Shown one piece after another: positions 1-64,000 of a DNA stretch of 64,000 nucleotides; position 1 is the first letter of the stretch; each line of letters starts with the position of its first letter. Position numbers and translations under genes: made by a program. The notes below the pieces were generated by a model. That model saw nothing but the letters and a program-made list of their open reading frames with translations, was not told the DNA's origin and searched no databases. Origin of the DNA: Deltaproteobacteria bacterium (GTDB lineage: Bacteria; Myxococcota; UBA727; VGSZ01); assembly GCA_016177705.1 (NCBI GenBank), contig JACOUT010000002.1:124001-188000 (forward strand), in the 5' to 3' direction.

Positions 1-263
1 GGCTGCGGAATGCCGCCGTCACCATCACGATGCCGACGTACTGCCCGCGCGGGTCGGCGCGGATCGCCTCCGCCACCTCGAAGCCCGACTTCTTCGGCAT
101 CAGGCCGTCGGTCAGCACCAGGTCGAAGTCGCCGTTCTTCCACGCGGTGATGCCCGCGTCGCCGTCGGCCTGGGCGTCGACCGCGAAGCCGCTCCTGCGC
201 AGGAACCGCTCCATCAGACCGCGGATGTCCGCGTCGTCCTCGATCAGCAGGATGCGCGCCACC
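1..263 (-). CDS. Response regulator receiver domain (3' end beyond window)
   Basis: The leftward reading frame from a GTG at 263 gives VARILLIEDDADIRGLMERF, then a conserved DLVLTDGLMPKKSGFE stretch. These match the acidic pair (EDD) and the phospho-acceptor Asp region (LTD.LMP.KSG) of a CheY-like receiver domain. A GAGG lies directly upstream of the GTG. The frame runs off the left end of the window after about 87 residues, so any output domain is unseen. As a receiver it should be phosphorylated by a histidine kinase, not visible here. It is divergent from the CAP lipoprotein gene with a 38-bp gap. Family assignment is confident; function beyond phosphorelay is unknown. Confidence 0.85.
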
Positions 264-301
264 CTCGCAAGATAACTCCATGCTGGTATTCTCCAGGCTC
301 C

Positions 302-808
302 ATGCGCATGGTGTCCCTGTTTGTCACGCTGGCCGTCGCCGGTTGCGCCAAGGCGCCCTTCTCGGTCGACGAGCTTGCCCGCTGGCGCGCGCAGTTCCTG
401 GAGGAGCACAACGCCGTGCGCCGCGCGCCCGTGCCCGCCGCCGATCCGGCGCTGCCCGCGCTCGACAACAACAGCGCCCTCGGTGGGCTCGCGCTGCAGT
501 GGGCCGAGGGGTGCGTGTGGGAGCACAGCGGCAACGGCTACGGCGAGAACCTGGCGTTCTTCTCCGGCGAGGACTCCACCCCCGCCGACGTGGTCGACGC
601 CTGGGCCGCCGAGGCCGCCGACTTCGACTACCAGGCCAACACCTGCGTAGAGGGGGCGCAGTGCGGGCACTACACGCAGATCGTGTGGCGGCGCACCGAG
701 TTGGTCGGTTGCGGCGCCGCGCGCTGCAACGTCGGCGGCGTCGACGGCATCCTGTGGGTGTGCAACTACAACCCGGCCGGCAACGTCGTCGGCCAGCAGC
801 CGTACTGA
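302..808 (+). CDS. CAP/SCP superfamily lipoprotein (PR-1-like)
   Basis: A 168-residue protein with a short N-terminal signal ending in a lipobox (LAVAGC, Cys15), so probably lipidated and anchored in the envelope. The mature part is a CAP domain: an HN.VR helix near residue 40, GENL, then the signature HYTQIVWRRTELVGCG and VCNYNPAGN near the C-terminus. The His and Glu residues that line the CAP cavity are present. Six further cysteines suggest disulfides, as is usual for secreted CAP proteins. Bacterial CAP proteins have no uniform function. The gene stands alone and converges on pbpC with a 3-bp gap. Confidence 0.9.
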   Translation: MRMVSLFVTLAVAGCAKAPFSVDELARWRAQFLEEHNAVRRAPVPAADPALPALDNNSALGGLALQWAEGCVWEHSGNGYGENLAFFSGEDSTPADVVDAWAAEAADFDYQANTCVEGAQCGHYTQIVWRRTELVGCGAARCNVGGVDGILWVCNYNPAGNVVGQQPY

Positions 809-811
809 CGA

Positions 812-3133
812 TCAATCAACGCGGTAGCGCACGGTCTGCACGAGACGTCCGTCGACGAACAGCGTCAGCTCGTGGGCGCCGGGCGCGGCGTCGAGCCAGG
901 TCGCGTGCGGTGGCGCCAGCGTGCGTGGCGGAGCGCCGTCGAGCGCGATGCGCACGTCTTCGGTTGCGGCGGCGTCGACGCGCACCGGGATCCCCTGCCC
1001 CGACGGCACCGTGGCGTCGACGACGAACTCGTCGCCGTCCAGCGGCGACAGCAGCCGCACCGCGCGCGCGCGCGTCGGACAGGACGCCATGCCGTCGGCC
1101 AGCGCGAGCCCTTCGCCGCGCGCCCAGGAGCGAAAGCGCGGCGGCAGCTCGAGCGCAGGCCCCACGCGCGAGGCGCAGCCGGCGGGCGTGCTGGCGACCC
1201 GCGTGTGGCTGGTGCAGCGCTCGCGCGGGGTCGTGCCCGGCAGGAAGCGCTCGGCCACCGCGTGTCCGCAGTGCGGGCCGGCGAGCAGGCCGGAGAGCGG
1301 GCAGACGGCGGCGCTCTCGAACCTGCCCTCGTCGACCAGGCGCGCCGGCGCGATCTCGCGCATGGCCGCGAGCATGACGCGGCGGAAGATGCGCCCCGCC
1401 CCGGTGATGCCCGAGACGTTGTGCATCGGCGTACCGTCGAAGTTGCCGGCCCACACCGCCACCGTGCGCTCACGCGTGAAGCCCGCGGTCCAGTTGTCGA
1501 CGTAGGCGCGGCTCGTGCCCGTCTTGGCGGCAACCGGGAACGGCAGGTCGAGGGCGTTGTCGCGCCCGAACGCCGGCGCGCGCGACACGTCGTCTACCAG
1601 CACGTCCGTCAGCAGAGCCACGGCGTCCTCGGGCAGGAAGCGCACCGGCACGCCCGCCGGCACCGGCGCCGCCGAGCCACCGGCGGCACCCTGCCGGTGC
1701 AGCAGCTCGACGACCGACGTGGCCACGCCGCCGTTGGCCAGGCCTCGATAGCCGTTGGCCAGCTCGAGCAGCGTCACGTCGCCGTCGCCGAGCACGATAC
1801 CGACGCCGTAGTGCTCGGCGCTCTCGTCGAGCGAGGCGAAGCCGGCGGCGCGCAGCGTGTCGAGGATTCGCGCCGGCCCGAGGCGCTCGGCGAGCTGCAC
1901 CGCCGGGATGTTGTAGCTGTTCTGCAGCGCGGCGCGCAGCCGCACCGGCCCGTGCACGCGCTCGTCGTAGTTGCGCGGCGCGTAGCTGCCGGTGTCGGTG
2001 GCGAGCGTGGTCTCGACGTCGGCGAGCAGGGAGGCCGCCGTGAAGCCACGCGACAGCGCCAGGCCGTAGACGAAGGGCTTGAGCGCGCTCCCCGGCTGCC
2101 GGTGCGCGCTGACACCATCGTTCTTGCCGAGGCGGGCCTCGTCGGACCAATCGCGCGAGCCGACCCAGGCGAGCACCTCGCCGCTCGCGTTGTCGAGCAC
2201 CACCACCGCCGCCTGCCCGACGCGGCGCTCCTCGAGCGCACCGAGCTCATCCTCGACGATACGCTCGGCCTCGCGCTGCAAGCGCCGGTCAAGCGTGGTC
2301 TGAAGCACAGCGACGCCGGGCGACGCGCGCCGGCGCTGGCGCTGCACGAAGTGGAGCGCCACCGGAGCGTCACCGCCCGACGCCGACGGGGGCGCGAGCT
2401 CGAGCTGCTCGGCGCGCGCCGCCGACCACGCGGCGTCGTCGATGAGCCCGAGCGAGCGAGCGCGCGCCAGCACCCAGTCGCGCCGCGCCAACGCGCGCTC
2501 GGGGTGGAGGTGCGGATCCTCGCGCGCGGGCGCATGCGCCAGGCCCGCGAGCAGCGCGCTCTCGCCGAGCGTGAGCGCGCGCGCCGGCTTGCCGAAGTGC
2601 GCGCGGCTCGCCGCCTCGACGCCGACGGCACCGCGCCCGAGCGGCAAGCGGTTGGCGTACTCGAGCAGGATGCGCTCTTTGTCGAGGTGCACCTCCAGGC
2701 GCAACGCCCACAGCGCCTCGCCGATCTTGCCGACCACCGTGCGCGGCCGCGGCACCAGCCGGCGCGCGAGCTGCTGCGTGATGGTCGAGGCGCCGCTCAC
2801 CACGCGCCCGGCCGCCAGGCTGTCCTTGGCTGCGCGCACCAGCGCGCGCACGTCGACGCCGGCGTGCGAGAGGAAGCGCCCGTCTTCGGCGGCCACCAGC
2901 ATCAGGCGCAGCGGCGCCGGCACCTCGTCGAGCGGATAGCTTTGCTGGCCTTCGGCTGACGGAGCAGACGAGAGCGCCTCGCCGTCGCGATCGAGCACGA
3001 GCAGCGACGACACCGGGCCGCGATCGAGCAACGACGAGGGCACGGGCGCTGCGACGAATGCGCCGGCGGCGGCGAGCGGCAGCACCGCGAGCACCAACGC
3101 CGCCGCGAGCCGAGCGCGGCGGCGACCGTTCAC
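812..3133 (-). CDS. pbpC: Penicillin-binding protein 1C (bifunctional peptidoglycan synthase)
   Basis: A 773-residue class A PBP. After one N-terminal membrane segment (about residues 9-28) comes a GT51 glycosyltransferase domain with the AAEDGRF catalytic motif and the STITQQLAR motif. The transpeptidase domain has SxxK (Ser349 in GSALKPF), SYN and KTGTS, all intact. The C-terminal about 90 residues look like the BiPBP_C domain typical of PBP1C. It polymerises and crosslinks glycan strands in the periplasm. Its GTG start overlaps the stop of the alpha-2-macroglobulin gene (GTGA), so the two are translationally coupled. This pairing of PBP1C with alpha-2-macroglobulin is a known conserved arrangement. 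Confidence 0.95.
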   Translation of the reverse strand: MNGRRRARLAAALVLAVLPLAAAGAFVAAPVPSSLLDRGPVSSLLVLDRDGEALSSAPSAEGQQSYPLDEVPAPLRLMLVAAEDGRFLSHAGVDVRALVRAAKDSLAAGRVVSGASTITQQLARRLVPRPRTVVGKIGEALWALRLEVHLDKERILLEYANRLPLGRGAVGVEAASRAHFGKPARALTLGESALLAGLAHAPAREDPHLHPERALARRDWVLARARSLGLIDDAAWSAARAEQLELAPPSASGGDAPVALHFVQRQRRRASPGVAVLQTTLDRRLQREAERIVEDELGALEERRVGQAAVVVLDNASGEVLAWVGSRDWSDEARLGKNDGVSAHRQPGSALKPFVYGLALSRGFTAASLLADVETTLATDTGSYAPRNYDERVHGPVRLRAALQNSYNIPAVQLAERLGPARILDTLRAAGFASLDESAEHYGVGIVLGDGDVTLLELANGYRGLANGGVATSVVELLHRQGAAGGSAAPVPAGVPVRFLPEDAVALLTDVLVDDVSRAPAFGRDNALDLPFPVAAKTGTSRAYVDNWTAGFTRERTVAVWAGNFDGTPMHNVSGITGAGRIFRRVMLAAMREIAPARLVDEGRFESAAVCPLSGLLAGPHCGHAVAERFLPGTTPRERCTSHTRVASTPAGCASRVGPALELPPRFRSWARGEGLALADGMASCPTRARAVRLLSPLDGDEFVVDATVPSGQGIPVRVDAAATEDVRIALDGAPPRTLAPPHATWLDAAPGAHELTLFVDGRLVQTVRYRVD

Positions 3134-6100
3134 GGCAGCACCTCGAAGGTGCCGCCGTCCGAGCGCCCCGAGACCTCGGGCGCGTACATCTCCTCGGCGG
3201 TGGCTGGGCGCAAGACGAAGCGCCCCGGTGTGGTGGCGCGCGCCGCCACGGTGGCGGCGTACACGCCCGGCGGCAGCTCGTCGGAGAACAGCACCACGCG
3301 GTCATCGCGCAGCTCGGTGTGGTTGAAGGGCGACCAGAAGCTGTCGTCGACGGGCTCGGCCGGCTCGTCGCCGTCGCCCAAATCCACCCTGGCGGTTGGC
3401 AGCGGCAGGCGCGCGCTCGAGGCGAGCGCGCTGTCGACCGCCGCGAGCCCCGACGGCAGCGGCACATCGACGGCGACGAAGCGACGCGCCACCGAGCTGG
3501 CGACGCGCACGCGCAGGCGAACCAGGTCGCCGGCGTAGACCTGCTTGACCTGTCCCTGCCCGCTCGGCGCTTCCCAGGGTTCGAACCAGCGCTGCACGGC
3601 GATGCCGCGATCGACGGCGTCGGTCGGCAACTGCTGCTTGGCCGTGCGCAGCACCGCGCTGTAGCTGAGCACGCCGGGCCCGCTCTTCTCGAAGACGAAG
3701 GGCACGGCAGCGCTGCCAAGCTCGGCGATGGGCACGCGCGCCGAGACCACCTCGAGGCTCCTGCCGCGGAAGTCCTCGGCGATGAGCAGCTTGCCGCCGA
3801 GCGACACCTTGGCGTCGAAGTCGGGCGCGTCGCGCTCTTTGGCGCGCACCAGCTCCGTAATTGCCATGAGCGCGAACGCCGCCTCCTGCGTGGTGCGGTA
3901 GCGGCCGCCTTTCTGCGCGGTCTGCAGCCAGCGCGCCATCTTGCCGACAAAGGGGTGGTCGGGCGCGCCGTCGACCAGCGTGAGCAACACCAGCGCGGTT
4001 GTGCGCACGTCGCTCGACCAGGTGTGACTCGGGGCGTTGGTGCCCTCCTCGAAGTGCACCTCGCGCGCGGTCTCCTTGGCGCCGTTCATGATCTCCTGTA
4101 GCGCCTGGCGGGCGCGCGGCACGTCGACGGCGCGGCCGCCGAGGAACAAGAGGTCGGCCAGCATGGCGCGGCCGAACAGCGGCAGCTCGGCGCGCCGGGC
4201 GAACAGCGCGTCGGCGAGCGCGGGCTTGCCCTTGCCGATGCGCGCCAGCGTCCAGAGCGCGAACACCCGCTCGACGTCGCTGGCGTGGCGCGGGCCGCGG
4301 CCCCAGGCAGCACAGGTGGGCAGCGCGTCGGGCGCTACCCGCTCCGCCAGAAATCGCCGCGCGGCCTCGAGCGCCTTGTCGTCCACGTCGAAGCCGAGCT
4401 GATCGGCGCGCGTCAGCGCCAGCGTGGCGTAGCTCGAGGCCCACGCCTCGCTGCACGAGGACGATGGCCAGGTGGAGAAGCCTCCGTCGCTCCGTTGCAG
4501 CGCCAACAAGGACGCGATGGTGCGGCGCGTGACGCCGTCGGGGTCGGGCGTCTGGTCGTCGGGCGTGCCGAGCCACTTGGCCCAGCGCTCGCGCTCGGCG
4601 CCCTCCTTGGCCTCGTGCACAACGCCGAAGCCGCCTTCGAGCTCGCGGATGGCCAGGAAGGGCACCAGGCGCGAGGCCTGCTGCTCCAGACAGCCATACG
4701 GGTACTCGACGAGCTGCTTGAGCGACTCCTGGAAGCCCGCCAGCGCGGTCGACGCCAGTGTGACCTCGAGCCCGCCGACGTCGGTGCGCACCTGGGCACC
4801 GGGCGGCGCCAGCGCCTCCTCTCGGCGGTCGCTCGGCGTACCGGGCACCTCGCCGCTGACGGCTGCCGTCTCGATCACCACGGGCAAATGCACCGGCAGC
4901 CGGCGCTCGAGCTTGTCCTCTTCGGCGCCGCCCTTGACGGTGAAGCGCAGCGTCGCGGTGCCGGGGGCCTCGGCCGACAGCGCGAAGCGCACCGCGCGCG
5001 GTGTGCCGGCCTCGAGCGTGACCCGTTGGTCCGGCTGCTGCACCATGAGCCCTGCGGCGTCGAGGTGCACGGTGACGTCGCCCGGTTGCGCCGCGTGGAC
5101 GATGACGCCCGCAGAGAAGGCATCGCCGACGCGCGCCACGCGCGGCAGCGCCGGCAGCGCCGACAGCGGCTTGCTGACCATGAGGTTGGTGGTGCCGATA
5201 CCCGCGCGATCGCCGTCGGTGACGGCGAGCGCCAGCACGCGGTAGGTGGTCAGGTCGTCGGGCAGCTTCACCTCGGCCTCGGCGCGGCCCGAGGCGTCGG
5301 TGACGACGTCAGGCAGGAAGAACGCGGTGGTCTTGAAGTTGGAGCGGAAGCCGCCGCCCGCGCCGTCGCCGCCGTCGCCGCCGGGCGGGCGGCCCTTCTC
5401 GCCCATCGGCTGTTTGCGCACCAAGGTGGTGAGCGCCTCGCCCAAGCGCACCGACAGGTCGCGGCGCGGGTGCAGCACCTCGACGGGGTCGGGCAACTGG
5501 TAGTCGGTCAGGCGCAGCACCGCCTCGTCGACGGCCCACACCGCCACCTCGGTGGGCACGCCGCGGCCGCGCTGGTCGGTGGTGGTCAGGCGCAGCTTGA
5601 CGGTCGCGCCGGGCCGGTGTGGTCCGGCGCCGCTGTCCACCTGGACGTCGATGCGCTTGCCGCCCTTCTCGACGGGCAGCTCGAGGAAGCCGGCGCGCGC
5701 CTGCGGGCGACCGGGATCGACCTCGCTCCTCGCGACACCGCGGCCGGCCTCGACCGCGACGCGCCCGCGCACCAGCAGCACGCCGACGAAGACGTTCGGC
5801 ACCGAGGCGTCGTCGATCGGCACCTCGACGGCGGTGGCCGAGCCTTGCAGATGCAGCCGGCGCGCCGACACGATGCCTTCGCGCTCGACGGTGACGAGCG
5901 CCTCCGCCTCCGGCCACGGGCTCTTGATCAGCACGCGCGCACTCTCGCCCGGCTGGTAGCGCTTCTTGTCGGCGACCAGCTCGACCGCGGCGCCGTCCTG
6001 CTGTTGCCAGCTCACCCAGCCGCCGCCGGCGACGTAGCTGCCGACGGTGGTGGTCTGCTTGCGCCCGGCCGCGTCGGTCACGGTCGCCTCGATGACGTAG

Positions 6101-8976
6101 AGGCCGGGCTTTTCTGGCACGAGCTCGCAGCGCACCGGCGCCGCCGCGTCGCTCGCGAGCGCGCACTCCTTGACCGGCACGTGCTCGGGCTCGCTCACCG
6201 TGGTGAAGCGGCCGCTGTCGGGATCGCGCCGGCGGATGCTCTTCCACTCGCGTCGCGACACCTTGACCGCGAGCGGCGCGCCGCCGACGTGCTTGCCCTC
6301 GAGATCGGTGGCGACCAGCTCGGGCGAAAACGGCTTGCCCACCTCGCCGAAGCCGCCCGGCACGCGCACGCCGACGTAGCGGCTCGCCGGGTGCACCACC
6401 AGCACGGCGCGGTTGGCGACGCGCTGGCGGCTCACGTCCTCCACCTCGGCCTCGAGCGTGACGCGCACGGTGCGCGTGCCCCAGGGCTCGGCCGGGCCGA
6501 GCGGCACCTTGACGGTGCCGTCCGAGCCGATGGCCGCGCGCGCGCGCGCCAACAGGTCGGAGGAGAAGCCGGGCTCGTCGTCGTCGAAGCCCCACAACTG
6601 CGCGCCGAAGGCGAAGGCGTCGTTGTCGGGCGGCGCCCACTCGATGGTCTCGCGCAGCGCGCTCGCCTCGACGGGCGCGCCCGGCATGCCGCCGCCGAAC
6701 AGGTAGCGCGCCGCCACCGTGGCCTCGAGCGCGTCGCCCGCGACCAGCGCGGCGCCGGGCGCCGTCACGTCGACCTTGAAGGTGGGCGCGCGATACTCCT
6801 CGACGCGGAAGCCGTTCTCGAGGTCGATGGCGCGACCGTCGATGCGCGAGACGGCGATGACGCGGTACCAGCCGAGCTTGCCCGCCTCGGGGATGCGGAA
6901 GCTGCCGGTGAAGGTGCCAAAGCGCGTCAAGGGCACGCGCAACTTCTGCAAGGCCTCGCCGCCCCAGCCGGAAAACAGCCGCAGCTCGAGCTCGCTGTCG
7001 AGCGCGGGCACACGCAGCTCGCCGCGCCGCCGCACGCGCACGAAGCCCTTGACGTGCACCTCCTCGCCGGGCCGATAGATGCCGCGCTCGCTCACCAAGG
7101 TGCCGAAGGGCCGCGGCTGGTCGCCCTCCCACGAGGTCGACACGCCGGCGCTCCACGGCGCCACACCCTCCGACCAGGTGGACGCGACCACGCCGACGTC
7201 GTCACCGAGCTCGGCCGAGGCGAGCACGAAGGGCGGGCCCCAGCGCGACTCCTCGCGGCCGGGCGGCAGCAGGTCCTCGATTCCGGGCAGGCGCGCGAGG
7301 CCGTCGCCGTCGGTGACGGCGTGGGCCAGCTCGCTGCCGCCCTTGTCCCACAGGCGCACGCTGGCGCCGGCGACCGGCGTGGCCGTGGCCACCGAGGTGA
7401 CCCACACCAGGCTCGAGGTGACGCCGAGCTTGGCGTGCGTCGCCAGGTCGGTGATCTGTCCCACCACCTGGTGGTGCTGCTCTTTCACCTCGGGTGCGGT
7501 CAGCGTGACGCGGAACAGCCGCGGGCTCGTGGCCGCGAACACGTCGTCGAAGGCGAGCGGCCGACGCACGCCCACGTTGCGCGCGCTGGTGGTGTCGACC
7601 GTGCGCGACAGCGCGCTGTCGGCGCCAAGGAAGCGGTGGTCGGCGACGGCGCGCGCCAGGTCGGCGATGGCCAGCGGCTCGATGCGCGCATTGACGGCGC
7701 GCACGTTGACCGCCTCGACGGGGAAGGCCGCGTCGGGCCCGCGCTCGATGAGCGCGTAGCGCTGCTCGACGCGCAGGTCGGGCGGCACGTCGTCGAGCGC
7801 GATGCTGCCCAAGAAGGCGACGGCCGCCTGGCCCATCGCGTCCTTGACGCCGGCGTCGATGGTGACCTGGTAGCGGGTGCCCGGCCGCAGCCGCGCCGAC
7901 AGCACCGCGAGCGGGCCGCGCTCGGTGTCGGTCGAGGTGGAGCTGTCGTCGGCGTCGATGATGGCCGGCGGATCGAAGTGGACGCGCTCGAGCAGCGAGG
8001 CCAGCTCGGCCTCGTTGCTGGTAGTGACGACGAGCGGCCCGTAGTGGCACGGCCCGTCGTCGAAATGGCAGGCGCGCACGCCGGTGATGCGCATCGGCCC
8101 CGCCACCGCGAAGCTGCGCGTGGCCGCGGCGGCCGTGAGCGGGCCTTGCGCGCCCGCCAGCGCGTCGTCGACCGCGACGATGACGGCGGCGCCCACCGGC
8201 AACGCGCGCGTCGGCCGCAGCTCATAGCGCGTCGCCGTGCCGCCGGCCGAAGGCGGTGGCGGGCGCCGCTTGCGTCGCGCGGCCTCCTCGGCGGCGACGT
8301 CGACCACGGCGACGATCTGGTAGGGCTCGTCCTTGCCTTCGACCTTGAGGCGCAGGTGCCGCTCGAGTTCCTTCACCGGCTGGTTGAAGACCAGGCCAAT
8401 GGTCGGCTGTGTCGGCAGCCAGCGCCAGCCGCTGTCGGGCTCCGAGCGCACCAGGCGCGGCGCCAGCGTGGTGAAGCGAAACGTCGTCGGCGCCGCCTGG
8501 CGGGCCCCGTCCACCGCGGCGAGCGCGGCCGGCACCACCACCTCGAAGGCGGTGGCGAAGGGCAAGAGCCCCTTGGGCACGAACTCGACGCTGGAAGAGC
8601 CGATGAAGCGCCACTCGCCCTCGACTCCCGGCGAGATGGTGAAGCCCTGCGGTGCCGCACCCTCGCCGAGCGCGGCGATCGGCTTGTTGAAGGTGATGGC
8701 GGGGCGCACGTCCGCGCGCGCGTCACCCTGGGGCCGCGCCACCACCACCGTGAGCGGGCCCGCGGGGATCCCCGGGAACGCGCCGGGCGCCATCGTCACC
8801 GCGGGCGGCTGGGGCAAGGGCGACAGCTCAAGCGGCTTGCGCTCGAGGGGCGCCTCCAGGCGAGCGTCGGTCGGCGACGTCGCCGCAGGTCCGGCGCAGC
8901 GCTCACACGCTGCCAACGCGACGACGAGCGACGCGCAGGGCGCGAGCGCGACCAATCGAACGGACCTGCCGGTCAT
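3130..8976 (-). CDS. Bacterial alpha-2-macroglobulin family lipoprotein
   Basis: A 1948-residue protein with an N-terminal lipobox (ALAAC, Cys24), predicting a lipid-anchored periplasmic protein. The order fits YfhM-type bacterial macroglobulins: N-terminal MG domains, a central A2M region (around residues 1200-1300) and a thioester domain with the intact CLEQ motif at Cys1429 in YPYGCLEQQASR, followed by an alpha/alpha-barrel region. The thioester is thought to trap invading proteases covalently. The neighbouring PBP1C is proposed to repair the wall while the macroglobulin protects the periplasm. It starts 3 bp after the RNA methyltransferase gene and overlaps pbpC by 4 bp. The bait region cannot be identified by eye. 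Confidence 0.94.
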   Translation of the reverse strand: MTGRSVRLVALAPCASLVVALAACERCAGPAATSPTDARLEAPLERKPLELSPLPQPPAVTMAPGAFPGIPAGPLTVVVARPQGDARADVRPAITFNKPIAALGEGAAPQGFTISPGVEGEWRFIGSSSVEFVPKGLLPFATAFEVVVPAALAAVDGARQAAPTTFRFTTLAPRLVRSEPDSGWRWLPTQPTIGLVFNQPVKELERHLRLKVEGKDEPYQIVAVVDVAAEEAARRKRRPPPPSAGGTATRYELRPTRALPVGAAVIVAVDDALAGAQGPLTAAAATRSFAVAGPMRITGVRACHFDDGPCHYGPLVVTTSNEAELASLLERVHFDPPAIIDADDSSTSTDTERGPLAVLSARLRPGTRYQVTIDAGVKDAMGQAAVAFLGSIALDDVPPDLRVEQRYALIERGPDAAFPVEAVNVRAVNARIEPLAIADLARAVADHRFLGADSALSRTVDTTSARNVGVRRPLAFDDVFAATSPRLFRVTLTAPEVKEQHHQVVGQITDLATHAKLGVTSSLVWVTSVATATPVAGASVRLWDKGGSELAHAVTDGDGLARLPGIEDLLPPGREESRWGPPFVLASAELGDDVGVVASTWSEGVAPWSAGVSTSWEGDQPRPFGTLVSERGIYRPGEEVHVKGFVRVRRRGELRVPALDSELELRLFSGWGGEALQKLRVPLTRFGTFTGSFRIPEAGKLGWYRVIAVSRIDGRAIDLENGFRVEEYRAPTFKVDVTAPGAALVAGDALEATVAARYLFGGGMPGAPVEASALRETIEWAPPDNDAFAFGAQLWGFDDDEPGFSSDLLARARAAIGSDGTVKVPLGPAEPWGTRTVRVTLEAEVEDVSRQRVANRAVLVVHPASRYVGVRVPGGFGEVGKPFSPELVATDLEGKHVGGAPLAVKVSRREWKSIRRRDPDSGRFTTVSEPEHVPVKECALASDAAAPVRCELVPEKPGLYVIEATVTDAAGRKQTTTVGSYVAGGGWVSWQQQDGAAVELVADKKRYQPGESARVLIKSPWPEAEALVTVEREGIVSARRLHLQGSATAVEVPIDDASVPNVFVGVLLVRGRVAVEAGRGVARSEVDPGRPQARAGFLELPVEKGGKRIDVQVDSGAGPHRPGATVKLRLTTTDQRGRGVPTEVAVWAVDEAVLRLTDYQLPDPVEVLHPRRDLSVRLGEALTTLVRKQPMGEKGRPPGGDGGDGAGGGFRSNFKTTAFFLPDVVTDASGRAEAEVKLPDDLTTYRVLALAVTDGDRAGIGTTNLMVSKPLSALPALPRVARVGDAFSAGVIVHAAQPGDVTVHLDAAGLMVQQPDQRVTLEAGTPRAVRFALSAEAPGTATLRFTVKGGAEEDKLERRLPVHLPVVIETAAVSGEVPGTPSDRREEALAPPGAQVRTDVGGLEVTLASTALAGFQESLKQLVEYPYGCLEQQASRLVPFLAIRELEGGFGVVHEAKEGAERERWAKWLGTPDDQTPDPDGVTRRTIASLLALQRSDGGFSTWPSSSCSEAWASSYATLALTRADQLGFDVDDKALEAARRFLAERVAPDALPTCAAWGRGPRHASDVERVFALWTLARIGKGKPALADALFARRAELPLFGRAMLADLLFLGGRAVDVPRARQALQEIMNGAKETAREVHFEEGTNAPSHTWSSDVRTTALVLLTLVDGAPDHPFVGKMARWLQTAQKGGRYRTTQEAAFALMAITELVRAKERDAPDFDAKVSLGGKLLIAEDFRGRSLEVVSARVPIAELGSAAVPFVFEKSGPGVLSYSAVLRTAKQQLPTDAVDRGIAVQRWFEPWEAPSGQGQVKQVYAGDLVRLRVRVASSVARRFVAVDVPLPSGLAAVDSALASSARLPLPTARVDLGDGDEPAEPVDDSFWSPFNHTELRDDRVVLFSDELPPGVYAATVAARATTPGRFVLRPATAEEMYAPEVSGRSDGGTFEVLP

Positions 8977-8979
8977 GCT

Positions 8980-9783
8980 TCACCCCCGTCGACGCCACAG
9001 CTCCCACAAGACCACCGACGATGCGCACGCGACGTTCAAGCTCTCGAGCGCGCCGCTACCGGGGATCTTGACCGCGAGGTCCGCGCGCTCGAGCAGGCGC
9101 CGCGACAGGCCGGCGCCCTCGGAGCCGAACAGCACCACGGCGCGCGGCGGCAGCGCGTGCGACAGCGCGGCGTCAGTGTGGCTCGAGGTGGCCACCACGG
9201 AAAAGCCGAGCGCGCGCAGCGTCTCGAGCAGCTCGAGCCCGCTGCCGCACGGCACCACGGCGCAGTGCTCGGCGCCGCCCTCGGCCGTGCGCATGGCGGC
9301 GGGCGAGAGCGCGGGCGTGTCGCCGGCCGCGAGCAGGAAGGGCACGCCGAAGTGCGCGCACACGCGCAGGATGGCGCCGAGGTTGTGCGGGTTCTTCACG
9401 TCCTCGAGCAGCACCAGCGCCGCCGGCCCGGGCGTGCGCGTGGCCCAGGCGACGACGTCGGCCGGACGCTTGGGCGGCAGCAGGCGCGCCAGCATCAACA
9501 CGCCGTCGTGGTGCACCGTCTCCGCGACCTGATCGAGGTCGGCCGACGCCTTCACGTGGTAGGCGATGCGTCGACGCGCGCACTCCTTGAGCACGTCGGC
9601 GAACGCGGCCACCTGCTCCTCGGTGACGTAGACGCGGCGCACGTCGTCCGGCCGCTTCGTCCACAACGCGCGGCAGGCGTTGGCCCCGGCCACCTTCAGC
9701 TCGGGCAGGTTCTGCGCCTTCGGGTGCGGTGGCGGGCGCTTGGGCGGGCCGGGCGGCGGTCGGCGGCGGGTCGGGGGCGGCAC
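8980..9783 (-). CDS. SpoU/TrmH-family RNA 2'-O-ribose methyltransferase
   Basis: A 267-residue protein from a GTG at 9783. All three SPOUT knot motifs are clear: NPHNLGAILR (motif 1), LFGSEGAGLS (motif 2) and IPGSGALESLNVACA (motif 3), the last forming the S-adenosylmethionine knot. The preceding ARRRIAYH region resembles the SpoU substrate-binding domain. The first about 22 residues are Pro/Arg-rich and may be an extension or a mis-set start. It should methylate a ribose 2'-OH in rRNA or tRNA; the target cannot be told from sequence. It is the first gene of a leftward operon with the macroglobulin and pbpC (3-bp gap), an unusual partner for cell-wall genes. Confidence 0.9.
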   Translation of the reverse strand: MPPPTRRRPPPGPPKRPPPHPKAQNLPELKVAGANACRALWTKRPDDVRRVYVTEEQVAAFADVLKECARRRIAYHVKASADLDQVAETVHHDGVLMLARLLPPKRPADVVAWATRTPGPAALVLLEDVKNPHNLGAILRVCAHFGVPFLLAAGDTPALSPAAMRTAEGGAEHCAVVPCGSGLELLETLRALGFSVVATSSHTDAALSHALPPRAVVLFGSEGAGLSRRLLERADLAVKIPGSGALESLNVACASSVVLWELWRRRG

Positions 9784-9930
9784 GGGCGCAGCCTACTCCG
9801 AGCGCGCCTTGCCCGATCGACGGGCTGATCGACGCGACCAGGATCACAGCCGGGCGCCGATCGCGCCTCGTGCGCGCAGACCGCGGCCGGCGGCTGGCGT
9901 AGACTGGACGACCACTCCGAGGGGTTCACC

Positions 9931-11601
9931 ATGGCCGGCAACATCACCAACCGCAGCAACACCACGCCCTCCCGCCGGCCGAACGACGAGCGCCTCGACG
10001 TGCGCAAGTCGGCCAATGCGCGCGAGGTGGCCGCCAACGGGCTGGAGGGCCTGGCGAAGTCGGGCGCCATGGATGTCGAGGATGCTCGCGCAGTGGCGGG
10101 CCAGCTCGACCAGGCGATCACCACGGCCGATCAGGCGGAGCAGACCGCCAACAAGACGGCGAGCCCCGAGGCCCGCTCGCAGGCGCGCCAGATGGCTGCG
10201 AGCCGCGAGACCGGCCTCGCCGCCGCCATGAACGCGCGCCTGCCCGTCGAGCTGCTCGAGGCGACCGAGCTGACCAAGATGCAGGCCGCCAAGGTGGGCT
10301 ACACCGCCGTCAAGGAGATGGAGCCGCTCGTCACCGAGATGGAGAACATCGCGGGCGCGCGCGCGCGCGTCGGCGAGGAGATCGCGGGGCTCGAGGGCAA
10401 GAAGACGCGCACGCCCGGCGAGGATCTGTTGCTGGAGGCCAAGCGCCAGCAGGCCGACGCGCTCGACGCCACCTCGACGGTGCTGCGCCAGCGCGTCGAC
10501 ACGCTGCGCGCCACCAAGGACGCGGCCATGAACCGCGAGGAGGACGGCGGCCTCGCCTTCACCGAGGCCGAGGCCGCCCAGCTCACGAGCGCGACACAGG
10601 CGACCGACGTCGCCGCGGTGGCCGCCGCCACCAAGGGGCGCGGCGCCGACGCCGCCGTGGCCATGGCGCTCGAAGCGGTCGCATCCGAGCAGGGAAACGC
10701 CCCGGCGCTCGCCAACACCAGCGCCACCGCGCTCTCGTCGGGCGCTACCGGCGTCGAGCCGCCGGCCGACGGCAAGACCCTGCCCGCGGGCGACTCGGTG
10801 ACCGTGAAGAAGGGCGACTGGCTGACCAAGATCGCGGCCGGCCATAAGAACGCCGACGGCTCGCCGGTGACGCTCGAGCAGCTGCTCGACACGCCCGGCA
10901 ACGAGAAGTTCCGCGCGAAGCCCGACCTGATCCACCCGGGCGACGTCGTCAAGCTGCCGGCGGGCGCGGTGCGCGCCGAGGACTGGAAGCCCGCGGTCGA
11001 CCCGAAGGCCAACGAACCCGCGACCAGCAACGTCCCGAAGAAGCCCGCGGGCAAGCCCACGCTCGGCCTGTCGTCCACCACGGCGAAGAAGCCGCTCGAC
11101 GCGGCCGCCATCAACGAGAGCGTGGCGCGCTCGAACACCCAGACCAAGACGCTCGGCGACGTGCGCCAGGCGGTGCTCGACGACGGCGTGGGCGGGCTCG
11201 ACGCCAAGGTCGACGCCAAGCGCATCAGGTCCGAGGCGGACGCGGTGATCGGGCGCCACCAGGGTAGGAAGGAGCAGGTGCAGCGCGTGGGCGCCGAGAT
11301 CGACGCCGAGATCAAGGATCTGTCGGCGCGCACCAACCGCACGCCCGGCGAAGACGCGTTGCTCGCCGCCAAGCGGGCGCAGCGTGGCGAGGTCGACACG
11401 CTGGTGCGCGCGCTCGACGGCAGCATCTCGTCCTTGCAGCAGCTCAAGGCCGACGCGAGCGACGGCAAGATCACCGACGGCGAGGCCAAGGGCATCGTCT
11501 CGCGCTACCAGGCGAAGCAGCGCGCGGTGCAGGAGTCGGTGGCGGCCGGCATGACCGCGAGCGATCTGCTCGGCAAGGCGTACGATCAGCTGCGCCGGTA
11601 G
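9931..11601 (+). CDS. LysM-domain protein with internal duplication, no signal peptide
   Basis: A 556-residue protein beginning MAGNITNRSNTTPSRR, preceded by GAGGGG about 7 nt from the ATG. No signal peptide or membrane segment is visible. Residues about 288-348 form a LysM-like module (VKKGDWLTKIA ... IHPGDVVKLPAG), suggesting glycan binding. The flanking helical regions share a duplicated element: KTRTPGEDLLLEAKRQQ near residue 165 and TNRTPGEDALLAAKRAQ near 472, each followed by a coiled stretch and an EF-hand-like D.GK.TDGEAKG or similar segment. I do not recognise the whole protein. It resembles, in architecture and lack of export signal, the GH19 protein at 38318-39961. It ends 16 bp inside the convergent mutH gene. 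Confidence 0.75.
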   Translation: MAGNITNRSNTTPSRRPNDERLDVRKSANAREVAANGLEGLAKSGAMDVEDARAVAGQLDQAITTADQAEQTANKTASPEARSQARQMAASRETGLAAAMNARLPVELLEATELTKMQAAKVGYTAVKEMEPLVTEMENIAGARARVGEEIAGLEGKKTRTPGEDLLLEAKRQQADALDATSTVLRQRVDTLRATKDAAMNREEDGGLAFTEAEAAQLTSATQATDVAAVAAATKGRGADAAVAMALEAVASEQGNAPALANTSATALSSGATGVEPPADGKTLPAGDSVTVKKGDWLTKIAAGHKNADGSPVTLEQLLDTPGNEKFRAKPDLIHPGDVVKLPAGAVRAEDWKPAVDPKANEPATSNVPKKPAGKPTLGLSSTTAKKPLDAAAINESVARSNTQTKTLGDVRQAVLDDGVGGLDAKVDAKRIRSEADAVIGRHQGRKEQVQRVGAEIDAEIKDLSARTNRTPGEDALLAAKRAQRGEVDTLVRALDGSISSLQQLKADASDGKITDGEAKGIVSRYQAKQRAVQESVAAGMTASDLLGKAYDQLRR

Positions 11602-12317
11602 CGCTCGTCGCCCTGCAAGAAGGTCGCGTCGAGGATGCGCTGGCCGAAGGCGCGGCGCAGGTAGAAGCCGAGCGGCCGCGTCAGGTAGGGCTCGCCATCC
11701 GAGGCGATCGCGCGCCGTAGCTGCTCCGCGTCCCGCCCTTTGGGCCGCAACTGCAACACGCAGCCCCGACGCGCGCTGCGTGGCGACGCCAGGCCGTGCG
11801 CCACCAGGTCCGCCAGGTCCTCCCAGTCGCGGCGCAAGAGCGCTTCGTCCTCGTCGCTCGGGCTCCACAAAAACGGCGTGCCGACGCGCCGAGCCAATAG
11901 CGCCGACGCGTCGACGTCGATGGGCACGAACAGCACGCGCGCGAGCCGCGCACGCACCCGCGAGGTGACCCAGGTCTCCCGCAACAGCGCCGTGGGCGTG
12001 GCGCTGCACACCCAGGTGGACTCGCGCAGGCGGCCACGCACCACCGGCAGCGTCTTGACCTCGATGCCGAGCGCCGGCAGGTCGGGCTCCGGCGACGACG
12101 ACGGCGCGATGCCGAGCGCGCGCTCCACCAGCGTGCCCATGGCGCCCTTGCCGCGAAGTGACACGCCCCGAAGCGGCGCGCCGCGTGCCACCGGCACGCG
12201 CGCGAAAACCCCGCGCGGCAGCTCCGCGAGCGCGCGGCCGGCGAGCGCTTGCGCACGCGCGACCAGCGCCGCTTCGCTCAGCTCCGTCACGGGGGTGACC
12301 GTCACGGGTGTGACCAT
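11586..12317 (-). CDS. mutH: MutH-type methyl-directed mismatch repair endonuclease
   Basis: A 243-residue protein; E. coli MutH has 229. The ATG at 12317 is chosen because MVTPV...TELSEAALVARAQALAG then aligns with the MutH N-terminus. The catalytic D-x6-E-x-K motif is intact: Asp79, Glu86, Lys88 in DLPALGIEVKTLPV. Further MutH-like blocks follow: RESTWVCSA, WVTSRVRARLARVLFVPI, RVGTPFLWSPSDED, LQLRPKGRDAEQL and PLGFYLRRAF. MutH nicks the unmethylated strand at hemimethylated GATC when activated by MutL. No mutS, mutL or dam is nearby. The next in-frame ATG lies upstream at 12410 but would add 31 residues absent from the family. A 15-bp tandem repeat encodes the VTPVTVTPVT start. Confidence 0.9.
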   Translation of the reverse strand: MVTPVTVTPVTELSEAALVARAQALAGRALAELPRGVFARVPVARGAPLRGVSLRGKGAMGTLVERALGIAPSSSPEPDLPALGIEVKTLPVVRGRLRESTWVCSATPTALLRETWVTSRVRARLARVLFVPIDVDASALLARRVGTPFLWSPSDEDEALLRRDWEDLADLVAHGLASPRSARRGCVLQLRPKGRDAEQLRRAIASDGEPYLTRPLGFYLRRAFGQRILDATFLQGDERYRRS

Positions 12318-12399
12318 AGCCGCACGGCATGCGGATCGGTACGTGCTAAGGCGACGTCCGTCGCGGCCGAGCGCCGCGCGCGTCACCAAGGGGTGTTCC

Positions 12400-13602
12400 A
12401 TGCAGGCCATTCACCGCCGTCTCCTCGAGTCGCTCGTCGTCGCTGTGCTCGTGCTCGTCGCCGCCTGCCCCGCCGAGGATCCCGACGGCCGCGAGGGCGA
12501 GGGTGAGGGTGAGGGTGAGGGTGAAGGCGAGGGCGAGGGTGAGGGCGAGCCCGACACCACGCCGCCGGCCGTGGTCGGCGCGACGCCGAACGGCGCGCTG
12601 CCGTCCGGCACCACCACCACGACGTTGACCATCACCACCGACGAGCCGGCGAGCTGCCGGTACGACGACGCCGATGGGGACTACGGCGAGCTGACCGGCG
12701 GCATGGACGGCGAAGGCACCGAGCACACGGCGGCGCTCGCCGGCCTGGTCGACGGCACCAGCTACCGCTACTACGTGCGCTGCGCCGACGACGACGGCAA
12801 CGTGATGGCGTCGAGCTACCAGGCGACCTTCCGGGTGGCCGCGGGCAGCGTCACCATCCTGTGGACCGACGACATCCAAGGCACCTCGGCGCTGCTCGGC
12901 TTCGATGGCTTCACCGTCGAGCACCCCATCGGCAACAGCGTGACCCCGTCGGACGCCAACGGCGCCAACCTCGGCCGCGTCGCCGATCCGCTCGGCGGCG
13001 GCGGATCCGCCATGCGCCACTTCGCCATCTTCGACGCCGGCGGGGCGCGCGCGCAGGCGGGCCTGTACGGCGACGTCAACACCATCTTCGGCGACCAGGC
13101 GACCAGCCCCGAGGGCGTGTGGGTGGCGCAGGAGCTGTACTTCCCCGAGGCCATCAGCGCGCAAGACGACCCGTGGTGCTGGATCTCGCTGTGGGACTGG
13201 CACTCGGTGACGGGCAACCGCGCGCAGCGCTGGCACTCCAGCCCTGCGCTCTTGTTGGCGCGCGACGGCTCCATGCGCGTCGAGCTGGTGTGGGCCGACC
13301 AGTCCGAGGCCATCAACGGCGGGCCCCAGGCGTCGACCATCGCCATGCCGGTGGGGCGCTGGTTCGACCTCGAGATGCACTACCAGTGGGTCGACTCGCC
13401 CACCGGTACGGTCTCGGTGTGGATCGACGGCGAGCTGGCGGTGGAGGAGACCGACGTGCAGACCACCGACGGCACGCACGCGATGGTCGAGACCTACATG
13501 AAGTTCTACGGCTCCGATCAAGGGCACACGCCCTGGTCGCCGACGCCGACGCTCAAGTACACGCGCAACGTGCGGGTAGCTGGCGAACGCATCTGGCGTT
13601 AG
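12400..13602 (+). CDS. Lipoprotein with Gly-Glu linker, Fn3-like and lectin-like fold domains
   Basis: A 400-residue protein from ATG 12400. The N-terminus MQAIHRRLLESLVVAVLVLVAAC is a lipoprotein signal with lipobox VAAC (Cys23). A Gly-Glu tract follows. Next comes an Fn3-like segment (TPPAVVGATPNGALP ... TSYRYYVRCADDDGN), a common bacterial surface module. The last about 250 residues, with VWVAQELYFPE, GRWFDLEMHYQW and GTVSVWIDGELAV, resemble concanavalin-type jelly rolls of the polysaccharide-lyase or LamG kind, so carbohydrate binding or cleavage is possible. No catalytic residues can be assigned by eye. It is likely cell-surface anchored, with the Gly-Glu tract as spacer. It is divergent from mutH. 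Confidence 0.8.
   Translation: MQAIHRRLLESLVVAVLVLVAACPAEDPDGREGEGEGEGEGEGEGEGEGEPDTTPPAVVGATPNGALPSGTTTTTLTITTDEPASCRYDDADGDYGELTGGMDGEGTEHTAALAGLVDGTSYRYYVRCADDDGNVMASSYQATFRVAAGSVTILWTDDIQGTSALLGFDGFTVEHPIGNSVTPSDANGANLGRVADPLGGGGSAMRHFAIFDAGGARAQAGLYGDVNTIFGDQATSPEGVWVAQELYFPEAISAQDDPWCWISLWDWHSVTGNRAQRWHSSPALLLARDGSMRVELVWADQSEAINGGPQASTIAMPVGRWFDLEMHYQWVDSPTGTVSVWIDGELAVEETDVQTTDGTHAMVETYMKFYGSDQGHTPWSPTPTLKYTRNVRVAGERIWR
12493..12549 (+). repeat. Hexanucleotide repeat encoding a Gly-Glu tract
   Basis: GAGGGT/GAGGGC hexamers in tandem encode alternating Glu and Gly just after the lipidated Cys of the lipoprotein at 12400. The unit is two codons, so unit gain or loss keeps frame and only changes linker length. 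The same repeat type occurs in three other lipoprotein genes in this window. Confidence 0.9.
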
Positions 13603-13671
13603 GCCGGCGGGACGCCGTGGCACGCAGCGTCGACGTTGGCCTCCGGGCGGGACACCGATACGCTCCCGCCC

Positions 13672-14838
13672 ATGCTCGCCTCCATCGCTGTGTTCGCGCT
13701 GCTTCCGACCGCCGACCCGGCGTCCCCCCCGTTGAAGCCCGAGGTCGACGCCGCCTGGGTCGCGCGCATGGACGCGCTGGCGGTGTCGCTCGCGGCCATC
13801 CTCCCCGAAGTGGCGATGCCGACGCCCACCGACGCCGCCGCGCGCAGCGCGCGCGACGAGCGCTTGCGCCAGCACGCGCGCTCGCTGGCCGCGCTGGCGC
13901 ACGGCGTCGCCAACAGCGAGCGCCTGCCCGACAGCGACCCCACCGTGCCGCTGTTGTCCGCCAAGCTCGAGGCGTCGGTGGCCGAGCTGGCCAAGCGCGA
14001 CGGCGAGCGCCTCAAGGACGCCGTCTTCGTGGTCGCCGCCACCTGCATCGGCTGCCACACCCGCACCGACCGCGGCGCGCCACGCCCGCGCACGAGCTTG
14101 GCGCCCGTCGACACCAAGCTGCCGGCGTGGCTGCGCGGCGACGTGCTCTCGGCCACGCGGCGCTTCCAGGAGGCGCGCGCCGCCTACCGCGTGGCGGTGG
14201 CCGACGAGAAGCTGGCCGAGGCCGAGCCCACGCTGTGGGAGCGCGCGGTCAAGCGCGCGCTGGTGCTCGACGTGCGGGTAGCGCGCGATCCGCAGGCCGC
14301 GCTCGAGGTGGTGGAGCGCGTGCTGGCGACGCCGGCGGGGCAGCCCCTGTGGCAAGACGCCATCGGCTGGCGCGGCAGCCTGCGACGCTGGGCTGGTGAG
14401 AAACCAAACCCCGACTCGGCTGCCGAGCTCGAGGCCAAGGCCGAGCGCCTGCTCGACGAGGCCGCCGGGCTCGAGCGCACGCCCGACGGCAGCGGCGCCG
14501 ACATCCTCTACCTGCGCGCCACCGCCGCGCTGCACGAGCTGTTGGCGCGCGCGCCGGCGCCGGCGGTGCGCGCGCAGGCACTCGCCGGCCTCGGCCTCGC
14601 CTACGAGAAGCTCAAGGACGTCGACATCTGGGCGCTCTACGCCACCTACGACGAGGCGTGCATCGAGGCCGCGCCGCACTCGCTGTTGGCGGGCGAGTGC
14701 TTCACGCGCCTGGAGCGCGCGCTCAAAGAGGACTACCTGGGCAACGCGGGCGGCGCCTTGCCGGCCGACCTCGACGCCAAGCTGACCCGGCTGCGCGCGC
14801 TGGCGGCGCCGACGCCGGCGACCCCCAAGGGGATCTAG
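13672..14838 (+). CDS. Secreted protein with one CxxCH haem-c motif and TPR-like helical region
   Basis: From ATG 13672 the protein has 388 residues and an N-terminal hydrophobic signal (MLASIAVFALLPTADPASP). An in-frame ATG at 13636 would bury that signal. One CIGCH motif at residues 125-129 is the covalent haem-attachment signature of c-type cytochromes, within a four-helix-like region (cytochrome-c'-like by appearance). A long C-terminal part of Ala/Leu/Arg-rich helices (RFQEARAAYRVAV, LYLRATAALHELL, ALAGLGLAYEKLKD) looks TPR-like. Export would be needed for haem attachment, consistent with the signal. A distal Met or His ligand is not evident. It could be a periplasmic electron carrier or sensor; exact role unknown. 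Confidence 0.7.
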   Translation: MLASIAVFALLPTADPASPPLKPEVDAAWVARMDALAVSLAAILPEVAMPTPTDAAARSARDERLRQHARSLAALAHGVANSERLPDSDPTVPLLSAKLEASVAELAKRDGERLKDAVFVVAATCIGCHTRTDRGAPRPRTSLAPVDTKLPAWLRGDVLSATRRFQEARAAYRVAVADEKLAEAEPTLWERAVKRALVLDVRVARDPQAALEVVERVLATPAGQPLWQDAIGWRGSLRRWAGEKPNPDSAAELEAKAERLLDEAAGLERTPDGSGADILYLRATAALHELLARAPAPAVRAQALAGLGLAYEKLKDVDIWALYATYDEACIEAAPHSLLAGECFTRLERALKEDYLGNAGGALPADLDAKLTRLRALAAPTPATPKGI

Positions 14839-14845
14839 CCGCCAG

Positions 14846-15286
14846 CTAGCCGCGGACCTCGATGCGCGTCTCGCCGATGCGCACGAGATCGCCGAGCGAC
14901 AGCTCCGACGAGCTGGTGCGCTTGCCGTTCAGAAAGGTGCCGTTGGTGGAGGCCATGTCGAGCAGCGAGGCGCCTGCCTCGTCGACGAAGATCATGGTGT
15001 GGCGCTGGCTGACCGCGTCGTCTTGCAGGCCCACGTCCATGTCGCGCTCGAAGCTGGTCAGAAGCGCGCGCGCGCCCTGCTTCTGCGGCGAGGCGCGGAT
15101 CTTGAGGTGGCGCGCCACCGTCTTTTCGTCCTCGTCGGTCAGCTTGTGCGCCGAGTGCTGCGTGATCATGCCGGTGGCGCCCACCAGCGTCTGGCTCCGG
15201 CCGATCATCACGCAGTGGCCGACGTTGACCACGATCGAGCGACCGAAGTCCTTGCCCTTGACGACCACGAGCACCGCGCGCTTCAT
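14846..15286 (-). CDS. FHA-domain protein with long insertion
   Basis: A 146-residue protein consisting of one forkhead-associated domain, which binds phosphothreonine. The core motifs are present: MIGRS near residue 30, VSQRHTMI near residue 94 and STNGTFLNGK near residue 115. The stretch between GRS and SQRH is about 60 residues, much longer than the usual 15-20, and is helical and charged. FHA proteins commonly read the output of Ser/Thr kinases; a kinase gene lies at 19172-21091 on the same strand, with an AsmA-like gene between. No other domain is present, so it may act as a small adaptor. Confidence 0.85.
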   Translation of the reverse strand: MKRAVLVVVKGKDFGRSIVVNVGHCVMIGRSQTLVGATGMITQHSAHKLTDEDEKTVARHLKIRASPQKQGARALLTSFERDMDVGLQDDAVSQRHTMIFVDEAGASLLDMASTNGTFLNGKRTSSSELSLGDLVRIGETRIEVRG

Positions 15287-15353
15287 GGGGTCGATCTAGC
15301 ACGACGGCGGCCGGATCGGAGGCCCGGCGTGCCCGTCTCGTGGGCTCGCCGCG

Positions 15354-15623
15354 CTACTTCCGCTCGGGGGTGAAATCGGGCGGCGCGTTGCTGCCCGCGC
15401 CCCAGAAGAACTGCTCGCACTGCTGCTTGAGGATCTGCCGCGATGACTTGTCGGACAGGTCGATGCGGTACTCGTTCATCAACATCTTCTGGTGCTCGAG
15501 CCACTGCTCCCACGCCTCGGCCGACACCGACTCGAAGATCCGCTTGCCGAGCTCACCCGGGATGGGGGGCTTGTCGAGGCCGGGGGCCTCCTTGCCGAGC
15601 TTCACGCACGTGACCGTCCGCAT
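15354..15623 (-). CDS. yggX: Fe(2+)-trafficking protein YggX
   Basis: An 89-residue protein matching YggX in length and in the hallmark blocks PGELGKRIFESVSAEAW, WLEHQKMLMNEYRI and a C-terminal FTPERK. The conserved N-terminal Cys (MRTVTCVKLGKEAPG) is present. The start at 15623 is chosen over an upstream in-frame codon because it fits the family and has GAGGTGG about 5 nt upstream. YggX protects iron-sulfur clusters from oxidation and helps iron delivery. It is a stand-alone gene downstream of no obvious operon, divergent from the AsmA-like gene with a 45-bp gap. Confidence 0.94.
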   Translation of the reverse strand: MRTVTCVKLGKEAPGLDKPPIPGELGKRIFESVSAEAWEQWLEHQKMLMNEYRIDLSDKSSRQILKQQCEQFFWGAGSNAPPDFTPERK

Positions 15624-15668
15624 GGCACCACCTCGCACCGTCCAACCTTCTACCGTATACCGCGCGAC

Positions 15669-18600
15669 ATGAAGAAGAAGATCCTGCTCGCGTTCGGCGC
15701 GGTCTTCGGCGTGCTCGTCCTCGTCGTCATCGGCGCCGTGGTCCTGATCGACCCCGAGCAGCTCGTCAACGAGAAGAAGGACGCGCTCCTCAAGGATCTC
15801 TCGACCACCATCGGGCGTGAGGTCACCGCCGGCAAGGTCACCGCCTCCCTGGGCAGCCAGCTCAAGGCGCGCGTGGAACAGGTACAGATCGCCGGCCTGC
15901 CCGGCAAGCAGCCGGCGCTCTACGTGGGCGCCGTCGACGTGCGCTTCTCACTGGTGCGCGCGCTGTTGTCGTTCGGTCGCGACCTGCACGTCGAGCGCTT
16001 CGGCATCAAGGGCTTGCAGCTGCGCGCTGCGCGCGACAGCGACGCGCGCTGGGATTTTCAGGACATGCTCGACAAGCTGGCCGCCGACGAGGCCGCGCCC
16101 AAGGAGCCCAAGGAGCGCGGCGACCAGTCGTTCCTGCAGGGGGCGCGCATCGCCGAGCTGGTCATCGAGGACGGCGTGCTCGAGCTCGACGACAAGGTGC
16201 TCGGCCGCCCGCTACAGGCCTACGACGTCGACATCCAGACCAGCGACGTGGTGCTCGGCGACCCGCTGATGGTCTCGCTCCACGCCATGTTGCGGGACGG
16301 TCAGCGCGAGAGCCCCATCGACGCCAAGGCGCGCCTGGCGGTCTTGCCCAAGGATCTCTCCTTCGATCCCCTGCCCGACCTCGAGCTTGACGCCAAGCTG
16401 CTCGACGTCGACCTCGGCGCCTGGGGCGCGCTCTTGCCGGCGGACGCGCCCGCGCCGGTGCGCGGCACGCTGCGCACCTCGCTCAAGGCGACGCTCAAGG
16501 ACGACCTGCAGCGCATCGCCGTCGACGGCACCATCAACGCGCGCGAGCTGGTGCTGCGCGACGCGCTCTCGCCCCTCGCCACCGCCGCCGAGCGCGCCGC
16601 GGCGCCTCGCGGCCGACCGCTGTCCGCCGACATCGAGCTGGCGCTCGAGCGCGACGCCAAGGAGCAGCGCACCAAGGTCAGCAAGCTGACGCTCAAGGGC
16701 AGCGGGCTCGATCTGGCAGCGACGTTGGAGGCCAAGGGCAGCGGGCTCGCGGGCCTCGAGCAGGCCGACGTCAAGGCGAGCGCGCAGGACCTGGCGGCGC
16801 TGTTGCAGGCGCTGCCGCCGTCGCTGCGCGGCCTGCCGGACGAGGCGAAGATCGAGGGGCCGATGCAGGCGCACCTGACGGCGGCGGGGGAGAGCCTCGA
16901 TCTGAGCGTCAACCTAGACGCCGCGCGCGTGCGCTACCTCGACGTACCCGACGACAAGACCGTGGCCGAGGCGACTGCGGCGCTTTTCGACAAGCCCGCC
17001 GGGCGACCGCTCAACGTCACGCTGCACGGCAAGCGCACCCGCTCGGCGCTCGACGTCGACAAGCTCGAGCTGGTGCTCGACACCGCCAAGATCGCCGGCA
17101 CGCTCTCCCTGCCGACGGAGAAGGGCGCGCCGCTCGTCGCCGACGTCGCGAGCGGCCCGGTGCAGCTTGCCTCGCTCAAGAGCCTGGCGCCGCCCTTCGC
17201 CGAGGCGCTCGGCAAGGGCCAGCGCGTCGACGGCACGGTGGAGCTGAAGGTGATGGCGCTCTCCGACGGCGGCAAGCAGGTGGCCGACGCCGCGCTCGAG
17301 CTGCGCGCGCTCGACGTCAACCTGGCGTCGACCACCATGCGCGGCGCCGGCTCGATCACCGTCAAGGCGCAGCCCCAGGGCGGCGACGTCGATCTGACCG
17401 TGCTCGCCAACCTCGACGGCCTGTCGGTCACCAAGCGCGCCGCCGACGGCAGCACCACGCTGTCGAAGCCGGCGGGACTGCCGCTGCGGCTCGACGCCGT
17501 CGCCAAGAAGACCAAGTCGCGCGCCGACTTCTCCAAGCTCGCGCTCGCCATCGGACGGAGCACGCTCAACGGGCGCGGCAGCATCGCCGATCCCGACAAG
17601 GAGGCCTCGCGCCTCGACATCGACCTCGGCCAGGTGCAGCTCGGCTTCGACGACCTGCGCCAGACCATCCCGGGCGCAGCCTCGCTACCCGCGGGCGGGC
17701 GCCTCGCCGGCAACGTCAAGCTGGCGGGCGGCACCTCGAGCGAGACGCTGGCGGTGGACGCGCGCGGGCTCAACGTCGCCTTCGGCTCTTCGCGGTTTGC
17801 GGGCGACGTCAACCTGAAGAACCTGTCGACCCCCGTGCTCGACGTGAAGCTGACGCAGATCGACCTCGCCTTCGACGACGTGCGCGGCCTGTCGGCGAGC
17901 GCCGCCGACCTGCCGCCGGGCGGGCGCCTCAAGGGCACGCTCACCATGAGCGGCGACACCAAGAAGAGCGCCAGCGTCAAGGCCGGGCTCAAGATCGACA
18001 GCCTGACCGCCGCCGACAGCTCGCTCAAGGGTCAGATCGAGATCGAGAACCTCGACAAGCCCCGCTTCGAGCTGACGCTCACCGCCGACAAGCTCAACGT
18101 CGACAAGCTGCGCGAGGCCTTCTCCTCGGACACGGACGAGAAGACCAAGAAGAAGAAGGACGACAACCCGCACGGCCTGTCGAAGGAGACGCGCGCCTTG
18201 CTCGCCGACGTCAACGGCAAGGGCTCGCTCAACGCCGCGCGCGCCATCGTCAAGGGCATCCCGGTGACCAACTTCAAGAGCGCGCTCACCATGACGCGCG
18301 GCAAGCTCAAGTTCGACACGCTCGAGTTCGGCCTGTACGGCGGCACCATGACCGCCACCGGCAGCGCCATCGACCTGCCCGCCGAGAAGACCGGCTACGA
18401 CCTCAAGCTCGCCGGCAAGGACATCGACTTCGGCGCCGCCATGGCGGAGCAGACCGGGCTCGGGCGCATCTTCTCCGGCTCCATCTCGCCCAAGCTCGAG
18501 GTCAAGGGGCGCGGCCTCGCCGCCGGCGACTTCGCCATCTCCGCCGAAGGCCCGGCCGAGATGAAGTTCAAGTCGCTCTCCATCAGCACGCTCGACCTGC

Positions 18601-19145
18601 TCGGTCCCATCGGCGAGGCGGTGGACAAGACCGGCAAGCTGCCGGGCATGAAGCTCGGCGCTGCGTCGACGGACAAGGGGCTGAACCTGCAGGGCTTCAC
18701 CGCGCTCACCAAGTTCATCGGCGGGCGCCTCAAGCTCGACAAGCCGATCGACGCCGACACGCCGCTCGGCAAGATGAACATCACCGGGTCGGCCGGGCTC
18801 GACGCCGGCATGGACTTCACCTCGACCCTGCAGCTCACGCCGGCCATGGTCGCCAAGCTCACCGGCAACAAGATCAAGGTGAAGGAGGCGGTGCCGGTGC
18901 CGCTCAAGATCGGCGGCACCTGGGACAAGCCCAAGGTCTCGGGCGTCGACGTCGGCAAGCTGGTGGTGGCGCTGGTGGCCGCCGCCGGCAAGGACGCGCT
19001 CTCGGGCGCGGTCGACGACTTCCTCGGCGGCGGCGACGACAAGAAGGGTGACAAGAAGGGCGACAAGAAGAAGGGCAAGAAGAAGGACAAGAAGTCCACC
19101 GAGGAGAAGGCGATGGACGCGGCCAAGGGGCTGCTCGGCAACTGA
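15669..19145 (+). CDS. AsmA-family protein (inner-membrane anchored, large periplasmic)
   Basis: A 1158-residue protein from ATG 15669. The N-terminus MKKKILLAFGAVFGVLVLVV is a membrane anchor. It is followed by the typical AsmA opening (IDPEQLVNEKKDALLKDLST, GREVTAGKVTASLG). Long repeats of beta-type segments then alternate with phrases such as LDVDLGAWGALLPADAPAP and FDDLRQTIPGAASLPAGGRL; these recur three times, as expected for repeating groove modules of AsmA/TamB-like lipid-transfer bridges. The AsmA C-terminal region (residues about 900-1110) precedes a Lys/Gly/Asp tail ending KKKGKKKDKKSTEEKAM. A role in outer-membrane lipid transport or homeostasis is known for the family; the specific lipid is unknown. 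Confidence 0.88.
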   Translation: MKKKILLAFGAVFGVLVLVVIGAVVLIDPEQLVNEKKDALLKDLSTTIGREVTAGKVTASLGSQLKARVEQVQIAGLPGKQPALYVGAVDVRFSLVRALLSFGRDLHVERFGIKGLQLRAARDSDARWDFQDMLDKLAADEAAPKEPKERGDQSFLQGARIAELVIEDGVLELDDKVLGRPLQAYDVDIQTSDVVLGDPLMVSLHAMLRDGQRESPIDAKARLAVLPKDLSFDPLPDLELDAKLLDVDLGAWGALLPADAPAPVRGTLRTSLKATLKDDLQRIAVDGTINARELVLRDALSPLATAAERAAAPRGRPLSADIELALERDAKEQRTKVSKLTLKGSGLDLAATLEAKGSGLAGLEQADVKASAQDLAALLQALPPSLRGLPDEAKIEGPMQAHLTAAGESLDLSVNLDAARVRYLDVPDDKTVAEATAALFDKPAGRPLNVTLHGKRTRSALDVDKLELVLDTAKIAGTLSLPTEKGAPLVADVASGPVQLASLKSLAPPFAEALGKGQRVDGTVELKVMALSDGGKQVADAALELRALDVNLASTTMRGAGSITVKAQPQGGDVDLTVLANLDGLSVTKRAADGSTTLSKPAGLPLRLDAVAKKTKSRADFSKLALAIGRSTLNGRGSIADPDKEASRLDIDLGQVQLGFDDLRQTIPGAASLPAGGRLAGNVKLAGGTSSETLAVDARGLNVAFGSSRFAGDVNLKNLSTPVLDVKLTQIDLAFDDVRGLSASAADLPPGGRLKGTLTMSGDTKKSASVKAGLKIDSLTAADSSLKGQIEIENLDKPRFELTLTADKLNVDKLREAFSSDTDEKTKKKKDDNPHGLSKETRALLADVNGKGSLNAARAIVKGIPVTNFKSALTMTRGKLKFDTLEFGLYGGTMTATGSAIDLPAEKTGYDLKLAGKDIDFGAAMAEQTGLGRIFSGSISPKLEVKGRGLAAGDFAISAEGPAEMKFKSLSISTLDLLGPIGEAVDKTGKLPGMKLGAASTDKGLNLQGFTALTKFIGGRLKLDKPIDADTPLGKMNITGSAGLDAGMDFTSTLQLTPAMVAKLTGNKIKVKEAVPVPLKIGGTWDKPKVSGVDVGKLVVALVAAAGKDALSGAVDDFLGGGDDKKGDKKGDKKKGKKKDKKSTEEKAMDAAKGLLGN

Positions 19146-19171
19146 GCAGCGCGCCCGCTCGGCAAGATTGG

Positions 19172-21091
19172 CTACTGCCGACGATACCTATCGCGCCCGG
19201 CAGCAACGGCGCGCGACCAACCGGCGGCGTCGGCGACCGTGAAGCGATAGCGCGCGCCCCATGACGTCGTCACCGTCAGGTCGTCGTCGCGGCCGGAGAC
19301 GTTGGCGACGTCCTTGAGCCGCAGGGTCAAGGTCTGGTGCCCGACCGACAGCCCGGTCGGCGTCCAGCTCAAGGTGTCGCCGCGCAGCTCGAGCACGCCG
19401 TCGCTGCGCAGCCAGTCGTTGCCGTCGGAGGCGCGCTTGGCCTCGGCCCGGCGCTGCTCCGATGCACCGTGTGACGCCGGCGGCGCGGCCGCTGGGCGGT
19501 CGGCGAGCGGTGGCGCCGTGGTGCAGTCGACGATGACGACGGCGCCCGGCTGGAGCGTCACCCTCTTCAGCTCCTCCACCTTGCCGGTGACGCAGCGCAG
19601 CCGCCACGTGCCGGCGACCAGCTCCGTCTTGAGCGGTGCCGTGCCGAGCAGCTTGGCGCCGAGGTAGACCTGCGTCGTCGGCGACCCGCGCACGGCGACC
19701 ACGCCGCGCGGCAGCGCCTCGCTGGCGATGAGGCGATCGGCCGGCTGCTCATCGACGGCGGCGCGCTCAGCGCCTGCGGCCACGTCGTCGCCGCCTTCCG
19801 AGGGCGCAGCCTCGGCCTCCACCGGCACGACCAGCGGCGCCACTTCCCGCGCCACTTCCCGCGCCAGGTCACGCGCCTCTGCGCGCTGCTCGGTGAGCGC
19901 CGGAGCGGCGCCACCGCGCCACGCGAGCCAGCCGCCGAGCGCGGCCACCACGATGACGAGCGCGACGCCGCTCGCCGCCAAGAGCGCGCGCGGCGCCGGC
20001 TTGGCGCGCGCGCTCACCGTCATCGTCCTGCCGGTGGCCTCGCTGGTCGGTGCGCCGGCGAGCGTGATGGTGGCCTCGTGGCCGGTGACCGTCGCTGGCA
20101 GGCCGTCCTTCAGCGCCTGGCCCCGCGGCGGCTGCGGCAACGCCATCGCGTCCTTCACGGAGATCGAGACGTGCTCACGACCGGACGGCGTCACCCCCAT
20201 CAGCGTCTCGGCGATGTTGCGCGCGCTCTGCGGGCGCCGCCCGGGGTCCTTCTCGAGGCAGGCGAGCGTCAGCGCCTGCACGGTCTCGGGGATCCTCGGG
20301 TTCAGCTCGCGCGGCGGCCGCGCCACCTTGCGCTGGATCGCCTCCATCTCCTCGAGCGTGCTGTTGCCGCGAAACGGCCGCACGCCGGTCATCAGCCAGT
20401 AGAGCGTGACGCCAAGCGCGTAGATGTCGCAGCGCGGGTCTGCGGTGTTGCCCGCGAGGTACTCGGGCGCCATGTAGGGGATCTTGCCCTTCAGCTCGCC
20501 GGTCTGGGTGATGCGATCGTTGCTCTGTGGACGCGCGATGCCGAAGTCGACGACCTTGGTGATGCCCTCGCGCGACACCATCAGGTTGTCGGGGCTGACG
20601 TCGCGATGCACCAAGCTGTTGTCATGTGCACAGGCGAGGCCGAGCGCGGCGTCGGCGACGCACGCGGCGACGACGTCGAGCGGCAGCGGCTTGCCTGAGA
20701 ACCAGGTGCGGCGGGCAAGATCGGAGAGCGTCAGGCCGTCGACGTACTCCATGGCCAGGTAGTAGCTGCCGCCCGCTTCGCCGAGCTCGAAGACCTGCAC
20801 CACGTTCGGGTGGTTGAGCTGCGCGCTGGTGCGCCCCTCGCGCAAGAACAGCTCGAGGTAGCGCGCGTCGCCCGCGAGCTGCGGCAGGATGCGTTTGACG
20901 ACGAGCGTCTTCTTGAAGCCGCCGGGCCGCAGCAGCTCGGCGAGGTAGACCTCGGCCATGCCGCCGGCGGCGAGGCGCTTGGTGAGCGTGTAGGGCCCGA
21001 GCTGCTCGGCGGGCGCCGCCGGCACGGGCAGCAGCGAGGCCTCCGGCCGCGTCTCGCCGCTCCAGGCGTTGGCGTCGTCGTCCCCCGTCAT
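19172..21091 (-). CDS. Transmembrane Ser/Thr protein kinase with PEGA-like and PH-like C-terminus
   Basis: A 639-residue Hanks-type kinase. The kinase domain (about residues 30-295) has the glycine loop LAAGGMAEVYLA, the VVKRILPQL lysine, HRDVSPDNLM and DFGIARP, so all catalytic residues are present. A single membrane span lies near residues 370-390 (LLAASGVALVIVVAALGGWL). The outside part holds a PEGA-like module (VVAVRGSPTTQVYLGAKLLG). A last about 80 residues (WLRSDGVLELRGDTLSWTPT, LRLKDVANVSGRDDDLTV) resemble a PH or GRAM-like beta domain. Orientation predicts a cytoplasmic kinase with extracytoplasmic sensor. Such kinases are abundant in myxobacteria. Substrate unknown. Confidence 0.92.
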   Translation of the reverse strand: MTGDDDANAWSGETRPEASLLPVPAAPAEQLGPYTLTKRLAAGGMAEVYLAELLRPGGFKKTLVVKRILPQLAGDARYLELFLREGRTSAQLNHPNVVQVFELGEAGGSYYLAMEYVDGLTLSDLARRTWFSGKPLPLDVVAACVADAALGLACAHDNSLVHRDVSPDNLMVSREGITKVVDFGIARPQSNDRITQTGELKGKIPYMAPEYLAGNTADPRCDIYALGVTLYWLMTGVRPFRGNSTLEEMEAIQRKVARPPRELNPRIPETVQALTLACLEKDPGRRPQSARNIAETLMGVTPSGREHVSISVKDAMALPQPPRGQALKDGLPATVTGHEATITLAGAPTSEATGRTMTVSARAKPAPRALLAASGVALVIVVAALGGWLAWRGGAAPALTEQRAEARDLAREVAREVAPLVVPVEAEAAPSEGGDDVAAGAERAAVDEQPADRLIASEALPRGVVAVRGSPTTQVYLGAKLLGTAPLKTELVAGTWRLRCVTGKVEELKRVTLQPGAVVIVDCTTAPPLADRPAAAPPASHGASEQRRAEAKRASDGNDWLRSDGVLELRGDTLSWTPTGLSVGHQTLTLRLKDVANVSGRDDDLTVTTSWGARYRFTVADAAGWSRAVAAGRDRYRRQ

Positions 21092-21119
21092 GCGGTCGAC
21101 AGTAGCACCGGCGCCCGGG

Positions 21120-23393
21120 TCACGTGACCGCGAGGACCTCGCGTACGTCGGTGTGGCCCGCGATGGCCTTGACCAGGCCGTCCTCGCGCATGCTCACCAC
21201 GGCGTCGCCGAGCACGCGCCGCAGCTCGTCCGCCGTCGAGCGACGCGCGATGGCGGGGCGAAGCGCGTCGGTGACGGTGAGCGCCTCATGGATGGCGATG
21301 CGGCCATGGTAGCCGCTATGGCCGCATGCATCGCAACCGACCGCTCGCCAGGTGCGCACCTCGCCGCCGGCCGCGGCGCGCGCACGCGCCAGCGTCTCGG
21401 CGCCGACCAGGCGCTCGAGAGACGCCAGCTCGTCCTCGGTGGGCGGCTCCGCCACCTTGCAGGAGGCGCACAGCTTGCGCACCAGCCGTTGCGCCAGCAC
21501 GCCCGAGAGCGCGTCGGCCACCGTGAAGGGCTCGAGCCCCATGTCGAGCAGGCGCGCGATGGTGTCGATGGCGCTCTTGGTGTGCAGCGTCGACAGCACC
21601 AGGTGGCCGGTGAGCGAGGCCTCCACCGCGAGCGCGGCGGTCTCGAGGTCGCGCATCTCGCCGATCATGATGACGTCGGGATCGGCGCGCAGGAAGCTGC
21701 GCAGCGCGGCCGCGAACGTCAGCTCGATCTTCTGCTGCACGTGCACCTGGCGCATGCCGGGCGCCAGGATCTCGACCGGATCCTCCGCGGTCCACACCTT
21801 GAGCTGCGAGGTGTCGAGCGTCGACAGCATGCCGTGCACGGTGGTGGTCTTGCCCACGCCGGTCGGGCCCACGCACAGGATGAGACCGTGGTCGAGCGAG
21901 AGCCAGCCGCGCACGGCGTCGGCGTTCCTCGGCGACAGCAGCAAGTCGTCGAAGCCGACGACGCGCGTGCCGAGCAGGATGCGCAGCACGAAGTCTTCGT
22001 TGTCATCGACGGTGGGGATGGTGGTGACGCGCACGTCGATGTGCTGTCCGTCGGGCGCGGCCACGCGCATCTTGCCGTCCTGCGGTCGGCGCCGCTCGGC
22101 GATGTCGAGGCTGGCCATCACCTTGAGGCGCACCGACAGCGCGCTTCGGTGCTTGCCCGCGATGTCGGGCACGTCGACACAGCGGCCGTCGATGCGCAGG
22201 CGCACCCTGATGGGCCGATCGTCGCCGTTCGGCTCGAGGTGGATGTCGGAGGCGCCGCGCTGCCAGGCGCTCACCACGAGCTGGTTGACCAGACGAACCA
22301 CGCCGTCTTGGTCGCGGCTCGGGTCGGCGTGCGAGTCGCCGGCCATGGCCCGGCTCGGCGGCGTCGTGCCGAGCGCGGACAGGCGCAGCGCCGTGGTCTT
22401 CTGCGCGATGTTGGTGCCCGCGTCGCGCAGCGACTCGGCGACCACGCGCTTGAGCTGGCTCTCGGTCACGAGCACCACGCGGATGCGCAGGCGGCTTTGG
22501 AAGCGCAGCATGTCGATGGCGTCGGTGACCATGGGATCGGCGATGGCCACGGTCAGCACGTTGGCGTCGATGTCGACGGGCAGCACGCCGTACTTGCTCA
22601 TGATGTCGCGTGGCACCGCCTTGAGCGCCGCCGGGTTCAGCGCCACCTGGTCGAGGTCGACCAGCGGCAGCAGGAACTTGGCCGCCAAGGCGCGCGCCAG
22701 ATCGGCCTCCGACAGGATGCCGATCTCGACCAGCACCTCGCCGAGGCGCTTACCGGGCCGGCGCTTCTGCTCGGCGAGTGCCAGATCGATCTCGGCCTGC
22801 GTCACGAATGCCGACTCCACCAGCACGTCGCCGAGGCGCATCTTCTTCCTGCGCTGCGCCAGCACCGCCTCGTCGATGGCCGGGCGGTCGCTCTTCTGCA
22901 GCTCCGCCAAAGCAACCGCGATGGGCACGCGCTTGCCATCGCCGGCCGGGGCGCGCGGCGCGCCCTCGGCGTCGAGCAGGCCCTCGGCCGCGAGCGCGGC
23001 GCCGAGCGCGCCGTCTCGCTCCGCGTGGTTGACGGCATGCCCGAAGATGAACAGCTCGCCGTGCGCGTCGTTCTCGTCGACGGGCGTGGCGAAGAAGCCA
23101 GCCTCCGCTTCCACGTCGCCGAGCGCCGCGCGCACGTGCAACGCATTGCCGCCGGCGACCTGCACGCGGAACACCTCGGTGTCGGTCGAACGCGGCGGCG
23201 CGCTGCCCGGCTCCTTCTTGAAGGCGAGCCAGGCGACGTTCTCTGCCGGCTCCGGCCGGCTTTGGCCGTCGACGGTCAGGGCGAGCGTCGGCTCGCCGGG
23301 CGCGAAGCCCTCGACGGTGCCCTCGAGCACGGCGCCGGTCACCAGGTGGACCTCGACCTTGCCTTGCTGCGTGGTGCGGGCGGTGCTGGTCAT
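21120..23393 (-). CDS. GspE/PilB-type secretion or pilus assembly ATPase
   Basis: A 757-residue T2SS/T4P-superfamily ATPase. A GspE N-terminal (MshEN) region covers about residues 185-350, with the repeated RLGEVLVE and LGDVLVES type phrases. The ATPase core has Walker A GPTGVGKTTT near residue 510, an Asp box and Walker B-like PDVIMIGEMRD. A C-terminal Zn-binding tetracysteine (CASC ... CDAC) precedes GHSGYHGR, as in GspE and PilB. The first about 150 residues are an extra domain (VEVHLVTGAVLEGTVEGFAP) absent from GspE. No other secretion or pilus genes are nearby, so it is an orphan ATPase whose machine is elsewhere. Confidence 0.92.
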   Translation of the reverse strand: MTSTARTTQQGKVEVHLVTGAVLEGTVEGFAPGEPTLALTVDGQSRPEPAENVAWLAFKKEPGSAPPRSTDTEVFRVQVAGGNALHVRAALGDVEAEAGFFATPVDENDAHGELFIFGHAVNHAERDGALGAALAAEGLLDAEGAPRAPAGDGKRVPIAVALAELQKSDRPAIDEAVLAQRRKKMRLGDVLVESAFVTQAEIDLALAEQKRRPGKRLGEVLVEIGILSEADLARALAAKFLLPLVDLDQVALNPAALKAVPRDIMSKYGVLPVDIDANVLTVAIADPMVTDAIDMLRFQSRLRIRVVLVTESQLKRVVAESLRDAGTNIAQKTTALRLSALGTTPPSRAMAGDSHADPSRDQDGVVRLVNQLVVSAWQRGASDIHLEPNGDDRPIRVRLRIDGRCVDVPDIAGKHRSALSVRLKVMASLDIAERRRPQDGKMRVAAPDGQHIDVRVTTIPTVDDNEDFVLRILLGTRVVGFDDLLLSPRNADAVRGWLSLDHGLILCVGPTGVGKTTTVHGMLSTLDTSQLKVWTAEDPVEILAPGMRQVHVQQKIELTFAAALRSFLRADPDVIMIGEMRDLETAALAVEASLTGHLVLSTLHTKSAIDTIARLLDMGLEPFTVADALSGVLAQRLVRKLCASCKVAEPPTEDELASLERLVGAETLARARAAAGGEVRTWRAVGCDACGHSGYHGRIAIHEALTVTDALRPAIARRSTADELRRVLGDAVVSMREDGLVKAIAGHTDVREVLAVT

Positions 23394-23404
23394 CGACCGA
23401 GCCA

Positions 23405-23442
23405 GTCTAGCAGGCGCGTCCCCGGCGCTGGCGAGGCTAGAC
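23405..23442 (-). terminator. Inverted repeat after eutL, possible terminator
   Basis: GTCTAGC at 23405-23411 is mirrored by GCTAGAC at 23436-23442, with a GC-rich loop between. It lies between the end of eutL (23462) and the start of the ATPase gene (23393), where an end to the eut transcript would be expected. There is no T-tract, so intrinsic termination is only a possibility. Confidence 0.35.
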
Positions 23443-23461
23443 GGCTACCCGGGAGCGCGGC

Positions 23462-24160
23462 TCAGCGTCGCAGCCGATCAGGCCGTCGCGCCGCCGCCAG
23501 CGGCGCTCGGGTCACGTCGCGGATGGCCTCGACGAACGCGTCGCGCGCCGCCTCGAGCGCGGGCAAGGCGCCGGTCAAGAAGGCGCCGCCGAAGTTGGTC
23601 TCGGACGGCGGCGGGATCCACTTGCCGAGCTTCACGGGTGCCGCCTTGAGCGCGGCGTCGACGCCGACCGCGCTCTCGAGCGGCGGTGCGATCAGGTAGG
23701 CCATCGGCTCACCGGGCGCGATGCCCGCCTGTGGCGCCAGGTAGCGGCCGGTCTCGGCGATCACGTGGGCAAGGAACGCCGGCTGCCCCTGCACGCCGGT
23801 GGCATCACCCGGGAAGGTCTGGAAGCGCACGCGGCGCAGGGCGTCCTTCAGCGCCCACAGCGCCTCCGCCACCTCGTCGGGGTGCTCACCGGCGACGACG
23901 CCGAGCACCTCGCCCGACAGCGGCCCCGAGCCGTGCTTGCTGCCCGCGTAGAAGCTGCGCCCGAACACCACGTCGACACGCGCGTGCTTGGTGCACTCGT
24001 CGAGCGCGACGTAGAGCGAGTCATCTTGATCACAGGTGACCAGACCGGCGCTCGTGTGCTTGGTCGGGTCGAGGCCGAGCGCGGCGGCGAGCTGCCCGTC
24101 GACGGCGTCGATCTGCCGACAGGTGAGCAAGACGGGCCAGAGGTCGACCAGGTCGCTCAT
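23462..24160 (-). CDS. eutL: Ethanolamine microcompartment shell protein EutL
   Basis: A 232-residue protein close in length to E. coli EutL (219) and aligning along its whole length. Shared blocks include LGLISADSDD-like AGLVTCDQDDSLYVALDECT, VVFGRSFYAGSKHG, QPAFLAHVIAETGRYL, GEPMAYLIAPPLESAVGVDA and WIPPPSETNFGGAFLTG. EutL is a tandem-BMC trimer that forms gated pores in the ethanolamine microcompartment shell. It is the third gene of a tight leftward eutB-eutC-eutL run, 3 bp after eutC. No other shell or eut genes are in the window, which is unusual for a BMC protein. Confidence 0.95.
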   Translation of the reverse strand: MSDLVDLWPVLLTCRQIDAVDGQLAAALGLDPTKHTSAGLVTCDQDDSLYVALDECTKHARVDVVFGRSFYAGSKHGSGPLSGEVLGVVAGEHPDEVAEALWALKDALRRVRFQTFPGDATGVQGQPAFLAHVIAETGRYLAPQAGIAPGEPMAYLIAPPLESAVGVDAALKAAPVKLGKWIPPPSETNFGGAFLTGALPALEAARDAFVEAIRDVTRAPLAAARRPDRLRR

Positions 24161-24163
24161 CGC

Positions 24164-25042
24164 TCAACCACCGTGACCAACGACGTCGCGCCGCGGCCGC
24201 ACCAGGTGCAGGCCGCCGCCGCCGGCGTCGAAGGTGCGGCGCAACAGCAGGGCGCACTCGCGCGCGGCCGCCGCGGGCGGCAGGCCGAGCGGGCGGATGT
24301 TGGAGATGCAGTTCTTCTCGGCGTTGTCTTGGCCGAGGCGCGGCTTGAACGCCGTGTAGATCGACAGCGAGTCGCCGGTGCCGAGCCCCGGCCGTTCGCC
24401 GACGATGATGAGGGTGCTGCGCGCACCCGTGAGCGCGCCGATCTCGTCAGCCACACCGATGCGCGCGTGGCGCACGAACAGCGGCTTGCCGACGCGCAGC
24501 CCCACCTGCGCCAGCTCGCGGCACAGGGCAGGGACCAGCTCCGCGCCTTGCAGCAGCAGCGCGCGCGCGGACAAGCCGTCGCCGGCGATCAGCTGCACGT
24601 CGACGCCGCGATCGGCGGTGCGCTCGAGCTGCGCGCGGCTCTCGTCGTCGAGGCGGCGGCCGTGGTCGGGGTGAAGCAGGTGCTCCGCCAGGTCTTTGCA
24701 CCGGCTTCGGAGGGCGACCAGCCCGACCTTGGCCGGCCACTCGGGGGGCACGCTCGAGTGCACCGCGTCGAGCGCGATGGCGTGCTCGGCGCGAAGCTGC
24801 AGATAGGCGGGGGTCAGGTAGCGCGTGCCGGTGCGGCCTTGCACCACCCGCGCCGGCGTGGCGTCGACGACGCGGCGCGCCTCGTGCGGGTCGATGGGCA
24901 CCTGGCGCGGCGCGTTCCTCGGCGCGCAGCCGTCCTCGCACGGTTCGGCCGGCGCCGAGACCGGGCCCATGGCCGGCACCGTCAGCGTCTCCTTGACCAC
25001 CTCGCGCACGAGCCGCACGAGTGCGTCACGGTCGAGCTTCAT
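24164..25042 (-). CDS. eutC: Ethanolamine ammonia-lyase small subunit
   Basis: A 292-residue EutC. Recognisable family blocks: GRTGTRYLTPAYLQLRAEHA, LAEHLLHPDHGRRLDDES, DVQLIAGDGLSARA, LRVGKPLFVRHARIGVADEI, IIVGERPGLGTGDSLSIYTA and CISNIRPLGLPPAAAA. With EutB it forms the adenosylcobalamin-dependent enzyme that converts ethanolamine to acetaldehyde and ammonia; EutC contributes to cobalamin binding. An N-terminal extension holds the Cys-containing PCEDGCAPRNA segment. The ATG overlaps the eutB stop (ATGA), implying coupled translation and equal subunit amounts. Next gene is eutL. Confidence 0.96.
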   Translation of the reverse strand: MKLDRDALVRLVREVVKETLTVPAMGPVSAPAEPCEDGCAPRNAPRQVPIDPHEARRVVDATPARVVQGRTGTRYLTPAYLQLRAEHAIALDAVHSSVPPEWPAKVGLVALRSRCKDLAEHLLHPDHGRRLDDESRAQLERTADRGVDVQLIAGDGLSARALLLQGAELVPALCRELAQVGLRVGKPLFVRHARIGVADEIGALTGARSTLIIVGERPGLGTGDSLSIYTAFKPRLGQDNAEKNCISNIRPLGLPPAAAARECALLLRRTFDAGGGGLHLVRPRRDVVGHGG

Positions 25043-26478
25043 CGGCGCGCTCCCGTGGTCTTCTCGGTGAGCGAGCGGCGCGGCGAGGTCGAGAACAGCG
25101 AGGCGTCACCGGCGCGCGCGGTCAGCTTGCCGTGCTTCCACAGGCCCATCGACTCGAGCCACGCCTCGAATTCGGGCGCGGGCTTGAGGCCGAGCAGCTC
25201 GCGCAAGGCCGCGTTGTTGTGAAACGACGTGGTCTGGTAGTTCAACATGACGTCGTCACCCATGGGGATACCCATCAGGTAGTTGACGCCCGCCATGGCG
25301 AGCAGCAGCTCCAGGTTCTCCTGGTCGTTCTGGTCGGCCTCGGCGTGGTTGGTGTAGCAAGCGTCGCAACCCATCGGGATGCCCATCAGCTTGCCCATGA
25401 AGTGGTCCTCGAGGCCGGCGCGCGTGATCTGCTTGCCGTCGCGCAGGTACTCGGGGCCGATGAAGCCGACGACGGAGTTGAGCAGGAACGGCTGATAGCG
25501 ACGCGCGAGCCCGTAGGCGCGCGCCTCCATGGTCACCTGGTCGGTGTCGTGGTGCGCGTTCGACGACAGCGCGGTGCCCTGCCCGGTCTCGAAGTACATG
25601 ACGTTCGGGCCCTGCGCGGTGCCCTCGCGCTTGGTCTGATCCCAGGCCTCGTCGAGCAGCTTGACGCTGACGCCGAAGTTCTTGTTCGCGCCCTCGCTGC
25701 CCGCGATCGATTGGAACATCAGGTCGAGCGGCGCGCCTCGTTTCATCGCCTCCATCTGCACCGTCAGGTGCGCGAGCACGCAGTTCTGCGTGGGCACGCG
25801 GAAGCGACGCATCAGATCCTTGGTGGCCTTCAGGATGTCGGCGCACTTGTCGACGTCATCGGTGCTGGGGTTGACGCCGATGACCGCGTCACCGTTGCCG
25901 AACGACAGACCGTCTTTCACCGCCGCCAGCACCCCGTCGACGTCGTCGAGCGGGTGGTTCGGCTGCAGGCGCGAGGAGATGCGCCCGGGCAGGCCGAGCG
26001 TGCCGTTGCAGCGCACCACCACGCGGATCTTCTTGCCCGCCATGACGAGGTCGAGGTTCGACATCAGCTTGGCGACGGCCGCGGCCATCTCGGGGGTGAG
26101 GCCGGGCGTCACCTCGCGGATCTCGTCGCCGCCCGTCTTGGTGTCGAGCAGCCACTCGCGGAATTCGCCGACGCTCCAGCCGCACACGCGCCGATAGGCG
26201 CGCTCGGCCGCTGGGTGCGCGAGCGCGTCCTCGACCACGCGCGTGACCTCGTCGGTCTCGTAGGGCACCGACGGGCTCTCGCGAAGATCCTTGAGCGTCA
26301 GCTCGGAGACCACGCGCTTGGCGGCCGCCATCTCGCGCATGGAGCTGGCCGCGAGCCCCGCTTGCACGTCACCCGAGCGCGGCTCGTTGGCCTTGGCGAG
26401 CGCCTGCTTGACGCTGTCGAAGGTGAAGGTCTCGCCAAAGAGCGTCGTCGACAGCCGCACCGGGGCGTTTTCCTCCAC
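25039..26478 (-). CDS. eutB: Ethanolamine ammonia-lyase large subunit
   Basis: A 479-residue EutB (E. coli 453). Near-identity to the family is seen in FTFDSVKQALAKANEPRSGD, CNGTLGLPGRISSRLQPNHP, LSFGNGDAVIGVNPSTDDV, FETGQGTALSSNAHHDTDQV, GFIGPEYLRDGKQITRAGLE and MGCDACYTNHAEADQND. These contain the substrate and cobalamin-site residues of the TIM barrel. The start is GTG at 26478 with only a weak ribosome binding site; a few first residues could be wrong. It is the first gene of the operon, divergent from the small gene at 26552 across 73 bp that should hold the promoter. Confidence 0.96.
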   Translation of the reverse strand: MEENAPVRLSTTLFGETFTFDSVKQALAKANEPRSGDVQAGLAASSMREMAAAKRVVSELTLKDLRESPSVPYETDEVTRVVEDALAHPAAERAYRRVCGWSVGEFREWLLDTKTGGDEIREVTPGLTPEMAAAVAKLMSNLDLVMAGKKIRVVVRCNGTLGLPGRISSRLQPNHPLDDVDGVLAAVKDGLSFGNGDAVIGVNPSTDDVDKCADILKATKDLMRRFRVPTQNCVLAHLTVQMEAMKRGAPLDLMFQSIAGSEGANKNFGVSVKLLDEAWDQTKREGTAQGPNVMYFETGQGTALSSNAHHDTDQVTMEARAYGLARRYQPFLLNSVVGFIGPEYLRDGKQITRAGLEDHFMGKLMGIPMGCDACYTNHAEADQNDQENLELLLAMAGVNYLMGIPMGDDVMLNYQTTSFHNNAALRELLGLKPAPEFEAWLESMGLWKHGKLTARAGDASLFSTSPRRSLTEKTTGARR

Positions 26479-26551
26479 GGCGGGTCACGGTTCAAGGGCC
26501 CTGTGCTAGAGAGCGGTCGGCGAGCGGTTTTGCCTTTCCCCGGGAGGACCA

Positions 26552-26800
26552 ATGTCGGACGAAGAGATGAAGGCGGAGCTGGAGCGGCTGCGCAAAGAGA
26601 ACGAGGCGCTCAAGGCCGGCAAGGCCAAGGGCGGCCAGTTCTCGCTCAAGGTGAGCGAGAAGGGCGCGGTCAGCGTCTACGGCATGGGGCGCTTTCCGGT
26701 GACGCTCTATCAGGAGCAGTGGCAGAAGCTGCTCGAGCACGGCGACGAGATCCGGCAGTTCATCAAGGACAACGTCGACCGCTTGAAGAAGAAAGACTGA
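26552..26800 (+). CDS. Small conserved-looking protein with N-terminal coiled coil
   Basis: An 82-residue protein preceded by GGGAGGA four bases from the ATG, a very good ribosome binding site. Residues 3-20 (EEMKAELERLRKENEALK) form a leucine-heptad coiled coil. The rest (SLKVSEKGAVSVYGMGRFPV, TLYQEQWQKLLEHGDEIRQF) looks like a small beta-hairpin plus helix. It looks like a compact intact gene with good coding bias. Function unknown; no domain recognised. Confidence 0.8.
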   Translation: MSDEEMKAELERLRKENEALKAGKAKGGQFSLKVSEKGAVSVYGMGRFPVTLYQEQWQKLLEHGDEIRQFIKDNVDRLKKKD

Positions 26801-26840
26801 CGGCCCGGAGCCCCAGCGACACGCACTGGGCCCCGGGCCG
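26801..26840. terminator. Strong hairpin between convergent genes
   Basis: CGGCCCGGAGCCCCAG at 26801-26816 pairs with CTGGGCCCCGGGCCG at 26826-26840, with one mismatch and one bulge. It begins directly after the stop of the 82-residue gene and lies before the convergent lipoprotein stop, so it can act for both strands. No T-run is present. Confidence 0.6.
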
Positions 26841-26863
26841 CCTCGGCTCGGCGAGCGCTTCGG

Positions 26864-28306
26864 CTACGGCCCGACCAGCTCGGCGTCGAACGAGACGGAG
26901 CGCGGCGCGCCCGCCACCGAGTACTCGAGCGTGCCCGACAGACGTCCGTCGACGGTCGCCGCCGTCAGCGTGCCGCTGTCGACGTCGATCATCTGCGAGC
27001 AGGTGGCGAGCCCGAGCGCCGCGGCCGGCCAGGCGCGGCCTTGGTAGTCGACCATGGCGAAGGCGTAGGGCGCGGCGACCGCGAGATCGACGCTGGCAGG
27101 CAGGAGTAGGCCGAACATGGCATTGCTCCCGTCGGTGAGCGTGAGCACGCGGTCGTAGCCGTCGGGCAGCTCGCCGGGACCAAAGCCGCCGTCGACGTAC
27201 GCGGTGGTGGGCAAGAAGTCGCTCGCCAGCGTGTCGATGCCAGTGCAGTCCTCACCCTCACCCTCACCCTCACCCTCGGACGGGTACTGATCCGGCGGCA
27301 GCACGTAGCCCTCGCCGCTGACGGTGAGCGAGCCCGCCACGGTGCCGCCCTCGATGAGCGCAGCGGCGTCGATGGTGAGCGAGCCTTCGGTGAAGGCGAC
27401 CTGCGAGCCGTCCTCGGCGAGCAGCCAGGCCCCCGTGGAGAAGCCGTCGAAGGCGAGCGAGGCGCCCGCCACCAGGTCGGCGGTGTCGGCGAGCGCCACC
27501 ACGATGGTGCTCGGATCGACGCTCGAGGCGAGCACGATCGCCGTCGAGACGTCGTCGAGCGGCATGGCCGAAGCCTGGTCGGCGCTGAAGGCGCCGAAGC
27601 CCGCGACGTCGATGGAGAAGGACGCGCCGCCCATGGCCTCGCCGCGCTCGGACCACAACGCCGTGAAGGTGCCGCTGCCGGCCGCCGCGGCCATCTCGAG
27701 CTCGCTGCCGTCCTCGGTGAAGGGGAACAGGTTCTGCGGCCAGGCGTCGAGCGAGACCTCGACCAGGCCGCCCGAGAGCTCGGCGACCAGCCGGCCGCCG
27801 CTCGCGAGCGACGCGCTGGTGACGTGCAAGGTGCCGCCGTCGGTCAGGTAGCCCGAGCCCGTCTCCTCGTCGACCACGAGCGCGGCGGCGCTGTCGTTGT
27901 CGAGCGCCAGCTCGGCGCCGTCGACCAGGGCAGCCGCGTGCGCCGCCACCACCACGTAGCGCCACGGCACGTCGGGATCGAACAGCACGGCGTAGGCGAG
28001 GTCGGAGCCCTCGATGGCGTCGATGACGGTGGCGCTGGCCACGTCGCGCGCGCTGTCGTCGAAGGCGACGTGCGCCGTGCCGTACTGCTCGAGCGGATCG
28101 TCGATGCCGACCACGGGCGCATCGAAGCTCGCCGTCAGATCGCCGGCGGGGGTGCTCAGGTCACCGTCGTCGGTGAGCGCGAAGCCGAGCGTGTGCATCA
28201 GGCCACCGCGCGCCTCGATGTGCGGGCTCGTTTCTCCGCGGACACAGCCGGCCAGGCTCGACAACAGACAAGGGACCACCAGGACGAGGGGCGCTCGCGC
28301 GTACAT
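26864..28306 (-). CDS. Repeat-containing lipoprotein with Gly-Glu linker
   Basis: A 480-residue protein. The start has GGAGG 5 nt upstream of ATG 28306. The signal MYARAPLVLVVPCLLSSLAGC ends in a lipobox (LAGC, Cys21). The mature part consists of repeated beta-rich units, each with a phrase of the type TLHVTSASLASGGRLVAELS, SLTIDAAALIEGGTVAGSLT and GTLTAATVDGRLSGTLEYSV, and another recurring as AVLFDPDVPWRYVVVAAHAA. A short Gly-Glu tract (about residue 345) splits it from the last about 125 residues. Sec export and lipidation are likely. No enzyme motif was found; function unknown. Confidence 0.82.
   Translation of the reverse strand: MYARAPLVLVVPCLLSSLAGCVRGETSPHIEARGGLMHTLGFALTDDGDLSTPAGDLTASFDAPVVGIDDPLEQYGTAHVAFDDSARDVASATVIDAIEGSDLAYAVLFDPDVPWRYVVVAAHAAALVDGAELALDNDSAAALVVDEETGSGYLTDGGTLHVTSASLASGGRLVAELSGGLVEVSLDAWPQNLFPFTEDGSELEMAAAAGSGTFTALWSERGEAMGGASFSIDVAGFGAFSADQASAMPLDDVSTAIVLASSVDPSTIVVALADTADLVAGASLAFDGFSTGAWLLAEDGSQVAFTEGSLTIDAAALIEGGTVAGSLTVSGEGYVLPPDQYPSEGEGEGEGEDCTGIDTLASDFLPTTAYVDGGFGPGELPDGYDRVLTLTDGSNAMFGLLLPASVDLAVAAPYAFAMVDYQGRAWPAAALGLATCSQMIDVDSGTLTAATVDGRLSGTLEYSVAGAPRSVSFDAELVGP
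27250..27278 (-). repeat. Short hexanucleotide repeat encoding a Gly-Glu tract
   Basis: Four CCCTCA-type hexamers on the plus strand encode (GE)n in the leftward lipoprotein gene at 26864-28306. Here the tract lies inside the protein, not next to the lipidated Cys, so it separates two folded parts. Confidence 0.85.
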
Positions 28307-28436
28307 GGATCCTCCGTGTGGGATGGTTGACGGTCTTGGCGCGTTGGTCGCCGATGCCGCGCCGAGCGTTCAGCGCGCGCGCAGGTGTCAGGTGCTGCCT
28401 GTCAGCAGCGGTCCGCGGAGCTCCGTCAGATTTCCG

Positions 28437-29279
28437 TCATCGGCCGCGGCGCGCACGACTGCGCGCGACCAGCCAAGCGGCCAAGCGCGCCCGCACCACG
28501 CCCTCGTCGGGGTAGTCGAGCAGCGATGGTGTCGGGTTGACGTCGAGCGCCACGGCAGCGCCGTCGTCGTCGGTGCGCAGGTCGACCGCGCAGAACGGCA
28601 GGCGCAGCGCGCGCGCCGCAGCCAGCGCGGTCGACCGCACCGCGGTCGGGCAGGCCACGCGCCGCGCCTCGTCGATGCGCTCGCGCGCGTCGACGACGCC
28701 GTCGGTGGGCACCGCGAACGCGACCAGCACGCGGCCAGCGAGCAGATAGACGCGGTGCTCGGGCCCGCGCACGCGCCGCTGCAGCAGCGCCGGCGCTCGC
28801 GCCAGAAGCGACAGCTCCGCGGCCTGCTCGGGCGCAAGCAGTCGAGCCGGCGCGCCGCCGCCGAGCGGCTTGGTGATGACCTCGCGGTGGTGCGCGAGGA
28901 AGTCGCGTGCGGCACGCGGGTCGCTGGTGGCGAGGCTTTCGGGCACGCGCACGCCCGCGCGCGCGAGCCGTGCCATGGCGAACGCCTTGTGCTGGTGCAG
29001 CTCGAGCGCGGCGATGGGGTGCACCAGCAGGCGCGCGCCATCGTCGAGCGCCAGCAGCACGGAGCGCGCGAGGGGCGATGGCGGTACTTGTCGGACCACC
29101 ACGGCGCGCGCCGAGCCTACGTCGTGGCCACAAACGGCGACGCCCCCTCGCTCGTCGAGCGAGAGGGCGTCAGTGCCATCGACCACGCGGCCATCGGCGC
29201 CCGCGTGATCGAGCGCGGCGGCGAGCGCCCGGGCCTGCGCGTCGTCGCCGACGACGAGGACCAGCGGGCGGCGCGCCAC
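28437..29279 (-). CDS. RimK-like ATP-grasp protein
   Basis: A 280-residue protein from a GTG at 29279. The second half carries ATP-grasp features: REVITKPLGGGAPARLL (adenine-side Lys and glycine loop), LLQRRVRGPEHRVYLLAGRV, LPFCAVDLRTDDDG and ALDVNPTPSLLDYPDEG, the last matching the metal-binding D.NP/N pair of RimK-type ligases. The N-terminal part would be the substrate-side preATP-grasp fold. Members ligate amino acids or peptides using ATP; the substrate here is unknown. It starts 8 bp after the stop of the repeat protein upstream, so the two are probably co-transcribed. Confidence 0.8.
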   Translation of the reverse strand: MARRPLVLVVGDDAQARALAAALDHAGADGRVVDGTDALSLDERGGVAVCGHDVGSARAVVVRQVPPSPLARSVLLALDDGARLLVHPIAALELHQHKAFAMARLARAGVRVPESLATSDPRAARDFLAHHREVITKPLGGGAPARLLAPEQAAELSLLARAPALLQRRVRGPEHRVYLLAGRVLVAFAVPTDGVVDARERIDEARRVACPTAVRSTALAAARALRLPFCAVDLRTDDDGAAVALDVNPTPSLLDYPDEGVVRARLAAWLVARSRARRGR

Positions 29280-29287
29280 GTTCGCGG

Positions 29288-30712
29288 CTAGCCCTGCGAG
29301 ACGGCGCCGTTCTTGTAGTTGCCGTCCTTGTCGAGCGTGACGTTGACGATCCAGGCCGCCTCACCGGTGCGCCAGTGGTTGACGTGCAGGCTGGCGCGGA
29401 AGGTGCCGTTGCCGTCGTCGACCACGCTCACCAGGTCTACGGTGTGCGACTTGGAGATGCGGTGGCCGCTGCCCTGCCCGGCCTTGTCGGCCAGCGCCCA
29501 AATCTCGCCGTAGGTGTCGAGCTTCTTCTCGATGCGCTGCGGCACCTTGCCGACCTCGAACCAGCCGCTCTGCAGCTTGCCGTTCTTGTCGACGTTGGCG
29601 TGGATCTGCCCGGTCGGGTTCTTGGTGTCGAAGGTGACCTCGAAGCCGTCGCCCTGCTTCTTGCCGCCGCGCAGCTCGACGGTGGTGTTCTTGGCGTTCG
29701 GCCCCATGTTGCCGATCAGCATGGGGAAGCCGAGGTTGCGCGCGAACTCGTGCGCCGAGCCCTCGAGCTTCTTGGCGAGCGCCTGCGACAAGGCACCGGG
29801 CTTGGGCGGCTTGGTGCCCGCCATGGTGAAGCTGCCCTTGACGAAGTCGCCGCTGCCGGCCTCGACCAGCGCGGTGATGGTGGCGCGCACGTTCTTGCCG
29901 TCGAGGAAGTGGTGCACGTCGAGCTTGACCTCGCACTTGCCGTCGCTGCGCTCGGGCCCGATGGCCTTGATGCTGACGCCGTCGCTCCTGGTCAGCGGGA
30001 AGTTGACCGCCATGGCGTACTCGCGGGCGCGCGCCTGCACCGTGGTGGCGAGCGGGTTGCCGGCGACGCCGAGCTGGAACGGCCCGCCCCAACTCTTGAC
30101 GGTCTTGCCGCTGCGGCGATCGATGTGCTCGCTCTGCAGGAAGAACGTGGTGTTGGCGTCGAGCTTGTTCTGCTGCGGCGAGCCGACCGCGCCCTGCGCC
30201 ACGAAGGCGGTCAGCTTGGCGCCGTCGACCGGCATGCGGTTCTCCAGCGTGACCGACTCGTAGCGCACGCCGACGGGCGGGCTGAAGGCGCCGTCGTGCT
30301 TGATCTGACCGCGGAAACCGCCGAGGTCGGTGGCCAGGCGAAGCTGGTCGACCTGGTTCTTGTGGAAGTTGGTGCCGGGCGTCGGGTCGTCCGCGCGGAT
30401 CTTGAAGATGACCCGGTTGCCCTCGGGAGGCAGGCGCGGGCCCCAGCCGCCGTTGCCGATGCCGGGCGGCAGGCTGCGCGCGTTCGGATCGATCTTGGCG
30501 TTCTCGATGGCCTTGCTGAGCGCGTTGATGACGCGGCCGAGCTGCGCGTCGCTGCCGGTGGTGGTCTTCTTGAGCGTGGTGAGCGCGCTCAAAAGCTGCT
30601 TGCCGCGCGCGACGTCGAGGCTGTGGGCGCCCTGGGCGTGGACTTGCAGCTCCTTGGTGACGTGCTTGGCGTCGGCGATCGTGGTGGAAATCTTGTTGTT
30701 GCTGACGGGCAT
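29288..30712 (-). CDS. Three-repeat protein of unknown function, no signal peptide
   Basis: A 474-residue protein with GGAGG 7 nt upstream of its ATG. The N-terminus (MPVSNNKISTTIADAKHVTK) is hydrophilic with no export signal. Residues about 225-474 hold three tandem repeats, each starting with an A.EYA/A.EFA/IWALA helix, then a VEVKLDV or VTFD beta strand and a closing NVDKNGKLQSGWFE or NVTLDKDGNYKNGAV hairpin. PepSY-like folds look similar but I cannot confirm this. An N-terminal helical segment of about 80 residues precedes a GNGGWGPRLPPEG linker. Not recognised. It probably forms an operon with the ATP-grasp gene 8 bp downstream. Confidence 0.75.
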   Translation of the reverse strand: MPVSNNKISTTIADAKHVTKELQVHAQGAHSLDVARGKQLLSALTTLKKTTTGSDAQLGRVINALSKAIENAKIDPNARSLPPGIGNGGWGPRLPPEGNRVIFKIRADDPTPGTNFHKNQVDQLRLATDLGGFRGQIKHDGAFSPPVGVRYESVTLENRMPVDGAKLTAFVAQGAVGSPQQNKLDANTTFFLQSEHIDRRSGKTVKSWGGPFQLGVAGNPLATTVQARAREYAMAVNFPLTRSDGVSIKAIGPERSDGKCEVKLDVHHFLDGKNVRATITALVEAGSGDFVKGSFTMAGTKPPKPGALSQALAKKLEGSAHEFARNLGFPMLIGNMGPNAKNTTVELRGGKKQGDGFEVTFDTKNPTGQIHANVDKNGKLQSGWFEVGKVPQRIEKKLDTYGEIWALADKAGQGSGHRISKSHTVDLVSVVDDGNGTFRASLHVNHWRTGEAAWIVNVTLDKDGNYKNGAVSQG

Positions 30713-30807
30713 GGGGATCCTCCGGGGGCGCAGCGTGTGGCACGGCCGCGCTCTGCTAGATGCTGCTGCCGGATGCTGATAGCGCGAAGGGCCCGAGGTT
30801 GGCGCGC

Positions 30808-31254
30808 TCAGCCCTTCTTTGGCGGTGTGCCTTTGGTCATGGCCGCCAGGCGGGCTAGCGCACCCGGCACCGTACCCTCCGGCCGCACCCCGCCGCCCAG
30901 CACGCCCGTGCCTGACTTTTCGCCGAGGAACCCGCTGAAGGGCGCGGGGCCGTCGCCCTCGTGGACCTGGCGCCAGGCCTCTTGCAGCGCCGCCACCACG
31001 CTCGGTGAGGGGGGGTGCTCGACGTACCAGGCATCGAAGGCGGCGCGGATCTGCTGCGGGCCCATCGACTCGGTGATACCCGCCTTGTCGGAGGCCTGGG
31101 CCAGGAGAATCAGCGTGGCCTCGTCGAGCACGCTCAGGTCCACCGGCAGGTTGACCAGCATCCAGGGGATGACGTGCTCGACGTCGGCCACCGGGTAGCG
31201 CAGCACGCCCTGCTCGTCGACGAAGACCTTGAGCAGCGTGGAGAAGACGTCCAT
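30808..31254 (-). CDS. Uncharacterised 148-residue protein
   Basis: Begins MDVFSTLLKVFVDEQGVLRY and carries no signal peptide. The middle is helical (LDEATLILLAQASDKAGITE, IRAAFDAWYVEHPPSPSVVA). The C-terminus is Gly/Pro/Lys-rich and probably disordered. Codon bias is the same as its neighbours, supporting a real gene. It sits 32 bp downstream of the zinc-ribbon TPR gene on the same strand and may be co-transcribed. I do not recognise a family. Confidence 0.65.
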   Translation of the reverse strand: MDVFSTLLKVFVDEQGVLRYPVADVEHVIPWMLVNLPVDLSVLDEATLILLAQASDKAGITESMGPQQIRAAFDAWYVEHPPSPSVVAALQEAWRQVHEGDGPAPFSGFLGEKSGTGVLGGGVRPEGTVPGALARLAAMTKGTPPKKG

Positions 31255-31286
31255 CGCGCCGCTTGTACCCCAGTCGGCGCCGCCGG

Positions 31287-32984
31287 TCAGCGTTTGCGCA
31301 AGCCCTTGAGCCTGTCGAGGAACGACGCGGGCTTCTCCTCGACCTCGGGCTTCACCTTGTGCGCCTCGTCACCGCCGAGCAGCGCGCCGTCGGCGAGCTT
31401 CTCGCCCGCGGCCATCTTGACGATCTTGCCGAGGTTCGAGCGGTACGCGAGGTTCGTCGGCGCCAGCTCGAGCGCCTTCTTGAGCGCGGCCGAGGCACCG
31501 AGATAGTCCTTGATGCGCAGCGCGAGCACGATGCCGAGGCGGTTGTACAGCTCGGCGTCGTTCGGGTTCAGCTTGAGCGCGCGTCGGTAGGCGTTGGCCG
31601 CGCCCTGCGCGTCACCGGCGGCCTCGAGCGCGCGCGCTTGCGAGCCCGCGTCGTCCGCGGGTGCCGGCGCCGCCGCCTGCGCGGAGGCGGTCTCGATCAG
31701 CTTGGCCACGGGCTCATTCCAGTTGGCGAGCAGCGCTTGGATGCGCGCGTCGTTCGGCAAGAGATCCGCGGCCATCTTCACCCACGAGAGCGCCGTCGGC
31801 TTCCGGTTCTGGCGCAGCTCCTTGAGCGCGACATCGATGAGCTGCATGGCGCGCGCCTGCACCGTCGGGTCGACGCCGGCCTTCACGGTCGTCATGGACG
31901 ACGCAGCCGGCCGGTGGGGCCCACCGGGGTCCGTCGGCGACGGCAGGTCCTTCACCACCAGCGCCTTGCGCGGCCCACCCGCCGCCGCGGCGGGGCGCAT
32001 GACGGGCGCCGGCCGCACGCCCCCGCCGTCCGAACCGCGCCGGATCGCCGAGTCGCCCTCGAAGGGCGTGGGGGACGCGCGGCGAACCGCCGAGTCGCCG
32101 TCGAAGGGAGACGGCGCGGGCGCGGGCGAATCGATCGGCGTCAGCGCGTCGGCCGGCAGCTCGAGTGGCGTGAGCGCGTCGAGCGGCAGCTCCATGGGAG
32201 GCAGCGGCTCGGGGGACGCGGCAGCCGGCGCGCCCTTCAGGCGGGCGTGGCCGACCAGGCGCAGCAGCCTGCGATCCGCGAGCATGCGAAGCGCCGTGGT
32301 GGCGTCGCTCAGCGTCACCCCGGCCCTCTTGGCCACGCGCAGCACCGGGCGCTTGCCGTCGATCAGCTTGACCAGGTGACGCTCAATCGGTGACAGCTGG
32401 AGCGCGGCCAGCGGCACCGGGCTGTGCACCGACAGCACCGCCGTGGGCGCCATCAGATCCTGCGGGCTCGGCACGCCCTGGCTCGCCGCGGGCTCGATGG
32501 GGAACGCGCCGGTCGAGTCCCCCCACGCATCGGGGGTGCCGGCCTCGGCGCTGCCGTCCCCGACGATGAGCGCCGAGCCGCCAAAGGGGTTGGTGTCATC
32601 GAGCGGCGGCGGCGCCACCGGCTCGCCCTCGGCGGAGGCGTCGGGCTGATCGAAGAGGTCGGCGGCGTCCGGCTCCTCGCCGCCGTGCGGCACCGGCACC
32701 TCGATGGTGCCGGTGCCGTCGTCGAGCACGCTCTGCAGCTCGGCCGCGAGGTCGGCGTCGAGCGGCTCCGGCACCGATCGCGCCGCATCGTCGGGCGGCG
32801 CCGCGTCGGGATCGAACAGCACCTCCTCGCCGGTGTCGTCGCTGAGGGCGAGCACGTCGATCTCACCCGACTTCTCTGCCTCCATCAGCACCTGACCCAC
32901 GTCGAGCACGCAGTCGCACGCGGAGCAGAAGACGTCGTCCTCCGCCACCGCGTGACCGCACTTGGGACAGGTGCTGCCGGCCAA
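31287..32984 (-). CDS. Zinc-ribbon protein with TPR C-terminus
   Basis: About 565 residues. A zinc ribbon with two Cys pairs (CPKCG and CSACDC) forms the extreme N-terminus. A long acidic, Pro/Ala-rich region follows. A segment near residues 200-265 (LSPIERHLVKLIDGKRPVLR, ATTALRMLADRRLLRLV) looks winged-helix-like, as in DUF4388-type proteins. The last about 110 residues contain TPR units (ALEAAGDAQGAANAYRRALK, LNPNDAELYNRLGIVLALRI). The open frame continues to a TTG at 33077, but codons upstream of 32984 lose the G/C third-position bias, so I chose the TTG at 32984. It is divergent from the aminotransferase. Probably a cytoplasmic scaffold or regulator; function unknown. Confidence 0.7.
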   Translation of the reverse strand: MAGSTCPKCGHAVAEDDVFCSACDCVLDVGQVLMEAEKSGEIDVLALSDDTGEEVLFDPDAAPPDDAARSVPEPLDADLAAELQSVLDDGTGTIEVPVPHGGEEPDAADLFDQPDASAEGEPVAPPPLDDTNPFGGSALIVGDGSAEAGTPDAWGDSTGAFPIEPAASQGVPSPQDLMAPTAVLSVHSPVPLAALQLSPIERHLVKLIDGKRPVLRVAKRAGVTLSDATTALRMLADRRLLRLVGHARLKGAPAAASPEPLPPMELPLDALTPLELPADALTPIDSPAPAPSPFDGDSAVRRASPTPFEGDSAIRRGSDGGGVRPAPVMRPAAAAGGPRKALVVKDLPSPTDPGGPHRPAASSMTTVKAGVDPTVQARAMQLIDVALKELRQNRKPTALSWVKMAADLLPNDARIQALLANWNEPVAKLIETASAQAAAPAPADDAGSQARALEAAGDAQGAANAYRRALKLNPNDAELYNRLGIVLALRIKDYLGASAALKKALELAPTNLAYRSNLGKIVKMAAGEKLADGALLGGDEAHKVKPEVEEKPASFLDRLKGLRKR

Positions 32985-33106
32985 GGAGGCCAGCGTAGCC
33001 AGATAGTGGGCGAGGGGAGAAGGAGGGACGGCGCCAAGCCCCAAAGCGAGGCGGGTCGACCGGGCGGGTGGCAACAACGCTCGTGGTACGGTCGCGTCGC
33101 CCGCCG

Positions 33107-34192
33107 ATGAAGCTCGCCCCCTTCGCCTTGGAGCGCTACTTCGCGCCGCGCGAATTCGTCGCGCGTGCGCAGCTCTCCTGCTCGGACTGCGAGGCGCTCA
33201 CCTTGGACGACGTCGTCGCCCACGCCGAGGCCGAGCTGCGCGACGCCTGGAGCGCGCTGCGCCTCGGCTACTCGGAGTCGCGCGGCCACCCGCTGCTGCG
33301 CGCCGAGGTCGCGGCCATGCACCCGGGAACGAGCGTCGAGCACACGATCACCTGTGCGCCCGCCGAAGGGATCCTGCTGGCGATGTTGTCCACGCTCGCG
33401 GCAGGGGACCGGGTCGTGGCCTGCGCGCCCGCCTATCAATCCCTGCACGAGATCGCGCGCGGCATGGGCTGTGTCGTCGACGAGTGGCCCTGGCCCTTCG
33501 ACCTGACGCGGCTCACAGCGCTGGTGCGGGCCCGAAAGACCAAGCTCGTCGTCGTCAACTTCCCGCACAACCCGACGGGGCACGTGCCAAGCGTCGACGA
33601 GTGGCACGCCGTCGTCGCCGCAGCGCGCGACGCGGGCGCGCATTTGTTCAGCGACGAGATGTACCGCTTCCTCGATCTGACGGCCGCGCCGCCGCTCGCG
33701 TCTGCCGTGGAGCTCTACGACAAGGCAATCGTCCTCGGCGGCTTGTCCAAAGCCTTCAGCGCGCCCGGCCTGCGATCGGGGTGGCTGGTCTCGCGCGACC
33801 TCGACGTCATCCAGCGCTGCGCCGAGCACAAAGACTACACGACCATCTGCGGCAACGGGCCCGGCGAGCTGTTGTCGATCATGGTGCTGCGCCAGCGCGC
33901 GCGCATCCTGGCACGCAACATCGCGACCATCCGCGCTAACGTCGCCGCGCTCGAGCGGCTCGTGCCCGGCGCCAAGGGACCGCGCGCCGGCTGCGTCGCC
34001 TTCGTCGAGCTCGACGACGGCGTGACCGCGCTCGCCGACGAGCTGTTCCGCGAGACGAAGATGCTGTTGCTGCCCTCGAGCGTGTTCGGCGCCGGCGATC
34101 GCCACGCTCGCTTTGGCCTCGGGCGCGCTGCGTTTGCGACGACGCTCGAGGAATTCGCCACCTGGCGCGCGGTTGCTCGCGGCTCAGGGTGA
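33107..34192 (+). CDS. PLP-dependent class I/II aminotransferase
   Basis: A 361-residue fold-type I enzyme. Visible motifs: LRLGYSESRGHPLLRAEVA near the N-terminus, NFPHNPTGHVPS with the Asn that contacts PLP, DEMYRF with the Asp binding the pyridine nitrogen, and GLSKAFSAPGLRSGW with the Schiff-base lysine. The Arg in ARFGLGRAAF near the C-terminus fits the carboxylate-binding Arg. The ATG at 33107 is chosen over an earlier in-frame codon at 33068 because the first 13 residues are not family-like and lie in the shared divergent promoter gap. The amino-acid substrate cannot be told. It stands alone. Confidence 0.9.
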   Translation: MKLAPFALERYFAPREFVARAQLSCSDCEALTLDDVVAHAEAELRDAWSALRLGYSESRGHPLLRAEVAAMHPGTSVEHTITCAPAEGILLAMLSTLAAGDRVVACAPAYQSLHEIARGMGCVVDEWPWPFDLTRLTALVRARKTKLVVVNFPHNPTGHVPSVDEWHAVVAAARDAGAHLFSDEMYRFLDLTAAPPLASAVELYDKAIVLGGLSKAFSAPGLRSGWLVSRDLDVIQRCAEHKDYTTICGNGPGELLSIMVLRQRARILARNIATIRANVAALERLVPGAKGPRAGCVAFVELDDGVTALADELFRETKMLLLPSSVFGAGDRHARFGLGRAAFATTLEEFATWRAVARGSG

Positions 34193-34212
34193 GGCGCGCC
34201 CGTCGATCACGG

Positions 34213-35163
<951 letters not shown>

Positions 35164-35252
35164 CTCGTCAGGTTACCACGCTCGGGTTCCCGCGATCCCG
35201 AGGACACGCGGATCCGCGCGCCCCCCTTGGTGCCCTCCTTGCCGCCACATCG

Positions 35253-36020
35253 TCACTCGCGCACGAACGCGAAGCTTGCGTAGTAGCGCGTCCCGTCCCT
35301 GATGTCAGCCGCACCGACATACTCCGAGAGCCGTGAGTGGATGACGGTGAAGCCCTCGAGGCTGGCGGTGGAAGCGGGGGCAACGTCGATGGTCTGCCCG
35401 TTTCGGGTGGCGCGCAGGTGGCGCATGACGTAGTCGCTCGTGCTGTCGCACGAGGGCGCGCCGTTCCGGACCTGGATCTCAGGTGGCACGGTTTCGTCGT
35501 CGAGGGACGCTTCCGTGTCGACCATGTACGCAAGCAGCTCGCCATTCCTGCGCAACTCCAGCTCGAATGGCCAGCCGGAGAAGGAGCGCGGCTGTTCGGC
35601 GCGAACGGTAACCGCGTCGCCAAGAGCGAGGTCGAAGGGCCGGCCGGCGATGTAGAGGGTGAGGCTGCCGCACGAGGCACCGTCATCGATCGTGAAGGTG
35701 AACGAATCCTGCTGAGACTCCTGGAACGGGTCCCCCAAGCCCACCGAGTTGCTCAGCTGACCGCCGGAGCAGGTGTCCTCTCCGAGCGCCACGACCTCGC
35801 CGGCAAGAATCGCGAGGTGGTCGTCCTCCTCGTCGGCAGGGTAGGCGAGAGCGAAGAACACCGGCCTGTCGTTGGTCATGCACTCCGGAGGTCCGGCGTC
35901 GGCGCCCGATAGGTCGGGCTCACATGCAGCCGTCGGATCGACGACGGCCAGAGCGGCGAGGAATCGCGGTGCAATTGACCGCGGACTGACGCACCGCTTC
36001 GTTCTGCGCATCATCGCCAT
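35253..36020 (-). CDS. Putative secreted lipoprotein of unknown function
   Basis: A 255-residue protein starting at ATG 36020 with GAGGGGG about 7 nt upstream; the next ATG codons at 36014 and 36011 are alternatives. The N-terminus [20 protein letters not shown] is basic and leads to a hydrophobic [14 protein letters not shown], a weak lipoprotein signal. The mature part is beta-rich with three spaced Cys ([30 protein letters not shown]) suggesting disulfides. Codons are less GC-biased than the neighbours. No known domain seen. It is divergent from the M29-like gene. Confidence 0.65.
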
Positions 36021-36176
36021 GGCTCGGCCCCCTCAGGCCCCACAGAGTACCGAATCACCCAGCCGCGCACATGCACCCCGGCTTGTTGCGGAAACCCTCG
36101 AGGACCGAGTTGCGGTGCGGTAGACCCATTGCCTCGCGTCCGTGTCCCACGGTGCGCGCCAACACTTGGGGGTCCC

Positions 36177-37352
36177 GTGTTTCGTTCGTTTCTGCTGCTC
36201 GCCATCGCACTCCTTGCCACCCCATCGCTCGCCGCCAAGCCAGACCTCAAGGCCACCGCCGAGAAGCTCGTTGGCGAGGTCGCCAACGTGCAGGAGGGCC
36301 AGACCGTGTGGATCTCCGGCAACGTGACGGACGCGGAGCTGGCAAGCGAGATCGCGCACGCCACGCGCAAGCGGGGCGCGGTCGCCTACGTCGAGCTTGA
36401 CCGCACCGGCATGGCGAAGCGGTACTTCGCCGAAGTGCCCGCGAAGTTCGACGCGGCTGCGGCCAAGGCCGCGCTCAAGCGCGTCCCGCTCGAGGACGTG
36501 CTGATCTCGCTGAGCCGATCCGATGACCCGACGGAAACCGAGGGCGTCGACCCCGCGCGCTTGGCCGCACGCGCCGAGAGCTTCAAGGCCATCGTCGACG
36601 CACGCATGAAGAAGAAGGTCGTGATCATCGATGTCGGCAATGGGATGTTCCCGACCGCGTCGACCGCGAAGGCCCTCGGCCTTTCGCTCGGTGACCTCGA
36701 CAAGATGTTCTGGGCCGGCATCAACACCGACTACAAGAAGCTCGCCGCCCGCGGCGCCGCGCTCAAGGCTGCCATCGCGCCGGGCAAGGAGCTCGTCGTC
36801 AAGAACAAAGCCGGCACCGACATCAAGCTCAGGCTCAAGCCGCTGATGTTGAGCGACGGTGTCATCAGCGCGGATGATCAGAAGGCTGGCGGCGCCGCGG
36901 TCATGACCTGGCTGCCCGCGGGCGAGGCGTACGGGCTCGTCGAGCCTGCGTCTGCGGAGGGCAAGATCGTCGCGGATGTGCCGTACCACGGGCGCTGGAT
37001 CAAGGGCGTCACCTTTACGGTGAAGGCCGGCAAGCTGTCGGAGATTGCACCTGCGAAGCCATCGAAGGAATTCGATGCGTGGAAGGCCGTCTACGACGCT
37101 GCGCCAGCGGGTAAGGAGGCATTCTCGATCGTCGACTTCGGCATCAACGAGGACGTCAAGCCGCCCAAGGGCAAGCTCGTGCCCGCATTCGTCCCCGACG
37201 GCAGCGTCACGCTCCTGTTCGGCGGCGACCTGTGGGCGGGAGGGACCAACAATACGCAGTGGGGTGAGGCGCTGTTCTTGTCGGACGCCACGGTGACCGT
37301 CGACGGCAAGGTGCTCGTCGACAATGGCGCGCTCAAGCTCGAGGCGAAGTAA
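36177..37352 (+). CDS. Secreted M29-aminopeptidase-like protein, metal site apparently degraded
   Basis: 391 residues from a GTG at 36177, preceded by TTGGGGG. The start is chosen because it yields a clean signal peptide (MFRSFLLLAIALLATPSLAA). The rest aligns by eye with peptidase family M29: N-terminal LVGEVANVQEGQTVWISGNV, then LPAGEAYGLVEP, WIKGVTFTVKAGKLSEIAP, FSIVDFGINEDVK and a GGTNNTQWGEALFL segment near the C-terminus. M29 enzymes use two Glu, two His and an Asp as metal ligands. Here the first Glu fits, the second is Asp, and the two His positions appear to be non-His. It could be an inactive or altered-metal relative. It also carries a signal peptide, which is unusual for cytoplasmic M29 enzymes. 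Confidence 0.72.
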   Translation: MFRSFLLLAIALLATPSLAAKPDLKATAEKLVGEVANVQEGQTVWISGNVTDAELASEIAHATRKRGAVAYVELDRTGMAKRYFAEVPAKFDAAAAKAALKRVPLEDVLISLSRSDDPTETEGVDPARLAARAESFKAIVDARMKKKVVIIDVGNGMFPTASTAKALGLSLGDLDKMFWAGINTDYKKLAARGAALKAAIAPGKELVVKNKAGTDIKLRLKPLMLSDGVISADDQKAGGAAVMTWLPAGEAYGLVEPASAEGKIVADVPYHGRWIKGVTFTVKAGKLSEIAPAKPSKEFDAWKAVYDAAPAGKEAFSIVDFGINEDVKPPKGKLVPAFVPDGSVTLLFGGDLWAGGTNNTQWGEALFLSDATVTVDGKVLVDNGALKLEAK

Positions 37353-37419
37353 CGCCACTGGTGAGTTCGTTGCGAACCTCGCGCTCTGAGGCGTCGCATC
37401 CCCGGCGTGCGTCGCGCAG

Positions 37420-37435
37420 GGTTGGTTGACCAACC
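37420..37435. promoter_or_regulatory. Palindromic operator candidate of the toxin-antitoxin pair
   Basis: GGTTGGT-TG-ACCAACC is a perfect 7+7 inverted repeat ending 25 bp before the antitoxin ATG. Phd-type antitoxins bind palindromes at this place to repress their own operon, so autoregulation is likely. Confidence 0.65.
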
Positions 37436-37460
37436 TGGTCGGCGCCGGTAGCCTCGTCAA

Positions 37461-37736
37461 ATGACCACGGTCAACGTCTACGAGGCGAAGGTGCAGCTCT
37501 CGCGGCTGCTCCGTCGTGTCGAGGCGGGCGAGGAGATCGTCATCGCGCGCGACGGGCGGCCGGTGGCACGTATGGTCGGCGTCGCAGCGGCGGCGCCACG
37601 GCGCTACGGCGTCGGCGAGGGCAAGGTCTGGATCGCCGAGGACTTCGACGCGCCCATGCTCGATGTCGAGGCCGCGCTCGATGAGCCGCTCGCGCCGCCT
37701 CGAGCGGTGCGCAGGCGAAGCGGCCACCGACGCTGA
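37461..37736 (+). CDS. Phd/YefM-family antitoxin
   Basis: 91 residues. The N-terminal half is a Phd fold: MTTVNVYEAKVQLSRLLRRV followed by AGEEIVIARDGRPVARMVG, the classical prevent-host-death signature that binds DNA as a dimer. The C-terminal part (VWIAEDFDAPMLDVEAALDE) is acidic and would wrap the toxin. The stop overlaps the toxin start (TGATG), and a perfect palindrome lies 26-41 bp upstream. Confidence 0.92.
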   Translation: MTTVNVYEAKVQLSRLLRRVEAGEEIVIARDGRPVARMVGVAAAAPRRYGVGEGKVWIAEDFDAPMLDVEAALDEPLAPPRAVRRRSGHRR

Positions 37737-38125
37737 TGAGGGTGTTGATCGACAGCCACGTGGCGCTCTGGCTCGACGCGGACCGGCGCCGCTTGAGGCG
37801 GAAGACGTTGCAGTTGCTGACGCGCGCGTCCACCGAGGTGCTCATCTCAACGGTCACGTGCGCCGAGCTCGCCATCAAGCTCCGGCGCGGCAAGCTCCGC
37901 CTCGACGCACCGCTCTCCCAGTGGTGGGCAACGCGCACGTCGGCGTACGACTGGCGCGTGCTGCCGCTGCTTCCGTCCCACGCCGCAGCCGTCGTGGATC
38001 TCGGTGGCGAGCATCGCGATCCCTTCGATCTGTTGCTCGCCGCCCAGGCGAGGACGGAGTCCGTGGCGCTCGTGACCGCCGACCCGGTGTTCGCCGCCTT
38101 CGGCGTCTCGGTCATCGAGGCGTAG
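37736..38125 (+). CDS. PIN-domain toxin (VapC-like)
   Basis: 129 residues. The PIN ribonuclease acidic set is complete: Asp6 in VLIDSHV, Glu44 in CAELAIK, Asp95 and Asp98 in HRDPFDLLLAAQA, and Asp116 in VTADPVF. VapC toxins cut tRNA or rRNA in a Mg-dependent way, held in check by the antitoxin. Coupled to the upstream Phd gene by a TGATG overlap. The Phd-plus-PIN pairing with DPFDR/L-type motif is common in bacterial chromosomes. Confidence 0.92.
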   Translation: MRVLIDSHVALWLDADRRRLRRKTLQLLTRASTEVLISTVTCAELAIKLRRGKLRLDAPLSQWWATRTSAYDWRVLPLLPSHAAAVVDLGGEHRDPFDLLLAAQARTESVALVTADPVFAAFGVSVIEA

Positions 38126-38175
38126 TCGCTCGCAGGGGTCTCCCACCATGCCAACCCGCCTCCCAGCGGCACCAA

Positions 38176-38307
38176 GGGGCGAGGAGCAGGGGTCGTCGAC
38201 GCGGCGCGCCCGCAGGCCCGCACCCCGCCCACACCACCACCGCCCGCGTGACGACGCCAAAGGGGCCGAGGACCAGCGCCGCGGCGGCGACCCCTGCTCC
38301 CCGCCCC
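38176..38307. repeat. Long inverted repeat between convergent genes
   Basis: The 20-mer at 38176-38195 (GGGGCGAGGAGCAGGGGTCG) pairs with 38288-38307 with one G-T pair. An outer 9-bp pair, CGCAGGGGT at 38131 and ACCCCTGCG at 38320, can extend it. The 92-base loop is C-rich and codes for nothing evident. It lies between the toxin stop and the convergent GH19 gene stop, so a shared terminator or a structured RNA is possible. Confidence 0.6.
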
Positions 38308-38317
38308 GCCCCTCGCG

Positions 38318-39961
38318 TCACCCCTGCGGAATGAACACCCTTACGTTGCTGCCCCCACGCGGACCACCGCCCCAATCGGTGCCATACGCCCCGCGCGTGA
38401 TCAGGTTCTGGATGTGGTCGCTCGCTTCCTTGCCGTTGCCGAGCGCCACCGTCACGTGGCCATACGGCTTCTGCTCCGAGCGCCCCCAGACGACGACCGC
38501 GCCGCGCGGCAGCTGATTGAGCTGGTCGGGGCGCACGCTCACTTCCTTGAAGCGCGGGCTCTTCGCGAGCTGCTCGGCCTTCTGGTACGCGTGGCCGTAG
38601 CCGCCGACGCCGAGCGAGTTCAGCACCTTGTTCACGCTCTTGGCGCAGTAGCCGACCGTGCTCGTGTTCCTGGCCTCGCGCTCGGCCTCGTCGGCGATGC
38701 GCGACGCGAAGTTGCCGGTCCTGGCGCCACCGAGGTCGGCGGGCTCGGGCTTGCTCAGCTCCTCGAACTGACCGGTCGAGGGCAGGCCGTCGCTGTCCTT
38801 GAGGGCGTCGAGCGCGCGCGCGTAGTAGCGGTCGCGGTCGGCCTTGCCGTTGTAGCCGCCGTTGATCGCCTTGGTGATGCCGTCGAAGTTGCCGCGGTCG
38901 GCCTTCTCGTTGAGCCCGCGCGAGTTCCAGTACCAGGCCGCGATGCGCGCGGCGTTCTCGAGCGTGCCGGCGCGCTCGGGGTGCTTGACGAAGTCCTCGC
39001 CGAGCGCCTTCGACGCCGCCGTGTAGTTGGCGCGGCCGGTCACCTGGATGAAGCCGCGGCCCTTGAAGCGCTCACCGTCGCCCGGCTGCGTGTTGCCGAG
39101 GTCGCGCCGGCCCTCGTACTGGCGGCCCGACGCGATCTCCTCCATGTGCTTGAAGCCGCCCGACTCGTGCGCGAGCTGCGCGATGAACGCCGCCTTGCGC
39201 TTCGGGTTGTCGATGCCGGCCTCAGCCATGGCGCGGTTCAGGTGCGGCGCCACCTCTGCGGCGCGCTGCGCCGACAGGCCCGGCACGATCTTCTGCAGCT
39301 GGTCGGGCGTGACGTCGCCCTTGCCTGCCTTCCAGTTCGAGGTGTCGACCGGCTTGCTGCGACGCGCCTCCGTGGACGGGATGTCTGCGCCCTGCGACCC
39401 CTCCGGCCGACGCGTGCCGTGCACGCTGCCGCTGCCGCTGCCGGCGCGCGCGCGACGGTCGTTGTTGAGGCGCGACTCGAGGATGGCCATCAAGGTCTCG
39501 ACGTCGAGCTCGCCGGTCTCCTCCAAGCCCGCCGCGCCCTGGACCTGCTTGATGGCGGCCTTGGTCTTCGGGTCGTCGAGCGTCTCGCCGACCTCGAGGC
39601 CCATGCCCTTGAGCGCTTGCAGCACGTCCTCGGGCGAGAGCAGGCTGCGCGCCGCCGGGTCGGTCGCGTCGATGTCGGGCGTGAGGTCGACGTGGATGCC
39701 CACCGACTCGAGCACGCGCTCGAGGCCGGCCGCCAGGGACTGCATCGATTGCGCGAGCTGCGCCTCACCGGTCGCCGCGCGCATGCGCGCCGCCTGCTGC
39801 CCCTCGAGGTCGGCGTCGGTCAGGCCGCCCTGGCGCGTCGCTATCTGCTCGGCCTCCACCTCGGTCATGTCGGCTTTGATGGCGCCGGCGGCGTTCTCCA
39901 TCTCCTCGATGCCGTTCTTGCTGCGGTTGGGGACCAGGAACTTCGGGTCGATGCGCGTCAC
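38318..39961 (-). CDS. Cell-wall hydrolase: peptidoglycan-binding-like, GH19 and amidase-like domains
   Basis: 547 residues from a GTG at 39961 with GAGG 8 nt upstream. No signal peptide. Residues about 105-165 (LSPEDVLQALKGMGLEVGET, AIKQVQGAAGLEETGELDVE) look like a PG-binding-1 module. Residues about 220-380 form a GH19 chitinase/lysozyme domain with AFIAQLAHESGGFKHMEEIA (catalytic Glu), RFKGRGFIQVTGRANYTAA and AAWYWNSRGLN. The last about 120 residues are NlpC/CHAP-like, with a Cys (VGYCAKSVNKVLN) and later His (YGHVTVALG). It should cut both glycan and peptide of peptidoglycan. Lack of an export signal suggests lysis or non-Sec export. No phage genes are nearby. Confidence 0.85.
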   Translation of the reverse strand: MTRIDPKFLVPNRSKNGIEEMENAAGAIKADMTEVEAEQIATRQGGLTDADLEGQQAARMRAATGEAQLAQSMQSLAAGLERVLESVGIHVDLTPDIDATDPAARSLLSPEDVLQALKGMGLEVGETLDDPKTKAAIKQVQGAAGLEETGELDVETLMAILESRLNNDRRARAGSGSGSVHGTRRPEGSQGADIPSTEARRSKPVDTSNWKAGKGDVTPDQLQKIVPGLSAQRAAEVAPHLNRAMAEAGIDNPKRKAAFIAQLAHESGGFKHMEEIASGRQYEGRRDLGNTQPGDGERFKGRGFIQVTGRANYTAASKALGEDFVKHPERAGTLENAARIAAWYWNSRGLNEKADRGNFDGITKAINGGYNGKADRDRYYARALDALKDSDGLPSTGQFEELSKPEPADLGGARTGNFASRIADEAEREARNTSTVGYCAKSVNKVLNSLGVGGYGHAYQKAEQLAKSPRFKEVSVRPDQLNQLPRGAVVVWGRSEQKPYGHVTVALGNGKEASDHIQNLITRGAYGTDWGGGPRGGSNVRVFIPQG

Positions 39962-40166
39962 GTGAAACCTCGATGGCTGGCCGCCCGTGGGCGGTACGAC
40001 GGGTGGGTTTTCGGCGCTGATCCACTCCGCGGGCAGACCCAGGCCCTTCTCTACGACGATCGGCGGCCCGGTTTGTGACGGCAGACGCCCGCCGAGGTGT
40101 CGCCAGGCGTAGGCAAGTGTAGGCGCAGGTCGTCGCCGGGCGGACAGCTCCGGCGACCGGGCCGCC

Positions 40167-41996
<1,830 letters not shown>

Positions 41997-42047
41997 GGAG
42001 CGACCTTCCTCGACGCCGGTGCCGCGGTCAAGCGGTGCGGCCCTACC

Positions 42048-42968
42048 TCACGAGGGGCGCGACGCGCGCGCCAACGCCTCCTTGGCCCGCTGAATGATCG
42101 GGTCGTCTGGGTCGAGGCGCGCCGCGATGTCGATGTACTCGGCCGCCTCGTCGAGCGCGCCCAGGCCGAGGTGGCAGACGCCGACGTTGCACACGAGCCC
42201 CGCGTCGGTGGGCTGGCGCCGGTAGGCGTCGAGCGAGGCGCGCAGCGCGGCGTCGAGGTCGCCCTGCGCGAGACACACCGAGGCCAGCTCGCGCAGCGCC
42301 TCGACGTCGTCGGCGTCCTCGACGACCGCCGCCTCGAGCAGGCGCCTGGCCTCGCCGAGCTCGCCGGCCCTGCGCCACAGCGTGCCAGCGAGCGCGCGGG
42401 CGCGCGGCACGATGGTGGCCTCGTCGAGGAAGGGGACGAGCGCGGTGGCAGCGGCGCGCTGGGCATCGGCGGAGCGGTCGTCCTTGAGCGCGGCCAAGGC
42501 GCCCTGGCGCGCGCGGTCGGCCGCTGCCTTGTGCGCGAGCGCCGCGACCGCTCGTTGGGCCTCCGCGCGCTCCGTGCCGTCGGCGGGCGCGTGCGTCACC
42601 ACCTTGGCCCACGCGTCCTCGGCGGCGGCCCACTGCAGGCGGCGCTCGAGCACGTTGGCGAGCGCGCGCCAGCCGCGCCAGGAGGTGGGGTCGTGGGCCA
42701 CGGCGGCGTCGAGGGCCTCGGCGGCGGCCGACAGCGCTGCCTCGCGGGCGGCGGCGTCGAGCCGCGCGGCGTCACGGTTGTAGAGATCGAGGCGGCACAG
42801 CCCCGCGTCGAGGTGCGCGACCGCCAGGCCGTGGTCGGCCTTGCGCGCGGCTTCGTAGCGCGACAGCGCCTCGTCGAGCCGGCCCTCGCGGAAGTGGACG
42901 TAACCCTCGGTGACCAGGCGCTCGGCCTTCTTGCGATCGGGTCGGTGGGCCCGTGAGAAGAGCGACAT
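42048..42968 (-). CDS. Tetratricopeptide repeat protein
   Basis: 306 residues, no signal or membrane segment. TPR-type helix pairs run through most of it: AERLVTEGYVHFREGRLDEA, ALSRYEAARKADHGLAVAHL, LAGTLWRRAGELGEARRLLE, LRELASVCLAQGDLDAALRA and LVCNVGVCHLGLGALDEAAE. It is likely a cytoplasmic protein-interaction scaffold. It lies directly upstream of aspS. Partner unknown. Confidence 0.82.
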   Translation of the reverse strand: MSLFSRAHRPDRKKAERLVTEGYVHFREGRLDEALSRYEAARKADHGLAVAHLDAGLCRLDLYNRDAARLDAAAREAALSAAAEALDAAVAHDPTSWRGWRALANVLERRLQWAAAEDAWAKVVTHAPADGTERAEAQRAVAALAHKAAADRARQGALAALKDDRSADAQRAAATALVPFLDEATIVPRARALAGTLWRRAGELGEARRLLEAAVVEDADDVEALRELASVCLAQGDLDAALRASLDAYRRQPTDAGLVCNVGVCHLGLGALDEAAEYIDIAARLDPDDPIIQRAKEALARASRPS

Positions 42969-43029
42969 GGGCTCAACTTAGCCCCAATTTCGCTGGTACC
43001 GGGCACGCAGGCTTCGATGCCAGGGTGAG

Positions 43030-43779
43030 CTACGGACCGAAGCTGACGCACGTCCCGCCGGCCATGACGCTGGGAGCGCACGCTTGGCCCTGCTGGCAGA
43101 TGGCGACGCGCTCCGCGGTCAAGCCGCACTGGTCACCGATTTCCGTCGGTGGCGTACAGGCGCCGAAGGTCTCACCGGTCGTCGGCGAAATAATGGCGAC
43201 GTCGCTCGCGCACGACTCGCCGTCGGGGCACGGCCGGTTGTCGTTGCAGAAGTGAAGGCAGTATCGCGACCGCGACTCATCGACATCTGAGGTCTCTGGG
43301 TTGTCGAAGCCGACACGGACACAGCGCTCGTCGAAGTCGGCGCAGACGGTGTTGAACTCGTCACCACAGCGCTCGAAGGTAGGCGCGAGGCTGGCGCACA
43401 TCCATGGGGTCTGCTCGCCGGTCCCGGGAACGGTGTAGGACAGGCAGCTACCGTCGTTGCCGAGTGAAGTCGTACAGGCGAGCGTCGTGCAGGACCTGTA
43501 GCAGTAGCTGTCTTGCGGATCGATGGCGCGAAAGCACAGACCGCCATCGCCGCAGTCAGCGTCGTCGCCACAGATGACGGCGTACTGCTCGCCCTCACCC
43601 TCACCCTCACCTTCACCGTGCTGCGCCTCGCTGCTGTCAGCGGCGACGCACCAGCCATCCACGCACGCGAGCGCGCTGTCGCACGTGTCATTGCCGTAGC
43701 ACACGCCGCCTTCCGAGCCTTCAGGCGTGCACGCGGCTACGAGGAGAGGTGCCAGCAGTCGAGCCGTTCGCGCCTGCAA
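43030..43779 (-). CDS. Cys-rich lipoprotein with short Gly-Glu linker
   Basis: 249 residues from a TTG at 43779, chosen because an AGGGGGA lies 5 nt upstream and it gives a compact signal (MQARTARLLAPLLVAAC) with lipobox VAAC. The open frame extends to 43878 but adds a non-signal-like basic stretch. The mature protein has a small Cys module (GVCYGNDTCDSALACVDGWC), a Gly-Glu tract and further Cys repeats of the type CGDDADCGDGGLCF, CNDNRPCPDGESC and CQQGQACAPS. These resemble short Cys-rich repeats found in myxobacterial surface proteins. Function unknown. Divergent from the Kelch lipoprotein. Confidence 0.78.
   Translation of the reverse strand: MQARTARLLAPLLVAACTPEGSEGGVCYGNDTCDSALACVDGWCVAADSSEAQHGEGEGEGEGEQYAVICGDDADCGDGGLCFRAIDPQDSYCYRSCTTLACTTSLGNDGSCLSYTVPGTGEQTPWMCASLAPTFERCGDEFNTVCADFDERCVRVGFDNPETSDVDESRSRYCLHFCNDNRPCPDGESCASDVAIISPTTGETFGACTPPTEIGDQCGLTAERVAICQQGQACAPSVMAGGTCVSFGP
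43588..43616 (-). repeat. Short hexanucleotide repeat encoding a Gly-Glu tract
   Basis: About five hexamers (CCCTCA type on the plus strand) encode (GE)n between the N-terminal Cys module and the rest of the lipoprotein at 43030-43779. Same repeat family as at 12493, 27250 and 34753. Confidence 0.85.
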
Positions 43780-43941
43780 CGGATCCCCCTGGAGATCAAG
43801 CCTACCACGTCGTCGTTTGTCGGGTTGCGTCGGGTCGACACGGCGGCGACTGCGTGCCGAGGAGCGCTCCGGCAGCACGGTCGTGCGAGACAGGTTCGCA
43901 GTGCGACGCGAGGCAGGCGCATGCCCTGCTACCCTGAATTC

Positions 43942-45951
43942 ATGTCAAGGACATTGCTTGTGTGCCTGACGTCCTTCGTGGCTGCAGTGGGTTGCGTCGA
44001 GGAGGATCCGCCGCCACCTGAGCTCACCGTGCCGCCGAGCAGGCCCGAGTTCGCGCGCGCCCCTCAGCCATGCCGGAGCGAGAAGCTCGATGACGATGGC
44101 GCCCTGCTCGAACGCGTGAGCAACCGCTTCGACCCAGACGGCCGGCTCCTGCGTTCGATCGCCGAGGACTTCGTCGTGCACACCCTGGTGGACACGGTCT
44201 CGTTTCGGGACATCGCCGGTCGAGTTCGCGACCAGGAGAGCTACACGAGAAAGACCGGCGCCGACGGCTATGGCCACGCCCATTTTCTGTTCGACGAGAA
44301 CGGCGCCCCGACAGGCTCTCGAGAAGGCGGCTTCGACGACCGCATCGACATCCTCCTTGGTACCTACCAACTCGACGACCAAGGGCGCATCGCCGTGATC
44401 GACAGGCGCACGCAGGACGAGCGGCTCGCTGCGGACCGCCTCGAGAATTTCGCCTACGACGTAGGGGATCGGTTGATCCACTACGACTACGATCTCGAAA
44501 TCGATGGATCGCTGGAGGTAATCACCGACGTCAGCTACGACGGCGCGACCGAGGTGTGGGACCAAAACGACAGCGGCGGCCACTACCAGCAGACGATTAC
44601 GCGGGACGGGTTCGGCGAAGTGGTGCGGTGGGAGATCGACCTGGAGTTGGACGGGTCCGTCAACTACTCGCTGGTCGCGGACCTCGACACCGAAGGGCGC
44701 ATCCTCGGCTACCAGGCAGACGAGGATGGCGATGGCACCGTCGACCGCATCTCGACATTCGAGGACGATGAAGAGCGGCGGGTCGTAACAACCACGGAGA
44801 CTGGTCCCGGCGGGACGTTGCTCGGGACCATCGTCAACGACTTCGCCTGCCTAGCGCCGCCCGTCGACGACCGCTGTCCGCCCGGCTTCTTCGAAGGGGC
44901 ACTTGGCTGCGCGCGGTGGCGAATGGCCGCTGCGATGGATCATGGGCGGGTCGCCCACCAGGTGTTCCTGCGTGCCGATGGCACGCTGATCGCACTTGGT
45001 GGCGTCGGAGGCTCGGTGGGAATCTCTCCTCCCATTACCGAAGTCGAAACTATCGACGTCGCGGCCAACGAACCGGTAGCGGGCGCTGCACTGCAGACGC
45101 TGCGCATTCAAGAAGCAGCGGCGCTGCTGCCGGATGGACGCGTGGTCATCGCGGGCGGCTTCGACGGTGCCAACGATCTCGTCGACGTGCTGGTCTACGA
45201 CTTCCCCGCGGGCGAGGCACCGGGCCCGACGCTGACGTCGGCCAGACGCCGTGCGCAAATAGTGGTCTTCGACGACGGCGAGGTGCTTGTTGCTGGCGGC
45301 TTCGACCGCGACACCCATCACCTGAGCGCCGAGCGCTTTCACGTTGATGACGCCACCACGTCGCCGGCGGGCAGATGGCGCGCGATCCACCGTGACGCGA
45401 GCCTCACCCGTGTGGATGCGGACCGAGCTGTCGCGGTCGGCGGCCTCACCTACGGCAGCGTCGTGGCCGCCGAGACCGAGGTCTACGATCGACGCGTGGG
45501 GACGTGGCAGGACGGCCCCGACCTCGTGGTGCCGCGCCAGGCACATGGTGCCGCGGCGCTGGCGGACGGCCGGCTCATGGTAGTCGGCGGAGAAGACTCC
45601 GACGGGCAGCCGCTCGCGGATGTCGAGGTGCTCGACATCGACGGGCAAAGCGCTTCGTTGCTTGCACCGCTGCCCATGCCGCTCGCGGAGCTCCACCTGG
45701 CTGTTCTGCCGGGCGACGTCGTCCTCGTAGCCGGCGGCCGCGCGCAAGCCGGTGAGCGAGCGGGCGTCTCGCCGGCCACGTTCGTCTACGACGCCGCGAA
45801 CGACATCTGGGAGCGCGGGCCCGACCTCGGGGTGGAGCGTTACGCCGGCCGGCTGGTCACGCTTGCGGACGGCAGCGCCGCCATGGTCGGCGGGTCGGTG
45901 GACGAGGAGCAGACCACCGCGGCGGTTGAGGTCCTCGAGGTCGCGCCCTGA
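43942..45951 (+). CDS. Kelch-repeat lipoprotein
   Basis: 669 residues from ATG 43942. Signal MSRTLLVCLTSFVAAVGC ends in a lipobox (AVGC, Cys18), so surface or periplasmic anchored. Residues about 45-310 hold repeated YD/RHS-like strands (NRFDPDGRLLRSIAEDF, YQLDDQGRIAVIDR, VADLDTEGRILGYQADEDGD). Residues about 335-669 contain Kelch-type blades with GGFDGANDLVDVLVYDF, LVAGGFDRDTHHLSAERF, MVVGGEDSDGQPLADVEV and VLVAGGRAQ. This would be a beta-propeller, usually a binding platform. Codons are somewhat less biased than in housekeeping neighbours. Partner unknown. Confidence 0.82.
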   Translation: MSRTLLVCLTSFVAAVGCVEEDPPPPELTVPPSRPEFARAPQPCRSEKLDDDGALLERVSNRFDPDGRLLRSIAEDFVVHTLVDTVSFRDIAGRVRDQESYTRKTGADGYGHAHFLFDENGAPTGSREGGFDDRIDILLGTYQLDDQGRIAVIDRRTQDERLAADRLENFAYDVGDRLIHYDYDLEIDGSLEVITDVSYDGATEVWDQNDSGGHYQQTITRDGFGEVVRWEIDLELDGSVNYSLVADLDTEGRILGYQADEDGDGTVDRISTFEDDEERRVVTTTETGPGGTLLGTIVNDFACLAPPVDDRCPPGFFEGALGCARWRMAAAMDHGRVAHQVFLRADGTLIALGGVGGSVGISPPITEVETIDVAANEPVAGAALQTLRIQEAAALLPDGRVVIAGGFDGANDLVDVLVYDFPAGEAPGPTLTSARRRAQIVVFDDGEVLVAGGFDRDTHHLSAERFHVDDATTSPAGRWRAIHRDASLTRVDADRAVAVGGLTYGSVVAAETEVYDRRVGTWQDGPDLVVPRQAHGAAALADGRLMVVGGEDSDGQPLADVEVLDIDGQSASLLAPLPMPLAELHLAVLPGDVVLVAGGRAQAGERAGVSPATFVYDAANDIWERGPDLGVERYAGRLVTLADGSAAMVGGSVDEEQTTAAVEVLEVAP

Positions 45952-46124
45952 ACCGCTGAGGCGCCGACGGAGGGCGGCGAGCGTAGGTCGCGCCGACAAC
46001 GCTGTGATCGCGAGCGCGATGACCACGCCGTGACGCGGGTCGTGACGCGGCGCGTTCGCGCCTGATCTCGGCTTGCGACCACCGCCCCGAAGGGCTACCC
46101 GTGGGGTCCATTTTGGGTCAGAAT

Positions 46125-46153
46125 CGAGTTTCTTCACTTTTTGCTGAAACTCG
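46125..46153. promoter_or_regulatory. AT-rich leader with inverted repeat upstream of the PUFA operon
   Basis: CGAGTTTC at 46125-46132 pairs with GAAACTCG at 46146-46153 across a 13-base AT-rich loop. It lies in a 100-bp AT-rich island in otherwise very GC-rich DNA, directly before the enoyl reductase coding bias begins. It may be an operator or leader hairpin of the PUFA operon. Confidence 0.4.
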
Positions 46154-46190
46154 CTGTCCACGTCGAGAAACGTCGAAAAAGCACGCAATT

Positions 46191-47918
46191 TTGCCGTTGA
46201 AACCCGCCGACCGCCGCCTGCTGCCCTCGCTCGCGTCCTGGACCCCCGGGACGGAGCCCGCCGCCTTCGATGCGGAGGGCCTGACGCTGGCGGCGCGGCG
46301 GGTTCGTGAGCCCTGTCTCGTCGTGCAGGACACGAGCAGCGGGCGGGTGGGCGTGGGCTTCGCCGGCAGCGCCGCGTCGACGGGGCCGTGCGCGCTCGTC
46401 GCTGCGCTGCCGCCGCTGTGGCCCGAGCACCTGGGCAACCGCGCCTTCCTCGAGGCGCACGGCTGCCGCTTCCCCTACGTCGTCGGCGAGATGGCGCAGG
46501 GCATCACCACCGCGCGCATGGTGGTGGCCGCGCACGAGGCGGGCCTGCTCGGCTTCTTTGGCGCCGCCGGTCTGCCGACGACGAAGATCGAGGCCGCCAT
46601 CGACGAGATCCAGGCGGGCGTTGCCCGGCACGCGGGCAAGGACCCCGACTGCTGGGGCGTCAACCTCATCCACTCGCCGAGCGAGCCCGAGCTGGAAGAC
46701 GCCGTCGTCGACCTCTACCTCAGGCGTGGCGTGCGGCGCGTCTCGGCGTCGGCGTACATGGCGCTCACCCCCATGCTGGTGCGCTTCGCCGCCAGCGGGC
46801 TGTGGCAAGACTGCGGCGGGCGCATCCACCGCCGCAGCTTTGTCTTCGGCAAGATCTCGCGCCCGGAGACGGCGCGCGCCTTCTTGCGGCCGCCGCCCGC
46901 CGCCATGCTGGAAGCGCTGGTGCGCGAGGGCAAGCTGACGGCCGAGGAGGCGCGACTCGCGGCGCGCATCCCCGTCGCCACCGACCTCACCGTCGAGGCC
47001 GACAGCGGCGGCCACACCGACAACCAGGCGCTGCCCGCGGTCTTCCCCACGGTGAAGCAGCTCGCGCTCTCGTGCGCGGCCGAGCTCGCGCTTGATGCGC
47101 CGGTGCGGGTGGGCGCCGCCGGCGGGCTCGGCACGCCCGACGCCGTCGCCGCCGCCTTCGCCATGGGCGCCTCCTACGTGCTCACCGGCAGCGTCAACCA
47201 GAGCGCCGTCGAGAGCGGGCTCTCCCTGCGCGGGCGGCAGTTGCTCGCGCAAGCGCGCCTGGGCGACACCACCATGGCGCCCGCCGCCGACATGTTCGAG
47301 CTCGGCGTCAAGGTGCAGGTGCTCAAGCGCGGCACGCTGTTCGCGCAGCGCGCCCACAAGCTCTACGAGCTGTACCGCGCCTTCCCTTCGCTCGAGGCCA
47401 TCCCCGCCGTCGAGCGCGGCAAGCTCGAGCGCGAGATCCTGGGCGGCAGCGTCGAGGAGCTGTGGGCATCCACGCGCGCCTTCTTCGAGCGGCGCGACCC
47501 GCGCCAGATCGAGCAGGCCGAGGCCGACGCCAAGCACAAGATGGCGCTGGTGTTCCGCGCCTATCTCGGCCAGGCCTCCAAGTGGGCCATCACGGGCGAC
47601 GACAAGCGCGCGCTCGACTTCCAGATCTGGAGCGGGCCGGCGCTCGGCGCCTTCAACGCCTGGGTGCAGGGGTCCTTCCTCGAGCCGCTCGAGGCCCGCA
47701 CCGTCGGCCAGATCGCGTGGAACCTGCTCGAGGGCGCGGCCGTCGTCACGCGCGCGGCTGCGCTGCGCGCCGCCGGCTGCCCGCTGCCCGATCAGGCTTT
47801 CCTCTTCACGCCACGCCCGCTCGCGCTCGTCGACGAGGCGGGGGCTTCGAATGAACGCACACCGCGCGGGCCCGCGACCAGCGGTAGCTACAGCGCGAGC
47901 GCACGGGAGCTGCAATGA
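46191..47918 (+). CDS. pfaD: PUFA synthase enoyl reductase (PfaD-like; Pfa1 in myxobacteria)
   Basis: About 575 residues. FMN-dependent nitronate-monooxygenase-like TIM barrel of the PfaD family: FLEAHGCRFPYVVGEMAQGI, DPDCWGVNLIHSPSEPELED, VRRVSASAYMALTP, VEADSGGHTDNQ, VRVGAAGGLGTPDAVAAAFA and GASYVLTGSVNQ. It reduces the enoyl double bonds during PUFA chain building. The start is uncertain: a longer frame reaches a GTG at 46101, but the codons before 46190 lose the G/C third-base bias and hold an inverted repeat, so a TTG at 46191 or 46197 is preferred. The stop overlaps the next start (ATGA). First gene of the PUFA operon. Confidence 0.92.
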   Translation: MPLKPADRRLLPSLASWTPGTEPAAFDAEGLTLAARRVREPCLVVQDTSSGRVGVGFAGSAASTGPCALVAALPPLWPEHLGNRAFLEAHGCRFPYVVGEMAQGITTARMVVAAHEAGLLGFFGAAGLPTTKIEAAIDEIQAGVARHAGKDPDCWGVNLIHSPSEPELEDAVVDLYLRRGVRRVSASAYMALTPMLVRFAASGLWQDCGGRIHRRSFVFGKISRPETARAFLRPPPAAMLEALVREGKLTAEEARLAARIPVATDLTVEADSGGHTDNQALPAVFPTVKQLALSCAAELALDAPVRVGAAGGLGTPDAVAAAFAMGASYVLTGSVNQSAVESGLSLRGRQLLAQARLGDTTMAPAADMFELGVKVQVLKRGTLFAQRAHKLYELYRAFPSLEAIPAVERGKLEREILGGSVEELWASTRAFFERRDPRQIEQAEADAKHKMALVFRAYLGQASKWAITGDDKRALDFQIWSGPALGAFNAWVQGSFLEPLEARTVGQIAWNLLEGAAVVTRAAALRAAGCPLPDQAFLFTPRPLALVDEAGASNERTPRGPATSGSYSASARELQ

Positions 47919-50900
47919 CGGGTCGTCGCCAGGAGCCCATCGCCATCGTCGGCCTCGGCGGGCTGTTCCCCGGCAGCCTCGACGTCGCCGAGCTGTGGAA
48001 CCACATCCTGCGCAAGAGCGACCTCGTCACGGAGGTTCCGGCGACGCACTGGCGGGCCGCCGACTACTTCGACGCCGACCCGAAGGCGCCCGACAAGACC
48101 TACGCCAAGCGCGGCGCGTTCTTGCCCAAGGTGCCCTTCGATCCGCTCAAGGAGGGCATGCCGCCGAGCCTTTTGCCGTCGACGGACACCTCGCAGCTGC
48201 TGGCGCTGCTGGTCGCGCGCACCACGCTCGAGGAGGCCATGGGCGCGCTCGAGCGCGCCGACAAGACGCGCGTCTCCTGCCTGCTCGGCGTCACCTCGGG
48301 GCAGGAGCTGTTCGGCCAGATGGCCTCGCGGCTGCGGCAGCCCGAGTGGCGCGCCGGCATGCGCGCTGCCGGCATCGACGAGGCCGCGGTGGAGCGCGCG
48401 GTCAAGCTGATCGGCGACGCCATGGTGCCCTGGACCGAGGCCACCTTCCCGGGGCTGCTCGGCAACGTGGTGGCGGGGCGCGTGGCGAACCGCCTCGACC
48501 TCGGCGGCACCAACGCCGTCACCGACGCCGCCTGCGCCTCCTCCTTCGCCGCCATCTCCATGGCCGTCGACGAGCTGGTGCTGCGTCGCGCCGACCTGGT
48601 GCTGACCGGCGGCGTCGACGCGCTCAACGACATCTTCATGCACCTGTGCTTCTCGAAGACGCCGGCCCTGTCGCCGTCGGGCGACTGCCGGCCCTTCGAC
48701 GCCTCGGCCGACGGCACGTTGCTCGGCGAGGGCGTGGGCATGGTGGCGCTCAAGCGCCTGGCAGACGCCGAGCGCGACGACGACGCCATTTACGCGGTGC
48801 TGCGCGGCGTGGGCACGTCGAGCGACGGCCGCAGCAAGAGCGTCTACGCGCCGGTGCCCTCGGGGCAGGCGAGCGCGCTTCGGCGCGCCTACGCGGCGGC
48901 CGGGTACTCGCCCGACACCGTCGAGCTCGTCGAGGCGCACGGCACCGGCACCCGCGCCGGCGACGTCGCCGAGCTCGAGGGCCTGCAGATCGCGTTTGGC
49001 GAGAGCGGCCGGGTCGACCGCCAGTGGTGCGCCGTCGGCTCCGTGAAGAGCCAGATCGGCCACTGCAAGTCGGCGGCCGGCGCCGCCGGCCTCATCAAGG
49101 CCGCGCTCGCGCTGCACGAGGGCGTGCTGCCGCCCACCTGCAAGGTGACGACGCCGAACCCCGCCGCGCGCTTCTCGGAGAGCCCGTTCTACGTCAACAG
49201 CGAGGCGCGGCCCTGGATCCGCGGCGGCGATCACCCGCGGCGCGCCGGCGTGTCGTCGTTCGGCTTTGGCGGCAGCAATTTCCACCTGGCGCTCGAGGAG
49301 TACACCGGCGAGGGCAGAAGGCCCGCGCGATTGTCGCGCCGCGACGTCGAGCTGTTCGCACTCTCCGCCGACCGCGACGACGCGCTGCGCGCGCGCGCGC
49401 GCGCGATCGCCGCGGCGCCATCCGACGACCTGGCGCGCTGGTCGAAGGACGTGCTCGCCTCGTTCGAGGCCAAGGCGCCCTGCCGCGCGGCCTTCGTGGC
49501 GGCCAGCATCGACGAGGCCAAGGCGCGCCTGGATGAGATCGCTGCCGGCAAGAGCAGCCCGCTCGTGTTCACCGGCAAGGGCGCGCCCGGCAAGGTGGCC
49601 CTGCTCTTCCCCGGCCAAGGCAGCCAGCAGGTGGGCATGGGCGCGGCGCTCGCCATGCACTTTGGCGCCGCGCGCGCCGTCTACGATCGCGCCGAGGATG
49701 CGGCGCACCTCGGGCGCGTGATCTTCCCGCCACCCGCCTTCACCGACGAGGAGCGCGCCCAGCTGCACGCCCGGCTCACCAAGACCGAGCACGCGCAGCC
49801 CGCGCTCGGGCTGTGCTCGATGGCGACCCTGCGCGTGCTCGAAGAGCTCGGTCTTGGCTGCGACATGGCCGCGGGCCACAGCTTCGGCGAGCTGTCCGCG
49901 CTGTGTGCCGCGGGCGCCTTCGACGAGGCCACGCTGCTGTCGCTCGCGACGACGCGCGGTGCGCTGATGGCGCGCGCCTCGAGCGAGGCGGGCGCCATGG
50001 CCGCGGTGCTCGGCGACGCGCGCTTGGTGCCCGAGCAGCTCGCCGGCCTGCGCGTGGTGGTGGCCAACCACAACGCACCCGACCAGTGCGTCATCTCGGG
50101 TGAGGTGTGCGACGTCGACCTCGCGATACAGCGCCTGGCGGGCGCGGGCTTCACGGTCAAGAAGCTGCTCGTGTCGACGGCATTCCACTCGCCGCTCGTC
50201 GAGGGCGCGGTCGAGCCCTTCGCCGCGGCGCTGGCGGCCGTCGAGGTCAAGGCGCCGCGCTTCCCGGTCTACGCCAACACCACGGCGAAGCCGCACGGCG
50301 ACGTCGCGTCGGTGAAGGCCGAGCTGGCGCGCCAGATCGGTGCGCCCGTGCGCTTCGTCGACGAGGTTCGCGCCATGCGCGAGGCCGGCGCCTCGATCTT
50401 CGTCGAGGTGGGGCCCGGCTCGGTCCTGACCGGCCTGGTGTCGCGCATCGCGCCCGACGCCATCGCCATCGCCACCGACGGCAAGGGCGACGGGCTCAGG
50501 CCCTTCGTCACCGCGCTCGCACGCCTGTGTGCTGCCGGCGTTTCGCTCTTGCTCGATCGCCTGCCCTTGCCCGCCGCGTCGCGCGCGCCGGTGGCGAGCA
50601 AGACCAGCGTGTGGATCAACGGCGCCAACGTCGGCAAGCCCGCGCTGCCCAAGCCCGCGCCCGTCGTCGTGCCCGTCGCCGTCGTGCCCGTCGCCGTCGC
50701 GCCCATCGCTGCCGCGCCCGTCGCCGTCGCGCCACCTTCACCTCCCGCCCCTGCCGTCAGCTCCCCCGTGACCTCGAGGCCCTCGCCCATGACCAAGCAC
50801 CCCGCTCCCCTCTCCTCCGGTTGGCTCGACGTGTTCCGCGAGGGCCAGCGTCAGTCGGCCGAGGCGCACCTGGCGCTGCAGCGCGCGCTGGTCGACTCGC

Positions 50901-51811
50901 ACCAGGCCTACCTGCAGGCCTTCGAGGCCACGCAGGCGGCGCTGCTCGCGGCCGCGTCGGGCTCGCCCGTCGTCGTGGGCGCACCCGTGCAGCTGACCGC
51001 GCCCCCGCGCCAGCTCTCCCTTCCTCCCATGCCCGCGGCGCCCGTCGTGGTGCCCGCGCCCGCACCTGTCCCCGCGGCTGCCAAGGGCAACGGTCATGGC
51101 AATGGGCATGCGCCCGCAAACGGGCACGGAAATGGCCACGGGAACGGCAACGGCAATGGCAACGGCCACCACAAGGCGCCGGTGCTGCCCTCGCCCTCGA
51201 TCGTGACGCCGGCCGTCGCCAAGGCGAACGGCGCGGCGGACGCGCGCTCGCTGCTGCTCGAGGTGGTGGCCGACAAGACCGGCTACCCGAAGGAGTCGCT
51301 CGACGACGCCATGGGCCTCGAGAGCGACCTTGGCATCGACTCGATCAAGCGCGTCGAGATCCTGGGCGCGCTCAAGGACAAGCTGCCCGGCGCCGACAAG
51401 CTCGACGCGCTCAAGCTCGCGCAACTCAAGACGCTCGGCGAGATCGCGGCCGCGCTGCGCGCCGTCAGCGGAAACGGTGGCGCGCACCCCTCGCCGGTGC
51501 CGGCCGCGCCGGCGCCGACCACGTCCAGCACCTCCAAGGTCGTGGCTGCGGCCGGCGGCTCCATCCTGCCCGCGCTCCTCGACGTCGTCGCCGAGAAGAC
51601 CGGCTACCCGAAGGAGGCGCTGTCGCCCACGATGGCGCTCGAGGCCGACCTCGGCGTCGACTCCATCAAGCGCGTGGAGATCCTGTCCGCGCTCAAGGAG
51701 CGCGTGCCCGCGCTGCCGCCGGTCGACGCCGCGCGCATGGCGCAGCTGCACACGCTCGGTGAGATCGCGGGCGCGCTCGAGGGCACGAACGGAGCTGCGC
51801 GCCCTTTCTGA
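47915..51811 (+). CDS. pfaA: PUFA synthase KS-AT-ACP-ACP subunit (PfaA/Pfa2 N-terminal part)
   Basis: 1298 residues. Ketosynthase about 8-465 with Cys207 in DAACASS, His in VEAHGTGT and His in IGHCKSAAG. Malonyl acyltransferase about 560-870 with LLFPGQGSQQ and Ser656 in AGHSFGELSALC. An Ala/Pro/Val linker and a Gly-Asn-His tract lead to two tandem ACPs with phosphopantetheine serines Ser1143 (LGIDSIK) and Ser1250 (LGVDSIK). Known PUFA synthases carry more ACPs, often four to nine. The protein stops 20 residues after the second ACP, where relatives continue into KR. The stop is preceded by a CCCTTTC heptamer (see the separate entry). ATGA overlap with pfaD. Confidence 0.95.
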   Translation: MTGRRQEPIAIVGLGGLFPGSLDVAELWNHILRKSDLVTEVPATHWRAADYFDADPKAPDKTYAKRGAFLPKVPFDPLKEGMPPSLLPSTDTSQLLALLVARTTLEEAMGALERADKTRVSCLLGVTSGQELFGQMASRLRQPEWRAGMRAAGIDEAAVERAVKLIGDAMVPWTEATFPGLLGNVVAGRVANRLDLGGTNAVTDAACASSFAAISMAVDELVLRRADLVLTGGVDALNDIFMHLCFSKTPALSPSGDCRPFDASADGTLLGEGVGMVALKRLADAERDDDAIYAVLRGVGTSSDGRSKSVYAPVPSGQASALRRAYAAAGYSPDTVELVEAHGTGTRAGDVAELEGLQIAFGESGRVDRQWCAVGSVKSQIGHCKSAAGAAGLIKAALALHEGVLPPTCKVTTPNPAARFSESPFYVNSEARPWIRGGDHPRRAGVSSFGFGGSNFHLALEEYTGEGRRPARLSRRDVELFALSADRDDALRARARAIAAAPSDDLARWSKDVLASFEAKAPCRAAFVAASIDEAKARLDEIAAGKSSPLVFTGKGAPGKVALLFPGQGSQQVGMGAALAMHFGAARAVYDRAEDAAHLGRVIFPPPAFTDEERAQLHARLTKTEHAQPALGLCSMATLRVLEELGLGCDMAAGHSFGELSALCAAGAFDEATLLSLATTRGALMARASSEAGAMAAVLGDARLVPEQLAGLRVVVANHNAPDQCVISGEVCDVDLAIQRLAGAGFTVKKLLVSTAFHSPLVEGAVEPFAAALAAVEVKAPRFPVYANTTAKPHGDVASVKAELARQIGAPVRFVDEVRAMREAGASIFVEVGPGSVLTGLVSRIAPDAIAIATDGKGDGLRPFVTALARLCAAGVSLLLDRLPLPAASRAPVASKTSVWINGANVGKPALPKPAPVVVPVAVVPVAVAPIAAAPVAVAPPSPPAPAVSSPVTSRPSPMTKHPAPLSSGWLDVFREGQRQSAEAHLALQRALVDSHQAYLQAFEATQAALLAAASGSPVVVGAPVQLTAPPRQLSLPPMPAAPVVVPAPAPVPAAAKGNGHGNGHAPANGHGNGHGNGNGNGNGHHKAPVLPSPSIVTPAVAKANGAADARSLLLEVVADKTGYPKESLDDAMGLESDLGIDSIKRVEILGALKDKLPGADKLDALKLAQLKTLGEIAAALRAVSGNGGAHPSPVPAAPAPTTSSTSKVVAAAGGSILPALLDVVAEKTGYPKEALSPTMALEADLGVDSIKRVEILSALKERVPALPPVDAARMAQLHTLGEIAGALEGTNGAARPF

Positions 51812-51847
51812 GCGGAGACGCCGACACGGGTCGCGACCCGGCGTCTC
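51802..51847 (+). promoter_or_regulatory. Candidate programmed -1 ribosomal frameshift element
   Basis: The heptamer CCCTTTC (51802-51808) is in register C-CCT-TTC with the upstream frame and is followed at once by TGA. After 6 nt a stem begins: GAGACGCC (51815-51822) with GGCGTCTC (51840-51847), holding an inner GGGT/ACCC stem (51828-51831, 51836-51839). A GGAG lies at 51791-51794, 7 nt before the heptamer. Slipping by -1 reads CCC TTT CTG AGC and continues open into KR-DH up to 54153. The layout mirrors dnaX-type sites. Alternatives are a sequencing indel or a true split with hairpin. Confidence 0.5.
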
Positions 51848-51864
51848 ACGACGAGACCACGCGC

Positions 51865-54153
51865 GTGCCTCGGGCCGTCCTCGAGTGGGCGGCCTGCCCG
51901 CTCGCGTCGGCGAGCACCGATGCGCGCTTCGGCGTCGAACAGCAGCACGGCGCCGAGCGCTCGCTCGCGCTGCTGGTCGCGGGTGCGCACGGCCGCGCGC
52001 TCGCCGCCGCGCTGGCGACGCGCGCACCCGGGCTGCCGCTCGACGTGCTCGAGGGGATGGCGCCGCTGCCCGCGCGCGCCCACACCGTCGTCGACGCGCG
52101 CGCCCTCGACCCGGGCGACGACGTGCCCGGCGCGCTCTCGCGCCTCAAGGGCTCGCTCTTCCTGTTGCAGCCGTCGCGCACGCTCGGCGTGCGGCGCTTG
52201 GTGGCGCTCACGCGCGAGGACGGCAGCGACGCTGCCGCCGTGGCCGCGGGCATCTCGGGCTTGATCAAGACCGCCGCGCTCGAGTGGCCCGAGCTGCGCT
52301 GCGCCGTGGTCGACGTCGCGCCCGACCTCGACGCGGCCGGCGTGCTGCTCGAGGAGCTGGCTGCCGGCCTGCCCGATCGCGAGGTGCGCAGGCTGCCGGG
52401 CCCGGCCACGTCGACGCGCCTGGTGCCGCGCGTGGTCGCGCGCCCGGTGGGGCACGGCGCGCGCCGCGCGCATGTCACCTCGTCGTCGGTGGTGGTGGCG
52501 AGCGGCGGCGCCCGCGGCGTCACCGCCACCACGCTGCTCGCGCTCGCACGTGAGGCGCGCCCCGCCGTGCTGCTGCTCGGTCGCACGGCCGTCGATGCGC
52601 CCGAGCCCGCCTGCTGCCAGGGGCTTCCCGACGAGGGTGCCATCAAGCGCGCGCTGCTCGACGACGCCAAGCGGCGCGGCGAGCCGGTGCAGCTGCCGCG
52701 CATCGGCGCGGCCGCGCAGGCCGTGCTCGCGGCGCGCGAGATTCGCGCCTTCATCGGCGCGCTGCAGGGCGAGGGCGCGCGCGTCCTCTACCGTGCCGTC
52801 GACGTGCGCGACCCCGCCGCCGTGGCTGCAGCGTGCGACGAGGCGCGCGCTGCCTTTGGCCCCATCACCGACCTGGTGCACGGCGCCGGCGTGCTCGCCG
52901 ACAAGAAGATCGAGGACAAGACGCCCGAGCAGGTCGACCGCGTCATGGACACCAAGGTGCTCGGCCTGCGCGCGCTGCTCGCGGCCACGCGCGAGGACCC
53001 GCTTCGCACCGTGTCGCTGTTCTCGTCGGTGGCCGGCCGCTTCGGCAACGTCGGCCAGGTCGACTACGCCATGGCCAACGAGGCGCTGAACCACCTGGCG
53101 GTTGCCTTGGCCACACGCGAACACGCGGGGCGCGGGCTCGTCGTCAAGTCGCTCAATTGGGGCCCCTGGGAGGGCGGCATGGTCACGCCCGCCCTCAAGA
53201 AGCTGTTCGCCGAGCGTGGCGTGGCCGTGCTGAGCCACGAGGACGGCGCGCGCCACTTCGTCGACGAGCTGACGACGCTGGCCGACCCCGCGGTGGAGGT
53301 GATCATCGGCGGCGAGCTTGCGCCCGAGCAGCGTTCGCGCGCCGCCACGGGGCACGGGAGCGCGGCCGAGGCGACCGCCGGGCCCACGCGCATGCACCTC
53401 GACGGCGCCTCCTGGGGCATCCTCGCCGACCACGCCATCGCCGGCGTGCCCGTGCTGCCGGTGGTGGGAGCGCTCGAGCTGTTTTCGCGCGCGCGCCCCG
53501 ACGTGCGCGCCCTCGCCGACCTCCACGTGCGACGCGGGCTGCGCCTGCCGCGCCTGTTCGAGGGCGGCCACGACGTCGAGATCCGGGAACAGGACGGCAC
53601 GCTCACACTGGTCACGCCCGGCGAGGGCGCGCCGCACTACACGGCGCGCGTCGCCGACGCCGTCGACACGGCGCCGCTCGATCGGCCACGGGGCGTGCTG
53701 CCCGCCGCCGCGAGCGCGCTCTACCAGGAGCTTCTGTTCCACGGGCCGCGCTTCCACCTGGTCGAGGCGGTCTCCGCCTGCGGCGAGGACGGCATGATCG
53801 CGCAGGTGCGCGGCGTGCGCGCCGCGCGCTGGCCGGGCGAGTGGCGCACCGACGCCGCCGCCGTCGACGGCGCGCTGCAAGCGGCGCTCTTGTGGGCGCG
53901 CCACCTGACGGGCGGCGCCTTCTTGCCGACGGCCATCGCCTGCGTCTCGCTGGCGCAGCCCGGCGACGGCCCGCTCACCTGCGTGCTCAAGGCGCGCACC
54001 GCGCCCACCGGGCCGCGCGCCGTCGTCGACGCGTGGCTGCTCGACTCGGATGGCGCGGTGCGGGTGACGCTCACGGGCGTCGAGATTCACCGCCTGCCCG
54101 ACGACAGAGCGTTTGCGCGACGGCCCGACGCCGAGGCCGGGAGCGCGCGGTGA
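51865..54153 (+). CDS. PUFA synthase KR-DH subunit (PfaA/Pfa2 C-terminal part)
   Basis: 762 residues if started at GTG 51865, which has only a weak ribosome binding site. The frame is in fact open from 51763. The ketoreductase shows the NADP loop VVASGGARGVTATT (about residue 212) and the catalytic Ser and Tyr in SLFSSVAGRFGNVGQVDYAMANE (about 385-405). The final about 240 residues are a polyketide-type dehydratase: HAIAGVPVLP (His523, HxxxGxxxxP) and DGALQ (Asp668, DxxxQ), both catalytic motifs intact. In relatives KR and DH follow the ACPs on the same chain, so this is the missing C-terminal part. Stop overlaps the next start (GTGA). Confidence 0.9.
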   Translation: MPRAVLEWAACPLASASTDARFGVEQQHGAERSLALLVAGAHGRALAAALATRAPGLPLDVLEGMAPLPARAHTVVDARALDPGDDVPGALSRLKGSLFLLQPSRTLGVRRLVALTREDGSDAAAVAAGISGLIKTAALEWPELRCAVVDVAPDLDAAGVLLEELAAGLPDREVRRLPGPATSTRLVPRVVARPVGHGARRAHVTSSSVVVASGGARGVTATTLLALAREARPAVLLLGRTAVDAPEPACCQGLPDEGAIKRALLDDAKRRGEPVQLPRIGAAAQAVLAAREIRAFIGALQGEGARVLYRAVDVRDPAAVAAACDEARAAFGPITDLVHGAGVLADKKIEDKTPEQVDRVMDTKVLGLRALLAATREDPLRTVSLFSSVAGRFGNVGQVDYAMANEALNHLAVALATREHAGRGLVVKSLNWGPWEGGMVTPALKKLFAERGVAVLSHEDGARHFVDELTTLADPAVEVIIGGELAPEQRSRAATGHGSAAEATAGPTRMHLDGASWGILADHAIAGVPVLPVVGALELFSRARPDVRALADLHVRRGLRLPRLFEGGHDVEIREQDGTLTLVTPGEGAPHYTARVADAVDTAPLDRPRGVLPAAASALYQELLFHGPRFHLVEAVSACGEDGMIAQVRGVRAARWPGEWRTDAAAVDGALQAALLWARHLTGGAFLPTAIACVSLAQPGDGPLTCVLKARTAPTGPRAVVDAWLLDSDGAVRVTLTGVEIHRLPDDRAFARRPDAEAGSAR

Positions 54154-57100
54154 GCACGCTGCCGCCCATCGCGGTGGTCGGGCGCGGCTGCGTCCTGCCC
54201 GGCGCGCGCACGCCCCACGCGCTCGGCGAGCTGGTGTTCGAGAAGCGCCGCGCGCTGACCGAGGCCGGCGCCGATCGCCTGCGCATCGACCCTGCGCTGG
54301 TGCGAGGCAGCGGCCCCGACCGCGCCGTGTCGCTGATGGGCGGCCTGGTCACCGACTTCACCCTCGACGACGCGGGCTTGGCGCTGCCGACGGCCGAGCT
54401 GCTGGCACTCGACCCGCTGTTCTCGTGGCTCTGCAGCGCGGGGCGCGATGCGCTCGTCGACGCCGGCTTCGACACGCCCCTCGCCGGCGTGCGCGCGGGC
54501 GCGGTGGTGGGCAACCTCTCCTTCCCCACCGAGGCCATGACGCTGTTCGGTGAGCGCGCGGCCCTCGACGACCTGCTCGGGCGCGAGCAGCGGCGCACGC
54601 TCGGCGCGCCCTGGGCAGCCGGTCCCGGCGGGCCGGGCGACGACGGGCTCGGCGACGCGCGCGATCGCTTCATGTCCGGCCTTCCGGCGCACCTGCTCGC
54701 GCAAGCCCTGGCGCTCGACGCCGGCGCCTACTGCCTCGACGCGGCGTGCGCGTCGTCGCTGTATTCGATGCGCTTGGCCGCCGCCGCGCTCGCCGAGCGG
54801 CGCGCCGACCTCATGCTCGCGGGCGCCGTCAATCGCGCCGACTGCTTATTCCTCCACGTCGGCTTCACGGCGCTGCAAGCGATGTCACCGACGGGACAAT
54901 CGCGGCCCTTCGATCGACGCGCCGACGGCCTGGTGCCGGCCGAGGGCTGTGTGCTGGTAGCGCTGATGCGCCTCGACGACGCCGTGGCGCAGGGCAAGAC
55001 CATCCACGGCGTGGTGCGCGGCATCGGCCTGTCGAACGACGGGCGCGCCAAGAACCTGCTCGCCCCCTCCACCGAAGGGCAGGTGCGCGCGCTGCGCGGC
55101 GCCTGGAAGAGCGCTGGCCTGTCGCCCACCGACGTCGACTTCATCGAGTGCCACGCCACCGGCACGCCCACCGGCGACCAGACCGAGCTGGTGAGCATGA
55201 GCGAGGTGTTCACGCGCACCGACAGCAGCGCACGTGGGCCGCTGCCGCTCGGCTCGCTCAAGGGCAACCTCGGCCACCTGATCACCGCCGCCGGCGGCGC
55301 CGGCCTGCTCAAGCTGCTCGAGGCCATGCGGCGCGAACAACTGCCGCCGAACCCTGGGCCGCTCGAGCCCATCGAGCTCGCGGGGCCGACTGGGCGCTTC
55401 ACCGTGCAAACCGAGCCGGCGCCGTGGCTGCGCGGCGCACATGCGCGCCGCGCCGGGCTGTCCGCGTTTGGCTTCGGCGGCAACAACGCCCACGTCGTGG
55501 TGGAGCAGCACGAGCCGGTACGTTTTGTCACTTCCGTGCCTGTGCAAGTGCAGCGCTCCCCGCTCGCGGTCGTGGCGCTCGCCTGCGAGGCCGCGCACGG
55601 CGACCAGCCGATCGCGGTAGCGCTCGACGGCCTGCGCTTCCCGCCCAATGACCTCAAGGAGTCGATCGCGCAGCAGCTCCTGGCCTTCGAAGCCGGCCGT
55701 CGCGCGGTTGCTGCGCTCGGCGCACGCAACGAGGCGGTGCTGCCGCGCGAGCGCACCGGCGTGTTCGTCGGCATGGGCGCCGACGTGTCGGTGACCACGC
55801 CCGGCCTGCGCTGGCGCGCACCGCGCCTGGCGCGACGGCTGGCGCACCGGGGCGGCGTCGACGACGGCACGCTCGCGCAAGCCATCAAGGACGCGGCCAT
55901 GCCGCCGCTGCCCGCCCAGGGCGTGCTCGGCTGCATGCCGAACATCCCGGCGAACCGCCTGAACGTGCAGCTCGACCTGCGCGGCCCCGGCTTCACGGTG
56001 TCTGCCGAGGAGCGCTCCGGCCTGGCGGCGCTCGAGGTGGCGCGCGCGCTGCTCGACGCGGGCGAGATCGACGCGGCGCTGGTCGGCGCCACCGACGCCT
56101 GTCGCGATCCGCGCCACCAGCGGGCGCTCGCGGCGCTGCGCAAGAGCCCGGCGCCCGCCGGCGACGGCGCGTGCGTGCTGGTGGTGATGCACGAGGAGCG
56201 CGCTCGTTCGCTCGGCCTGCCGGTGCTGGCCTTGCTCACCGACGACCATGGCCAAGGCGCGGACCACGGCGGCGGCACCGTGAGGCTGTCGGGCGCTTCG
56301 CTCGCGCGCTTCGGTGACACGCACGCCGCGCGCGGCCTGCTCGATGTCGCGGTCGCCATCGAGGGCGCGGCGGCGGGCGTGCTGCCCTCAGGTGAGCCGT
56401 GGCCCGCGCTCGGCGAGCGGCGCGGCACGCTCGACGTCGAGGCGCTGGCGACGCGCAGCTCGACGGTGAGCTTCTCGGCCGCCACCACGCCGCTCGCGCA
56501 CGCGCCGCCGCTCCTACTGGTCGGCGCGCCCACGCGCGCGGCGCTGATCGACACGCTGCGCGCCGCGTCGGCCGACGCACGCGGCGCCACGCTGGCCGGC
56601 CGCCCGGCCCTCGAGCGCGGGCCTTGGCGCGCGGGCATCATCGGCACCGACGACGCCCAGCTCGGCGCGCGCGCCCGGCAGCTCGCCGACGCGCTCACCG
56701 CCGGGGGCGAGCGCGTCGAGGGCGGTCAGGCGCGCGAGGCGCCGCGCGTCGACGTGGCCGAGGTCGCGCTGCTGTTCGGCACCGCCGCCCAGCAAGGGGC
56801 GTGGGCCGCAGCCGAGCTGTTGCTCGCCTGGCCGAGCGCGGCGCGACGCCTGGCGCGCGCCTTTGGCGACGTGGGCGCGCGCGCCATCCTGGCCGGCGAG
56901 GCCACGCCGGACGCGCCGTTCTTCACCGAGCTGGCGCTCGCCTCCGCGCACATGCAGGTGCTTGCGGGCTTCGCGCTCGACGTGCTCGGCGTGCGCGCGC
57001 GCCGCGCCTGGGGCGTGTCGCTCGGCGAGTCGAACGCGCTGCTCGCTGCCGGCGCCTGGACCGACATGGGCGAGCTGTTCGCCGAGATGCGCGACACGCG

Positions 57101-60100
57101 ACACTTCGACGTCGCCGCGGGCGGCACCTTCGAGGCCGCGCGCGCGCACTGGCGCAAGCTCGGGCGAGGCGAGCCGGCCGGCGGCACGCCCTGGCGCGCC
57201 GTGGTGGTGCGGGCGCCGCTCACTGCCATCGAGCAGGGGCTCGCGCTCCCCGACGTCGCCGGCCGCGCCTTCTTGCTCGTCATCCACGCCGACGACGAGG
57301 CGGAGATCGGCGGCGCGCCCGACGCGGTGGCAGCGCTGCTCCGGCATCTCGACAGCGCCGGCGTAGAGCTGCCGACCATGCCCGCGGTGCACTGCGCGCT
57401 GCTCGAGCCCGCCGCGGCCGCCTATCGCGCGCTGCACCGCCGCGCGCTCTCGGCCACCGACGTCGAGGTCTGGGGCCATGCGGGCCGCATGCCGCTCGAG
57501 CGCGGCCCCGACGCAGTGGCCGACGGCATCCTCGAGCAGGCGCTCGGGTGCGTCGACGTGCGCGCCTCGCTGCGGCAGCTCGCGCACGCCGGCGCTCGCG
57601 TGCTGGTCGACCTGTCGCCGCGCGGCCTGGCCGGCTCCTGGGCCAAGCGCGCGCTGCCCGCCACGGTCGAGGTGGTGTCGCTCGACGGCAGCGCTGCCGC
57701 AGCCGCCTGGGGTGCTCTGCAGCTCGCGCTCGCCGGCGTGCCGCTCGACGTCGAGGGCTTGCTCGGCCCGGCGCGCCTCGCTGCGCGCACCACGGGCCCG
57801 ACCATGCTGGTGCCCGCGCACCGACCGACCGCCACGCTGCGCCGTCCCTCGCTCCGAGCCGAGCGTCTGACGCCGCCACCGCGCCTGCCGCGCACCACCC
57901 CGGCGCCGCCCGCGCCGCCCGCGCCGCTCGCACCGCCCGCGCCGCGGGCGCCACCGCCGAGCCCCCTCCGCGAGGTTCAAGCGGTGCTCGACCGCTCCCC
58001 CGAGATCGGGGGAGCCCCAATGGTCGCCGATGATGGGATCCTCGCTGCGCTCGCCGCACAACGCGACGCCCTGTTCGCCGTGCAGCAGGGCTTCGTCGCG
58101 CACAGCACTGCCGCCCACCAGGCCGCCGTGGCCACGCAGGCCGCGAACGCGCGCCGCCTCGCCGAGCTGGCAAAGGACCACGTTTTCGACGCTGTCGAAG
58201 TGACGATGCCGGCCGAACAGCAGCGGGGCCGCGACGGGCTCGCGCTCTGGGGTCGCCACGACCTCGAGCGCCTCGCCTCGGGCCGCATCGCCGACGTCTG
58301 GGGCGAGACCTTCGCGGTGCAAGACGCCTTCCGCCGCCAGGTGCGCATGCCGGAGCCGCCGCTCTTGCTCGCCGATCGGGTGCTGTCCATCGACGCCACG
58401 CCCGGCGTGCTCGAGAAGGACCGCTCGATCGTCACCGAGACCGACGTCGGTTGGGACGCCTGGTACCTGCACGAGGGGCGCTGCCCCGCCGGCGTGCTCA
58501 TCGAGACCGGCCAGGCCGACCTGTTGCTCGTCAGCTACATGGGCGTCGACTTCGAGAACAAGGGCGAGCGCGTCTATCGCCTGCTCGGCTGCGATCTCAC
58601 CTATCGCGCGCCCCTGCCCATCGCCGGCACCACGCTGCAGCACGACATCCACGTCGACGGCTACGCCACCCACGGCGACACGCGCATCTTCTTCTTCCAC
58701 TCCGACACCTGGGCGCTGAACGACGCCGGCGAGCGCGAGGCGCTGCTGCTGTCGGTGCGCGGCGGCCAGGCCGGCTTCTTCACCGACCTCGAGCTGGCGA
58801 ATTCCGGCGGCGTCCTATGGACACCCGAAAGCGTGGATGCGCGCACCGTGGCGGCGCTGCCGCACGCCAAGGCGCCGCGCCCGACCACCAAGCGCGCGCT
58901 CTCGACCGAGGAGCTGGCCGCGTTCGCGCGCGGCGATGCCTACCGCTGCTTCGGCGACGGCTTCGAGCTGGCACAGACCCACGTGCGCACGCCGCGCATC
59001 GCCTCGGGGCCGCTGTTGCTGATCGACCGCGTCACCGAGCTCGACCTCGAGGGCGGCCCCTGGGGTCGAGGCTCGCTGCGCGCCGAGCTCGACCTCTCGC
59101 CCGAGCGCTGGTTCTTCACCGGCCACTTCAAGGACGACCCGTGCATGCCGGGCACCATCATGTTCGAGGGCTGCCTGCAGACGCTCGCGGTGCTGCTCGG
59201 CGCCGCCGGCTGCACCCTCGAGCGCGACGGCTGGCGCTTCGAGCCCGCGGTCGCCGAGGTCTTCAAGTTGCGCTGTCGCGGCCAGGCCATCCCCTCGTCG
59301 AGGTCCATGGTCTACCAGGTGTTCGTGCGCGCGCTCGTCGACGGGCCCGAGCCCTCGATCACCGCCGACATCCTGGTCACCGTCGATGGCTTGAAGAGCC
59401 TGCTCTGCGAGGCGGTCACGCTGCGCCTGGTGTGCGACGCGCCGCTGTCGTCGCGCCCGGAGTTGCTCGGCCTCGTCGCCAAGCCGAGCGGCGTCGATGC
59501 GGTGGGCGGCGTGGGCAGCGCGTTGCCCGCGGTGGTCGACCAGCGCGCGTTGCTCGCGACCGGCATCGGCCTGCCCTCCGAGGCCTTCCCTGGCCTGTAC
59601 GACGCGTTCGACGGCGGCCGACGCGTGCCGCGCCTGCCGGGTCCGCCCTACCACTTCATGAGCAGAGTGGTGACGGTCGAAGGGCCGCCGATGGGCTCGC
59701 TCGCGCACGGCCTCGATGCGGCCGGCACCCGCGCCGTCGTCGAGTACGACGTGCCGCCGGACGCCTGGTACTTCCGCGAGGCAGCACCTGCGCAGGGGCG
59801 CGCGATGCCCTTCGCGGTGCTGCTCGAGGTGGCGCTGCAGCCCTGTGGCTGGATCTCGAGCTACGTCGGCAGCGCGCTCACCAGCGAGGGGGAGCTCTAC
59901 TACCGAAACCTCGACGGCAAGGGCGCCCGCGTGCACCGCGAGGTGGGCCCCGAGGTGGGGACGCTCGTCGTCACGGCCGCCCTCACCAAGTCGTCGTCCT
60001 CGGGCGGCATGATCATCCAGGAGTTCGAGGTCGCGGTGGCGACGCGCGCGGGCGAGCCCGTCTACGACTGCCATACCGTGTTCGGCTTCTTCCCGCCCGA

Positions 60101-60671
60101 AGCGCTGGCACGTCAGGTGGGCATCGGCGCCACCGACGAGGAGCGCGCATCGCTGGCGGAGCGCGTCGCCGGCTTCGACGTCGTCGACCTGCGCACACAA
60201 CCCGCTCGATACTGCGCGTCGTCCCCGGCGCTGCCCCATCCGATGCTCTTGATGATCGATCGCGTCACCGGCTACTGGCCGGGCGCGTCGAAGTCCGGCG
60301 GCGCGCGCGTGCGCACCGAGAAGGACGTGCGCCTGGACGAGTGGTTCTTCCGCGCGCACTTCTATCAAGACCCGGTGCAGCCCGGCTCACTCGGCCTCGA
60401 AGCGATGGCGCAGGCCATCGAGTGGCTGATGCTCCACGAGGGGCTCGGTGCGTCGCTGACGAGGCCGCGCTTCGTCGTCGATGGGCCGTCGACCTGGAAG
60501 TACCGCGGGCAGGTGCGGCCGACCAATCACCTGATCCAGGTCGAGGTCGACGTCGTCGGCATCGACGCGGTACCAGGCGGCGTGCGCGTGGTCGCCGACT
60601 GCGCGCTCTGGGTCGATGGCCTCAAGATCTACCAGGCGCCGGACTTCACGGTGCGTCTGATCGAGGGATGA
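54150..60671 (+). CDS. pfaC: PUFA synthase KS-CLF-AT-DH-DH subunit (PfaC/Pfa3-like)
   Basis: 2173 residues from GTG 54150 (frame open further upstream, but that part is the shadow of KR-DH). Ketosynthase 1-465 with Cys200 (DAACASS), ECHATGTPTGD and GNLGHLITAAGG. A chain-length factor follows (about 470-780) where the Cys is Glu (FTVSAEERSGLAAL), as in this family. An acyltransferase-like region has GVSLGES (about 955), His replaced by Val. A Pro-rich linker (1247-1270) leads to two double-hotdog dehydratases: hotdogs near 1433, 1650 (HFKDDPCMPGT), 1870 and 2063 (HFYQDPVQPGS). The third lacks the His. No terminal AGPAT domain is present. No ACP. Confidence 0.93.
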   Translation: MSTLPPIAVVGRGCVLPGARTPHALGELVFEKRRALTEAGADRLRIDPALVRGSGPDRAVSLMGGLVTDFTLDDAGLALPTAELLALDPLFSWLCSAGRDALVDAGFDTPLAGVRAGAVVGNLSFPTEAMTLFGERAALDDLLGREQRRTLGAPWAAGPGGPGDDGLGDARDRFMSGLPAHLLAQALALDAGAYCLDAACASSLYSMRLAAAALAERRADLMLAGAVNRADCLFLHVGFTALQAMSPTGQSRPFDRRADGLVPAEGCVLVALMRLDDAVAQGKTIHGVVRGIGLSNDGRAKNLLAPSTEGQVRALRGAWKSAGLSPTDVDFIECHATGTPTGDQTELVSMSEVFTRTDSSARGPLPLGSLKGNLGHLITAAGGAGLLKLLEAMRREQLPPNPGPLEPIELAGPTGRFTVQTEPAPWLRGAHARRAGLSAFGFGGNNAHVVVEQHEPVRFVTSVPVQVQRSPLAVVALACEAAHGDQPIAVALDGLRFPPNDLKESIAQQLLAFEAGRRAVAALGARNEAVLPRERTGVFVGMGADVSVTTPGLRWRAPRLARRLAHRGGVDDGTLAQAIKDAAMPPLPAQGVLGCMPNIPANRLNVQLDLRGPGFTVSAEERSGLAALEVARALLDAGEIDAALVGATDACRDPRHQRALAALRKSPAPAGDGACVLVVMHEERARSLGLPVLALLTDDHGQGADHGGGTVRLSGASLARFGDTHAARGLLDVAVAIEGAAAGVLPSGEPWPALGERRGTLDVEALATRSSTVSFSAATTPLAHAPPLLLVGAPTRAALIDTLRAASADARGATLAGRPALERGPWRAGIIGTDDAQLGARARQLADALTAGGERVEGGQAREAPRVDVAEVALLFGTAAQQGAWAAAELLLAWPSAARRLARAFGDVGARAILAGEATPDAPFFTELALASAHMQVLAGFALDVLGVRARRAWGVSLGESNALLAAGAWTDMGELFAEMRDTRHFDVAAGGTFEAARAHWRKLGRGEPAGGTPWRAVVVRAPLTAIEQGLALPDVAGRAFLLVIHADDEAEIGGAPDAVAALLRHLDSAGVELPTMPAVHCALLEPAAAAYRALHRRALSATDVEVWGHAGRMPLERGPDAVADGILEQALGCVDVRASLRQLAHAGARVLVDLSPRGLAGSWAKRALPATVEVVSLDGSAAAAAWGALQLALAGVPLDVEGLLGPARLAARTTGPTMLVPAHRPTATLRRPSLRAERLTPPPRLPRTTPAPPAPPAPLAPPAPRAPPPSPLREVQAVLDRSPEIGGAPMVADDGILAALAAQRDALFAVQQGFVAHSTAAHQAAVATQAANARRLAELAKDHVFDAVEVTMPAEQQRGRDGLALWGRHDLERLASGRIADVWGETFAVQDAFRRQVRMPEPPLLLADRVLSIDATPGVLEKDRSIVTETDVGWDAWYLHEGRCPAGVLIETGQADLLLVSYMGVDFENKGERVYRLLGCDLTYRAPLPIAGTTLQHDIHVDGYATHGDTRIFFFHSDTWALNDAGEREALLLSVRGGQAGFFTDLELANSGGVLWTPESVDARTVAALPHAKAPRPTTKRALSTEELAAFARGDAYRCFGDGFELAQTHVRTPRIASGPLLLIDRVTELDLEGGPWGRGSLRAELDLSPERWFFTGHFKDDPCMPGTIMFEGCLQTLAVLLGAAGCTLERDGWRFEPAVAEVFKLRCRGQAIPSSRSMVYQVFVRALVDGPEPSITADILVTVDGLKSLLCEAVTLRLVCDAPLSSRPELLGLVAKPSGVDAVGGVGSALPAVVDQRALLATGIGLPSEAFPGLYDAFDGGRRVPRLPGPPYHFMSRVVTVEGPPMGSLAHGLDAAGTRAVVEYDVPPDAWYFREAAPAQGRAMPFAVLLEVALQPCGWISSYVGSALTSEGELYYRNLDGKGARVHREVGPEVGTLVVTAALTKSSSSGGMIIQEFEVAVATRAGEPVYDCHTVFGFFPPEALARQVGIGATDEERASLAERVAGFDVVDLRTQPARYCASSPALPHPMLLMIDRVTGYWPGASKSGGARVRTEKDVRLDEWFFRAHFYQDPVQPGSLGLEAMAQAIEWLMLHEGLGASLTRPRFVVDGPSTWKYRGQVRPTNHLIQVEVDVVGIDAVPGGVRVVADCALWVDGLKIYQAPDFTVRLIEG

Positions 60672-61121
60672 ATGGCGGCAAAGGGCGACGTCGGCGGTTG
60701 GGATCCGGAGCTGGTGCGCTCGCTCATGGAGGAGCACGTCCCGTTCAACAAGCACCTCGGCCTCAAGGCGCTGCAAGTGACGCCCGAGGAGGTGCACCTG
60801 TGCCTGCCCTATCGCGCCGAATTCGTCGGTGATCCGATCCGCGGCGCGCTGCACGGCGGCACGGTGTCGGCGCTCATCGACACCGCCGGTGGCGCGGTCG
60901 CCTTCCTCAACGTCAGCGCCAACGAGCGCGTCTCGACGGTGGACCTGGTCGTCGACTACCTGCGGCCCGGGCCGCTCGCGGACATCGTGGCCAAGGCGCG
61001 CATCGTGCGCCGCGGCAACCGCGTGATCATCTCCAACGTCGACGTGGTGCCACGCGTCGGCGAGCAGTACGTGATCGCGCAGGGGCGCGGTGTCTACAAC
61101 GTGGCGCGCTTCGACCCGTAG
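60672..61121 (+). CDS. PaaI-type hotdog thioesterase coupled to PUFA synthase
   Basis: 149 residues; ATG begins one base after the PfaC stop. A single hotdog fold with the family signature LHGGTVSALIDTAGGAVAF, then NERVSTVDLVVDYLRPGPLA. Members hydrolyse acyl-CoA or acyl-ACP thioesters. Position at the 3' end of the PUFA operon, in place of an AGPAT domain, suggests it releases the PUFA from the synthase or edits it. It converges on thiO with a 6-bp gap. Role is inferred from context only. Confidence 0.88.
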   Translation: MAAKGDVGGWDPELVRSLMEEHVPFNKHLGLKALQVTPEEVHLCLPYRAEFVGDPIRGALHGGTVSALIDTAGGAVAFLNVSANERVSTVDLVVDYLRPGPLADIVAKARIVRRGNRVIISNVDVVPRVGEQYVIAQGRGVYNVARFDP

Positions 61122-61127
61122 CAGCCG

Positions 61128-62225
61128 TCAGCGTGCCAGCCGCCCCGGATCGCAGAGGCGCGCCAGCGCCGGCTCCTCGCCGTCGACGAGCGCGCCCACC
61201 AGCTCGCCGGAGAGCGCCGCCAACAGCACGCCGTTGCGCAGATGCCCGGTCGCCAACAGCAGGCCGGGCGCGCGCGTCTTGCCGAGCAGCGGCAGCCCGT
61301 CGGCCGTCGCGGGCCGCAGCCCCGCCCAGGTGGCGTTGACCCGCAGCTCGGCGATGGCGGGCACGAGCTTGATCGCCTTGTCGAGCACCATCCTGACGCC
61401 ACCGGCTGTCACCGACTTGTCGAAGCCGACCCGCTCCATCGTCGAGCCACAGACGAGCCGCCCGTCTTTGCGCGGGACCACGTAGCCCTTGCCGCCATAG
61501 ACCATCGTCGGCACGAGCCCCGGCGTACCCGCCAGCTCGACGATCTGCCCGCGAACGGGGAACACGGCGCCGTGCGACAGGCCGGCGGCCTCGGCCACGC
61601 CTGGCACGATGGTCGACCACGCGCCGGCGCAGACGACCACGTGGCCCGCGCGCAGCTCGCTGCCGTCGGCCAGGCGCACGCCGCACACCGCCGCTCCGTC
61701 GTGCACGAGCCCGACCACGGGCACGCCGGCGGTGACCCGCGCGCCACGCTTCTTCGCCAGCTCCGCCAGCCCCTGGGCGTAGCGGCGCGCATCGAGCGTG
61801 GTGTCGTCGGGGAGGAAGGCGGCCCGCTCGCCCGCGCGCCACTCGGCGCGCAAGCCGCGCGCGCGCTGCCAGGCGACACGTCGCTCAAGCGCGCGCGCCT
61901 CGTCGTCGTCGAGCGCCTTGACCAGCGCGCCCGGTTCGCCCAGCTCGACGTCGACGCCGGTCTCGGCCGCGATGACCCGCGCCCACGCGAGCGTCGCCTC
62001 ACGTCCGGCGAGGCCGAGGTCCACCGCCGGCCCGTCTTCCTCGTGCTCGAGCTGCGGTCCGAGGATGCCCGCGGCCGCGCTCGACGCCTCCGCGCCCGGC
62101 ACGGCGCGCTCGAGCAGCGCCACGTCGTGACCGCGGCGCCGCAGCTCCGCCGCCACCGCGCAGCCGATCAGGCCGCCGCCTATCACCACCGCCGAACGCT
62201 CCGTCGTCGTCGTCGCCATGGTCAT
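61128..62225 (-). CDS. thiO: FAD-dependent glycine oxidase-like protein (ThiO)
   Basis: 365 residues of the D-amino-acid oxidase fold. N-terminal FAD loop VVIGGGLIGCAVAAELRRRG, then GAEASSAAAGILGPQLEHEE, a middle substrate region with PVRGQIVELAG and YVVPRKDGRLVCGSTME, and C-terminal WAGLRPATADGLPLLG with ATGHLRNGVLLA. These match ThiO, which makes the glycine imine for thiazole (thiamine) synthesis. No other thi genes are nearby, so a different amine substrate remains possible. The ATG overlaps the stop of the ABC gene (ATGA); a second ATG six bases in is an alternative. Confidence 0.85.
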   Translation of the reverse strand: MTMATTTTERSAVVIGGGLIGCAVAAELRRRGHDVALLERAVPGAEASSAAAGILGPQLEHEEDGPAVDLGLAGREATLAWARVIAAETGVDVELGEPGALVKALDDDEARALERRVAWQRARGLRAEWRAGERAAFLPDDTTLDARRYAQGLAELAKKRGARVTAGVPVVGLVHDGAAVCGVRLADGSELRAGHVVVCAGAWSTIVPGVAEAAGLSHGAVFPVRGQIVELAGTPGLVPTMVYGGKGYVVPRKDGRLVCGSTMERVGFDKSVTAGGVRMVLDKAIKLVPAIAELRVNATWAGLRPATADGLPLLGKTRAPGLLLATGHLRNGVLLAALSGELVGALVDGEEPALARLCDPGRLAR

Positions 62226-64000
62226 GCCTCCGCGAGCCTTTGCAGCTCGACGAATCGTGCGTAGGGACCGCCCTTGGCGAGCAGCTCCGCGTGCGTGCCG
62301 TCCTCGACCACCACGCCCCCCTCCAGCACGTAGATCCGATCCGCGCGTTCTACCGTCGAGAGGCGATGCGCAACCACCACCGCGGTGCGCCCGGCCAGCA
62401 GGCGCTCGGTGGCGGCCTGCAGCCGGCGCTCGGTCAGCCGGTCGACGCTGGCGGTGGCCTCGTCGAGCAACAGCATGGGCGGATCGGCGAGCAGCGCGCG
62501 CGCGAGCGCGAGCAACTGTCGCTCGCCGAGCGAGAAGTTCTGCCCGCGCTCGAGCACGCGGCCGCCGAGGCCACCGTGCTGCTCCACGACGTCGAGCGCC
62601 TGACAGTCCGTCAGCGCCGCGATCACCTCGGCGTCGCTCGCGCTCGCCTTGCCGATGCGCAGGTTGTCACCGACGGTGCCGGCGAACAGGAACACGTCCT
62701 GCGGCACCGCGACCGTCAGCCGCCGCAGCTCGCGCGGATCGAGCCGCCGCACGTCGGCGTCATCGAGCGTGATGCGGCCGCCGGTGACGTCGTAGAGGCG
62801 CGGCAAGAGCTTGAGCACGGTCGACTTGCCGGCGCCGGTCTGCCCAACGAGCGCGACGCGTTGGCCCCGCGCCACGGCGAGCGATACGCCCTTCAGCACC
62901 TCCGTGCCGTCGGCGTAGGCGAAGCGCACGTCCTCGAAGCGCAGCTCGCGCTCGAAGCGCGCCGGCTCCGGGTCGGCGGGGCGTTCGATGCGCTCCGGTT
63001 CGTTCTCGAGCTCGACGATGCGCTCGGCGGCGACGAGCGCGCTCTGGATCACTGTGGTCTTATTGGACAGCTCGCGGACCGGCAGGAAGAAGCGCGCGAG
63101 CGCCTCGATGAACAACACCAGGGTACCGAGCGTGAGCGCGCCGGCATCGGCCAGCCCGGCGCCGAGGGCGAGCGCCACCGCCGTCGCCACCGTGGCCATG
63201 GCATCGACGAAGGAGAACACACCGGCGTCGAGCGCTATCGCCTCCCGGTTGGCCATCATGTAGGCGCGGTTGTGCTCGTCGAAGCGCGCGCGCATGCGCG
63301 CGCTCTGCGCGAACAACTGCACCACGCTCATGCCCGAGAGCTGTTCCTGGAGCGTGGCGTTCATGGTCGACAGCGCCGCGCGCACGCGCGTGAAGGCCTG
63401 CCGCGTGCGGCGCCGGAACCACGCGACGCCGACCACCAGCAGCGGCAGCGTGGCCAGCACACCGAGTGAGAGCGGCACATCGACCGCGAGCAGCAGCACC
63501 AGGGTGCCGAGCAGGAAGGCCGCGTCACCGACGATGGAGACTGAGCCGGTGACGAACAGCTCGGCGACGCTCTCGGTGTCGCTGGTGACTCGAGTGACCA
63601 GCTTGCCGAGCGGCGTCTTGTCGAAGTAGCTCATCGGCAGTCGCTGGATCTTGGCGAACAGGCGCGCGCGCAGCGACGTCACGGCGTCGATGCCGAGCTC
63701 CTGCAAGAGCCAGGACTGGCCCGACTCGACCAGCACGCGCACCAGCACCGAGGCGAGGTAGGCGCCGGACCACCACGCCACCGCGTCGAGGTCGCGGGCC
63801 CGATAGCCCCGATCGACGACGAAGCCGATGATGAGCGGTTGCACGAGCTGCGTCGCCACCAGCGGCAGATAGAGCGCCCCCGCCACGACGACGCGCGCGC
63901 GGTGCGGCCACAGCTCGCGCAGCAGCCGCAGCGCCAGGCGCCAATCGCTCGCGCGACCCGGGCGATCGGCGGCGGTGCCTGTGAGCGCGGGGCTCGACCT
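62222..64000 (-). CDS. ABC exporter, fused membrane and ATPase domains (5' end beyond window)
   Basis: At least 592 codons; the frame continues to the right edge, so the true start lies outside. An internal GTG at 63886 is not taken as the start because in-frame sequence with coding bias (SDWRLALRLLRELWPH) precedes it. A type IV exporter transmembrane domain of about six spans comes first. The ATPase has Walker A GQTGAGKST, Q-loop VPQDVFLF, signature FSLGERQLLALARALL and Walker B MLLLDEATASVD, then the His loop VAHRLST. MsbA/MDR-like half-transporter; may pair with a partner gene outside. Substrate unknown. Its stop overlaps thiO. Confidence 0.94.
   Translation of the reverse strand, partial: RSSPALTGTAADRPGRASDWRLALRLLRELWPHRARVVVAGALYLPLVATQLVQPLIIGFVVDRGYRARDLDAVAWWSGAYLASVLVRVLVESGQSWLLQELGIDAVTSLRARLFAKIQRLPMSYFDKTPLGKLVTRVTSDTESVAELFVTGSVSIVGDAAFLLGTLVLLLAVDVPLSLGVLATLPLLVVGVAWFRRRTRQAFTRVRAALSTMNATLQEQLSGMSVVQLFAQSARMRARFDEHNRAYMMANREAIALDAGVFSFVDAMATVATAVALALGAGLADAGALTLGTLVLFIEALARFFLPVRELSNKTTVIQSALVAAERIVELENEPERIERPADPEPARFERELRFEDVRFAYADGTEVLKGVSLAVARGQRVALVGQTGAGKSTVLKLLPRLYDVTGGRITLDDADVRRLDPRELRRLTVAVPQDVFLFAGTVGDNLRIGKASASDAEVIAALTDCQALDVVEQHGGLGGRVLERGQNFSLGERQLLALARALLADPPMLLLDEATASVDRLTERRLQAATERLLAGRTAVVVAHRLSTVERADRIYVLEGGVVVEDGTHAELLAKGGPYARFVELQRLAEA

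Follow-up and report, generated by a model that had tools for sequence, protein, structure and literature searches.

The pfa2 gene of the window, the 64,000-nucleotide stretch of DNA analysed here, very probably uses −1 programmed ribosomal frameshifting at its ACP–KR linker, with two predicted products of 1298 and 2079 residues. A sequence-only reading had proposed such a frameshift, and comparison with relatives supports it: L178/L302 shares the site, independent lineages have different canonical heptamers at this junction, and fused homologues carry such heptamers with the opposite polarity. The case for the window is built on the L302 match and on recurrence at the same junction. The heptamer, the stop codon and the comparison carry the weight, not the hairpin. 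Across PUFA synthases of several phyla, it appears likely that selection favours two forms of the ACP subunit, with and without KR-DH, by way of a frameshift at the ACP–KR junction, whose heptamer arose or changed often and whose slip-dependent product was flipped repeatedly by small indels, with the pair of products retained.

The pfa2 locus and its candidate slippery site

Pfam assigned KS, AT and two PP-binding domains to the part of pfa2 lying 5' of the stop codon and KR and PS-DH to the part lying 3' of it (Table 1). Taken over both frames and the neighbouring genes, these assignments fit a Pfa2/PfaA subunit of a PUFA synthase, with the order KS-AT-ACPn-KR-DH and with pfaD and pfa3/pfaC adjoining. 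Since ORF A occupies frame 2 and KR-DH frame 1, the latter is read at −1 relative to the former, and frame 1 is free of stop codons from 51763 to 54153. With Pfam domains on both sides, a −1 slip would thus join the two frames without an intervening stop into KS-AT-ACP-ACP-KR-DH, as had been claimed. The full-length product, previously put at about 2080 residues, is computed at 2079 (1298 + 781).

Table 1. Features of the pfa2 locus, in coordinates of the window.
Feature	Position	Strand	Remarks
pfaD/pfa1-like enoylreductase neighbour	46101..47918	+	start codon uncertain; Pfam
pfa2 ORF A, zero frame (frame 2)	47915..51811	+	KS-AT-ACP-ACP, 1298 aa, RPF-stop end
Shine-Dalgarno-like GGAG, 7 nt 5' of heptamer	51791..51794	+	percentile 0.087 of control positions
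Slippery heptamer C_CCT_TTC, zero-frame register	51802..51808	+	direct reading
Zero-frame stop TGA, immediately 3' of heptamer	51809..51811	+	direct reading
pfa2 −1 frame part, KR + PS-DH (frame 1)	51808..54153	+	781 codons plus stop
Two-part stem-loop, 6 nt 3' of heptamer	51815..51847	+	not above background strength
First ATG/GTG/TTG of KR-DH frame past stop (GTG)	51865..51867	+	without clear Shine-Dalgarno
pfa3-like neighbour, KS + FabA-type domains	54162..60671	+	start codon uncertain; Pfam

ORF A ends in the codons CGC CCT TTC TGA, in which the heptamer holds the correct X_XXY_YYZ register, and a one-base slip there changes the reading to CCC TTT CTG AGC GGA and on into KR-DH. In Escherichia coli, H_HH.U_UU.Y heptamers are among the most shift-prone, C_CC.U_UU.C being named as high-level, and C_CC.Y tetramers are shift-prone by themselves (PMC4066793). 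The GGAG, the in-register CCCTTTC and the immediate TGA of the sequence-only reading were all recovered at their positions. The GGAG is weak as a Shine-Dalgarno-like (SD-like) site, SD-like sequence being enriched over all sites taken together. The stem-loop is likewise present, with outer arms GAGACGCC (51815–51822) and GGCGTCTC (51840–51847) and an inner stem GGGT/ACCC, but its strength is no greater than that of GC-matched sequence. At −20.8 kcal/mol, it gives a z of −0.21 against GC-matched shuffles, and its stability falls at percentile 0.37–0.44 of controls, though its spacing is right and the stems of split genes, taken together, are enriched. Because background sequence folds equally well, the window hairpin was dropped as proof of frameshifting.

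The source-genome background comprised 848 kb, with 685 called genes and 262,475 codons. In-register X_XXY_YYZ heptamers with Y = A/T number 37 in these 848 kb, and a heptamer stands directly 5' of the stop codon in one gene of the 685, namely window pfa2. Since CCT accounts for only 3.7% of the proline codons in this genome, the chance of the slippery codon choice for RPF is 0.028. Scanning the 848 kb for frame switches revealed no further break that has 80 or more codons on each side and lacks a nearby start, although the scan can miss breaks with a usable start beyond and would route a window-like break through a later start. The assembly therefore appears to contain few indels, subject to these misses; nearly all scan candidates without a start were model artefacts of 0–4 codons.

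Split and fused junctions among relatives

Scanning the named genomes and searching ~1300 further genomes yielded 188 distinct ACP–KR junctions, of which 168 are fused, 18 are split at −1 and 2 are split at +1. One of the +1 cases (L101) is a run of N at an assembly gap, leaving a single genuine +1 split against 18 at −1. That junction, L251 (G398:C44), reads AGG GGA CTT CAG CCG GCG TGA and either recalls the layout of prfB, with an SD-like run before CTT, or may reflect a simple indel. An apparent frame break inside KR in G001/G002 (L012/L101 of G002, same family) coincides with a run of N and a contig end and was set aside as not biological. The plasmid collection contained distant KR matches only.

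Comparison with relatives, set beforehand as a refuting test, gave a divided outcome. In the distant genome G340, L178/L302 shares the site: CGC CCT TTC TGA GCG G, 16 bases, is identical to the window, with 23/26 identical overall, a common sequence of CGCCCTTTCTGAGCGG and the −1 peptide PFLSG in both. In contrast, part of the test, taken at face value, counts against the frameshift: the four nearest relatives of the window (L039, L040, L101 and L011) are fused at the junction and lack the heptamer, so the window site is isolated in its own small clade. As C CCT TTC TGA occurs in one other genome only, the window's own comparative support consists of one match together with the general pattern.

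Other heptamers occupy the junction in further −1 splits. L346 and L347 carry A AAA AAG TAA with long complementary arms 3' of it; L328 and L358 carry GGAGGT, a 6 nt spacer and G GGA AAG followed by the stop; and L232 carries G GGA AAC GCC TAG with a 12-bp stem, seen by eye. A AAA AAA with strong stems is found in L088 and L105, and C CCA AAA in L059. Stems at split sites are enriched (nominal p 0.001), while those of the GGGAAA clade (L328, L330, L337, L351, L352, L355, L357 and L358) are mostly not. In that clade, a CCGTCGGCGGTGACCG-like stretch just 3' of the heptamer is well conserved; simple hairpin scores are weak there, and the stretch might act as a further stimulator, for instance a pseudoknot. 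Transcriptional slippage is conceivable at the A7/A8 sites of L088 and L105 but not at CCCTTTC, and was rejected for the window. A clade of eight species (L305, L115, L306, L097, L316, L169, L166 and L168) is split at −1 with the heptamer absent. Here the stop is preceded by GTGGAGGT or a near variant, its context is CCC or CCT (CAG in two) and TAG, and a near-invariant hairpin, CGCCCCCCCGACGAGGGGGGGCG, follows. This arrangement may perhaps reflect a P-site slip at the stop codon.

Fused linkers contain 34 in-register heptamers, 21 of them followed in the −1 frame by a stop no more than three codons away, against 14 heptamers with 0 such stops and 12 with 2 in the other two registers. Codon shuffles of the fused linkers (1000) gave 1.4 on average and 6 at most, against the 21 seen, and the rest of the same fused ORFs, 191,610 codons, gave 13; kinship inflates these counts, and enrichment p-values are too small because related sequences were treated as independent. 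The linker count includes the AT-rich heptamers of L288 and L294, which are probably due to chance. C CCT TTT GA is present in fused L112, L104, L304, L309, L267 and L389, and G GGA AAG/A in seven fused species. Because the −1 stop comes within three codons, a slip in these fused genes should truncate the product, in the manner of dnaX. In split and fused genes alike, most heptamer sites are found 43 to 60 codons past the ACP serine, and SD-like sequence upstream has a median percentile of 0.02 at sites with a near alternative stop. L389 (G1085:C2) shows further apparent frame breaks in ACP and at the start of KR, attributable to assembly errors or decay.

A FastTree phylogeny of KR-DH from 175 proteins shows 22 or more changes of the signal, the tree being approximate and such counts depending on sampling. 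CTGGGAAA is present in every member of a nine-species clade that combines seven fused genes with two split ones. Fused L304 and L309 form the sister group of L302, which is split and has CCCTTTCTGA where these have CCCTTTTGA. Similarly, the sister group of the eight split TAG species is formed by fused L303 and L111, both with C CCT TTT and a hairpin closely resembling theirs. These sister pairs indicate that small indels decide polarity: they should set which product requires the slip, with both predicted products persisting across the flips. Polarity flips would thereby provide an uncommon chance to see what conservation acts on, namely the outcome rather than the frame.

Alternative explanations and proposed mechanism

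The break could stem from a sequencing or assembly indel, with one base lost within or close to the CCC or TTT run of a gene that is truly continuous like its nearest relatives. One added base between ~51781 and 51811 would give a single frame, those relatives are indeed fused, and the assembly is divided into 22 contigs and 92% complete. Even so, such an error is improbable, given that L178/L302, from another genome, has the same heptamer, TGA and flank, that the scan of 848 kb found no second break with 80 or more codons per side and no nearby start, and that an accidental deletion is unlikely to leave an in-register heptamer right before a stop, an arrangement confined to one gene in 685. 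Less credible still is a recent but real frameshift mutation in a decaying gene, with a coincidental heptamer. The absence of the heptamer from the nearest relatives would agree with it, yet KR-DH is free of stops for 762 codons and has Pfam-strong domains, its neighbours pfaD and pfa3 are intact, and the break falls exactly in the linker where other lineages split, the distance from ACP serine to stop being 49 codons in the window and 41–61 in the other −1 splits.

A genuine split is about as improbable as an assembly indel. It would require a separate KR-DH protein made by termination–reinitiation from the CTG at 51808, which overlaps the TGA in the window (CTGA), or from the GTG at 51865. 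This GTG lies 56 nt past the stop, with homology to relatives starting near it, GTG is also close to the stop in some split relatives (L328 and L159), and Psychroflexus torquis provides a known case of a split pfaA (PMC3098273). However, the window GTG has no clear Shine-Dalgarno sequence and CTG initiates poorly, the downstream frame of split relatives such as L346/L261 and L232 offers no standard start codon in the first ~70 nt past the stop, and the eight-species clade has no common start codon position beside its stop. The lack of such starts in several split genes argues against simple reinitiation, which moreover fails to explain the retention of these heptamers, together with a −1 stop, in fused homologues.

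Under −1 frameshifting, some ribosomes would read CGC CCT TTC and terminate at TGA, yielding KS-AT-ACP-ACP. Others, probably aided by the upstream GGAG and the stem 6 nt downstream, would move back by one base on C_CCU_UUC in a likely tandem slip, in which the tRNAs for Pro and Phe re-pair with CCC and UUU. Reading would then continue as CUG AGC and yield KS-AT-ACP-ACP-KR-DH, a subunit of 2079 residues. In this way the proportion of carrier/condensing to ketoreductase/dehydratase units would be set by the gene itself, with the short product adding KS-AT-ACP units relative to KR-DH. Slippage at the window site, its frequency and the use of the short product are what we infer from sequence, and the ratio of the two products may matter. 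PUFA yield is known to rise with ACP number (PMC5067506), and for that reason the product ratio could offer a direct means of tuning productivity. If frameshifting is correct, the subunit stoichiometry of an omega-3 synthase would be set on the ribosome, annotation pipelines will miscall such genes as split or as pseudogenes, and one of the two products could vanish unnoticed when a pfa cluster is recoded for another host.

Comparison with known systems

Most known cases of bacterial programmed frameshifting come from dnaX, prfB, mobile elements and phages. The literature searched, which included the 2013 GeneTack survey and the 2016 recoding review and covered subscription papers thinly, so that absence is not proof, yielded no frameshift in a PUFA synthase, in line with the earlier claim of novelty, and none described in any fatty-acid or polyketide megasynthase. 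The type D locus of Psychroflexus torquis has pfaA1 (KS-AT-ACP5) and pfaA2 (KR) split at the ACP/KR position (PMC3098273), the same position as in the window; these are two genes, with no frameshift mentioned. Myxobacterial Pfa2/PfaA resembles the window in its KS-AT-ACPn-KR-DH order and its pfa1/pfaD and pfa3 neighbours (PMC6731297), whereas its known members are single continuous ORFs for which no frameshift is described.

In IS3-family elements and phage tail genes (G-GT), as predicted for the window, a slip makes a longer fusion from two frames, and their G GGA AAG and A AAA AAG heptamers also occur in several split PUFA relatives; window pfa2, however, is a chromosomal biosynthetic gene and neither a mobile element nor a phage. 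With dnaX (DNA polymerase III tau/gamma), the window shares a slippery heptamer and two predicted products in a ratio, together with an upstream SD-like sequence, though a weak one, and a downstream stem, though of ordinary strength. The two differ in gene family and in heptamer, A AAA AAG in dnaX (also in L346/L347) versus C CCT TTC in the window. The description of the site as dnaX-like holds for the slippery heptamer but not for polarity, which is reversed, as a slip in the window would extend the product rather than truncate it. The literal truncating design is instead predicted in the fused relatives, where the polarity of dnaX is matched by PUFA genes with a −1 stop, such as L304, L309, L330 and L353.
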